A stretch of DNA of 64,000 bases, from positions 197,446,311 to 197,510,310 of the forward strand of contig NC_072791.1 of assembly GCF_028583425.1 (NCBI RefSeq), written 5' to 3'. A program made the position numbers and the translations under genes. The notes under the pieces are model-generated. The model made no database searches. It was not told the origin of the DNA and saw only the letters and a program-made list of their open reading frames with translations. Source of the DNA: Eublepharis macularius. Lineage: Eukaryota > Chordata > Lepidosauria > Squamata > Eublepharidae. Below are positions 1-64,000 of the stretch, piece after piece (positions within the stretch are counted from its first letter, which is position 1; every line of letters starts with the position of its first letter).

Positions 1-92
1 AAGCCTCTCAGGACCAAGTTAGACGTGCAGGTTTTTGAAGAGTTGGGTCTTCTGGGTTCTTCAGATCCAGCTCAGGTTTCCACTGCCGTATA

Positions 93-800
93 GCAGTTAA
101 AAATAAAAGAGAGCCCAAATGGCCTCAGAATGCCTTCACAGGGGAAGGAGCAAAAACCAAAGGGAAGCCCCCGGAACCAGGCAAACGTCAAATACAAACC
201 GGAGAACAACACAAGCAATGAAATATATATATATAGTAATTTATACAAAAGTGCAAAAGTGCAATTGTGTGCAAAACAATTTACAAAAATTACATAAACA
301 CAGTAAGGAGGTCTGTCTATAGACATATGGACTGTTCTTTCCTCTATTTGCACTCTCCACCTCCAGTTGAGCTTATCATTGTAATTGGTTGAATTTTTGT
401 AATTATCTTTGGCGACAGACCTCCTTACTGTGTTTATGTAATTTTTGTAAATTGTTTTGCACACAATTGCACTTTTGCACTTTTGTATAAATTACTATAT
501 ATTTTTTTTCATTGCTTGTGTTGTTCTCGGGTTTGTATTTGACATTCACAGGGGAAGGAGCAGCTCCCCCTCAAGCCCTTTCCCCATGTCACACTCACAA
601 TAACATGGAAGGAGCTTTTCCTCCCTGTTTGTACTGTGCACAGAATACTCCATGTGGAGCAGCAAGTACGGGGGAAAAACCTCCCACCCTTGTTATTTTG
701 ACAGAGGGAAACAGCTTGAGGGGGACGCAGGAGCCCCTCCTCCCCCTGTGGAGGCATTCTGAGGCCATTTAGAGGCTCTTTTATTTTTAACAGCTACTCC
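93..800. repeat. Large imperfect inverted repeat
   Basis: Positions 187-322 and 413-545 are near-perfect reverse complements (arms of about 135 bp, 90-bp spacer). Outside them, 93-155 pairs with about 738-800. The right arm holds about 190 extra bp (545-740) with no partner on the left. Open frames here are by-products of the symmetry. A related sequence lies at 52966-53130, so the outer part is a dispersed repeat. I do not recognise the family; a snap-back MITE or two copies in opposite orientation would both fit. Confidence 0.75.
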
Positions 801-839
801 CCAAAGCTGCTGTGTAGCTGCAGGGAACTCAAGTTGGGT

Positions 840-2310
840 CTGGGTCTGGGTCGTCTTCTGATTCAGATTCCTGTTTCTTTACAGATTTCAGTCCTTGCCC
901 AGTGCCTGGATGCCATGGTTGGTTGGTTGAGGGATAGTTGGCTGAAATTAAATCTATCGAAAACAGAAGCGATGTGGCTGCCTCAGTCTGTGACCATAGT
1001 GGGCCCTGCTCTTCCATCACGCCATTGACGGAGTCTAGCTTACAGCAGTTTGGGAATATGGTGGGATTCCACATTATCCATGGACAAGCAATTGTCCATG
1101 TTGGCAAGGTCGGCATTCTACTATCTCCGCTGAGCCCCTCCCCCCACTTATCTCCATATTTCCCTCAGTCTGAACTTGCTACAGTGATTCATGCTACTGG
1201 GAGAGCTGTGGTTATCAAAGGCTTATACTACATAGGAATTGGATGGTCTAGCTGTTTTACTGCTGCAAACTAACACGGCAAACTCCTTTGAAGCCTCACC
1301 CAAGCCAACTGACCCCCACACCAAAAGGAGATGTTTACATTTACTAGCAAAGGAATGTTTTGGTTGCATCCTCCCTCTCCCCCCCAACTGCATCTTCTCT
1401 CTCCTCCCCTCCTCCCCCCTCCTCTTCTATATTTGACCAGTTTCTGTACCGTGCATCTGACAAAGAGAACTTGATTCTCGAAAGCTTATGCTACAATAAA
1501 ATTGGTTAGTCTTAAAGGTGCTACTGGACTCTTTTTGATTTTGCTACTACAGACAAACACGGCTAACTCCTCTGGATCTATGTCTAGACTACTGTAATTC
1601 ACTATACATAGGGCTACTTCGGAGACTTCAATTGGTACAGAATGCAGCTGCCAGACTGCTGACTGGCACACTGTGGTCAGCTCATATCACTTTGATTCTG
1701 AAGCAGCTGCACTGGCTTCCAAATTAAATTCAAGCTGTTGGTCTTAACATTTAAAGCCCTTAATGGTCTGGGACCATCATACCTACAGGACTGCCTCTCC
1801 CAATATAACCCCCTGTGTGCCCTACAGTCCGCAACTTAAGGCCTGTTGGTAGTTCCTGGACCTAGAAGTGTTCGACAGTCTTCAACCAGAGGGAGGACTT
1901 TTATGGTTATGGCTCCCTCCCTCTAGGATTCATTAACAAAGGAGACTCACTGCCTCTAGGATTTGGTGAAATTCCAGTGGGCCAGCAAAGCCGAGATGTT
2001 TCATCAGGCATTTGGAGGCGGATTCTGATATTGTTATTGGCTTGGCTCTGTATGACTTATTATAGACAATGGGAATGAGCAGGATTTAATGATGGCCCTG
2101 TTCTTTTACATAAATGGGTTTTAATGTTTGTATTCTATTGTGTTATTGGTTTTTAATGTTTGTATTGCTATTTTGATATTTTATTGCCAGTTTTAATGTT
2201 TGTATTTATATTATTTTAAGTGTGTTTTTAATATGTATGCTGGAAACCTCCTCGAGCATTAAATATGGTGGAGAGGCAGTATATAAGTTAAATAAATAAT
2301 TTTATATAAA
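840..2310 (+). mobile_element. L2-type LINE fragment, degenerate, 3' end
   Basis: Translated pieces match the L2 reverse transcriptase C-terminal half: around 890-1010 a WLRDSWLKLNLSKTEA motif, and at 1580-1830 pieces such as QLVQNAAARLLTG, LHWLP and FKALNGLGPSYLQDCL. An AT-rich 3' tail follows to about 2310. Many stops and frame changes show an old dead copy. About 1190-1570 is a later repeat inserted in it. Confidence 0.75.
1190..1570 (+). repeat. Dispersed repeat (two overlapping copies) inside the L2 fragment
   Basis: The segment 1440-1570 has the tail 'TTAGTCTTAAAGGTGCTACT', then 'CTACTACAGACAAACACGGC', a module repeated in part at 8370-8700, 12430-12520, 47450-47540 and 53402-53580. 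An older, more diverged copy is at 1190-1300. At 1457-1500 the sequence reads CTGACAA, a GAGAA/TTCTC hairpin, then CGAAAGC. The repeat is common in reptile genomes; I cannot name its family with certainty. Confidence 0.6.
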
Positions 2311-2499
2311 CTTTTCTAAAATGCTGTTTTAATGTTGAAACGTTCTAATGTTTTTGGTGTTTTCTGACTCGGGAACCCTATTTGGGTGGAATGGTGACAT
2401 AGGAGTGCTTTAAATAATTAAGTAAATTAATTAAATAAGTTTTCTCACAATAAAGATGATCACATTCCACTCCATATAACTCCATTCCATTTGAAGATT

Positions 2500-2710
2500 C
2501 ATGAGCACATGAAGCTGTCTCTTACTGAATCAGATCATCGGCCCATCAAGGTCAGTACTGTCTATTCAGACTGGTAGTGGCTCTCCCATCATCTCAGATA
2601 ATGGGTGTATCACATCATCTGTTACCTGATTCCCTTTTTAAAACAGGAGATGTCAGAGAATGAACCTGGGATCTTATTGTACCACTGAGCCACAGCCCTC
2701 CCCTAAAACT
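2500..2710 (-). mobile_element. tRNA-derived SINE (minus strand)
   Basis: Read on the minus strand it starts with GGCTGTGGCTCAGTGGTAC (A-box-like) followed by a B-box-like CCAGGTTCATTC, and ends with the 'GACCTTGATGGGCC' tail. Copies of the same family are at 4905-5095, 10390-10580, 31665-31810 and 41255-41560, all in the same orientation relative to this window. Confidence 0.7.
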
Positions 2711-3290
2711 ACTGCAAATAAACTGCAGTCTGTGAATTTTCTCACCCTGCCATAAAACATATTTTTTCTACTCCCAATCCACCATTTGATTTTCTCGGAG
2801 TGAAAATTTACTCTGAAAAAGATTTCTGGGGATCTTAAAAGCTATAGTTGGTATTACATTTTTGTTGGTTTTGGATTAGCATCAAGTATTGCTAAGTACT
2901 CTGTTTCCCTAATTGTTATTTTCTTTTCTCCATACCTGAAGAAGGAGCTAAGAAAACTTTTCATTCACTCCCTCAGGGCATGCTTAGAGCTTTCTGTGCC
3001 CATCTAAGAATGATGATTATATTATTTATAAAGTTCATCAACCACAATACATGGATTGGACTTTTTAAAAAGAATAAACAGCTGTACATCCATGGGGAAA
3101 TTAGCCATTGTTATCTTTCCTGTAGCCAACTGTTCTACTGATGATCTAGTTGGAGCCGGCCCCTGCTGAAGGTCCACGGGGAGAGGTCAGTTCTCAGCCT
3201 GAACTCTCCCCCATCTCAGCATTTTCCCTGCCCCCCAAATAAGGTGTGTATACACACTTTTCTACTTGTATGATCTGTTTGTAAGCTCTC
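2711..3290. other. No recognisable feature
   Basis: AT-rich single-copy-looking sequence. I see no coding exon, RNA gene or clear repeat. Confidence 0.5.
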
Positions 3291-3420
3291 TTATTTTATT
3301 TATTTATTATATTTATAGTCCACTCTCCCTGCAGAGCAGGCCCAGAGCAGATTACATCACAGTATAAAACAGGTAGCATAATAAAACCAGATTCGATTTA
3401 TAAAATCCAGCAGCACATTA
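3291..3420 (-). mobile_element. LINE 3'-end fragment (minus strand)
   Basis: TTATTTATTTATTATATTTATAGTCC-like lead followed by 'GCAGAGCAGGCCCAGAGCAG' is the reverse complement of the common L2/SINE 3' tail. The same type of end recurs at 10830-10990, 50270-50400 and 62310-62660. Remnant only. Confidence 0.5.
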
Positions 3421-3833
3421 TCCTTCTTCTGAAATTCAAAAGTCTCTATGTTTGTCTATGAAGAACAGGGTGTGGGTTATCAAGCTAAACATTTTTTTCC
3501 TTATGCCATTACCCTAGTCCCTCTCAATCTCAATAAAGCAATCATCTAACAAACAGGATTTGTTCCAGTTTTACCTTGTAACTTGTAAGCATTAAAATTA
3601 TTCCATGGCCTGGCATCTAGCTTTAGTACTCAAAATATAGGGTTCCGGGGGTTCTAGGCCACCTAACAACCATGATAGGCCCTCTGAGGTATATTTTAGA
3701 AGGCCCCAAGGGCATGATTTGCCCCCTACTTCTATTCAAGCCCCACCCACGCACCCCAACCTGGCTTTCTCTACCCTGCCTCCCTTTAACTATATGCTTG
3801 GCTGAGGACAACAATCTTACTTTCTTTATCCGA

Positions 3834-3951
3834 GGGCGAAGCTACAAGTGACGAATGACACTTGAACGGCAAGTGTATTTCTCCCTGTTCACTTGCACTC
3901 CACTCAATCCACTTGCTGTTCAAGTGTCATTCGTCACTTGTAGCTTGGTCC
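3834..3951. mobile_element. 118-bp hairpin MITE, copy 1
   Basis: Near-perfect palindrome: arms of about 42 bp starting GGGCGAAGCTACAAGTGACG and ending with its complement, with a spacer of about 34 bp. It differs from the copy at 41278-41395 by only three substitutions. No open frame. The target duplication is not clear. Confidence 0.8.
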
Positions 3952-4091
3952 CAAATCCACCCATGTTATGGTGATCCCACCTAGAATCTCTCTTTAACCA
4001 ATTGGCTGCCTCTGTTCCATTCTCCCCCTAGGCTTTGTTTGGTATTTTTCTCCTGTTTGCTGGAGTCACTTGTCACAGCCCAAGAGTCATT

Positions 4092-4209
4092 GGGCCAAGC
4101 TACACATGACGGATGACACTTGAACGGCAAGTGGATTGAGTGGAGGGCAAGTGAACAGGGAGAAATACACTTGCTGTTCAAGTGTCATTCGTCCTGTGTA
4201 GCTTGGCCC
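4092..4209. mobile_element. 118-bp hairpin MITE, copy 2
   Basis: Same length and family as 3834-3951, only 140 bp further on, with the central spacer in the opposite orientation. Arms begin GGGCCAAGCTACACATGACG. The two neighbouring copies could pair with each other as well as fold alone. Confidence 0.8.
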
Positions 4210-4479
4210 TGAGAGGCTTCTACAGCCAAGTGGAAAGGGTCTTGCTAACTGCTTTGATATTTCCCTTATATGTGAGGAAAGGTTCCAAAAGAAGCCTGGC
4301 CCTCAGGGGACCAGCATTTTTTTTAACTCTAGCAAAGAAAGAAACAAGAGACGCAGTCCCACTCAAGTGGACACCATTAACCACACAGGACTGGAGTCCA
4401 TCTGCTTTAGCTAGTGGTGGGAAGGGAAAAGTACAGTGTGTGTCCTAGAAGCCTAGTTGGTTTCTTTGCTTTGTGTAGA

Positions 4480-4745
4480 ATGGTTTACTTATGTATTTAT
4501 TTACTTATTTACTTTTACTTCATTTATATCCCACTTTCCTGCCCAATGCGAATCCAAAGAAGTTTACATTATTCGCCTCTTCTCCATTTGATCGTCACAA
4601 CAAGCACCTATGAGGTAGGTTAGGCTGAAGGTGTGTGATAGGCCCAAGGTTGCCCAGCCAGCTTCCATGGAAGAGAGGGGATTCCAGCCTGGGTCTCCCA
4701 GATCCTGATCTGACACTCTAACCACTATACAACACTGGCTCTTCA
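4480..4745 (-). mobile_element. tRNA-type SINE with LINE tail (minus strand)
   Basis: ATTTATTTACTTATTTACTT lead, 'TTTATATCCCACTTTCCTGC', then 'CAAGGTTGCCCAGCCAGCTT' and a terminal 'CTAACCACTATACAACACTG', the reverse complement of a SINE head. Sauria-SINE-like family, also at 11060-11330, 15255-15450, 31445-31630, 32100-33040 and 49245-49520. Confidence 0.65.
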
Positions 4746-4904
4746 GTGCTCAAATTAGGGGAACAAAGGTGGGGAGGCCTCTCATGAAAAGCAATGGATA
4801 CATTTCTGACCATTTTCTTCAGGAATTAAGGAGGTAGCAGGAGGATAGAGTCCAGTTCAGGACAAGATAAGGCCCCTGCCCTGTAAATGCCAAACACATA
4901 TGCA

Positions 4905-5095
4905 TAAAGCTGCCTAATAGCAAGTTAGACCATTGATCTATCAAGGTCAGTATTGTCTATTTTTACAGGCTACAGCTCTCCCGGGTCTCAGGTGCAGATC
5001 TTTCACACCACCGCAGCTGTTCAACAGGAGATGCCAAGGGCTGAACTTGGGACCTTCTGCGTGCAAAGCAGATACTGTACCACAGCCACATCCAA
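4905..5095 (-). mobile_element. tRNA-derived SINE (minus strand)
   Basis: Contains the family tail 'GATCTATCAAGGTCAGTATT' and, on the minus strand, 'GAAGGTCCCAAGTTCAGCCC' in the B-box position. Same family as 2500-2710. Confidence 0.65.
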
Positions 5096-5885
5096 TATTA
5101 CTTTGACATAGTGTGGAATCAGATAGGCATAGAGATTTTGGTGCCAAGCAGACTTTGATCAATGAAAGGAGTAATCTGGTGTGCATCACTTCTATCCTTC
5201 ACCAACTCTTTCTTGGGGAGAGTCTGTGTTGGGTGATCCCAGCACTGAGCGGAGGATATTTCCCTTTCGGGACCCTATAGCTCAGCGTTGTAAGAACAAA
5301 GAGGAAAAGGCATTTAGTGACAAGAATAAAAAAAAGAATGCTCCTGACAACATCGTTATCTTACATCATTGCAGGAAGCAGTTGGTCTTGCATGGAAGGG
5401 GTGTGAGATTTCCAAGCACTTTCCTGGTTGCTGTGTATATGCTCTCAAAATCTGGCACAGACTGACCCCAGAATTATATGAGCCATTTGTACAGCATGCT
5501 GTAGGAGCAGAGAAAGATATGAGGCTTATGCCAGAAACATATATAATTGAACTGAGCAAGTCAAAAGCAAGGGACCATTGGCAGGATCACAGAACAGTAG
5601 TTGGTTACATTATTATATAAATCTCTCAGAGCTTTTTTTCTCCTCATTCTGAAATAAATATATACAAGTAAAATGTGCTGTTTTCTTTTCCTGGATCGCA
5701 TCTGGTACTGGAGCTAAGAAGGGACAAAAGTGTCTGGCTACAAGGAGGTAAAGCTTGGAAATAAGGAGAGTTCTGCACCCCTCTTGCCATTTGTGTTCTT
5801 TTTTCGTATCAAATAAGGCCTCTTATCCCTAGCTTCACTGGTGCCTGGGGCTGAGGCAGACACATAAATGATGATGGTCTTATCA
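5096..5885. other. No recognisable feature
   Basis: No coding exon or repeat recognised. Short open frames at 5181-5620 overlap each other on both strands and have no family resemblance. Confidence 0.5.
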
Positions 5886-6066
5886 TGCCTAGCTACAAGT
5901 GATGCCTTACACTCCCCTCAAGTTTTGATGGGAAATGTAGGTGTCCTGGTTTTACAGCTTGGCTCTCCGTTACAGCTGCAAGACCAGGACGCCTACATTT
6001 CCCATCAAAACTTGAGGGAAGCTGACAAGTGTCCAACCTGTGTCAGGCGTCACTTGTAGCTTGGCT
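5886..6066. mobile_element. 181-bp hairpin MITE related to the 118-bp family
   Basis: Outer arms GCCTAGCTACAAGTGATGCC and GGCGTCACTTGTAGCTTGGC match the ends of the 118-bp hairpins. Inner arms of about 40 bp (centred on TTTTGATGGGAAATGTAGG) are a second palindrome. The shared ends with a different core suggest one transposase mobilised both. Confidence 0.75.
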
Positions 6067-8030
6067 CTTAGGCTTTCATTTCCACTGTACTGGGTGCCTT
6101 GTTTGGCTGAGCATGCAGAGCAGGAAGGCAAGAAATTACCCCTCGTAAGAGGATCCTGCCTAGATAACACTTCCCTCACCCAGGCTTTCTCCTAGAGGGA
6201 CAGTCAACTGACTTTTAAAACTGGTTTTAAAAGCCTGAGATTTGAAGCACCCAGGCACTATTACATTGTCTGAAAGAGGTGAGAAAAGTAGTGGGGAAAG
6301 AGCCTTTCAGTATATCTCTATCAGTTTAAAATATAGAAATGTAGGAGACCTAGGTTAGGTTAGATGGGATATATCATAAGCTATAGTGAGTTGCCAGTTC
6401 CTGACAGGACTTCTGAGTCTTCAAGGGAGAAAAACCCATTGAAATTAGTGGGGCTTTCTTCTGAGTAAATGTTGCTGAGGTAAACGGCAGGGAGAATTGT
6501 AGGCTTTATTCATATCAGTAATGGTGGGAGAAGCTAGACCTGGTGAAATTTTCCCTTCTACATAACTCTCAGCCATCTTGGGATTTAGACCAGGTACACA
6601 GATGGCAAATATCCTTTGCTACTCACACTATCAAAAAAGATTCAAAAGGAGCTTGTAGGTTCCACAGAATCAGAAATGATGGAATCTTACAACATGAACT
6701 TAGAATCAATGACTCTATAAGAATCCTCTTGTCCCACTGTTTTGTATAAAGCTAATAGAGAAATCGTAAATTAACAATTGGGAAACAATTAACAGAAATA
6801 TCCTTTGCTGTTTAATGTGCATTTTGATTCCTCTGAGAGAGGGGATAACTAATATTAAAATAACAACAACAACCATGAAACTACATGACTACATTTAAGT
6901 TGGCTTATTTAAAATAAATCCCCAAAGACCAACTGTGTTATGTAAAAATAAGTAGCAGTAGATCTGGAAAACATATAATAAAATTCATTTTCAATCAGAT
7001 TTTTTTCAAGTGCTACTTCCAATATTACTCATTGCCTATGAGAGTTCTTAACCTAGAAAAATAGGTCTTCACATAGCAGAGGGCTTAGAAAAATCAGGTT
7101 AATACCATTCATAACATAGGCTTTCTTATTACACTAAGAACATTCAAACCTCATCACAAACTTTCAAACCTAAAAAAAAACCTTCGTGAGCTGCAGAGGT
7201 TTTCTTCATCCCCAACTGAAATTGTAAAGATTTTTTTTAACTCACCAGCTGAAGTAAAAACGGAAGAATCAGCTGCAAGAGTTCAGTGTAGTGAAATTAG
7301 CCGATAGTCTGTACATCCATTTCCCACATCTGTCAGTTTTCAACATACTAACCTATCAGGATTTAAACTAAGTGGGCTTTGGCTATTGCCACACGGGTCA
7401 GTAACCTTCTGGTCATTCTATCTAGAGTTCAGTGACATTTGATGTAGAATTTTAACTTGACTAAAGTATTTGTAGAACTGAATAGCATGAGTTGAGAGGA
7501 CATTCACCTGGCTGAGAGATTACTCCCAAGACAGAAGAAAAATGGACTTATGTATAGAAATGTCAGCAAAACAAGAGTATAATATGGAACATGATTAAGG
7601 AAGATACGGGAAAGTGTTGGGAAGCACTCTGCCCATCGGACTCAGCCATAAATATAATACATTTAATAAGTACCAAATTGATCATTCCTTTGTTTACAAC
7701 TTGGACCTTCTAGTCCAAGTTGTTCTACTTTTTATGTCATTCTTATATGCCAATAACATTTTAATTTGATCCTTCCTTCAATAAGATTAGGGCAGCATGT
7801 ACACAGTTCTCCTCTCATTTTACTCCCATAACAACCCTGTGATGCAAATTAAGTGTGAGAGAAAGAATAATCCGTTAATCCATTGCCCCTATGCGAATTC
7901 AGATGCTGTTTCCCACACCTACTCTGCACTACTACATGCATTTGCTCAGGAAGAACCACTGTGTGTAATATCAAATTTATATTGTGTGTTGCTTTTAATT
8001 ATTTATATGTAAATATATGATAGTTTTATA
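6067..8030. other. AT-rich intergenic sequence
   Basis: Mostly featureless. About 6440-6500 carries 'CCCATTGAAATTAGTGGGGC', a fragment of a short dispersed palindromic repeat. About 7797-7860 resembles a SINE tail on the minus strand. No exon seen. Confidence 0.45.
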
Positions 8031-8240
8031 TTTGCATAGTTGTAAGTTAATTGATTAGATGTAGTGTTTTTAAAAGTTTTAAATGGTATGCGATGTTTGT
8101 ATTTCTGTTATCTGCCCTGAGCCTGCGAAAGCGGGGAGGGCGGAATACAAATGTAATAAATTAAATTAAATTAAATTAAATTAAATTAAATTAAATTAAA
8201 TTAAATTAAATTAAATTAAATTAAATTAAATTAAATTAAT
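8031..8240 (+). repeat. LINE 3' end with (AAATT)n microsatellite
   Basis: 'CTGCCCTGAGCCTGCGAAAG' followed by 'GGGGAGGGCGGAATACAAAT' is the typical L2-type LINE 3' end. It runs straight into about 80 bp of perfect pentanucleotide repeat from 8156, presumably grown from the LINE's own A/T-rich tail. Confidence 0.75.
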
Positions 8241-8369
8241 ATATAGGTCAAGGTCATACAGTAAGCACTGTGGATGAGTAAGGATCTAAACCTCCAACAC
8301 ATCACTCAGTGTATGTGGAAAATGTGGGTTTGCTTTGAATTTATTTTTTAAAATGCTCTACAAATGCAA

Positions 8370-8700
8370 ATTGAGATGAGTAGCCATGTTAGTCTGTCTG
8401 CAGCAGCAGAAAAGAGCAAGAGTCCAGTAACACCTATAAGACTAACAACAATTTTGGTAGGTTGTTGTGGGTTTTCCGGGCTGTATGGCCGTGGTCTTGG
8501 CATTGTAGTTCCTGATGTTTCGCCAGCAGCTGTGGCTGGCATCTTCAGAAGTGTAGCACCAAAAGACAGGGATCTCTCAGTGTCACAGTGTGGAAAAGAA
8601 GTTGGCAGGTAATTTTGGTAGGGTTATTCGTGAAAGCTCATACCCTACCACAGATTTTGTTAGTCTTCTAGGTGCTACTGGACTCTTGCTCTTTTCCAAT
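8370..8700. mobile_element. Dispersed repeat split by a Penelope-like fragment
   Basis: The outer repeat ('AGTCCAGTAACACCTATAAG' to 'GTGCTACTGGACTCTTGCTC') is imperfectly self-complementary and interrupted at about 8461-8610. The inner segment ('GTTTTCCGGGCTGTATGGCC', 'ATGTTTCGCCAGCAGCTGTG') is a repeat I associate with Penelope-like retroelement ends. On the minus strand at 8548-8514 it carries a hammerhead-type core (separate entry). Confidence 0.6.
8514..8548 (-). ncRNA. Hammerhead-ribozyme-like motif
   Basis: Minus strand from 8548: CTGAAGA, then helix II (GCCAGC/GCTGGC with a 7-nt loop), then GAAAC and ATC. CUGANGA, helix II and GAAA are the invariant hammerhead core, and AUC is an allowed cleavage triplet. 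Helix III is at best two base pairs, as in minimal Penelope-type ribozymes, and one of these is mismatched in this copy. Helix I would be about three pairs including a wobble. Activity is unproven. Confidence 0.5.
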
Positions 8701-9289
8701 GCAAATTCATTATCCTTATACTGTGGGTTTGTGTGGTGATGGCTAATTTAGTCTAAAAGTTTTGCAAAATAATCCAGGATGATTACCCTCATATTTCAAA
8801 TAGGAAGCTAAGAAACAGCAGTGTATTACAACCCTAAAATATAGCCCACTTTTATGTCAGTATTTCATCTGCTTGGGTAAGTGGCAGAGCCTGTAATATA
8901 AGGTATATGTGTATATATAATATACTGTAACACAATGTATAGTTTATCTTCATATATCAGCCGGGGAAGGCTTACTGAGAGAGAATAGTTAATGACAAAT
9001 ACAGAGTCCAGTAATGGAGACCACAATTGGTATCTCATTTCTACAGTTTGGTCTTGGGTTTGTGACAATCAAGGTTGTCCTGGGAGGTTTGGTGGGTAGG
9101 GTACTTGGAGAGGGAACCTCACTCAACTTGCCAAAGAGGCAAAAGTGAATCACCACATTGGATGAACCTTTAGGAATTCCCCCAATCTCTATGGTATTTA
9201 TTCCTACACTGTTTCTACACGCCCTTAAAGGGGTGGCTCACTCACTGAACACTGGTGGCTTTTACTCATGAATCCAGACGTCTCCATTT

Positions 9290-9423
9290 GCAAAACAGTT
9301 GCAGGCCATCTGGCTTCCAATTTTTGGGCACTTTTTTGGGAACACACTTTCCACAGTCCCAGAAAAGGTGCCAAAAAACAAAAAACCAGAAGCCAAACAG
9401 CCCGTATCCGTTTTGCAAACAGA
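9290..9423. repeat. Imperfect palindrome of about 130 bp
   Basis: Left arm TTTGCAAAACAGTTGCAGGC... and right arm ending ...TATCCGTTTTGCAAA pair with mismatches over about 60 bp each side, centred near 9355. Several short frames on both strands here are by-products. MITE-like; family not known. Confidence 0.6.
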
Positions 9424-9847
9424 GTCCTCGGCAGCATTCCGGTGGTGTGCCATCCTTTTACGGGTGTGTGGAAATGGACCTAGAGAGCCGTGCAGTGCCA
9501 TCTCCCTCCCTGTTCTGGCCTCAGCCTTCCTTGTCTGACAGTCTCCTCAAGAGCTAGAACCCACCCTGCAGGTTATTGCTTGGCAAGGTCTGGCGATAGG
9601 TCTGGCACATGAGGGTTGTGGCCTTGCAAACCAGTTGATCCAACAAAGCTCCCTTCCCTCAGGTTAAATAGGTTGGGAGAAAGCAGCCCCCAACTGTTCT
9701 GAAGGCAGCTGCTGGACTTCACCTGGCTAGGTCCTAACGGGGACAGAATCCTGCAGAAGACTAAGTCAGTGAGGGCAATGGAGCACAGGCTGCTAGCCTG
9801 GCACTGGATCCTCTCCCAGATGCATCTGTGCAAGCCTTCTGCTTCTG

Positions 9848-10195
9848 CTATTCCTGCCAGGTAGTGAAGAATCTTGGAGGGCTCAGGCCCAGGCCCTGTT
9901 CTGGCAAGGCTACAGTAGCTTTCACAGAATGTGGGAGGGCAGCTGATGGTTCCTCAGTGGCTGCCTCCTTGAGATTGGCCCCTGGAGCTGCTGGGCCAGG
10001 GTCTGAAATGGCCCCCATGCAGGGGACTCCCTGACCTTCCTGTTCTTCCTCAGATAACATTCCCGGTTCCTCCGGCTCACCATCTGATGATTCCGAGTTT
10101 GAGTCCATGGACTGCCAGAGGGGACTCATTACCCTGCCTGGTTTTACTCCTGCTTCCGTATCGAGCCGCCCTAGGGGCAGCTTAGAAGTAGGCAA
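9848..10195 (-). other. Unidentified acidic open frame (115 codons)
   Basis: The frame has an acidic stretch (SNSESSDGEPEEPGM, then SEEEQEGQG) followed by a Pro/Ala-rich part. An adjacent minus-strand frame continues at 9573-9833. No domain recognised. It may be part of an old retroelement or of a non-coding repeat; there is no splice context to support a host exon. Confidence 0.2.
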
Positions 10196-10389
10196 TAAGT
10201 GCCTTCCCTAAGGTGGGAGACTGCCTTTAACTGTCCCCAGATATTACATTCAAATGAAATGATAAAATAAAATAAAAACACAGTGTGAAAACTTGAGTTG
10301 GAGGAGGAGAGGAATTTGAAATTTCAGACGCTTGGGGAAAAGATAAAACAGTGGCGAGACTAGGAATTCTTTGTTATTTCTGAGGAGCA

Positions 10390-10580
10390 ATTGACCACAT
10401 GAAGCCGCCTTATACTCAGTCAGACAATTCGCCTATCGAATCTTGTCTATGGTGACTGGCAAAGGCTCTCTTGGTTCTCTAGCAGATGTCATCAGCTGCT
10501 ACTCAGTTGGTGATGCCAGGGCTTGAACAGGTGAACTTCTCCATGCAAAGCCACTGAGCCACAGTACATGATCTTGGAGG
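10390..10580 (-). mobile_element. tRNA-derived SINE (minus strand)
   Basis: Tail 'CCTTATACTCAGTCAGACAA' and, near 10500-10565, the reverse complement of a SINE head ('GCAAAGCCACTGAGCCACAG'). Same family as 2500-2710, with internal losses. Confidence 0.55.
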
Positions 10581-10829
10581 CTGAAAGACTCATTGAACAG
10601 TAGAGTTCTATAGCCTGTGGGACAGTTAATGACAGTTGGGTGAAGGGAGGGAAAGAACACAGTTGAGAGAAGCCTGGAGGAGAGAAACAGACATCCCTGT
10701 CTAAATTGTAAGTATCATTAACAAATACAAATATTAAGCTCAAGTACAGTTTTTAAAAAAGATAATAATAATATATTGTGGGGATTTTGGCATTGCTTTC
10801 TTACCTTTACTTTGAAGTGCTTTAAGCAT

Positions 10830-11330
10830 TTATTTCCATATTGTTTTTTTTAAAAAAAAATCTCTGTCCCATCCCTCAGCCCGAATGGTCTTTGGGCAGC
10901 TTATAACAAATAAACATACCAACCTCCCCCCCACCCAACCATCCAATACAGTATCAAACTCCCAATCGCAGAGCAGAAACTATTTTAAAGCATCATTGAA
11001 AAAAGCAAATTAAGAACAACGATTTTTCCTTCAGAGAGCTCAGGGCAGTGATCATTTCCCCCTCCTTCACTTTATCATCACAACACCCCTGAGAGGTACA
11101 TTTATTTGTTTGTTTGTTTATGCCTATTTCCCCAGTGGAGACCCAAAGCAGGTTACATCATTCTCTTCTCCTCCATTTTTTCCCCTCACAACAGCCCTGT
11201 GAGGTACATTAAGCTGACAATGTGTGATTGACTCAAGAAGATCATCTAGCAAGCTTTCCAGGGCAGTATGGGAATTTAAACTCAGGTCACCCAGATCCTA
11301 CTCTGACACTCTAACCAACTGGTTGGTAGT
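10830..11330 (-). mobile_element. LINE tail fragment and SINE (minus strand)
   Basis: 10830-10990 resembles a LINE 3' end on the minus strand ('GGTCTTTGGGCAGCTTATAA'). 11060-11330 is a Sauria-SINE-like copy on the minus strand ('ATCACAACACCCCTGAGAGG', 'GGTCACCCAGATCCTACTCT', 'CTCTAACCAACTGGTTGG'). Confidence 0.55.
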
Positions 11331-11730
11331 TTAAGCTGGGAGAGCATAACTGGCCCAAGGTTAACCAGTGGTCTTTTTATCTGGGTTGCCCCTTAATCCC
11401 TCTAACCATGATGCCACATTGGGATCAGGGGTATAGTAAATAACCAAGTTCATTATCTCAAGCAGAGGGCAGCAAACTGTACAATACAGGACTTCTTGGG
11501 TCTTGCACAGCCCACACAGGAAGATTCCAATGGATCCCACATCCAGGGAAGCCAGTATAGTATTGCAGTTTTAGGCCCATAACAATAATCACCTGTCCAA
11601 CATGACATTCAGTGTTGCCAAACTGCAGCCAAGAGATACTGCATTTTCCTTTAAAATGTACAAGGACTAGAACAGGAGAAGCTATTTGTGCTTCATTAGA
11701 TTGACACCTCTCTCTGAGCTACCACATAGG

Positions 11731-11925
11731 CTTGCCAACTCTAGGCTGGAAAATTCCTGGAGATTTGGGGGTGGAGCCTGAGGAGAGTAGGGTTTGAGAA
11801 GAGGAGAGACCTCAGTGGGGTATAATGTCGTACAGTCCACCCTCCAAAGCAGCCATTTTCTCCAGGGGAACTGATCTCTGTCATCTGGCTAGCTCAAAGC
11901 CCGCCTGGAGGTTAGCAACCCTAGA
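11731..11925. mobile_element. MITE of the TAGGGTTGCCAAC type
   Basis: Ends TAGGCTTGCCAAC and GTTAGCAACCCTA are inverted repeats. The interior ('CCAAAGCAGCCATTTTCTCC', 'GGAACTGATCTCTGTCATCT') matches 36017-36225 and 40185-40395, the same family. Non-coding; probably hAT-derived given the ends shared with the elements at 32222 and 49529. Confidence 0.6.
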
Positions 11926-11999
11926 TACCAGCTACTATAAACCACCACCCCAGGCTTTTGAAATTGATTAATCACTGCTATTGTTAACTGGACCTAATG

Positions 12000-12829
12000 C
12001 ACTGAATCTTTTTACTGAATGGGATTTTTAACTCTCTGTGCTGTTTAATTGCTGCTAAATGTGTTTTTTATTAGTTGTTTTTAATTCAGCAGTCAGTTTT
12101 ACTTTTGTGCAAGCTGGTCTGTTGACCCTCAGGCAATAAAAAATAAGCTGCTGGCATGTACAATTGGAAGATTGTGTTTCTCTGTCACACTTCCCTATTT
12201 GAAGCGTTATGGTTGTCCTGCGCTCCCATGGCCACATATGATTCAAAGGGAAGTACAACAATTCTGGGAAACAAAATCAGTCAGCAGTACGTGAAAGTGG
12301 CTTATTCTTCCGTGCCAGATGGTCAACATCTAGAAATAAAGGCCTTTAGGGTCATCCTGGCAAAGTAGTAAATCAGGTTCTACTCTTGGAGTATCAGGTT
12401 TGAATTGGCAAAGGTTATATCCTCATACTACAGTCCCAGAGGGTTAGCCATGTTACTCTGTTATAGCAAAATTATTCAGGAGCTCGATAGTCTTTAAGGT
12501 ACTATTCAACTCTTATGTAAATTTTTGTGCTATGTTTGTATCTTTGTGAGTATGAAAAAAACCACACGTTGAGGGTGGTATTGGTTAGAATAAAAGGGAG
12601 TGGTTATTAAGCGGAAAGAATGATAAATTACTTTCAGGGTGTGTGCCGTTTTGTTAGCTCTCTGAGATATTACATCAGGTGATGATGATTCTATCAGTAT
12701 TTTTTTGCAAAGAGATTATATCTGAGCACGAGTTAATTGCACAGTTACGTCATGATTTTCTAGGGAAAACTGTCTTCACGTTTCCTCCCCTCACCACCCC
12801 AAAGCTCCCAGTTAGAGTGCAAACATTGG
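12000..12829. other. Mostly unannotated; one dispersed-repeat piece
   Basis: About 12430-12520 is a diverged copy of the 'GTCTTTAAGGTACTATTCAA' repeat. The rest shows no exon or repeat I recognise. Confidence 0.4.
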
Positions 12830-12980
12830 CTGATTCCGCACACGTTGGATAATGCACTTTCAATGCACTTTATCAATCATTTGAGGTGGATTTTTTGTTC
12901 CGCACACAAAAGAATCCGTTCCAAATTATCTATAAAGAGGACTGGAAGTGCATTAGCCAACGTGTGCGGAATCACTCATC
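12830..12980. mobile_element. Palindromic MITE, TGATTCCGCACACG ends
   Basis: Left end GATTCCGCACACGTTGG and right end CCAACGTGTGCGGAATC are exact reverse complements over 17 bp. Internal pieces (AATGCACTTTCAATGCACTT against GAAGTGCATTAG) pair less well. Non-coding. Confidence 0.7.
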
Positions 12981-12984
12981 GAAA

Positions 12985-13050
12985 GAGTAACAGGTTCTAG
13001 CACAAGATTTTATGGTCTGGAGGCCACTTCATCAGGAGCACAAGGCAGAT
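12985..13050 (-). repeat. Fragment of the CTGATGAAG-hairpin repeat
   Basis: Minus strand reads CTCCTGATGAAGTGGCCTCC, then AGACCATAAAA. This is a degenerate copy of the CTGATGAAG / hairpin / CGAAAGC module seen better preserved near 1457. Confidence 0.35.
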
Positions 13051-14308
13051 CCTTAGCTGGAAAATGGAGCTAAAGATAGAAACAATATAAGCTGCATGAT
13101 CCAAAGGGCACATGCAAGAAATACAAGGTGTGATGTTATTGTATACAGTGAAAGATAAGCACAGTGCCAAGTCACAGTCATGGAGATATCCTTGTTCACA
13201 CATTCATAATCATGTATGATGCTTACATGTGGTAGACAGTAGGATCGTATCTGCTGACCTTCCTTGTCTGTGTACATAAAGCTAAATATCTACATTTGTG
13301 TGTACATAAGCTCTTCTATGTGATCAGGAATGCTGCTTTTTGCAGGAGTGTATGTGATTTTAAATGCCTATGCTACATAAGAAATGTCCATGCCTTAGAA
13401 AATGAAATCCACATTTCCTGATGAATTCTAATCTATTGGTTTCCCATTAATTTCCCATTTGAGCATCCCTTTAAAGTTGTGTGCCGAGGAACGGTGACTT
13501 TTAGGTCAGCATTTGAGTGTCCTGGGAGACTGAAATGTTCTTCCTCTTGCTTTTTGAATGCTGCAGTTTTGGGTGCCTGATTTGTGTCCATTCACTCTTT
13601 TGTGCAGAGACTGCCTCACTTGTGCTATGCAAAGAGTGGAAGGGCATGTTCAAAAGGTGATTCCATGTATCACGTGCAAAGATGTGTGGGTGAGGGTGGG
13701 GTGAGGTTATTAAGTCCTGTGTTGGTTAAATGGCTATGGGGACTGAGTTGGCATCTGGGTTTGATCCTTGGCTGTGTCTCTGCTGGGTGGCCCTTTTGTT
13801 GCTAGCAAGTCCCCATTTTAGGCTGCATGCACGTCTAGGATTCTTCATTTTGTGTTCATTGCTTCTACAAATAGAGAGGCATTCACCTTGACCACAGAGC
13901 TTTCCCTACCATGCTACTGGAAGGCTTTTAAAAGACTTTAAAAGGGGGTTGATAATGCTATAGTGCTATAACTATCACTGATTTTTTTAAAACGCCCACA
14001 AAGAGACCTCCAGTGGTATGACTGGGAAAATGGCCACCAAAAAGAATTGACAGGAAAAAGATTGCACTGATGATAGCAGTAGGGCCAGTTCCAGGTTTTT
14101 GAAAGCAGTGAGGGGCAAATTACCAAGGGCCCCCTTCCTCCTATGGCCACAACTAGGATTCTCACCCATGTGCCCCCTGCCATCTTCACATTCTTTCCCC
14201 AGTGGTTCTAGGAAGTGTGGTCTTAATGATTGATCTGTTTTAACAGCTGTTGATGCACTGGTGCGTTTTCATGACTATTTCACTGACTTGTTTCAATTGC
14301 CGATTTTA
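13051..14308. other. No recognisable feature
   Basis: No coding exon or clear repeat. The 13584-13805 and 13938-14189 open frames lack family resemblance and splice context. Confidence 0.4.
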
Positions 14309-14316
14309 GTTGGCAC

Positions 14317-15085
14317 TAGAGATGGGCACGAACCTAAATATGAACCAAAAAACTCCACGAACCAGCCCGGTTCGGGCTTTGCAAACCAGGGTTCGTGGAA
14401 GCTCGTTTCCATGAACTTCCATGAACTGGACTACTGGTTCGTTTGGTTCATATTATAAAGGGCCAGTTTAAATGGCCATTTCCCCAGAGGGGAAATGGCC
14501 ATTTAAACTTTTCCTGCCACTTGCAAGCGGCAGGTCCCTTTAAACTATCAGCTGGCAGGTGGCAGGCGGGGGATCCCCCCCTCACCGACTGCCAGCTGAT
14601 AGTTTAAAGGGACCTGCTGCTTGCAAGCAGTAGGGCCCTTTAAATGGCCCAATCCCGAGCCCCCAGCCCCCCAGCCCCTAACCCCCCCAAGCCCCAGCCC
14701 CTCACTTACCTTCCCTCTGATGCTGGGGTGGTGGAGGCCCCCTTCACTGCCTGCGCAGCAGAGAAGGCCCAAAACGCCCTTTCCTCCCCTCAAATGGCAG
14801 CCACAGCTGCCATTTGAGGGATGGAAAGGACATTTTTGGCTTCAGCCTTTGGGGGTGAGGGGCTGGGGCTGGATGCTGGGGGTTGGGCCATTTAAAGGGC
14901 CCTGCCATTTGCAAGCAGCAAGAAAGGGCCCATTAAATGATTAAATGCCCCGTTCCCTGCTGGAAAGGGGCATTTAAACCCCACGAACTGGTTCGTAAAT
15001 GGGCCAGTTCTGTGCCAGTTCATGGAAACCCCACAAACCATGAACCCCATGGTTTGGTTTTTTTTCTGGTTTGTGCCCATGTCTA
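14317..15085. mobile_element. Non-autonomous hAT element, 769 bp
   Basis: Starts TAGAGATGGGCACGAACC and ends with the imperfect complement GGTTTGTGCCCATGTCTA. It is flanked by an 8-bp duplication, GTTGGCAC at 14309-14316 and ATTGGCAC at 15086-15093 (one mismatch), as expected for hAT. Inside are nested palindromes: one near 14472-14500 around GGGGAAATGGCC, and arms around CTTTAAACTATCAGCTGGCA within 14529-14624. GC-rich open frames here (14548-14944) are not genes. Confidence 0.85.
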
Positions 15086-15254
15086 ATTGGCACTTGAAGC
15101 CAGCTTGAAATTTTTTAAACTGAGAGACAGGATATCAGTCTTTGACATAAACAAATGGTATTCTCTATTTTCCTCTTTCAGGTTTCTGTGTAGTAGGCTA
15201 CATATCTACCAATTTGGTTTAGCGACCTTTGGGTAGGTTGGGTACTCCTTGACA

Positions 15255-15450
15255 GCTAGTGTGGTATAATGGTTAGATTGTTGTACTAGGTTCTAAGACA
15301 CCCAGGTTCAAAACCCTGCCTTGATATATTAAGTTAGCTGATTGACCTTGGGCTAGTCACACTTTCTCAACCTAACCTACCTTGCAGGGTGGTTGCTGTA
15401 AGAGTAAATTGGAGGGAAAACAGTATGCCACCCTGTGCTCCTTCAGAGGA
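15255..15450 (+). mobile_element. tRNA-type SINE (plus strand)
   Basis: 'GCTAGTGTGGTATAATGGTT' (A-box region) and 'CCCAGGTTCAAAACCC' (B-box region), then 'GACCTTGGGCTAGTCACACT' and 'CTACCTTGCAGGGTGGTTGC'. Sauria-SINE-like family. Confidence 0.65.
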
Positions 15451-16159
15451 AGAGTGGCTTAAAATATACTCCATTAAACCTCTTCACTTCATTGTGTGGA
15501 TGCAGCAGTTCAAAGAGTGCTTGATATGTATCCTTCAGGTGTGGTGTGAGTTTCTGTCCAACTAAGTGAAAGAAATGCTGCTGTGTCATAGGGCTTGGCT
15601 ATAGATGATGGATCATATGGTGTGCTTTGGGTGGTAACCCAAAATTTCTAGTTTAAGGTAGTGATTTAGTATTCATTTATAGTATGTGTCTTTAAGGAGC
15701 CTCCATGCTCTGTTTTTCATTTTAGCACAACAGATTACACAGCTACCCTTCTAGAATTTTACCCAGAATATAAAAGTACTACCTTCTGAATACAGGATTT
15801 CCGTGGCTTCGACAGCTGGATAACAGGTAGATAGCAGGTAAAGCTTTTCCCATTACAGTCATGGGGGGCAGGAACCTTACTTGGTAAATCTGTGCTTTTA
15901 AAATTGCTTTAAAAAGCACAGAGCCCTGCCATAAACTGGTGGTGAATTTAATTCTTGAAAAAATATCTGGATAACACTGGGTTGAATCTTATGTGTCTGT
16001 TCTTCTATCAGCAACACCATCCTCTGATGCAAAGAGCCTTCTGACAAAAGAGGTGTTTCCTGCACCACAGAAAAGTAAAACCATTACAAATTAATTCACA
16101 GAATCCAGGCCAGAGTTTTTGTACTGTGATTGCATGAGCAAAATTATTGCAGTCCACCT
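15451..16159. other. No recognisable feature
   Basis: I see no exon or repeat in this AT-rich stretch. Confidence 0.4.
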
Positions 16160-16363
16160 ATAGACCACTGTAGTAGTTGGAGTAGTGGTGGTGCAGGAAG
16201 TTCTTTCAAGTCAGACCTCACTTAACCCTGGCAGAGTTTTCTTGGCAAGAGACTAACAGAGGTGGTGTGCTATTGCCGGATCTGCAACCCTAGTTGTCCT
16301 TGGAGGTCTCCCATCCAATTACTAACCAAGGCCAACGCTGCTTAGCTTCTGAGATCTGATGAG

Positions 16364-16764
16364 TAGAGATGGGCACGAACCGAAATACGAAACAAAATTA
16401 AGCACGAACCAGGCCAGTTCATGGTTCGCGAACCAAAGTTCATCAGATCCTATTTCTGATGAACCCCCATGAACTTTTAGGCTGGTTCGTTGGGTTCGTT
16501 TTTTGGTTCATCACTGCAGACAGCCTGGTGCCAATCCGTTTCCTAGGCAACAGAGGATGGACTTCCTGCAGACCTTCTGCTGACCCAGAAGTGAACTTCT
16601 GCTGACCCAGAAGTGACGATTTTCTGACCTGGATGTGACATTTTCATGAACCAAATGAACCGGTTTGTGAACCAGGGGCAGGTTCATGAAAGTTCATGGT
16701 TCGTGAGATTTGATGAACCATGAACCACATGGTTCAGGTTTTTCCTGGTTCATGCCCATCTCTA
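16364..16764. mobile_element. Non-autonomous hAT MITE, 401 bp
   Basis: Ends TAGAGATGGGCACGAACC and GGTTCATGCCCATCTCTA. Eight-bp target duplication CTGATGAG / TTGATGAG at 16356-16363 and 16765-16772, derived from the host SINE. Same terminal repeat as 14317-15085 and 50414-52470 but a different, shorter core with repeated 'GAACC' / 'GGTTC' motifs. Confidence 0.85.
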
Positions 16765-16796
16765 TTGATGAGATCAGACTCACCTGGGCTATCCAG

Positions 16797-16829
16797 GGTC
16801 GAAGCCACACTCACCCTTCGCCCGCATGT
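16797..16829 (+). repeat. Left terminal inverted repeat of the Harbinger
   Basis: GGTCGAAGCCACA then TCACCCTTC; a CGCATGT at 16823-16829 has its mirror at 28819-28825, so the imperfect repeat spans about 33 bp with a few mismatches and gaps. Confidence 0.75.
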
Positions 16830-16965
16830 GTATCGGATATCTTCCGTTTTGCTCCAATCCGCGATTTTTACGTCTTCATTCACATTCCTTCTTCCAATCC
16901 GTCTTTCTCGCGCGGCCCTCCGGTCACACAACCGCTCAAAAACCGTTTTTTGGGGCGGGACTTTT

Positions 16966-16974
16966 TTTCCCGCC
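16966..16974 (+). promoter_or_regulatory. E2F-type motif upstream of the transposase
   Basis: TTTCCCGCC, identical to two motifs (one on each strand) in the shared promoter of the two Myb-like genes. It is about 550 bp upstream of the transposase start. Match by eye only. Confidence 0.35.
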
Positions 16975-17424
16975 CCTTTTTAAAAAAAATTTTTGGAGCG
17001 CACTTTTCCGTTAATTCGATATTGCCTCACAGAGAAACATCATTGAATATAATGATGCCTCTCTTCCCCCCACTGACTGCACTGACGGCTCTCTCCCGTT
17101 TCTTGTTTGCCAACTCGGAAGCCTGTGGGAAACTTTCGTGGAAGTTCACTATGAGGGACAGTTCAGCGCTTGAATTTTACCGCTGTTTCATGACCCTCGA
17201 GTGTAATTCTGTCACCCATGGTCACAGGATGAATCCACATCCACCCTACACCAGCATATTCCGATTTTGTGGGAGGAAAAAAACTCCTCTGCCGCCATTC
17301 TCTTTTTTAAATTTCGTTTCCGTTATTTCGATCTTGCCATATAAGGAAACTTCAATTAAGCAATTTATCACAACAGCTTTAAAGTTATTGGTTGACATTT
17401 TCTGGCGGGGGGATTTGAAAATGA

Positions 17425-17432
17425 TATAAAAA
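17425..17432 (+). promoter_or_regulatory. TATA box of the transposase gene
   Basis: TATAAAAA, 93 bp before the transposase ATG, leaves room for a 5' leader of about 60 nt. An inverted CCAAT (ATTGG) lies about 40 bp upstream. Confidence 0.55.
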
Positions 17433-17517
17433 GGCAAGCATTTGGTGGAGATTTCTTTGTGGGTGTTTGTTGGTGGATGGTGGGTTTGGGAGGTGTTGGT
17501 TGCTTCTGGTTACAGTG

Positions 17518-20318
17518 ATGGATCCAGTGATTGCTGTGGTTGCTCAGGTCATCTGGGTCATGATGGCATGCCAGACACAGATGCTGCTGGCATACCGAAG
17601 GTACGCCATGCGACGGCGTCGTGCCGCAGCACGGATGTTTTTCAAAAATTCTTGTGCCACTGTTGCCTGGGCACGTTCAAGAAGACGTCGTCGGTGCCAG
17701 CGCTTTTGCCAGTGGCTCGTGCTCGCCGAGATGGAAGAGCCAAGGCAGCACTGGGTATTCCCACGTAGCTCAGATTGGTGGGAGAACATTGTAATGGTGC
17801 ATTGGGACGACCGGCAATGGATGCGGCGCTTCAGGATGTCGAAGAGCACATTCATAGAGCTGGTGGAGGCTCTGAGACCACGGCTTCACCGGCAGACCAC
17901 ATCCCTTCGTGTGCCAATATCGGTCGAACGAAAAGTCGCAGTTTCTGTGTGGTGGCTGGCAAGCGGCACTAGTTACCAGGTTGCAAGCGACCTCTTTGGC
18001 ATCGGAAAGTCGACGGTAGCCTCGGCGGTGGTGGAGTTCTGTCTCGCCGTCGAGTTAGAGCTTCTCTCCAAGACTGTCGTCTTCGGTGCCGCGATAGGAC
18101 AGGTACTTGTAACCTTGAAATATCATTTTTTCGATATGACATTAAACCTATCAAACAACGCTTGCATTTTCCCTTCGAACACATGAGTGCAAATTTTAGT
18201 TGGCATTTCTACATTTTTGTCCATGGACCCATATGTACCTTGCAGAATGGCATGTCTTCACAAAATGATTTTTGGTGCAAACTCAATGTTCATTGTATAA
18301 TCTACACTCAGATGAGAGAATCCAACATATTGAGCTGTTTATTGTTTCATTAAAAGTAACCACAGGAAAAGAAACTGTGCTAGTGTGATCGTGTGCCCAC
18401 TTGCTCGGTTGTATATCTCTGCTGCTTTGGCCAAGCATTAATTTTTCCCCCCTTTTTAATTTAAGAGGGTGTGCATTCTCACCTTGAAATAACCTTCCCC
18501 AAACCAAGAGATCTCTGTCCCTGCACAACCAATGAAGTTCTTCTCTTTGTGCCGAGAGAACAACATCAATTGGGTTATCTTTGTAGTTTTTTTAATAAAA
18601 TTCCCAAGTTAGCGGCTCATGAGTTGTGTTGTGGATGAACAGTTTTGAGTCATGGGGGAGGGTGCTGCATACAGATTCTGCTGTAAACACTAGCCAGATA
18701 AGCGTGCATCTCCACAAAACAGTGTTGACTGTTCCCCTGCATGAAAGTTGGGCCATGGAGAGATTTTCCTAAAAAATATTTCCTTTGAACCATGTTGCGA
18801 GTCAGAAAGCACTCTGTTGCAGCAAAGACCAGACTCCTTTCTTGGGTGACAGTGACATAGGCTGTCAAGTGGTGGGGTCAGACTCAACATACTAATGGTT
18901 TGCTGAAATCTCTTGCTGCCAAAAGACGTGCTGTCCTGGCAAGAAGTTGTCTCTTGTTGAGAAGCAGGAACTTAATTTGCATGGCCCGAGGAAAGTTGAT
19001 TACACCTCAATTACGTGGCTCTCAAACTTTACAACGTCCCATTACAGCAATCAACAGTTTGGTTTCAACAAAACAAGTCTTAGACGCAATGTCCTCTCAA
19101 TGCCTTTTTACTTGGCCCATTTTTGAGAATCAACACAAGTTCCTTGATGTGTGGAATAAGAAGGCCACTATTCATACCTACTTTTCCAATCTACAACTGT
19201 CTTAAACATAAACTTTGAGAGAAGCCACAAAACTAATATATTGAGATGTTTACACACGGGCGCGTCTCAAGATCCTGACTCCTCAGCAAAAAATCAACTT
19301 ACCCTGCTTTGCTGCTGTTCAAAGATTGATAAGCTTCCCAAACTGCATATAAATGTCGGCCTGGACATGTCTCTTCGTTGTGTGTGCGTGAACCTACATG
19401 GCTTTTTCAAACCTGGGCCTCAATAACACACCAAGCAAACAATCTTCTAACATTTCTTTTTTTAATGTGAATTTTAACTTCAAAAGATCTCTAAAATGAT
19501 TGAGAACATTTGAAAATTGATGAATTTTTATGTATGAGATTTCCCCACTGCTACAATTTGCTGCTGATCTAATTTTTTCTTTTAATATATGTTCCATTTA
19601 TTGCTATTAGATTATGGATGGATTCCGGAAACTTGGATTTCCACACTGCGTGGGAGCAATCGATGGGACACATATCCCTATCTGTGCACCAGGTGGACGC
19701 CCAGATCAATATGGGAACAGAAAGAACTTTTCATCCATTCTTCTCCAAGGAACCGTGGATCACCTAGGCAGATTCGTGGATGCCGAGGTGGGCTGGAGTG
19801 GGAAAAACCACGATGCTTTTGTGTTTGCCCACTCAGCCTTCTGCGCAGCCATGGACGCTGGAACACTGCTACAGGGCCATGGATACCTGGTGGTGGATGG
19901 GGTGAGAATACCGCCTGTGGTCATCGCAGATGGAGCTTACCCAATGAGGCGGTGGCTGATGAAACCGTATGGGCGGGCAGCAACAACCGCTGCACACCAA
20001 AACTTTGATAGACGTCTGGCCAGGGCAAGAAACCGGGTGGAATGTGCTTTCGGTAGGCTGAAGGCAAGATGGAGGTGTCTTGCACATCGTTTGCAAGTGA
20101 GGGAGCATAATGTTGTGGCCATAGTGACTGCCTGTGTTGTTCTACACAACCTGTGTGAGAGCAAGGGACATCCAATTATTGGCGGGGGCAGACCTCCGGC
20201 ACCTATTCTGGTTTCAAGTTTCGAGGAAACAGAGGACACCTCCAACAATAGGCACCTCGCTGAGGGGAAGAAGGTGCGCGACGCCCTTGCGAAATTCATT
20301 GAGAACTTTGGGTGCTGA
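17518..20318 (+). CDS. Harbinger DDE transposase (HARBI1-like), two exons, 430 aa
   Basis: Exons 17518-18102 and 19611-20318, with a GT..AG intron of 1,508 bp that keeps phase 0. The product is the DDE nuclease of the Harbinger superfamily, which cuts at terminal repeats and acts in the nucleus. The N-terminus is basic (RRYAMRRRRAAARM near residues 27-40). A helix-turn-helix part near 131-173 includes SYQVASDLFGIGKSTVASAV. Catalytic residues fit D213 (GAIDGTHIP), D302 (VIADGAYP) and E339 (RNRVECAFGRLKARWR). The frame has no stop. I chose ATG 17518 because it follows the TATA box closely; the same frame extends upstream without a nearby ATG. Polyadenylation signals lie about 70 bp past the stop. 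Harbinger transposases normally need a Myb-like partner for nuclear import and end binding; two candidates are in the same element. Confidence 0.9.
18103..19610 (+). other. Intron of the Harbinger transposase
   Basis: Begins GTACTTG and ends TTGCTATTAG. It has no open frame of note and no recognisable nested repeat. The break falls between the helix-turn-helix part and the first catalytic aspartate. Confidence 0.75.
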
Positions 20319-20383
20319 AATTCATATTGGCTGTCTCTGCTTGGCAAAAAAGGACAAAAGAACCATTACATTTTCCATTTTAA

Positions 20384-20401
20384 AATAAAAACCACAATAA
20401 A
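20384..20401 (+). terminator. Polyadenylation signals of the transposase gene
   Basis: AATAAA at 20384-20389 and again at 20396-20401, 66-78 bp after the stop codon. Confidence 0.6.
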
Positions 20402-21897
20402 TCGTTTAAATTTCCAATGCTTAAATTACTGTTTTTGATTTCTTTCGAAATTAAATGCTTTTTAAAAAAATCGTGACACTCGAAAACTTGATAAGATGTT
20501 TGGAAATGTCATCCATGACAGTAACAGCACTTCGCATCTGTTGTTGGTTTATGGCCATGAGGAGCATTCCTAACTGATCACTCAATCCCTTGAAAGGGTT
20601 GTGTGTTCCACCCACTCCTCATGGGCGCTTCGTGAGGAGCACATTAAAAAAAGATTCACGCATCGTTATCATCCAGGGAAAATTGAAAAGATACATTGTA
20701 GCACATCTTCACATCAGTGTAAACATCACATTGTACAATGCATCGCCCCACGATGTCACTTGGGACTTCTGATTTCTCTTTTGTTAAAAAGAAAATGTTC
20801 CCCAAAATATACTCTTAGAGATGACGGGGAGTTAGCCGTGTAAGTGTGTGGTGGAATAATCAAAAAGAGCACATTGGCACCACCTTCATTGATGATCTAA
20901 GAATAAACCTCTGGATAATAGCGTGAGCTTTCAGGAGTCAACCTCAAGCAACAATGAAAATTGTTGTTTGAAAAGGTTGTAATGGACTGTTTTTAAAAAA
21001 ACTTTGGCAAATAGAAGAGAGAACATAATCAAACCATTGCATGCTATAGAACACAGTTTTAGAAAAATATTTTTCCTTTTCCCAAGGTCTGTGAGAAGAC
21101 AAGTGGTACATTGAAAAAAAAAAAGAATGTGTGTGCTGGCATAAAACAGATCAGAACACATCACAGGCAGCAATCCGGACGTCAATAGAAGGAACTTTTT
21201 TTTCCCCATTCCAGTATTGGATAAATCACAATATATCAAATTGAAGTAATTAAAATAAGTTGATAACAACCAACTCTTCCACAAAACTCACTGCAAGGTT
21301 TATTGAATTGTTTGTCTTATGGGTGGAGGGAAAAGACGGCTCAAAACAAGTATTGAGCAACCAAGCGAACGTTGATGACATTGGGATCAACATATTAGGC
21401 TGTTTACATAACTTGACCAGCATATTCTTGACATCGAAATAATCAGGTATACAATTTACACTGCTTTGGCGGTGTCTAAGGTATTGTTCCCCGTCAAAGA
21501 AGATGGCACACAACGGCAAGCTCACACACAGCTACAGTGAAGTTGAGTGTGATAAAGAGTGAAAAAAAAATTGAACCGTGTGTGACCAGATTATTAAAAA
21601 TGGGTGGTTTTGTGATTGAAATTTCAAATCCAATGGTTTGTCAAGTTGCCATCCAACATATCACGTCTCGCCATAGTGGGGGTCGCTTAATTGTAGTTGG
21701 AGGGCGTGCTTGTGTCGTCCTAAACCTCCATAAATCATAAAAATCTATAGTGGACCACATGGTTGTCTACAGGAAAAATCACCCGGTGACTGAAAATGAA
21801 AGGTTTTTTTCCCAAGGCCCACGTGGGTGGCGAATTGATGACATACATTGGATTTTTAATTTGATCACAAACCAACCTTTGTTTGGATACCTCATGT
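20402..21897. other. Harbinger spacer between convergent genes
   Basis: AT-rich non-coding DNA between the 3' end of the transposase gene and the 3' end of the minus-strand Myb-like gene. The 117-codon minus frame at 20931-21284 has no domain and probably arises by chance. Confidence 0.55.
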
Positions 21898-21903
21898 TTT
21901 ATT
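21898..21903 (-). terminator. Polyadenylation signal of the minus-strand Myb-like gene
   Basis: AATAAA on the minus strand, 78 bp after the stop codon of the gene ending at 21981. Confidence 0.55.
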
Positions 21904-21980
21904 GATGAGAGAACAGTGGTGAGCATGGTTAGATTCGTCAACCTACGGAACAGTCATGATTACTTGTCTTCACTCAGTGC

Positions 21981-24226
21981 TCACAGCGTCAATCGATCTC
22001 TGGCCTTGCCAACACAGGAACGTTTACTATTGCCCATCTTGGTTGGAAGATTATGTGGGGATTGTGAACACTGTTCAGATGTCATCCCAGACACGCTTTG
22101 TTGCCGCTGACTCGAGAGCATTTCTCCCAGAGCCTTCAAGGTACTAACCGCATCACTCATTACAGCAATATTTTGCTTCCAAACCTCTGTGAAATTTTCC
22201 CTCTCTATCTTGGTTTCCTCCAAAAATTCCTTTTGAAGGAGCTTTTCATCCTCCTTCCATCTGCACATAACCTCATAATCCCTACCCCATTGCGCAAGTT
22301 GAGCCTCGTGCTCCTCCCTTGCACGGAGCATCATTTTATCCGCCACACCATACAGTGCCGCGTTCCTGCGTTTTCTATTCCTTATGTTGCTTAATCTTGT
22401 CCCCGGTGATAGTTCGGCCAAGCAGCTTCCTCTTCCCCCTGTAAGTGTAGAAAGACACAGGAGTCAAGCATTGCAATGGATTATCACCTTTTCCTCAATG
22501 CATGATTTGGCTTGCTGTTATCGGAAGAAGACCGTACACGCCCCCCCGGGGGACTCAACACAGGACACAGAAGAGTGGAGACACATCATTTTTCACACGA
22601 TTTTGAGGATGGATACAAACCATCACCAACAGATCATGGTGGACCACTTTGCAAAGACGGACAGAAAAGCATCATTTTTTCATCAATTACACATGTGTAC
22701 CCTTGATTGTCAAATTGCCCCGCTGCCCACAGCCAAGGCAAATGCAGCGAACAGCACCGGTCGCATCATTAAAAACAGGACCAAACCATTCATGGAAGTG
22801 CATGCCACACTAATTTTGTTCATGTTTTCACAGTAGTTGCCCGAGCAAAGGAAAAATAATGAAAATCTCATGTTTGCGTTAGGGGATGATTGGCATTGCC
22901 CCCCCACTTCCCAGCATCAGTTCACCACTTGCTTCGATGTGTGGGGTTGCGTTAAAGGCGAGCAAACAGGGTGTGTGCCGGGTCCAAACGCATATCTGTT
23001 TCGTCAACGAGATTAAATAACAGTTTTTGGTTAACATCCAAAGTTAGGCTTTGGCTCAACAGCATGGATTTTACCAATAGATTTCACAGAAAAAACTGTT
23101 TTCCTTTGGGACCAATACTTTTGAATTTCTAAAGATTGAACTGAAAATTATAGTCACTTAATATAAAATTTTCACCGGGATTGCGTGTGGATCTATGTGC
23201 CAAGGGCAGATCACTGTCGCTGTCATCCTCTTCCCTCGTATTTGCGTGCGTTGCATCGTTCTCTACAAAGGAAAAATCACCCATTATTGGAGAAAAAGTT
23301 TTAAATTTTTTCCTAGAAGGACATAATTTTTTAAATTGTGGCCCGTAGGCCGTGTTTGGCCTCGCATGAATGGGATGTCTCGGCATGGTCATGGTCTCTT
23401 CCTCTTTGCTGGTTGTGTGTGGGGTTTAGCAAACATTTTCCACTGATTCCAAATTTACTTTTCCTTAAGCTCTGTTCTGAACATACCGACTAAGGGCAGC
23501 AGTGCTCAGTGGTTGCAGACCACATGAAAGTAGAGAACAGGCATTACCCTTGTCTTCGAGACCATCCACTGTGCGGTCTAGGTCTTCGTCATTCACATCC
23601 GTGGACGATGAAGAGTTATGATCTGGAGAAAAGTCAAAAAACTTTTTTTTGGTCTATTAGCACATAGAATGAACAGCAAATGCATGCAAAGCATTAAAAT
23701 TTTATAGTGTTGATTCAGCAGAACATGAAGAACACTCACGCTCTCCCATTGCTGTGGGTGATGAGCTCCTTAGATGTGCCGCGTCGATGGTGACAAACTC
23801 GTGAGAAAAAAGTTCCTCTGAACCCTCCATCACCTGATCAGGAATAGTGATCTGTGGCCGGCCAAAGTCAAGACTAATGCTCCTGGCTATCCTTTTTGGC
23901 TTGACACTTGCGTCCCCCCTAAGGATGCTGTCAAGTTCTCTGAAATAGGGACATGTCATGGGTGCGTTTCCTGATGTGCCATTATGAGCAATGACACGTT
24001 TATACTCCAAACGCATGTTTTTCGTTTTATTTCTGCACTCAATAGCGGTTCTATGGTGACCGCGGGATGCCATCTGTCTTGAAATTTTCTCAAAGTTATC
24101 CAAATTCCTATGGCAACTGCGAAGGGCCTCTTGGATTTTTTCCTCACCCCAAAATGATAGTAAGTCAAGTACTTCCCTTTCCCTCCATGTGGCCGATCTC
24201 GGAACAACTGCAGCGTTGCTGGCCAT
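21981..24226 (-). CDS. Myb/SANT-like DNA-binding protein with coiled coil, four exons, 437 aa
   Basis: Exons on the minus strand: 24226-23740, 23622-23487, 23408-23176, 22438-21981. Every donor starts GT, every acceptor ends AG, and the split codons close in frame. Residues 13-103 are a trihelix-like Myb/SANT domain (TWREREVLDLLSFWGEE, then CRNKTKNMRLEYKRV and CPYFRELDSIL). Basic patches (KKLCPSRKKFK near 234; RNRKRR near 305) could be nuclear signals, and EEDDSDSD at 267-274 is acidic. Residues about 320-395 are a long charged helix likely to form a coiled coil. In Harbingers such a protein binds the element and carries the transposase to the nucleus; that role is inferred here. ATG 24226 was preferred over one 11 codons upstream because MASN leads directly into the domain. 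Confidence 0.78.
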
Positions 24227-24894
24227 TCTTGCGTGGTCCGTTTGCTCCCGGTGCTTCAAGCAAAGCCAGGCTCACAATCACACCGCTTGCATGTTCTCTT
24301 CTGCAGGAAGCGGCAACCTCAGCTAGGAGCATGCGCAGTTAGCGTCAACCGATCACCACCTCTTACATTGCATGTATTTTAATTTTTTTTTCGATAACAA
24401 ATTATCGTTACGCCGTTATTTTGATGAAACATTATTAAAAAAAGGCCGGGAATCAATTGGAATATAATCTAACAAACCCTTCCAATGTACCCTGAGAGAG
24501 ATCGAGAGGTACAAGTGTGTCATAAAAAAAAATTAATCAAGTTGTTACACGTTGTGATCTTTGATATTGGTGATTTAACTTTATTTTTTCGTTTTCCCAA
24601 CCCGTTATCACAATGAAAAAATTTCCATACAGTTAGACGGGTTTTGTCACATTAAGGATTGAATGGGCAGGAAACAATATAAATTTTAAAAAAATACTAT
24701 TTATTTTTAGGCGGGAAAAAAGGGCTACAGCACAGTTCGCCTTTCCCGCCCATAGATAACGCTGGAACACCATTGGACAGGCTACTGTGCTTTGACCAAT
24801 CAGGAGTCTCGATTTTCGCGCCTTTCCAGGACCGTTATTGGGCCATGTTTCTTAATGCAATGACTTATTTTCGCAATTTCGTCTTGGAATCAGC
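24227..24894. promoter_or_regulatory. Shared divergent promoter of the two Myb-like genes
   Basis: The 668 bp between the two start codons holds E2F-type motifs GGCGGGAAA (24710-24718), TTTCCCGCC (24742-24750) and TTTCGCGCC (24814-24822). CCAAT boxes lie at 24772-24776 (inverted), 24796-24800 and 24837-24841 (inverted). No TATA box is obvious near the plus gene. In vertebrates E2F plus NF-Y sites are typical of S-phase and G2/M promoters, so cell-cycle control is a reasonable inference. The cluster is nearer the plus-strand gene. Confidence 0.6.
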
Positions 24895-27088
24895 ATGGCA
24901 AGCCATGGGAAAGGAGTCTTCTGGCGGGATGAAGAGGTTGAGACCCTCCTCGAACTGATCGCACGCTCGGGAAAGTCCGAGCGTGTTATGAAGAGCACTC
25001 ATTTGCCCACCAAAGTGATTTTTCACAAACTGGCAAGGCAAATGAGTGCTCGTGGATACCCTCGGACCCCCGAGCAGTGCCGATCCAAATTTAAGAGGGT
25101 CAAGGGGGATTTCTATGGGGCGCTTGAGGCATGGCAAGGAATTCCTCGCCAAAGCGGCAAGCCCCCATACTTTTCAAACATGATGAACCTCTGGGATCTT
25201 GCCGGGAGGCCGAGCTGGCAAACCAGACGTCATGCCGGTAGGTGAAAATTCTTTTTTTACAGTCAGAATGCTAAGTGGCTTATGTTTTATGGACCTCGTT
25301 GCTGTTTGAGGATATAACCTTAGGCTTGTGCCCCAGTATAATGTTTGCCCACGCCATTATCGAATTTCAGTTTTTTCAAATAAACGCTGTAACGTTGACG
25401 AATCGAGCTAGTGGTTCATTGTCAGGACATCTATAATTTTGCACGGTGCCGTTGGTTTGCTTTAGAAGCATTGACGTACTCAGAGAACTCCATTTCTATG
25501 GAAAAGTTATTTTTCACAGAGAAGCTGCACCCGGACTGTGTCTCCCGAAATCCAGATTCCTTAATTTAGTCACCATTAACCTTTACCCTGATGTTCTCCC
25601 AATTGAGGACTCAAAGCATGTCACCAGAGAAGCTTCCCCCCCCCCCCAGTTTACATTCAGAAAAATTATTGTGAGGTGGGAATGATCCTTGATTTGTGAA
25701 TGACCTGGGGCAGCAACTGAGCTTTGGATGCACAGTTGGCATTTGAATCTGGACCATCCAGATCCTGAAGTGACAAATTAAGTTCTTAAATATTACCATT
25801 TGAGAATTTCACCCAAAAGCACTTATTTTTCGACGACCCACCACTGCAGGTTGAAATGTGGAGCATCATTGAATAGCTCCTGTAGAGGTGGACTGCTCCT
25901 GAACAGGCAGCTTCTATTATTGTGTCAAAGTGAAAAAGCAAACAACACGACTATCTTCAGTGGATTTTTTGAGAGGGTAGTCGAATGACTTGTAGGTAGA
26001 GTTGATCTTCTTTTAAGGACAAGTGATATTATGTAACAGTGTCTAGAAAAAAAATCAATACAGGCCCGTTATTCCTTCTGATTATTTTGTCCCCCCCCCC
26101 ATATCTATTTCTTTAAGAGACATTGTTCAAAACATTTTTTTGTGTCCGATGGTGCATGGATGGCTCAATGCATTGATTTTTTCGCATCTCAGCTGTTCTC
26201 CGTGGAAGAGAGGCCACCCAACGTGCAGCGGAGGGTGAACAGCAGGAGGCCCTGGACATCACCCCAGGAAACATCTCCACCGAGGATCCCCTCCCTCCAA
26301 CTGCAGACACACCATCTGGTGAGCATTTAGAGGCAAGGTCTCCACAGGGGATGCCCCCAGAAACCAAGGACAGCATAGTGTCTGTTGTGAGCTCCTGTCA
26401 CTTTCATCTTTAATTCATATTATCATCTCTCCACTATTAAACTTTTATTTTCCTGTACCAAGTCTAGTCAAAGACATTTAGGATGTGGTCTCCATCATTT
26501 CTGTGACATATCTTTCTTTTTTGAAATTTATTGTTTAATGAATCTCAAACGTTTACCTTGCCTGTTGCTGCTCTGTCATTGACCGGCAACATAATGGACA
26601 TGCACAGAACCGGCCAAATGATGGCCAGAAAATTGAATATTTATAAAGAAAAGTGTTGCATGTAGTTCTCATCAGAGAATCACTGTGACAACACGAGAGA
26701 GGTCCCTCCGTTCTCGTTCATCCATGTCTGAGTCTTGGTCTGGTCTCCTAACGCAGGTGAACAGACAGGGCAAGAAGCTGATGAGGAGGGTCTTCCCTCC
26801 ACAAGTGGCACACCAGCACCCCCAGCAAGACAGAGGAGAAAAACCCTTGATGACGTTCTCTCAGCTGTGGAGGGGCTTGAACAAAGACTGGGCTCCTCCA
26901 GTAAGTAAAAGTCTGAAAGCGAACCAACTTTGTCAATAGAACAGAATTTAAAAAGTTTCCTCTTCTCCACAGTAAACCAATTGCAGGAGAGAATGACCGC
27001 GGTGGAGGGCCGTGTCAGAAGGTTGGGTAGAAGGGTGACCGCTGTCGAAAGGAGAGAACGCCAAGACGCCCGTCCCACAGCGTCATGA
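24895..27088 (+). CDS. Second Myb/SANT-like protein with coiled coil, four exons, 242 aa
   Basis: Exons 24895-25237, 26193-26318, 26757-26900 and 26973-27088. All introns are GT..AG and all junctions are phase 1, giving one open frame to TGA at 27086. Residues 8-105 form a Myb/SANT-like domain (FWRDEEVETLLELIARSG, QCRSKFKRVKGDFYGALEAW, PYFSNMMNLWDLAGR). The middle (115-180) is rich in Glu, Pro, Thr and Ser and looks disordered. Residues about 187-234 (LDDVLSAVEGLEQRL, then repeated VEGRVRRLGRRVTAVERRE) show heptad spacing typical of a coiled coil. Its domain is clearly different from that of the minus-strand gene, so this is not a recent duplicate. A role as a second transposition co-factor, perhaps pairing through the coiled coils, is inference. 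Confidence 0.78.
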
Positions 27089-27279
27089 TTGAGCTATTTC
27101 TGGGACTCCTCACTGTATATAGTTTAAGATATGGTTTTCCCAACAAAGTTATCATAAAAACAGTAATTAAAATGTAGTTATGTTGCATCAAAGATTAAAT
27201 TGAAATACTTCGCTGTTCACCTTCCAAAATATATTGTGTTACTTTTTAAAAATAGCACTGTTTATTTACATTTCTTTAA

Positions 27280-27285
27280 AATAAA
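27280..27285 (+). terminator. Polyadenylation signal of the plus-strand Myb-like gene
   Basis: AATAAA 192 bp after the stop codon, followed by TG-rich sequence. Confidence 0.55.
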
Positions 27286-28818
27286 GTCAATGGGTATTTT
27301 GTGACATCCGTGAGTAGGCTGTCAAGGAAGATTTCGAAAGCAATTTTTTTTTCACAAAGAATACGCATGCATCTTCACCTAACAGATTGCTTATTTAATT
27401 CAAACCCCAAGAAAATATTGCGAAGACTGATCGAGAGTGTCCCCACTTAGCAACAATATGGAAGGAAGGACAAGCCTTTTGATGACTTGTTTCTCTCCGG
27501 GAACACATTTCTAAGCCTTTTTTTTTTTTTCCTTGCTGCGGCCCCCACCACTGACCAAGAACTTATTGCTTGTGCAAAAATAAACCCAAGCAGCAGTCCT
27601 TAGCGTAATAGAGGGTTTTTTTTTTGATTGGGAGGATTCTGAAGATTAACCACTGGGGTTTGGTTTGGCTTTGGTCTATATACAGTATTCTATAAAATTC
27701 AATTATTTCATCCACAGCATTATACCGCCAATGGTTCAGTATGTTTTTAAAAGGGGGTGTACCAGGAGTGAGAAATCGGTTTCCAAAGCCACCACAGTCA
27801 ACTCCCTCCCGCCGTATACCAAGAAAAAAATTTCATCACAGACAGTGAAAGAATCTCTAGTTTTAATTTTTTTTTTAACCTGAATGTTTGGAATAACGAT
27901 ATCAAGATATATTGCTTGCGGAGGCGTGTCTCTCCGACGCGATTACGGAGATAGATCAGTGGTGCCATAGCAAACCACGATATTTTCAGAGTTTGGGATT
28001 TCATGAGGCTAGGCTTCATTCTTCATCCCTACCTGTGTCGAAACCAGAAATCTCTGTCACACAAAGATAGAGAATAAATGTTCAGTAAAAGTTATTGCCA
28101 TATAACGGGTGCTCGATTCTCACAGTTCAGCCTAGGGAATTTTTTTTTTTTCACATGAAGGTTTGTCATAACGAAAAATTGATGTCTCGATAAAAAAATC
28201 TTTTCTTCCCGATGCATTGTAGGAGAACCAACTGTGTGGCTGCATGTATCTAGCCCCCCATTTTCTAGTGTGAGGTTGCGGAACATTTTCCCAGACATTT
28301 CTCAAGGGAGTGTACAATGTCATTGGAGACCGGTTACAAATGGGGGGAAACGTGGAAGAGTGGTGGAGGTTCTGCACTGTGTTTTCTTTATTTCGGAAGT
28401 ATGATTCACCATAATTTCGATATTTCAGTGATATTAAACAAAAAAAAAATTTTAAACGGAACTTGAGCGAGTCCCTTCTGATGATGGATTCTCCCCAAAA
28501 TCATTCTTCAAAGTAACAAGTTCGATTCATAACCTGCTTATTCAATAAGTACAATGCTATGAAGTGAAAAAAGTCTTTTGCAGACTGCGGAGCAATTGCC
28601 GGCTGAATCAGCCAATAGGAACTCACGGAACGTCCAGAGAGATAGGAAGGGGTTGGTTTTTAAAACAACCGCGTAAATTGCGCATTGGGCCGTTCACGGC
28701 CACCGTGAAACTCCCATTAAAAACCCGTGACCACATATTCGGGAGAAAACCGGATGCAATGCGTCTGTTGGATGAGGTGATGTGACCGGCGCTAGAGATT
28801 GCGTGGGGAATGCGGGAA
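27286..28818. other. Harbinger right subterminal region, non-coding
   Basis: AT-rich DNA with long T and A runs. The last 250 bp turn CpG-rich and include a CCAAT (CAGCCAATAGG near 28610). The 73-codon frame at 28564-28785 has no family resemblance. The CpG-rich ends mirror the left end and may hold protein-binding sites. Confidence 0.5.
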
Positions 28819-28853
28819 ACATGCGACTTAGAACGGGTAATGTGGATTTGACC
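28819..28853 (-). repeat. Right terminal inverted repeat of the Harbinger
   Basis: Read on the minus strand from 28853: GGTCAAATCCACATTACCCG, then TTCTAAGTCGCATGT. It aligns to the left end with substitutions at positions 5 and 9 and small gaps. CAG follows at 28854-28856. Confidence 0.75.
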
Positions 28854-28870
28854 CAGGTCAGGGCAGCAGC

Positions 28871-29689
28871 AGTAGTATAACTTTCATCATTTCTGATTAA
28901 TACCCTTTAATGGATCCTCAAAAATTTGGTTTTGTGACTATTCCTGAAATGAATGGGAAATGACTATGAAAGGTGCATGAAGAAGGTCAGCCCAATAGGA
29001 AATCCAAATTCTAAGAGTTTCAGTTACTGGCAATGTTCATATTGGGCTGGATCCTGCCATCTCTTTTACTCGATCTCAGCCAGTTCCTCTCCTTATTACA
29101 GCCCTTATCTCACATGACTTTTGTCCATGCAGGTCCCATGACCCCCAGCTTATCCTTTTTGATAGTAACAAGGAACTTCCTTCTCCCGTTGTCACCAGTG
29201 GAAAAGTTGGTTGGAGTCCACACATTATTTAAAAAGTATATAGCTTTCATTCAAATTAATTGCATGATTCTATTAAAGGACACAGAAGTAGCATTCATTT
29301 TTTTTCAGGATGCAATTTTCCCTTTGCCTTTGGAATGCGTTACCCAGATCAAATAACACAGGTTTGACTCAAAGCTAAACTTAATACACCTTACTTATGT
29401 AACCATCAATTTGATCAATGGTGTGACTCATAAATAAGAAGTAACTTATGCCTTGAGTCAGACTTTACTTTCTGTGATGATGCCTTAATTTAGAAAGTCA
29501 AAAGGTTGCCGTTTGCAGGAGTAATCTGTTGACGTTTCCAAGGAAGCATGAGAGAGGCATCCCAATAAACTTCTCAGACAAGGCATACACAAGCGGTTGT
29601 CGTTTAAAGAACAACTTGGCATAACGCTACCTTTGACTGGCTAAGTAAGTACCAATGCAGCTGATACTTTGCTAAGTGCAGAACTGGTA
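28871..29689. other. No recognisable feature
   Basis: The 107-codon frame at 29033-29356 has no domain and no splice context. No repeat recognised. Confidence 0.4.
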
Positions 29690-29893
29690 TAGTGTGTAGT
29701 GGCAAAGAGGGAAAGAGGCATGCTGGCAGTCCCTGATTCAAATCTTTGCACAGGCAGAACTCACTGGGTGGCCTTCAACTAGTCACTGCCTCTCTCCTTC
29801 GTCATCTGTAATATGGGGACAATAATATCGGTCTCCCATAGAAGGTTGTAGTAAAGATTAATGAGATAAGGAGCGTAAAGGACTTTGAGAACA
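29690..29893 (+). mobile_element. MIR-like (CORE) SINE
   Basis: Order and sequence follow MIR: a tRNA-like head, GATTCAAATC in the B-box position, 'GGCCTTCAACTAGTCACTGC', 'CGTCATCTGTAATATGGGGA', 'CAATAATA' and 'TTAATGAGATAAGGAGCGTA'. Ancient family shared among amniotes; this copy is moderately diverged and nearly full length. Confidence 0.7.
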
Positions 29894-29986
29894 TTTGTTA
29901 CAGCAGCCCTCAATCCTTTTCTTTCTAATTAATATTGCTCATTATATGAATAGTCTCATTTAGCAGCATAAATGAAAACCTTTTTC

Positions 29987-30092
29987 TATTCTTATTGTAC
30001 TCTTCTGTGTTCTGTTCTTATTGTACTCATATTGCATAGTCTCAGACTTGATATTCTTATTGTACTCATATTACATGGTCTCAGACTTGATA
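29987..30092 (+). repeat. Short tandem repeat, 39-bp unit
   Basis: Two near-identical units start at 30015 and 30054 (TTCTTATTGTACTCATATT...), with a partial unit at 29987. Confidence 0.65.
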
Positions 30093-30309
30093 TCACAGAG
30101 ACTTGAACTCCCTCTGCCCAGGGAGTCAGCGTAGCAGAGGTCCATAATTGGTTCTCCCAGTCATTCAGGGTTTTTTTTTGTTATAAGCAGCTGTGTGGGG
30201 TACCTGTATATTTTTTCTCGTGGGGCAAATCTGGGGGCTGATTTGTGTGTCGGGAAAGGGCTAGCTCTCTCCCTCCCCACTGCTGTGGCCTCAATCCAAT
30301 CTGCTCCCT

Positions 30310-30510
30310 TGTATGCATGTTTGTGAGTGCCATAAAGTGGCAACTGACTTATGGCAACCCCATCAAGGGGCTTTCAAGGCAAGTGGAGCAGAGGTGGTTT
30401 GCCTTTGCCTTCCTCTGCAGAGTTACCCCAGTCTTCCTTGGCAGTCTCCCATCCAAATACTGACAGGTGCCAATCCTGCTTAGCTTCTGAGATCCAACGG
30501 GATCTGCTCC
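30310..30510 (-). mobile_element. 5S-rRNA-derived SINE
   Basis: 'AGTGGCAACTGACTTATGGC', 'GGTGGTTTGCCTTTGCCTTC', then the antisense 5S part 'CTCCCATCCAAATACTGACA' and 'CCTGCTTAGCTTCTGAGATC'. Ends near 30510. Confidence 0.65.
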
Positions 30511-30660
30511 CCTGTAGCTGTTTATAATTTTTTTAAAAATCTAATCACAGATCTCAGTATGACTTGTCTAGGTTATTAATTCATTTCTCTGTTCTTCGAG
30601 ATTGTTGCAATGTGATCCTGTCCTTCATTGGTTATATAAACAGGAGACAGGGTTGGATCA

Positions 30661-31093
30661 ATGGATGGTTGTTTTTGCCTGCCGAGGTTGCTATGCGTTT
30701 TGCTGCTGCCAGAAGGCAGATATTCAGTATACACTCCCACCTGTCAGATTTCTGACTGTCATGCAGCTGTTGAAAGTGGCAGTAACAGAGACCTCACAGT
30801 GAGGGATTCCAAACATAATGATCAAAATCCACACATTTTCCGTATAACAAGATGATCAAGTTAGATTTAAAAAGCCAGTCATTCCAAGGGAAAGAGATGC
30901 AGCTAAGAACACTTTAAAATTCACCACAAAAGAACGATGTAAAGAGAGTTTACAAATGAAGGGTTTTTTATTCCATCTTTCTTTGAAAGGGCAATGTACA
31001 TGTATTGTCATAATAACCTTGTGAGAAAAATTAGGCTCAGAGACAGTGATTGGACCATGGATGGTTGTTTTTGCCTGCCGAGGTTGCTATGCG
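30661..31093 (+). repeat. Exact 37-bp direct repeat, copies 396 bp apart
   Basis: 30661-30697 and 31057-31093 are identical (ATGGATGGTTGTTTTTGCCT, then GCCGAGGTTGCTATGCG). The second copy abuts the SINE at 31095. Probably a local duplication with insertion between. Confidence 0.7.
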
Positions 31094-31094
31094 A

Positions 31095-31270
31095 CCCCTG
31101 GTGGGGTTTTAATGGCAAGAGATTAACAGAGGTCGTTTGCCATTGCCTGCCTCTGCCACCCTGGTCTTCATTGGAGGTCTCCCATCCAATTACTAACCAA
31201 GGTTGACCCTGCTTAGCTTCTGAGATCTGACAAGATCAGGCATGCCTGGGCTATCCAGGTTAGGGCCCTA
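31095..31270 (-). mobile_element. 5S-rRNA-derived SINE
   Basis: 'CCCCTGGTGGGGTTTTAATG', 'GGTCTCCCATCCAATTACTA', 'CCTGCTTAGCTTCTGAGATC', 'GGCATGCCTGGGCTATCCAG'. Good match to the copy at 60535-60745. Confidence 0.75.
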
Positions 31271-31444
31271 ATATGATACTCTGACCATTAACTGTGTTCA
31301 GGTCTGTGTGGTTTAGAGACTGGTCTCCTGTACAATCTTGGAGGCTTTGGATTTGGATATACCTTTAATACTAGAGGGTTTTCTTCTGAATTATGTGGCA
31401 GCTGTTCCAAACAGATGTCATAAACTGAACACATGAAACTGGTA

Positions 31445-31640
31445 GTGTTATCACCAGTTTGGTGTAGTGGTTAAGAGCGGCAGGACTCTAATCTGGAGAA
31501 CTCGGTCCAGCCCCACCCACCTCACAAGATGATTGTTGTAGGGATAATAATAATAACATGCTTTGCAAACCATTCTGAGTGAGTGTTAAGTTGTCCTGAA
31601 GGGCAATATAGAAATCAAATGCCATCATCATCATCATCAT
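31445..31640 (+). mobile_element. tRNA-type SINE (plus strand) with short ATC repeat
   Basis: 'CCAGTTTGGTGTAGTGGTTA' head, then 'CCCCACCCACCTCACAAGAT', 'AATAATAATAACATGCTTTG' and 'GTCCTGAAGGGCAATATAG', ending in a short (ATC)n run. Confidence 0.7.
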
Positions 31641-31664
31641 CTATTCTGATAATAACTGGTAGAA

Positions 31665-31810
31665 TTATCTACTCTGATTGACAACAGATATTTCAAGGTT
31701 TCAGGATCAGGTCTTTCATACTACCTAATCCTTTTAACTGGAGATGTCAGGGACTGAATCTGGAACCTTTGTATGCCAAGCAAATACTAGAGTACTGAGC
31801 TCCACAACAA
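31665..31810 (-). mobile_element. tRNA-derived SINE (minus strand), partial
   Basis: 'GGAGATGTCAGGGACTGAAT' and 'TATGCCAAGCAAATACTAGA' match the head of the 2500-2710 family on the minus strand. Confidence 0.5.
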
Positions 31811-32094
31811 ATTGGTTGGCAGTATGTTGGTTGCTGCTAGATTGGTCTTTCCTAGAAAGTAAGAATGCCTAACTGAAGCATGGAATCCATTAGTCAGCTG
31901 AGCAGTTTATTTAAAATTCAGAACTATGAAAAAAAAATGGAAAGTGATTTAGTTCCCATGATAATGTATATGACAAATGATTTTGCATTCCCTCCAGGCA
32001 GTTTTATGATAGTGACGGGTGCTGAGGCAATTTTATTAGTGATTTAAAACATAAAGTTATGTGATCAAGATGAGGCATTTTGGACTCTGCATCT

Positions 32095-33040
32095 TCACCA
32101 GTTAAGTGTAGCAGTTAAGAGCGGCGGAACCCTAATCTGGAGGACAGGGTTTGATTCCCCACTCCTCCACTTGAAGCCAGCTGAGCAACCTTGGGTCAGT
32201 CACTGGCAGCTCTTCCAGAGCTAGGGATCCCCCACCCCCGCTCCCCCCCACCCTAACCAGCAGGGGGGGTGCACCTTACCTGCGGGCTCCCCCATGGCGC
32301 TGCACGCTACCAGGCACAGCAGCCACCAGGATCGGGCCATTGCAGAGCACGTGAGTGCTCCTGCACTCTGCAGCACCTGAAAATGGGCCCAATCCGTGGC
32401 AAAATGGGCTCATTTTTGGGCACTGCGGAGCGCTCCTGCACTCTGCAGTGCCTGAAAACGGGCCCGTTCTGCCACAGATTGGGCCCGTTTTCAGGTGCTG
32501 CAGAGTGCAGGAGTGCTCCTGCGCTCCGCAGCACCTCAAAAACAGGCCTGATCCGTGCTGAAACGGGCCTGTTTTGAGGCACTGCAGAGTTCAAGAGTGC
32601 TCCTGTGTGCCACAGTGCCTCAAAACAGGCCCGATCCATGGCAGAATGGGTCCATTTTCGGGCGCTACGGAGCGCAGAAGCGCTCCTGCGCTCCACAGTG
32701 CCTCAAAAACAGGCCTGTTTCAGCATGGATTGGGCCCGTTTTGTGTCCCTGCGGAGTCTGGCCAAGCTCCCAGGGGCTGCATGATGATGTCACTTCTAAA
32801 GTGACGTCATTGTGCCTGTAGGGGGGCGCGTGCGTGCTTCGCACCCGCTCACCCCCTCTCCCCCAAGGTAAGTGCCAGGCCCCTATCCTCCACCCTAGTT
32901 TGAGGGAGCCTGGCAACCCTATCTAGAGCTCTGTCATCCTCACCCACCTCACAGGGTGATTGTTGTGGGGATAATAATAACATACTGAGTGGATGTTAAG
33001 TTGACCTGAAGAGCGGTATATAAATCAAATATTATTATGT
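32095..33040 (+). mobile_element. SINE split by a hAT MITE
   Basis: SINE pieces 32095-32221 ('AGCGGCGGAACCCTAATCTG', 'CACTTGAAGCCAGCTGAGCA') and about 32922-33040 ('CCCACCTCACAGGGTGATTG', 'TTGACCTGAAGAGCGGTATA') are continuous across the insertion at 32222-32921. Confidence 0.8.
32222..32921. mobile_element. Palindrome-rich hAT MITE, 700 bp
   Basis: Starts TAGGGATCCCCC and ends CCTGGCAACCCTA. Eight-bp duplication TCCAGAGC / TCTAGAGC at 32214-32221 and 32922-32929. The core (about 32355-32755) alternates direct and inverted copies of a unit around 'GAGTGCTCCTGCACTCTGCA' and 'CCTGAAAATGGGCCC'. The nine or so overlapping frames on both strands come from this array and are not genes. Confidence 0.8.
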
Positions 33041-44321
<11,281 letters not shown>

Positions 44322-45880
44322 TTTCCTTTCTTATGTTTACAAGCTTCCTTTGTAACCTCAACTGGTTGGCCCAGGATAAAAAAAAACAGATTTGTCTTGA
44401 TAACTGGTATTTAAACCAGCAGTTTACTAGAACAGAGACAAATGATGGTCCTCAAGAAGTGTTCGGTCTTCATAGTATATTTGACCATGATCAAATAATA
44501 AGCAGACCATTGAAAACATATTGAACTGAACAGCCTTTCAAATAACCATTATGACAACTAAAAATGTGTTTTGAGGGCTGACAGATACGAAAGGGCCCTT
44601 GCAGTGAGACCTTCTCTATCCCCCAAAAGTCGCTTGTGTCGAACAGCCACACGCTATAGTAAGTTCAGAATGAGGGGAGCTAAGTTTAAAACAAATTGCT
44701 CTAGCAGCAAACAATGCAAATGATCTATTGTTCTTCTGGGATCTCTTTGATCTAGCATCTCTTTGTCCTAACTGGGTCATTTTATAGTTTACTGTTGAGA
44801 GTTTCAGTGTGTTGTCTATGTTTTAGCAGTTGTTAATTTATTACATGGTTGAAACTATATTGTACTGTAATATCATATTACATTCTTTATTTTGTTTTTA
44901 TTCTAAGCTGCTTTGGAAAGCACTTTGTGGAGGGTTTTTGTCTTTGTTGAAAGAAGTAGGTCTAGGTTTGCATTGCGCTGAGAGGTTTTGTATTTATTGA
45001 AAGTTGATATAGTTTTGCATTGTACAGTTGTGGAAGAAGTATTGTATGTTTTTCAAGTGGTGCTGTATTGTATTTTGCCTTGTGTATAGTCCCCTTTTTC
45101 TAACTAATGCTGGAGCACTTATAAAATGAATATATTGCTAAATTACAATTATATTTGAAGAGGGGCTTATGAATCGATGGGATTTTACCTCTATGGCAGA
45201 GACGAGCCTGTGCTTGTACAGTTATTAATATTTATACATTTGTTTAGCTATGATGTAGATACTGTCTTCCTTTGGCCAGTAATCCTTTGTTCCATATGAT
45301 AAATACAGTCTAGTCTGTTACACCATCCTCCTGGAGAAATCCATTAAGCCTAGCAAAGTCTCCATACAATTCAGAGCGCCTTGTTATACAGCCCCAAACA
45401 GGGGAGATGTTTGATTCTTGTTTTATCCATTCATTCAGTGTTCTCTTAATATGAAAAAAAATAAGATTAGTTTCCAACGTTCAATAAGATATATGACTGA
45501 ACCCAATTCAGGTATGCTTTATGCTATCAGCTTCTCACAATACCAGGATATATTGCACACACAAGACACGTCTCAAAGATGTGCCTTCAGTCTTCTTTTA
45601 TTAGAAACTGGCTGATTGGAAGTATGTCGGTGATCTCCATGCAGTCTTTTGCAGACTTGGACTTCTTTGACAATGAACTTTCTACTCTTTCTGCAGAACC
45701 CAAGATTGGTACAATGTTGCCAAGTTTCAACATTTGACTTAGTTATAAATGTAAATATCTTTATTGTTTCAAATGCCTAAAGCCTGTGTTCTTTCTTGAT
45801 TTCCTTTGAATAAATATCTTACTTTGATTAAATATATTGGCAGTTTGGTTATTCTGCAAACTTTTCCCTTAAAAACAGCT
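44322..45880. other. Possible 3' UTR of the DHRS9-like gene
   Basis: AT-rich, no repeat recognised. The first plain AATAAA after the stop is near 45808, so a 3' UTR of about 1.5 kb is possible. The evidence is weak. Confidence 0.3.
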
Positions 45881-45885
45881 ATAAC

Positions 45886-46201
45886 TAGGGCTGCCAAGTC
45901 CCCCAGTGAGGGAGGGGGATCCCCACCCCCACCCTCCACCTTCCAGACATGCTCTCGGGGCAGTGTGATGATGACATCACTTCCAGGAGTGATGTCATCA
46001 TGCTGCCCCAGGAGCACTCCCACACTTTGCACCAGGCCAATTTGGGCTGCAAACAGGCCAAATCAGTCCTGGAAGTGATGTCATCATTTCCATCCCCACC
46101 AGAGTATGTGTGTGCACTTCATGTGTGAGAAGACATCAAAAAGGTACATGTTAGGTCCCCCCGCTCCTGCTGTGGGAGTGTAAGGTGACCTGGCAACCCT
46201 A
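45886..46201. mobile_element. hAT MITE of the TAGGGTTGCC family
   Basis: TAGGGCTGCCAAGTCCCC at the left and GGTGACCTGGCAACCCTA at the right. The interior has 'GATGACATCACTTCCAGGAG' and its complement. The flanking duplication is not clear. Confidence 0.65.
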
Positions 46202-46675
46202 AGCCATGCTGTTTGGCTTTAAACAACTGAGGTACGATAATAAAACGCACCTGCTGTTCAGTTCAAAATCTATATGAGTGTCCTCATAATTAGGCACTCA
46301 GAAACAAGATACTAAACCTGATGCTGTGCTAGGGTTGTGTATAGAAACAAGCACACTTCCACCTCTCCATGAGCTGAATTCAGTCTGGAGCCAGCAATGG
46401 ACTTACTGTGCCTCATGTGAACTGGGCCTTATTTCTCCATTTCCTCAGTTTGTTTTGCAGCTAATCAAGGAAGTTGTTTCCAACACTTGCATGATGAGGT
46501 AAAACATTATAGAGAATTATTAGTTGTGACAGAGTCTGCCAAGCCCATCAATGGTCAGGGTTATTGTTGAGTCTCTTTTTCATTGTTGTTTAAGCTTGGA
46601 GAATTTCATAGCTAACTGGTCAGTTACCAAGATAGAGTTTTATTTTTAAGTTGACAAAATGTTATATGGAATGTA

Positions 46676-46975
46676 AAAAAGGTAAAGGTAGTCCCCTGTG
46701 CAAGCACCAAGTCATTACTGACCCATGGGGGGACATCGCATCCTGACGTTTTCTTGGCAGATTTTTTTACGGGGTGGTTTGCCATTGTCTTCCCCAGTCA
46801 TCTGCACTTTACCCCCAGGAAACTGGGTACTCATTTTACTGACCTCGGAAGGATGGAAGGCTGAGTCAACCTCGAGCTAGCTACCTGAACCCAGCTTCCG
46901 CCAGGATCGAACTCAGGTCGTGAGCAGAGCTTGGACTGCAGTATGGCCGCTTACCACTCTGCGCCACAGGGCTCT
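46676..46975 (-). mobile_element. tRNA-derived SINE (minus strand), near full length
   Basis: On the minus strand: 'AAGAGCCCTGTGGCGCAGAG' with 'TGGTAAGC' (A box), 'GAGTTCGATCC' (B box), 'TCAGCCTTCCATCCTTCCGA', 'GGTCAGTAAAATGAGTACCC', and an A/T-rich end at 46676. Well preserved; a common reptile SINE. Confidence 0.8.
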
Positions 46976-47039
46976 TGGATGGAATGAGCCAAATATGGAA
47001 TGAGCCAAATAATAAACCTGCTGCAGTCCTCAGGCTGCC

Positions 47040-47540
47040 ATTAATTAGTGGGTGCATTCTCCATTGTCTCCCCCTCCTGAGGAGATTAGAGGGACACCAT
47101 CTTTAGACATTTTTAGAAGATGGTTCAAGGCCATTTTATTTGACAGGGCTTTTAATGGGAGATATCTTTGGAAGGGGTCATTTTGGGTTTTACTTTGTTT
47201 TTTTAAAATTATGATTTTTAAATTACTATTTTTAGGCAGCCTTGAACCATGAGGAAGTAAGAGAGATAAATATTTTAATAAATGGACAAGATTGCCAGCT
47301 TTATGATGGAATTCAAGCCTTACCTTTCTACCTCTTCTTTCCCAAACAAATGTCGCACTTAAAAAGATTTGTGGTGGAATTCACTGACTGCTTTAAATCC
47401 TCCCCCTATCTTCCCCTTAAATTAGGTTTCCTGGTATGATTTACTTTCATATATCTAAAGAAGTGAGCTATGGCTCACAAAAGCTCATATTGAAATTGGT
47501 GTTAGTCTTTAAGGGGCCACTAAATGTTTGTTTTATTTTG
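47040..47540 (+). repeat. L2 3'-end fragment and dispersed-repeat piece
   Basis: 47040-47230: 'TTTTAGAAGATGGTTCAAGG' and 'GCCATTTTATTTGACAGGGC' resemble the L2 ORF2 end. 47450-47540: 'AAGAAGTGAGCTATGGCTCA', 'AAAAGCTCATATTG', 'GTTAGTCTTTAAGGGGCCAC' is a degenerate copy of the hairpin repeat near 1457. Confidence 0.5.
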
Positions 47541-49109
47541 CTGACTTTTTGGCTAAAGGTTCCTATGCATTTTAAATACTTGAATCATTGGCCCATTCCG
47601 CATGGCACACTTTAAGCTGGCGATGCTGAGTATTCATGCCGATCAGTGCGGAGATGGCTTGGGCCCCCACCATTCTGCACTGCACAATCTCAAGGTGATT
47701 TGGCGACTGCTGATGAGTTGAGATGCATCTGTTTCAACCAAAGAAGGTTGAAAAAATTTAGAGCTAACTCAGCGAGATGTCGGGAAATCCATCAGATATC
47801 CTGAACTAATTTGGTGCTAATTCAAAGAAGCAAGTGGGGAAATTGGATTGGGAAAATAGTGCCTGGGAGCAGAATTAATCCTCTCCATAAACTCCTTTAA
47901 TCATTGCTATTTTGAACATAAAATGTCTGCAAAAGTGATCTATTTTTAAACAAATTATAGGATCTGTAAAAGAAGAATTCCATTAAGTCACAGTATCTAC
48001 TCACAAAATAATCAAGACCTTCACTGCACGCCCTGGGCTCTGTGCCCCTGCTTGCAGAGGTGAGGTAGGTAGTGATTAAAGACAAGGCTCTCTCGGTGCT
48101 GGCACCTCCCCTTGAAGCTTGGCTGATACCCCCTTTTCTTTGGGAGCCAAAACATTTCTTTTTATTCTAAGTTTTCAATAACCAGTTTCATTTTTAAAGC
48201 TGTTTTATGGACTGCTTCCAGCCTGAGAAATATTTTACCAATATCACAAGTTGTCCGATGTTTGTTTTGTGCTAGTTTTAAGTTTTTAATATCTTATTCA
48301 TAATGGCCGGTTCAATTTCATTGCATTGTTTTAGTTGTGAGCTGGGTCACTGAAGAGGCCACATATGCATTTGTTAAATCAATATATGAGATGCCAATGG
48401 AAATATTCATAGATTTTCAGATATATAGCACCATGAATGTTCTAAAATTCATGCTTGGTTAGTGTTAGAATTCAAAAATAAATTGTGCGTCAATTGCACT
48501 CTGCCCCCACACTTCTTCCCTTGGTATGAGAATTATACCTTATGAGTCATAGTTTGTGTGAGCTCTTTTAGAGAGAATTCCTTGACTCACACTCAAAAGC
48601 AGCAGTAGTTATTTGCAATCATATGTAACCCGTTTCTCAGCTGTACCAATTTCCTTCAAAGACTAGAAGAATCTCTTGACTCATTTGTTCTCCCAAATGT
48701 TATGCATGATTAACAGGCAGTAAAGACTTGTAGGAAAACAGGGTTCCTAATTAATTGCTGAACCTCTTTTAACCACTGTTTTTGAATCAATTAGTCACCT
48801 AAATCCTTGGGCCTCTGTATGCCTTAAAGGCTGGGTGATACAACCATGATAGGACTCCATGAATTGAACTGACTCTGCTCAATTAACCTGACCAGAAGCT
48901 GAGCTTAAATCCTGATCCCATTCTTAGGTCCATTGTATACAATGCACAGTGGAACAATTAGGTAATTTTAGATGGTTGATTTAATAGTCTATGGCCCTTC
49001 CACCTTTAGATCATAATGTGTATTTCAATGCAAGGTCACAGCCTGTTTTTGGACTTCCAGTGCTGAGCTTTTGAGCTGGAATCTCCAACTTTCAACCCAA
49101 AGCTCAGGC
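47541..49109. other. No recognisable feature
   Basis: About 47590-47700 begins 'GGCCCATTCCGCATGGCAC', possibly a MITE end. Otherwise AT-rich DNA without exon or repeat that I recognise. Confidence 0.4.
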
Positions 49110-49930
49110 CTGAGGGCATCACTATATATGTCCCATCAAATCACAACCAACTTATGGCAACCCCAGCAAGGGGCTTTCAAGGCAGGTGAGAAGCAGAAGT
49201 GGTTTGCTAGTGCCTTCCTCCACAGAGTCTTTCTTGCTGGCCCCCTCTCATCAATAATAATATTATAATAATAACATTTGATTTATATACCGCCCTTCAG
49301 GACAACTTAATGCCCACTCAGAGCGGTTTACAAAGTATGCTATTATTATCCCCACAACAATCATCCTATGAGGTGGGTGAGGCTGAGAGAGCTCCAGAGA
49401 ACTGTGACTGGCCCAAGGTCACCCAGCTGGCTTCAAGCAGAGGAGTGGGGAATCAAACCTGGCTCTCCAGATTAGAGTCCTGCACTCTTAACCACTACAC
49501 CAAACTGGCTCTCAGTCAAATTACTGACTAGGGTTGCCAGGTCCCCTTACCTTCTCGAATGGGGGGGGGGGGGAGAATCCTGAACTCACATTCCAGATGT
49601 CCTCGTGTATGTGCACAAAGTTATGTCATCATGCAGGCCCTGAAAGCCCTCCCACTCAGTTTGGGGCCCAAATCAGCCCGACCTGAAGCACAGGAGCATT
49701 CCTGGGGCCTGTGTGATGACATCACTCCTGGGAGTGATGCCATCAAGCCGTGCCAGGAGTTCACCCAAGAAGATCCATTCCCTTGTTTTTTCCCTCCGCC
49801 GGCCGGGTGAGTGGTGACGAGGAACAGAGGCCGGGGGATCCTCTGCCCCTACTGGGGGACCAGCAGCCCTAGTACTGACCCTTATTAGCTTACAAGAGCT
49901 GATGAGATTGGGTTATACCATACCATTCCA
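49110..49930. mobile_element. 5S-derived SINE holding a SINE and a hAT MITE
   Basis: 5S-SINE pieces at about 49110-49244 and 49521-49528, then 49872-49930 ('CTTATTAGCTTACAAGAGCT'). A Sauria-SINE-like copy on the minus strand (49245-49515, 'TTTATATACCGCCCTTCAGG') lies in it, followed by the MITE at 49529-49871. Confidence 0.65.
49529..49871. mobile_element. hAT MITE of the TAGGGTTGCC family, 343 bp
   Basis: Starts TAGGGTTGCCAGGTCC and ends GGACCAGCAGCCCTA. Eight-bp duplication TTACTGAC / GTACTGAC (49521-49528, 49872-49879). Confidence 0.8.
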
Positions 49931-50269
49931 CACCCCCGGGCCATCACTAGAAATCCATAAATCATTTAACTACTTCATTAAGCTACTTGCGCATGTAATG
50001 CTGTCAGAGTTACTCCAGTCTAAACTTTTTAATTTAAGTTGACTTATAGTGGATTGATTCTGCTTAGGATCATAGTCTTAACTATTCTATAGCTATGGCA
50101 AAATATTCTTAGGAAGCCAATATCTGTGCAAATACAGAGTAGTATACGGCAGCAATGCACAAGAAATTCTTTGAATCTACCTTCTTTTTGCCCCTGAGCA
50201 GAATCACTGGTATAATCTTCTTGCTAATTTGTGAGTGGGGGAGGTTTCCCTGAAATTTAGGCAATCTAT

Positions 50270-50400
50270 TTTCCTGCTTTTTTTCCCCAGTGGGCCCCAA
50301 AGCAACTTACTAGAACACCTAAATATAATTTAAATAAGCAACAGTTTAAACAAATTACAATTAAATAAATAAATAAATAGAAACCCAAAGCTGCATCTTG
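50270..50400 (-). mobile_element. LINE 3'-end fragment (minus strand)
   Basis: 'CCAGTGGGCCCCAAAGCAAC' and 'CAATTAAATAAATAAATAAA' fit the reverse complement of an L2-type 3' end. Confidence 0.45.
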
Positions 50401-50641
50401 AACAGGTCCTGAATACAGGTGGGCACGATAAAAAAAAACAACAACAATCAAGCTGATCATGGATCCGCGCCGGCGACGACCCCAGATCACTGATCCACAC
50501 CGATCAAGTCCCGTTTCCAATCCGGGATCAGGGATCGGGGAGGCCAAAACGGAGGGGCGCCCCCCACACACACTTAGAGCAGGGGGGGGGAGTTTTTAAC
50601 CTGGCGACGAGCCACCTCCCCTCAGGGAGGGAACGTTTTCA

Positions 50642-50643
<2 letters not shown>

Positions 50644-50728
<85 letters not shown>
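50644..50728 (+). repeat. (CT)n(AC)n compound microsatellite
   Basis: About 37 bp of CT followed by about 48 bp of AC, between two copies of the GC-rich unit of the hAT element. Confidence 0.9.
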
Positions 50729-50730
<2 letters not shown>

Positions 50731-51176
50731 AGAGCAGGGGGGAGAGTTTTTAACCTGGTGACGAGCCGCCTCCCCTCAGGGAGGGGACGTTTTCACTCAC
50801 ACACACACACTTAGAGCAGAGGGGGGGGGAGTTTTTAACCCGTCCCTGCCTCTCCAAATAGAGAGAGAGAGAGAGACACCCTGTCAACATGTTTCAGCCA
50901 GTTTTTTTAAAAAAAGCAGGGACAGAATCCTCTATTCCTCCCCACCCGATTTTAAAAGCAAGCAGCCAGTCTTCCAAAAGCATATTTTAAAAAGGAAGAA
51001 AGTAAAACAAGGATCCACACGGATCCTCGCGGATCCTATGGTTTTTTAAATAGGAAAAGCACAAATGAAACATCAAATCACATATCACAGCCAGGTCCAC
51101 AGACTGAAATATAAAAAACACAGATTCAAAAATATTTGGCGCTGCCACGGTGAAAAAACATGAATCTGAGACATGG

Positions 51177-51902
51177 ATCCTCATGAATTCATATGATTTT
51201 TACATTGAAACAAAACAAAAAGGCTGTCATATTTTAGATCTTTTGGTCCTGTTTGTGGCATTGGACATGATCTGGGACAGTATACTGGATTTTGGGTGGC
51301 CCCATGTAAAAATCAAGAGGATCCATGAGGATCCGTGCTTTTGAACCATGTTTTTGCTCCGTGGCGCTGCCACAAAGCGGTGGATGAATGATTTTTTTGG
51401 TCCCATTTGTGGATATGGACATGATCTGGTATTGTATGGTTGATTTTGGGTGGCCCTACACAAAAATCACGAGGATCCATGCTTTTAGACCATGTTCTTG
51501 CATCGTGGGAGTGATTTTTTTGCCCCTTTTGTGGCAATGGACATGATCTGGGATTGTATGGTGGATTTTGGGTGGTCCCATGTAAAAACCTAGAGGATCC
51601 ATGCAGATCCGTGTTTTTGAACCGTATTTTTGCACCGTGGTGGTTCCACGAAGTAGTGGATGGCTGAATTTTTTGGTCCCATTTGTGGCAACAGACATGG
51701 TCTGTGATTGTGTGGTGGATTTTGGGTGGCCCCACTTAAAAATCAAGAGGATCCATGCGGATCCGTGCTTTTTTAGCATGTTTTTGTGCCATGGCAGCAC
51801 CACGGATTAGTGGATGCATGATTGTTTTGTTGCTGTCTGTAGACTAGGACATGATCTTTTTGTTTTGTTTCAATATAAAAATCATATGAATTCATGAGGA
51901 TC
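51177..51902. repeat. GGATCC-bearing tandem array inside inverted arms
   Basis: Four to five imperfect units of about 125-190 bp start near 51245, 51400, 51520, 51676 and 51830. Each has 'TGGTGGATTTTGGGTGGCCC', 'AAATCAAGAGGATCCATG' and 'GATCCGTG' blocks. Arms 51177-51221 and about 51857-51902 (around 'CATGAATTCATATGATTTTT') are inverted relative to each other. Confidence 0.75.
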
Positions 51903-52470
51903 TATTTAAAATCATCTGGATCCAGCTTTTACCCACTCCCTTTTAAACACACACACAGAGCCGTGAATGAGGTTTTCCCACAAAATACAGTGTTTTAAAA
52001 GCAGGTTAAAAACAGAGAGTGACAGACAGAAAAACAGCCATTCCTCCTACAAAGCCCCGTTTTTTTAAAAAGCAAAAAATGTTTGGAGTGCCCATGGCTA
52101 CAGAACACCCCCTTCCCCCTCCCTTCCCTGGCTGTCTTCTCCCAACTGGTGTGAGTGCGTTGCTGCTCCGTGGAAGGAAGCCCTGCTGATCAAGGAAAGC
52201 TGGGCTTCCATTCGCATTTCCAGGGCAACAGAAGGAGGGGAAACACAGCTCAGGCATTCCCCTGGCTCCGTTGCCAGGGGAATTGATTCCTGGCGCCAGA
52301 GTGTCTGGATCACGATCAGATACCGATCGATCTGATCAAGCCCCGAACAAGCGCCCCTCCCGACCGCTGGATCGGTTGCCGTGAACGGCACTGATCCGCC
52401 GGGTCCCGATGGCGTGAACGCCATTATCGGGGGTATTTTCGTATCGTAATGCCGATCGTGCCCATCTCTA

Positions 52471-52965
52471 GTCCTGAATCTGATAGAACGGCTCAGCAAC
52501 AGCCACAGGCTGCAACCCTCAGGCTAAAAGCCAAAGACCTTAGGTTCTTGGCCTTAGGCTCACACCTGAAGGCTTGAGCCCTTGGCCATGCCCAGGGTTT
52601 TAAGAACTTGTAGACCAAGAAAGAGACAAATGTTCTGATAAATGTTCTACAGCTGGCAATATGTTCCCCAAAATTCCCTCCCTCTACTAGCAACCCTAAT
52701 GTTTATGTAGATGATAGTCAGATGTCCTTTCTCCACAGTTAATAAGTATCTAAGAAATGGTCACTCCGTAATCCCTGACACTGTTCAAAGAGTAAAGAAC
52801 TCTAGTACAGGAGCTTGCCTTAGTTGATGCTATTTAGGGCCATCCCAACAGTCCTTTCTTAGAGACAAACTAAACATTACCCTTTTTAATGAGTTCACCA
52901 TGGTGTCAACTCGTTGTTCCCTGTAGTCATACAGTACTTGTGATGATTGGCTTCTTTCTAAAAAA
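52471..52965. other. No recognisable feature
   Basis: The first 200 bp have repeated 'AGGCT' motifs but no clear family. No exon seen. Confidence 0.4.
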
Positions 52966-53130
52966 ATGAGCCCAAATGGGCTCAGAATATTACCACCAGG
53001 GGAGGGAGGGCTCTCGCCTTCCCCCAAGCCATTTCCCAGCATGAAAACAGTGCAGGGGGGAATATTTCCTGTTTCTGCTAATCTACATGTGGTATTCTGT
53101 GCACAGGATCCTTTTTCACACTGCACAACG
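52966..53130 (+). repeat. Dispersed repeat related to 540-800
   Basis: 'GCCCAAATGGGCTCAGAATA', 'GTGGTATTCTGTGCACAGGA' and the spacing between them match the minus strand of 540-800. Confidence 0.6.
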
Positions 53131-53214
53131 GGACACCCTTCTACAAGGGCTATAAGCAAGGCATGGAAACCAGAGACTCCCTCCCCTTCTTGTTCTAAGG
53201 ATTACTGCCTCTAC

Positions 53215-54110
53215 AAATACAGGTTCCGTTTAACCATCATGGATTTATCCTCCATGACTCAATCTAATCCCCTTTTAAAGCTATCGGTGCTAGAAACCAC
53301 TGCTATATCCACTGACAATGAATTCTGGAATTTAATTACTTGATGAGTGGAGAAAATGTTCTCTCTATTCACTCTCTTCACCCCATGCATAATTTTAAAA
53401 AATGTACTGGTGGGTAGCCACGTTGGTCTGTTATAGAAGAACAAGATTCGGGTCCAGTTGCCCCTTAAAAACCAACTAGATTTTCCAGGGTATGAGCTTT
53501 CAAGAGTCAAAGCTCATTATCTTGGAAATCTGGTTGGTCTTTAAACTGCTACTGGACCGAAATCTTGTCTTTTAAAAAATGCATACCATGTCTCTTCCCT
53601 GTTTCCCCCTCTCTAAATTAGAAAGTCCCAAACTCCTTAGCCTTTTCTTACAGGAACGTTACTCCAACCCTTTGGTTGCTAATTTATGCACCTTATTATA
53701 ATATCCTTTTTGAGACATGGCAACCAGAAGCATACATAGCATTCCAAATGAGGTTATATCAGAGATGTTATAATATACTCTGTTTCATTTTCAGTCCATT
53801 TCCTGATAATTCCTAGCATAGAATTTGCCTTTTTTTAATGCAGCAGTACATTGACAACATTTTTAGCAACCAAGATCTCTTTTTGGGCACTGCCTGCCTG
53901 TTCACCTCCCATCATCATCTACTTTAAGTTGCAATTAATGCATACAGTGAACCTCATATGCCACACTGTTGTCTGCTCACCCAGTTTGGAGAGATTCCTT
54001 CGGTGCTCTTCATCATTTGCCTTGGTTTTCACTATCCTGAATCATTTGGTGTCGTCAGCAAACTTGGCTGCTCACACCCAATTCAAGACCATTTATTAAT
54101 TGGTTGGGTG
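53215..54110. mobile_element. CR1/L3-like LINE 3' fragment with nested repeat
   Basis: 'CCTTAGCCTTTTCTTACAGG', 'GAGACATGGCAACCAGAAGC', 'CATTCCAAATGAGG' and 'TTTGGTGTCGTCAGCAAACTTG' (split here) follow the well-known CR1 3' region. A repeat of the 'GTCTTTAAACTGCTACTGGA' type is inserted at about 53402-53580; flanking 'AATTTTAAAAAATG' / 'TTTTAAAAAATGCAT' suggests a target duplication. Confidence 0.6.
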
Positions 54111-54724
54111 CCTTGGCTCAGAGATCAGTGTCTGCCTGGTAGTAAGACTTGTCCTTCTGCACTAGGAGGAATCAATTGAAGAACAGACTATTTTTCAAGG
54201 GAGATCTATTTCTTGGCTCCATGAACCTGGAGCAAGTATAGGATTAGTTGTACAAACAGATCTATGGCAACTCATAGTGACCATTTACAAGCATTACAAA
54301 GCATAATGCATTTTAAAATGCAAGCCAGCAGGTGAGAAAACAACAGATTTCTTTTTATATATTGTTTGTACGAATGTTTCTACCATAAAGACCCCCAAAC
54401 AAGCTATGGTTAAAAAGAGTATTGTGCCAGAATCCAAAGAACCATCAACCCTCCTTCCCCAATGTTCCATAGAATGTCAAGATGAATAAGTAATCATACA
54501 CATTTCCTTTGCAGTAGTATTCCTAAGCATGTAGTAGAAGGTTCTTTAAAAAAAAGATGCTCAGATCTGCGCCTAAAAAAATTGCCCTCAGCCACAACAG
54601 AATACAGGTTAGACTGTGAATAATGTTATTTATCAAACAAAAAAATGTACATTCTCATCACAGTTAATAATGAGGCAGCTAATCCCATATCATCAATCCC
54701 AAAATAATTGAAATTGTAATTGGG

Positions 54725-55135
54725 TCAGAGATCACATTATGTCAGTCTTGGTCCATCTATACTGGCTCCCAATTCGTTTCCCAGCCCAATTCAAGGTGCT
54801 GGTGTTGAGCCTATATGGTTTGGGACCAGCATTCCTTAAGGACCTTTTGAGGGCCTGCTTCACGTGTCCCTGTTTTCTGAAGTTAGTCAGGTGGCAACCT
54901 GGGCTTAGATCCATGATTGCAAGAGGTCAACAGGCTCAACCAACATTTGGCTGTTTCCTAAATAGCAACTTTTTGAGGTTCATTGGATACAGTGGCTATG
55001 CATTCATATATACACTTGTGCCATTCACAAGACTTCACGGTGTTGGATCTCACTGTCATGACACATCTATCAAAAGTCAGCTTTATGGGAAAAACCCAGC
55101 CCATCTTAATTTATTTGCTGTATGGTCTCAATAGT
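54725..55135 (+). mobile_element. L2-type LINE fragment, plus strand
   Basis: The frame 54739-55134 reads LVHLYWLPIRFPAQFKVLV then GLGPAFLKDLL, the C-terminal L2 reverse-transcriptase region also seen at 1680-1830. Degenerate downstream. Confidence 0.7.
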
Positions 55136-56355
55136 GTGTGTGTGTGTGGTGGTGGGGGGGTGTTGCAAAGCTTGTGGAAGTCATGCTAAAATATATTGAT
55201 CAGTTTTGTATTGCTGCTCATCATGTTGGATATCCCTCCAACTCAAAATGATAAAATTGGGGGAGGTGGGAATTGCTAGGAATTTGTTACTTTCAAAAAT
55301 GTATTTAATAAATTTTTGTGGGTCAGCTTTCCTTCATTAGATGTATGGTTACTTCTCATACTAAATGAGCTGGTGTCTGTGAAGATAAGAAAAGCTACAC
55401 AATAGCCCTCTCAGAGAAAGGCAAAGTTCTCTATATACTTCAAGGACTCCTCAGATGTGCATAAAAATACTGCTTTGTAAACCAACCAAAAGAAAGAAAG
55501 GGGGGGGGACCTTTAAAATGTCACGAGGCCTGAAAATGTTCCAGAAGGGATAGCTTGTTGGAAATAACAACGTGCCAGTTAAAAGGGAAAAGGAGGGAGA
55601 GGAAATTAGCCCATTCAAATCCCTGTGGGTTTAGAGAATCCTGGAGCGGGGAGATTTTGAAGCATAAGTGGGATTTTCAAATTATTCAGGAACGCTAGCT
55701 TTTTTTGAATAAGACATTAAGCCAAAAGACCAAACTATTGTGCTATGCTGAGCATAAGTGAATAAAAAAATTGACTAATGAATACCAGCTAATTACCAGA
55801 AAATCTGACCCTGTGAATACAAGACCCAAGCAACAACAAAGAGCCTATTTTTACTATCATTTGTTAACGGATATAAAAAGAGCAAAATGTTGATTGTATC
55901 CTTGCACTAGTCTGTATAATAGGCAAGTAATATATCTGGCTATAAAAGATAGCAAAAGGCAGTCGCTCGGAGGCAAAAATCCAAATCCCACTTGGCAGAG
56001 GCAGCAATATAAAATACAGGGAATGCAGCTTCTGTATTGTTGACTCCCCGTAACACCCTTAGATCCCTAACAAAAGGCTTAGTTGTATGTTTATAGGAAG
56101 GCTGACTGTGAAATGTATTGCAAAGGCATCACCTGTTTTAGAAAGATACACAAAAATCCAGCTTGTCTGAGATGGTTCCTTGGCACAAGACAAAAAGCAA
56201 GGTAGGGCTTGCTGAAATATGTTCAGGCTCTGGAATAGAACAAAGGACAGTTCATATCTGCAAAAACTAGCCAGTGTTTGCGAGGTCAACAAAGGCAACC
56301 TTGCGATTTAAACAGAAGGCCTAGTCCGATACAGGTTTACAGGGGACGTAATTTA
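55136..56355. other. No recognisable feature
   Basis: AT-rich, with a short TG and G tract near 55135-55160. No exon or repeat recognised. Confidence 0.4.
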
Positions 56356-56359
56356 TTAG

Positions 56360-57106
56360 TAGGCTTGCCATGTGCCTGCCTGTGGTGGCTGGCAAACTCC
56401 AAGTGCTTTGCCCCTCTGCCCACTGCCCACTGGCAATCGGCTGGAAGAAGCAGGCTTCCTGGTGGTCGCTTGCCGCTGGCAGGCAGCCTGGGCAAATGGA
56501 TGTGCATCTGCAATGACGTTGCTTCCAGTTACCCCAGGAGCAAAGGCATTGCATGCGGGTCAGTTTTTTAAGAATTGGCACCAAATGCTGTGTTTTGAGC
56601 CAATTCTTAAAGAATTGGCCCTCATGCCCTGTGTGATGATGTCACTTCTGGATAGGGTTGCCAGGTCCCTCTATCCTCTCAGTGGGAGGATAGGAGCCTG
56701 GAAGTTACCCTCGTGCTCCAGCAGCAGCGTGATGATGTCACTTCCAGAAGTGATGTCACTACACCAAGTGTGTGGCAACATCACTTCTGTAAGTGACATC
56801 ATTGCGCTGGCCATGGGAGCACTCCCATGCTCCAATTTGGCTGCTTTGGGGCCAAATCGGAGCGCAAGGATGTTCCCGGGGCCAGCGTGAGGGGTGGGAG
56901 CATGCGCACGGTGCATACTCCTGAGGTGCGTGCCAGTATCGGGTATGCTCCAGAAGGCTCAGCGATCGGTGGATAAGGGGGCAAATCCCTGGGAGTTTGC
57001 CCACCACCAGCAGGAACCTGGCAACTCTACTTCCAGAAGACTGCACGGTAAGTGCCCAAACCCCCCTCTCTCAACCTTCCAATGCCAGGAAGAGCTGACA
57101 TCTCTA
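56360..57106. mobile_element. hAT MITE with a second hAT MITE nested in it
   Basis: Outer element: TAGGCTTGCCATGTGCC start, GAGCTGACATCTCTA end, exact 8-bp duplication TTTATTAG (56352-56359, 57107-57114). Inner element 56653-57029: TAGGGTTGCCAGGTCC start, GGAACCTGGCAACTCTA end, flanked by CTTCTGGA / CTTCCAGA (two mismatches). Both belong to the same family. Confidence 0.75.
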
Positions 57107-57139
57107 TTTATTAGGACCAACTCAGCTGAAAAGTTAATG

Positions 57140-57310
57140 AATCATGAAAGGTTTGTTTAGAGTTGTATCACAACCTTCCTTCAGGAAGCTCAGGGCAGTA
57201 TACATGGTCTCTTTCCTGTGCTTTATCCTAACAACTCCGTGAGGGTGATTAGATTGAGAGGAGGTGACTGGTCCCAAAGGTCACTCAGTCAGCTTCTTAG
57301 CCACATCACG
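57140..57310 (-). mobile_element. SINE fragment (minus strand)
   Basis: 'TCAGGAAGCTCAGGGCAGTA', 'CTAACAACTCCGTGAGGGTG' and 'AGGTCACTCAGTCAGCTTCT' match the Sauria-SINE-like family on the minus strand. Confidence 0.5.
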
Positions 57311-58284
57311 TTGGCTTCCTTGATATCCTAGTCTTGTACAGAATTCACACATGCCAGGCATGTAGGCTCCAGGAAGTCAAGTTACAGAACTAGGAGAAGT
57401 TTGCCATTAATCCAGCTAGAAGTAGGTAAATGGCTCAAAACCAAACAGAGGTCATCATGATCCAAAGCAGGGAAAATGTTCTAGTAAACCAGCATCCTCC
57501 ACCAAATAACACATTGCTCAGACTGCAGAGTCAATCCTGAGGGTACAGCTTTATATAACAGGGATTGTCTGGGGAGGGAGGAGAGAATCAGCTGACTGAA
57601 TGCCCAGACAAAGCTGGTACTGTTGTTCAAATGGTACTGTTGTCCAAATGCCCTCAGAGCACAGAGCTTGGTCTATCCAGCTCAAAGCAGAAACAGAACC
57701 CTAGTGTGGCATTAAGTGCTGGAGAAGTCTGACTGTTGCTGATAGCTAGTTTAAGATCCACCCTCTTGAAAGGTCTGGAATGTAAACAAAGCAGAGCAAC
57801 GCAGATCCACCCTCTTCATAGTATATAGATGGTTCTCAAGGAGAAAGCATCTTGGTCTTTAGATGATGTGGCCATGTGTCCCAACAGAAGTAACCCATGA
57901 AGAAGCATCCACTCTAAAGAGGCATTCCTTCCCAAGAGAAGGAAGAATGCCTCTTCTGAGAATGGATATGGGCTCCTTGGATTAAATTTTTTTTTTAATG
58001 GACATTTGTTGCTGTTGTCAGTCATCATTTTCCAGAGTTATTGGGGGCTTCTTTTAAATCTACCAACAGATTTGTAATCGAATAATTGACTAATAATTGT
58101 CAATGCAATGCTAAACACCGTTATACCCTTCTTAAGGGCATTAAGATAATGGGCTTTTAATTAGAAAGATGTAACTCTGCTTAGGATTGCGCAGTAAATG
58201 TTGGAGTCCTACATTCTATTCCTGACTCTCTTTGCTGATTGACTTTCCAAGAAAAGGAAGCTGCCGACTCATCGGCAAGCTGGG
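57311..58284. other. No clear feature; one short palindromic-repeat piece
   Basis: 58110-58195 contains 'TGTAACTCTGCTTAGGATTG', a fragment of the same short repeat as at 38190. The rest is unassigned. Confidence 0.4.
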
Positions 58285-60080
58285 TTGGCTCCTGGTGCAG
58301 GACAAAGTGGAGGCGGGATGAAGTGTAGGAGGAGGAGCGTCCATCCAGCGCTGGGCCAGCCGCGTGGTCAGCGCCATGGAGCGGTGGGAACTTGGGAGCA
58401 CCGGATACTGCAGGGAGTTCTGAATTCGCTGGCGCCTACGACCAGGTGGGCTTACGGGGCAGCGGTCACGGCCTTCATGGCATTCTTCTCCAAACGGCCT
58501 AGTCGGACGGAGGGGGAAGTGCCGGAAGAGGCCTTGTTGGAATATCTGGCACAGATGGATGAAGCTGGATATGCACCCAAGACCATCAGGCTGCACGTGG
58601 CTGCTATTTCGTTCTTCTGCAAGGCAACAGGGCGGGTAGACCCAACGGGCAGCTTTCTGGCCTGCAGGGCCATAGCGGGCTGGGCCCGCCGGGAGCCTCC
58701 TCGCAGGGACGCCCGGCAGCCCATCACAGCTGACATGTTGCAGGTCATTTTGGAACAACTGGGCCTGATATGCCATTCATCATTCAAGGGCACACTATTC
58801 GAGGCGGCCTTCAGCCTTGCATTCTATGGGGCTTTCTGCGTTAGTGAATTGGCGGCAGCTTCAGCGGGGTATCAGTCCAACAGGGTGTTGGTGCAGGCAG
58901 ACATCTCGATCAGGGGTGGCATGTTAATCATCACGGTCCGGCAGTCCAAGCTGGGGCACCGAGCAACGGCTTTTCTGTTTCCATTTGGAAGCTATAACTG
59001 CTTTAGCTATTGATAAGAGTGTGAGGATTAAATTTATTCTAGCTTTTTGTATTGAAGGATCCTTCCAGTAGCTCAACATTACAACCTCTGGGGATTTGGG
59101 AACCATATAAGATGTGATTGACTCTATTTTCTTAATTATACTTTCCCCAAAATTTTGTATGTATTTGCAATCCCACCAACAATGCATGAATGTTCCCAAT
59201 TCACTGCATTGTTTCCGTGGGGTGGGGGCCCCTTGCCCAGTGCGGGCAGTCAGGGCATACCTGGACAGGCGCCCGGCCATACCCGGCCAACTCCTGGTGC
59301 ACGCCAATGGCAGACTGCTCACAAGGTACCAGTTCACAGCTGTCCTGAGAGCCAGCCTGCGAGCAGTAGGCCTCCCACCAGGCGAATACGGGTCCCACTC
59401 ATTCCGCATTGGGGTGGCAACCACAGCTGCCAAAGTGGGCTTGTCCGCTGATATGATAAAAATCATGGGCAGGTGGACTTCCAGAGCCTATTTGGGTTAT
59501 GTCAGGAAAGAATATACTAACGTTGTGTGATTCAGTTACAGGCACGGCATCCCCTGAGGAGAGACTGCGCAGAAGTTGACAATGGACGGCATGACAACGG
59601 GGCAGCTCAGTCAGGGGGATGTGAGTGGGCCCCCTGGGGGGCCCTGGCAGAGATCACCAGGGCCGTTGTGCCAGTCACCTTCGGGGGGCAGGGAGGAATT
59701 TTTCCCGCAAGGGGCCAGATTGGCCAAGGCCACTTGGAGTTTTCGCCTCCCTCTGGGCATCAAAGTCAGGGACCCCGGGGGTAAGGGGTGGATCCATCTT
59801 TTTGGTTGCAGCAGCTGGAGCGTTGGCTGGAGTCGGGCCTCTGGCCAGCCTCCTGTGGCGGTTTGAGGCATTGGGCTGGATCCCAATAGGGTGAGTGTGC
59901 CTGCGGGACTGCTCACCCTGACAGATCTGGAAGCAAGGGTCACCAGGCAGGGCCGGCGACGGAACAACATGTGCCGAGGTGCCAGCGGTAGGCTGGCGGG
60001 TGATGCATCGGTCGGCAGCCAGGCCTACAGTGCCAACGGGGATCCTGCCCAGATGCCAGGCCAATGCTCCATACAGCTGT
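58285..60080 (+). mobile_element. Fossil tyrosine-recombinase retroelement (DIRS/Ngaro-like)
   Basis: Translated pieces resemble the tyrosine recombinase of DIRS-type elements, which are LTR-retrotransposon kin: an N-terminal core-binding part at about 58390-58690 and the catalytic part, with a conserved SHSFRIG box, in 59220-59530. A GC-rich non-coding stretch with an AATAAA near 60085 follows. No reverse transcriptase or capsid part is seen. The copy is broken: it is split by an antisense L1 piece at about 58975-59215. A Crypton-type DNA element is a less likely alternative. Confidence 0.65.
58975..59215 (-). mobile_element. Short L1 ORF2 C-terminal fragment (minus strand)
   Basis: On the minus strand the translation has GTFMHCWWDCKYIQNF, then WKDPSIQKARINLILTLLSI, the signature of the L1 ORF2 C-terminus. 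It sits between the two recombinase halves of the fossil element, antisense to it. Confidence 0.8.
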
Positions 60081-60089
60081 AATCAATAA

Positions 60090-60530
60090 AGTTGTGGCCA
60101 TTTCTAACCCACACGAGTGTCTGGTGTGCTTACTTAGCCGCAACGCAGTCTGATATAGCACCTAGGTGGCAAAAGCATTCTGCATTTTCTGCACTGAATA
60201 GCATTTTCATCTGCCAAGACTTGTTGAATGGATATTGAATCAGCAATCCACATTGTGCTAAGCACTTGCCGTACTTTCTTAAGTGATTTCCATTTGCTTA
60301 AGAATTAATTTTGTGAGAGATACAGCATATATATGTATAGCGAGGGATACCATCAAGTAGATAGCAGGAAAAGTAGAATAACTGTGCATGAAGAGTATAA
60401 ATCAGACTAATATTAAGTTAAAAGGTAAATTGGGGTAAGCAGTATTAAGTCATCCACAGCCTCAGCAGTGCCTGTAAATGCATCTCTAATCACCACGGTG
60501 TAACGTTGGAAAGAAATGACACCTGTGGAG
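60090..60530. other. No recognisable feature
   Basis: AT-rich sequence with no exon or repeat recognised. Confidence 0.4.
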
Positions 60531-60534
60531 GTAG

Positions 60535-60745
60535 AGAGTGCCCTCAAGTCATAGCTGATTTATGGAAACCCCTGGTGGGATTTTCATGGCAAGAGACTAA
60601 CGGAGGTGGTTTGTCATCGCCTGTCTCTGCAACCACTGGTCTTCGTTAGAGCTCTCCCATCCCCTTTCTAACCAAGGCCGACCCTGCTTAGCTTCTGAGA
60701 TCTGACAAGATCAGGCTCTCCTGAGCTACCCAGGTCAGGGCATGA
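60535..60745 (-). mobile_element. 5S-rRNA-derived SINE, uninterrupted
   Basis: 'CCCTCAAGTCATAGCTGATT', 'GGCAAGAGACTAACGGAGGT', then the antisense 5S block CCGACCCTGCTTAGCTT and 'CTGAGATCTGACAAGATCAG', ending 'CCCAGGTCAGGGCATGACAC'. This copy serves as the unbroken reference for the SINE at 16160. Confidence 0.8.
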
Positions 60746-61263
60746 CACCTGTTTAGATAGAAATCTTATGAATTGGGTTAGGGAATTTTTGGGGTGCTCT
60801 ATTGTTTTCTATATGTGACTCTTGTGGTCTATGTTGATTAAAGAACTTGTGAATTAAACTATTTTTTTCTGTGTGCTTATCATTTCTCATTCCATCCTGT
60901 AGTTTGGTTGTATTAACAAAAGGCCTTGCTGTGTACAGTCAGTTTACACTCAGAGAACAAATAAAGGCTACATATGTTTCCTTCCTGCCCTGTTCTCAAC
61001 CTTGGGGATGTTCCTCCTTAGCAATGTAGAGATAACCATGGAGTCTTTCTGATACTTTATGTTACATGACCTGAAAGAAAACATAATCACGACCTGTCAA
61101 TCTATCATGTTCCGAACATCATGCGACATTCACTTGATTGTAGAGCTGCTTCGGCTTGTTCTCACGTTATCTAGGCTAGATGTGTTATAATATCCTGTGT
61201 GTGTTGCTTTGCAAATCATGATTGTGATCTTTATGCACTTGCAAATTCATCATTCATAACCAC
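60746..61263. other. No recognisable feature
   Basis: AT-rich intergenic DNA; no exon or repeat seen. Confidence 0.4.
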
Positions 61264-61520
61264 ACCATGGCCGTTTCCCCATGGACTAAAAGTAGCGCGA
61301 TACTCACGGAAGGCTGTCGGCTTCCTTGTGTGATTTTTGATGCCATCCTTGTCGGCTTCCTTGTGTGATTTTTGATGCCATCTGTTTACAAAATGCCACA
61401 AAAGTGCCATCATCACTGCCTGCCTCCATTTTGTAAACAGATGGCGTCAAAAATTGCGAGAGGAAGCCGGCAGCCTTCTGTGAGCATCGCACTATTTTTA
61501 GACCGTGGGGAAATGGCCCT
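61264..61520. mobile_element. Hairpin MITE with internal duplication
   Basis: CATGGCCGTTTCCCCATGG at the left and CCGTGGGGAAATGGCC at the right are inverted ends. Inner arms pair 'CAGATGGCGTCAAAAATTGC' with 'TTTTTGATGCCATCTG'. A block of about 35 bp (GTCGGCTTCCTTGTGTGATT...) is tandemly doubled at about 61316-61383 on the left side only. Confidence 0.7.
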
Positions 61521-62309
61521 TGTTTAGGACTGGTGCTTTGGTTTCATGTAGCCAAATCCTTTGAATGTTTATTTGGATGTAAGCCCCACTTAGTTCAATG
61601 GATTCTAAGTATATATTTCATACATATTCACATACTTGGGATATATTATGAACTCCTTGCAACAAAGAACCAGCCAGCACTGCTACTGTTTTGAAAAATG
61701 TATGGTTATCTTTAAATTTTGGTTTTAATGTCTTTTTACTTATTTTTGCAGGTTTCACTTTAATTTGTTTACTGGTTCTTGAGATGTATTATGTTGTCCT
61801 TGAAGTGAGCAAGATACGGATATGTTAATTATGTTTATACAGTAAACTACTGAAGAAGGCATTGTGCCGAAACATGTTTGGCATTATGTTTGTTCTCATT
61901 GTATGTGCGCAACTACCTTTGGTTCTTCAATTGTTTATAGATTAAATGATTGTGGGTATGTTTTGTGCACACCTTTGAATCAGTTTGAATTACCTATTGC
62001 ATGACACAATGCCTTTTATTTCCTGTTTTCTCTGTCTTTTTTGTTTTACCCTGGGTTCAAGAGGGGAACAAATAACTGGGGGAGAAAAACAAGTCATAAA
62101 AGGAAAGGTTGAGAGAAATTGTTATGTTTAGCCTGGAGAAGAGATGACCAAACAGAGACATGGTTGTACCAACTGCCATGAGATATTACATGTAGGAGTC
62201 AAAGGCTTGTTCTCTGCTGATCTAATGGACTTAAGTTGCAGGACAGTATATTTTCTGGCAAACAGGAGAAACGTCCTAATGGTAAAAGCAGTTTGACAAT
62301 AAAAAAGAT
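61521..62309. other. Mostly unassigned; contains a hammerhead-like motif
   Basis: 61570-61605 ('TGTAAGCCCCACTTAGTTCA') is a short palindromic-repeat piece. The motif at 61850-61880 is listed separately. No exon. Confidence 0.4.
61850..61880 (+). ncRNA. Hammerhead-like motif 2
   Basis: CTGAAGA, helix II GGCA/TGCC (3-nt loop), GAAAC, then ATGTT. The CUGANGA and GAAA core and helix II are intact. Helix III would be ACA/UGU without a loop, which works only as a minimal or dimeric form, with GUU as the cleavage triplet. Helix I is about three pairs. It could equally be a chance or non-catalytic repeat motif. Confidence 0.35.
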
Positions 62310-62660
62310 TGCCTATTTATTTTATTATTTATTTAAAACATTTATAGCCTGCCTTTCCCCCCTTGTGGGACTCATGGCAGCTTTACAATATAAACAGAAC
62401 AAAGAGAAATACATTAAAATCACAGTTTAAAATAATAAATTAAAAACACCAATGTATTAAAAAAAACTGGCTTAATGTCATCCTAAATAAAACAATCTTC
62501 AGCTGCCTCTCGAATATTGAGAGTAAGGGGGATCAAGTGCACTTCCCTAGGGAGATTGTTACATAATTATGGAGCCACCACTGAAAAGACTCTATCTTGT
62601 GTACTCACCAAATGAGCCTCTTTGGTTGATGGGACAGTCTGAGATAGGGCTGAGCTAAGG
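62310..62660 (-). mobile_element. LINE 3'-end fragment (minus strand)
   Basis: 'TTTATTTAAAACATTTATAG', 'CTGCCTTTCCCCCCTTGTGG', then 'GAGATTGTTACATAATTATG' and 'GAGCCACCACTGAAAAGACT' match a LINE 3' region read in reverse. 62655-62700 starts a GGTTGCCAGGT-type MITE end. Confidence 0.55.
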
Positions 62661-62699
62661 TTGCCAGGTGCGTACCTGGCAATCCCAGGAGGCTTGAAG

Positions 62700-63818
62700 A
62701 GTGAGGCACAGGAAGGGAAGCAACACACAACCCAGAAGTAACATGGCTGTATCTAGTGATGCTCTAGGAAATCCCCAGTCCCTTGGGGAAATTCGTATAG
62801 TGTTACTCAGCATGGTAATATCACCGCCTCTTATTGGTCCTGGGCAGTGGTGGGATACAGGAGCTGGGCAATCTGGCTTCCCTAGGCCAAACCACAGAAC
62901 ATGGAAGGGGGAAAGAACATTTTGGATCTGTACAGTGTCAGCTGAGAATGGCTCTCTGAATATCATTACTAGTTCTTTTGCCACACATTGTTATTGCCAA
63001 ACATTCTTTTCCTCAGCTGCTCTTAAATATTATGATAAAGCCTACAGATAAAGGTGGTTTCCCACCTGCTTATGACACAAGCATGGTCACTGTTTTTTAT
63101 TACTCCTTGTTCTATAGGCACACAGATCATTCATTCGATGTTGTTGTATAAACACGGTGGCATGTTTTTGCCAAGATGTCAGCAAAGTCAGGTTAAGCTA
63201 GGTTAGTGAGTGTAGGTGGGGGAAAAAGGAGGATGACCTATAGCACCTATTCAACTTTGCCAATCGATTAGCAGACTGAAGGTAAGAGACTATCAATATC
63301 AGTATACAAAGGACAGAGCAAAAGGACTCACCAAGATCACTGTGTCTGTTCAAAAATGTTAGGCAGTTCCTCGCATTGAAGAATGGCTTTCTGGGTAGCA
63401 ACATGATTGTAAGCATCAACACTTGAGAACAGGCATACTTGCCTTCCAACTCTCTCCCTGCTCCCCTTTCCACATTGCCTTGAATAATAATGAACTCTTA
63501 TTATACTGCGCACAGCTACCCTTTTCATGCTGAAGAATTTTACTGAGAAAGCAGCCAATGCCGAGCAGATGCATCTTGAAAACATTGGAGAGATATTGAG
63601 AAGGAGCTTGGAGTGATCTTTTCCAAAGCCTGTAATTCACAGACGCCATTAAGGTTATGCCAAAGTCTCTAACCGCCAATTTTATTTACAGTAAGACTAA
63701 ATGAAGCTGAGATGAGAAACAAAGCCTTCTTTCAAGGAGCCCAGTTGAAGGAAACATTGGACACAGTGGGTAGATGCATACACTGCTGTCACAATTTATT
63801 TACTGTCCTTACTTTCAG
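62700..63818. other. Upstream region of the second SDR gene
   Basis: No repeat clearly recognised apart from the MITE-like end at its left border. An acceptor (CTTACTTTCAG) ends at 63818, so a non-coding exon must lie further upstream if this gene is built like its neighbour. Confidence 0.4.
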
Positions 63819-63830
63819 ATGGAGAAATGA
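63819..63830 (+). promoter_or_regulatory. Minimal upstream ORF overlapping the start codon
   Basis: ATG GAG AAA TGA begins at the first base of the exon, and its TGA overlaps the main ATG as ATGA. If transcribed with this exon start, it could limit initiation or allow re-initiation. Confidence 0.4.
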
Positions 63831-64000
63831 CAGGATTTTTGACAATCACACTTTTGTTTATCATTGGCTGGTTCATCAGAGACAGTATAAAAGAGAAATG
63901 TCTGAGGGGAAAATATGTCTTGATCACTGGATGTTACAGTGGATTTGGCAATGCTCTGGCTGATCACCTTTGTAAGAGAGGATTCCACATTATTGCTGTG
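63827..64000 (+). CDS. Second SDR / retinol-dehydrogenase-like gene, first coding exon, cut by window end
   Basis: 58 codons are present: a hydrophobic N-terminus (MTGFLTITLLFIIGWFI), then GKYVLITGCYSGFGNALADHLCKRGFHIIAV. The TGxxxGxG cofactor motif is at residues 35-42 with Tyr where the upstream paralogue has Asp (TGCDSGFG). The N-terminal anchor followed by the cofactor motif matches exon 1 of the DHRS9-like gene 29 kb upstream, so these are tandem family members in the same orientation. The start follows a splice acceptor at 63817-63818. Whether it is DHRS9, RDH16 or another branch cannot be told from 58 residues. Confidence 0.8.
   Translation, partial: MTGFLTITLLFIIGWFIRDSIKEKCLRGKYVLITGCYSGFGNALADHLCKRGFHIIAV

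What the first reader, a model, noticed from the sequence alone, without database searches (positions are those of the whole stretch)
16797..28853. A 12-kb Harbinger with two different Myb/SANT partner genes
Seen: one element between matched ends carries a DDE transposase and two distinct multi-exon Myb/SANT plus coiled-coil genes on opposite strands. Known: Harbingers generally carry one transposase and one Myb-like protein that helps nuclear import and end binding. Inference: a three-gene transposition system in which two DNA-binding co-factors may have separate jobs, for example one per terminus, or import versus target choice.
Basis: partly seen in the sequence, partly recalled or inferred. 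Interest (0 to 1): 0.85.

Follow-up and report, generated by a model that had tools for sequence, protein, structure and literature searches.

The report
Three-gene Harbinger transposon with two Mybs
This is a recently active 12-kb jumping gene that carries a transposase and two different Myb-type DNA-binding helper genes, a three-part set that recurs in many copies and several related families of the same genome, whereas the described relatives carry only one helper.

Summary
The element is 16797-28853: sister copies share these ends and differ beyond them, and the window copy is flanked by a CAG target duplication. It encodes a 430-aa DDE transposase and two Myb/SANT proteins, Myb1 (368 aa) and Myb2 (242 aa), as spliced gene models without RNA support.

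The second Myb is not a captured host gene. Of transposase loci at 91% identity or more, 11 of 11 have both Mybs; at 75-83%, 77 of 85, in the same order. Ten of 54 more-diverged loci list both in another order, and two of the rest, when read, also hold both. Both Mybs are under purifying selection.

Target duplications are 3 bp but not fixed: of 32 matched ones (41 insertions read), 12 are CWG and 1 is TWA. The bases outside follow a palindrome, AC-NNN-GT, like the core of the published Harbinger3_DR target. Both ends carry the same CACA-type motif, so "one Myb per terminus" is not favoured. What each Myb does is inference. I rate it a new variant of a known kind; ten paper searches showed no two-Myb Harbinger.

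The parts
16794..16796 (.). left copy of 3-bp target duplication, CAG
16797..28853 (.). complete transposon, 12,057 bp
   Evidence: ends shared by sister copies, flanks not
16797..16816 (+). left terminal inverted repeat, imperfect: GGTCGAAGCCACACTCACCC
16880..16884 (+). subterminal TCACA motif at +84 from the left end
   Evidence: same position in families F1 and F5, +86 in F13
16924..16928 (+). subterminal TCACA motif at +128 from the left end (within CCGGTCACAC)
   Evidence: +128 in F1, F5 and F13
17518..18102 (+). transposase exon 1
19611..20318 (+). transposase exon 2, DDE catalytic domain (D213, D302, E339 of the 430-aa protein; triad assigned by eye)
   Evidence: PF13359 E 3.5e-32
21981..22438 (-). 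Myb1 exon 4, charged helical-looking tail with RNRKRR cluster
   Evidence: homologue in L144, 45%
23176..23262 (-). Myb1 exon 3
23548..23622 (-). Myb1 exon 2
23740..24226 (-). Myb1 exon 1, Myb/SANT trihelix domain
   Evidence: PF13837 in 6 of 6 aligned members; GT-1 trihelix profile match
24227..24894 (.). 668-bp head-to-head region between Myb1 and Myb2, possible shared promoter
   Evidence: gene models; sequence read; promoter role is inference
24895..25237 (+). Myb2 exon 1, Myb/SANT trihelix domain
   Evidence: PF13837 in 8 of 8 aligned members; GT-1 match
26193..26318 (+). Myb2 exon 2
26757..26900 (+). Myb2 exon 3
26973..27088 (+). Myb2 exon 4, coiled-coil-like tail
28781..28785 (-). subterminal TCACA motif at +69 from the right end (within CCGGTCACAT)
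   Evidence: +69, +69, +68 in F1, F5, F13
28834..28853 (-). right terminal inverted repeat, imperfect: GGTCAAATCCACATTACCCG
28854..28856 (.). right copy of 3-bp target duplication, CAG

Best explanation
A young, probably still mobile PIF/Harbinger-type (PHIS) transposon that belongs to a clade whose transposition kit has three genes. Shown: one DDE transposase and two long-diverged Myb/SANT trihelix proteins travel together in many families of this genome, both Mybs under purifying selection; insertion duplicates 3 bp, with a palindromic preference AC-NNN-GT around them; 867-878-bp relatives keep only the two ends. Inferred mechanism: the transposase cuts at the GG/CC ends and makes 3-bp staggered cuts in the target; Myb1, the partner more like that of a one-Myb Harbinger in this genome, imports the transposase (it has an RNRKRR cluster) and binds the ends; Myb2 is a second DNA-binding subunit of the same complex, joined through its helical tail, that helps assemble the unequally spaced sites of the two ends or the target. 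CACA-type sites at +9 in both ends, +84/86 and +128 in the left end and +68/69 in the right end are the likely binding sites of one of these proteins.
For: Three-gene set: 11 of 11 Tnp loci at 91% or more and 77 of 85 at 75-83%, all in order Tnp> <Myb1 Myb2>; 10 of 54 at 66-71% list both, all in order Tnp> Myb2> <Myb1. Two loci of that last class listed with one or no Myb were read and hold both. Selection, NG86 on one exon each against the diverged copy at C2:73.37 Mb: dN/dS 0.138 Tnp, 0.195 Myb1, 0.082 Myb2. TSDs match in 32 of 41 insertions against 1.6% by chance; C-NNN-G 17 of 32 against 4.9%; AC-NNN-GT 7 of 32 against 0.28%. TCACA 9 in six subterminal ends, shuffle mean 1.43, reached in 0 of 300. 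The 867-878-bp relatives consist of both ends (3 read). An 18-mer modelled on the ends of related families has 765+781 exact matches in the genome, against 0 for the reversed control; it does not match the window's own ends.
Against: No expression, import, binding or transposition data. NLS-like basic clusters occur in Myb1 and also in the transposase itself (RRRRR near residue 55), so the transposase may not need Myb1 for import. The five 171-180-bp fold-back MITEs read keep the +9 CCACA but no subterminal TCACA, so the subterminal sites are not always needed, or another family moves those MITEs. Nine of 41 insertions lack matching TSDs. A canonical-type Harbinger in the same genome shows one Myb in the 8.5 kb read, though its ends were not reached. 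Eight of 85 loci at 75-83% and 44 of 54 at 66-71% did not list both Mybs (lists capped at 150).
Confidence: 0.6

Rival explanations
1. Myb2 is integral to the element but not to the cut-and-paste reaction: it acts as a regulator, for example activating the element's promoters or opposing host silencing.
For: In the window's group Myb1 and Myb2 are head to head over a 668-bp spacer. Myb2 is about equally distant from Myb1 and from the one-Myb partner, while Myb1 is closer to that partner (alignment scores 168-179 against 57-90 and 76-77), so Myb1 could be the sole transposition partner.
Against: In the more diverged families the Mybs are tail to tail, so a shared promoter is not a conserved feature. 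Myb2's domain has the lowest dN/dS of the three exons in the one unsaturated comparison, as expected of a complex subunit, though a regulator could be constrained too.
Confidence: 0.25
2. One Myb serves each terminus: Myb1 binds one end and Myb2 the other.
For: The ends differ in layout: TCACA at +84/86 and +128 on the left, +68/69 on the right.
Against: Both ends carry the same kind of terminal repeat and the same subterminal motif in the same orientation in three families; a second over-represented word, ATCCG, is found in 5 of the 6 ends, left and right.
Confidence: 0.08
3. The second Myb is a captured host gene, or the block is two nested or fused elements.
For: None found, beyond the unusual length of 12 kb.
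Against: Both Mybs recur in the same arrangement at 88 of 96 transposase loci of 75% or more and in distant families. Inside the element the terminal motif has only three 3-mismatch hits (17227, 19464, 23061), no more than chance gives. Where the ends of copies were read, they are the window's ends.
Confidence: 0.02

Closest known systems
NuwaI group of the PHIS (PIF/Harbinger-ISL2EU-Spy) superfamily (PMC4482050: passages and the NuwaI section read)
   Same: DDE transposase, Myb/SANT protein, short inverted repeats beginning GG, 3-bp TSD with CWG the commonest class here
   Different: NuwaI is described with two ORFs in most autonomous candidates, CWG TSDs, TIRs usually beginning GGG, autonomous consensus about 4.5 kb, and in bony fish and invertebrates. 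Here: three genes, 12 of 32 TSDs CWG, TIR GGT or GGC, 12 kb.
Harbinger3_DR of zebrafish (PMC3016246 and PMC9710019, passages read; the original 2008 paper is not held)
   Same: Palindromic target AAACACCWGGTCTTT has the AC-CWG-GT core, like the AC-NNN-GT preference here; its Myb-like partner binds a 9-bp subterminal motif, comparable in place to the TCACA sites
   Different: One Myb-like gene; strict target. Whether the 9-bp motif resembles TCACA was not checked.
Teleost Harbingers (PMC9179366, passages read)
   Same: Transposase plus Myb-like protein, the Myb domain far less conserved than the transposase
   Different: Described with one Myb-like gene per element and a single origin of the pairing; here two Myb lineages are kept side by side.
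Harbinger-Snek of sea kraits (PMC8437027, one passage read)
   Same: Recent Harbinger expansion in a reptile, with short non-autonomous forms
   Different: Two proteins, and variants encoding only one.

Membership tests
PHIS (PIF/Harbinger) superfamily | IS5-like DDE transposase (DDE_Tnp_4) | tested here: met
   PF13359 E 3.5e-32, 111.6 bits against cut-off 24.8
PHIS (PIF/Harbinger) superfamily | separate Myb/SANT-domain protein in the same element | tested here: met
   two of them; PF13837 above cut-off in both
PHIS (PIF/Harbinger) superfamily | terminal inverted repeats and 3-bp TSD | tested here: met
   ends shared by sister copies; 32 of 41 insertions with a matching 3-bp TSD; the TIR is imperfect (14 of 20)
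PHIS (PIF/Harbinger) superfamily | helix-turn-helix in the transposase N-terminal part | tested here: inconclusive
   HTH_Tnp_4 13.7 bits, below its cut-off of 27
PIF/Harbinger group in the strict sense | TWA target duplication | tested here: not met
   1 of 32 matched TSDs is TWA (TTA)
NuwaI group | CWG target duplication | tested here: not met
   12 of 32 CWG: enriched (9 of the first 28, p 1.3e-6) but not fixed
NuwaI group | two ORFs: transposase plus one Myb/SANT | tested here: not met
   three genes
NuwaI group | TIR of 12-61 bp, usually beginning GGG | tested here: inconclusive
   TIR of about 20 bp is in range, but begins GGT or GGC
NuwaI group | transposase falls in the Nuwa clade | not tested
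   no reference transposases of that clade were at hand
Host-domesticated transposase/Myb genes (HARBI1/NAIF1 type) | single conserved locus without TIRs or TSDs | tested here: not met
   multi-copy with TIRs and TSDs

The most novel reading that the evidence does not exclude
A long-lived clade of Harbinger transposons runs on an obligate three-protein machine in which two anciently diverged Myb subunits have separate essential jobs (for example import and end binding by one, and unequal-end assembly or recognition of the AC-NNN-GT target by the other), with target choice moved from the duplicated bases to the flanking palindrome.
Probability: 0.45. Interest if true: 0.82.

Novelty: new variant of a known kind. 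Interest (0 to 1): 0.68.

Why it matters
Harbingers are already unusual among DNA transposons in needing a second protein, and why they need it is only partly understood. A clade that keeps two such partners, with many intact-looking copies, lets the question be tested directly by leaving out one protein at a time. A Myb partner of a Harbinger is held to have become a vertebrate gene (NAIF1, PMC9710019, passage), so a second Myb lineage carried by the transposon is a further possible source of host DNA-binding proteins.

Tried and rejected
TIR evidence from the window alone was at chance level, so I did not rely on it. I first read the window's CAG TSD as showing NuwaI membership; the sister copies' varied TSDs withdrew that. 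The first exon-1 donor tried for Myb1 (23834) gave no open model and was replaced by 23740, chosen for reading frame plus a GTGAGT donor. A simple splice-score scan had found neither that site, nor the Myb1 exon-2 donor, nor the transposase donor, so these three rest on frame and GT. A control for gene number, a canonical-type Harbinger at C14:51.28-51.29 Mb, shows one Myb in 8.5 kb but its ends were not reached, so it is weak. Scans of viral contigs and genome contigs with the transposase found no relative. Scripts that failed or misread and were redone: as 42; its pattern missed most left ends; as 82; as 109; no transposase model because of a start coordinate off by two; as 64 and 65. Single-exon PDB searches: Myb2 best hit GT-1 at E 0.08, transposase nothing relevant. 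Absence of a Myb in many 66-71% loci was not used, because the Myb tables stop at 150 rows.

No Harbinger with two Myb partner genes was seen in those listings or in the passages read; subscription papers and Repbase reports are not held, so this is not proof that none is in print.
Full report
WHAT WAS CHECKED. The window lies in a 2.24-Gb genome held as G000, at C2:197446311-197510310. The finding's coordinates are right. I took letters around the expected ends of the ten other transposase loci at 91% or more. Homology to the window copy ends at 16792-16797 on the left in nine and at 28853-28865 on the right in nine; the first terminal base is the same in all of them, and the short overruns are target-duplication or chance matches. 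The C1:230.76 Mb copy has its left end about 5.5 kb further out, as if it held an insertion; that end was judged from 121 bp. The right end of the C2:73.36 Mb copy was not obtained. From the window alone the inverted repeat (14 of 20 places) would not have been convincing.

GENES. The transposase has two exons (17518-18102, 19611-20318; 430 aa) with a DDE_Tnp_4 domain. Myb1 is on the minus strand in four exons (24226-23740, 23622-23548, 23262-23176, 22438-21981; 368 aa). Myb2 is on the plus strand in four exons (24895-25237, 26193-26318, 26757-26900, 26973-27088; 242 aa). Both Mybs match Myb_DNA-bind_4 above its cut-off, the family is found in 6 of 6 and 8 of 8 aligned relatives, and both profiles find the plant GT-1 trihelix domain in the PDB (E 1e-4 to 5e-4). 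Their domains are only 27-34% alike, while Myb1 scores closer than Myb2 to the Myb of a canonical-type Harbinger in the same genome (168-179 against 76-77; one such Myb compared). So they are not a recent duplicate pair. The simplest reading is that Myb1 is the standard partner and Myb2 the extra one.

THE SET RECURS. Three protein searches of the genome scored 150 places each (capped). Pairing them by position: of 11 transposase loci at 91% or more, 11 have both Mybs; of 85 at 75-83%, 77 have both, 2 list Myb1 only, 3 Myb2 only and 3 neither; all 88 with both have the window's order, Tnp> <Myb1 Myb2>. Of 54 at 66-71%, 10 list both, all in a second order, Tnp> Myb2> <Myb1; 13 list Myb1 only, 9 Myb2 only and 22 neither. 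The Myb tables end at about 63-65% identity, so absence in this last class means little. I read two loci of that class. The one at C1:213.36 Mb, listed with Myb1 only, has a Myb2 at 62% with homologous C-terminal exons. The one at C7:81.37 Mb, listed with neither, has Myb1 at 63% and Myb2 at 59%, each with a homologous C-terminal part. Both show the second order. A search with the C-terminal Myb2 exons alone gave 141 matches, 119 of them outside the 11 loci of 91% or more. The same three genes in two orders argue for an old set that was rearranged, not for one accident.

SELECTION. Against the window copy, the diverged copy at C2:73.37 Mb gives dN/dS 0.138 for transposase exon 2, 0.195 for Myb1 exon 1 (111 codons) and 0.082 for Myb2 exon 1. 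Between families dS is near or beyond saturation, and where dN/dS can be computed it is 0.04-0.08. All three proteins look constrained.

MOVEMENT. Copies are young: three of the 11 transposase exon-2 proteins, including the window's, are identical, and their DNA differs from it by 0-2 synonymous sites. A 200-bp left-end search scored 40 places: ten of the 11 transposase loci of the family and 30 others at 87-90%. A right-end search listed ten family loci, 30 others at 90-91% and one fragment. Both scored only 40 of about 1570 candidates. Three of the left-end others, read in full, are 867-878-bp elements made of about 394 bp of the left and 442 bp of the right end. Related families end in a similar repeat. 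An 18-mer modelled on their ends (GGNYGAATCCACAYTACC) occurs 765+781 times exactly, against 0 for the reversed control; it does not match the window's own ends, which differ at a few bases. Of the first 100 places listed, 56 form 28 pairs 135-180 bp long. Five of these, read in full, are fold-back MITEs of 171 or 180 bp. Which family mobilises them was not tested.

TARGET SITES. Forty-one insertions were read at both ends: the window, 9 sister copies, 3 of the 867-878-bp elements, 21 copies of family F5, 2 of family F13 and 5 small MITEs. One F5 copy (L121) and the C2:73.36 Mb copy were dropped because a right end was not read. Thirty-two have matching 3-bp duplications (chance 1.6% per pair). 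CTG 7 and CAG 5 are the commonest, but 15 other triplets occur; TWA occurs once. Of the nine mismatches, five differ by one base, two are an inverted pair 20 kb apart on C7 whose flanks look exchanged, and two are unexplained. Outside the duplication, position -2 is A in 23, -1 is C in 24, +3 is G in 24 and +4 is T in 22 of 32; the full AC-NNN-GT is present in 7 of 32 against 0.28% in the window. Harbinger3_DR's published target AAACACCWGGTCTTT (PMC3016246, passage) has an AC-CWG-GT core. So the target is of the Harbinger3_DR/NuwaI type, with specificity mostly in the flanks and a loosened centre.

ENDS. Excluding the terminal 20 bp, TCACA occurs 9 times in six ends of three families, against a shuffle mean of 1.43 (0 of 300 shuffles reach it). 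Its places are +84 and +128 (F1, F5) or +86 and +128 (F13) on the left, and +69, +69, +68 on the right; the terminal repeat has CCACA at +9. F1 and F5 are related sequences, so the six ends are not independent; F13 is far more diverged. ATCCG is also over-represented (8 against 1.9, in 5 of 6 ends) but scattered, and low-complexity words such as TTTCC also occur in all six. The motifs were picked by looking, so their p-values are descriptive. Same motif at both ends, different layout: this speaks against one Myb per end and for one protein bound at both ends in different numbers. The five small MITEs have no subterminal TCACA, which weakens any claim that these sites are essential.

WHAT IT IS. 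It meets the superfamily tests (DDE_Tnp_4 transposase, Myb/SANT partner, TIRs, 3-bp TSD) but not the strict PIF/Harbinger TSD (TWA), nor NuwaI's CWG TSD and two-ORF plan (PMC4482050). I file it as a new variant of the PHIS superfamily, close to NuwaI/Harbinger3_DR in target choice, with three genes. Shown: composition, recurrence, selection, target and end layout. Inferred: that both Mybs act in transposition and what each does.

HOST. No call names the species. Hits fall on contigs C1 to C19 of a 2.24-Gb assembly, which would suit a gecko; that is recall and inference only.

Corrected: the number of Myb2-tail matches outside the family (119), the statement on the 18-mer (related families' ends, not the window's own), the number of internal weak terminal-motif hits (three), the between-family dN/dS range, the extent of homology at the ends, and the account of repeated calls.

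Noticed in passing
G000 C7:125.753-125.778 Mb (L099, L100, L125, L126): Two inverted copies of family F5 about 20 kb apart have exchanged flanks (ATT/AGA and AGA/ATT), as expected if recombination between them inverted the 1.1 kb between.
   Followed up: partly
window 16783-16796 and 28854-28863; L088 (C4:57.85 Mb): The window element and one 875-bp relative sit at the same position of what looks like the same host repeat (ctgggctatc-CAG-gtcaggg), so this repeat may offer a recurrent target.
   Followed up: partly
L145-L149, C1: 171-180-bp near-perfect fold-back MITEs carry the terminal repeat of the related families; 56 of the first 100 exact 18-mer matches are in such 135-180-bp pairs.
   Followed up: partly
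window 31148-31266 (-), with relatives at 60568-60741 and 16226-16359: 5S-rRNA-like sequence (Rfam RF00001, 44 bits) repeated in the window, perhaps a 5S-derived SINE.
   Followed up: no
window 5030-5092 (-): tRNA-like match (Rfam RF00005, 34 bits), possibly a SINE head.
   Followed up: no
window 16952-16976 and 24711-24751: GGCGGGA...TCCCGCC-type inverted motifs lie upstream of the transposase and between the two Mybs; they resemble E2F sites (recalled), which could tie expression to the cell cycle.
   Followed up: no
window 3832-3951 and 41276-41395: 120-bp repeats 97.5% identical, with an inverted copy at 4092-4213.
   Followed up: no
window 20819-20881: A 50-60-bp repeat inside the element matches the window at 1517-1570 and the host flank of another copy (L081), suggesting a small insertion in the transposon.
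   Followed up: no
G000 C14:51284700-51293200: Canonical-type Harbinger with a 453-aa single-frame transposase, one Myb nearby and an internal tandem array; over 8.5 kb, ends not found.
   Followed up: partly
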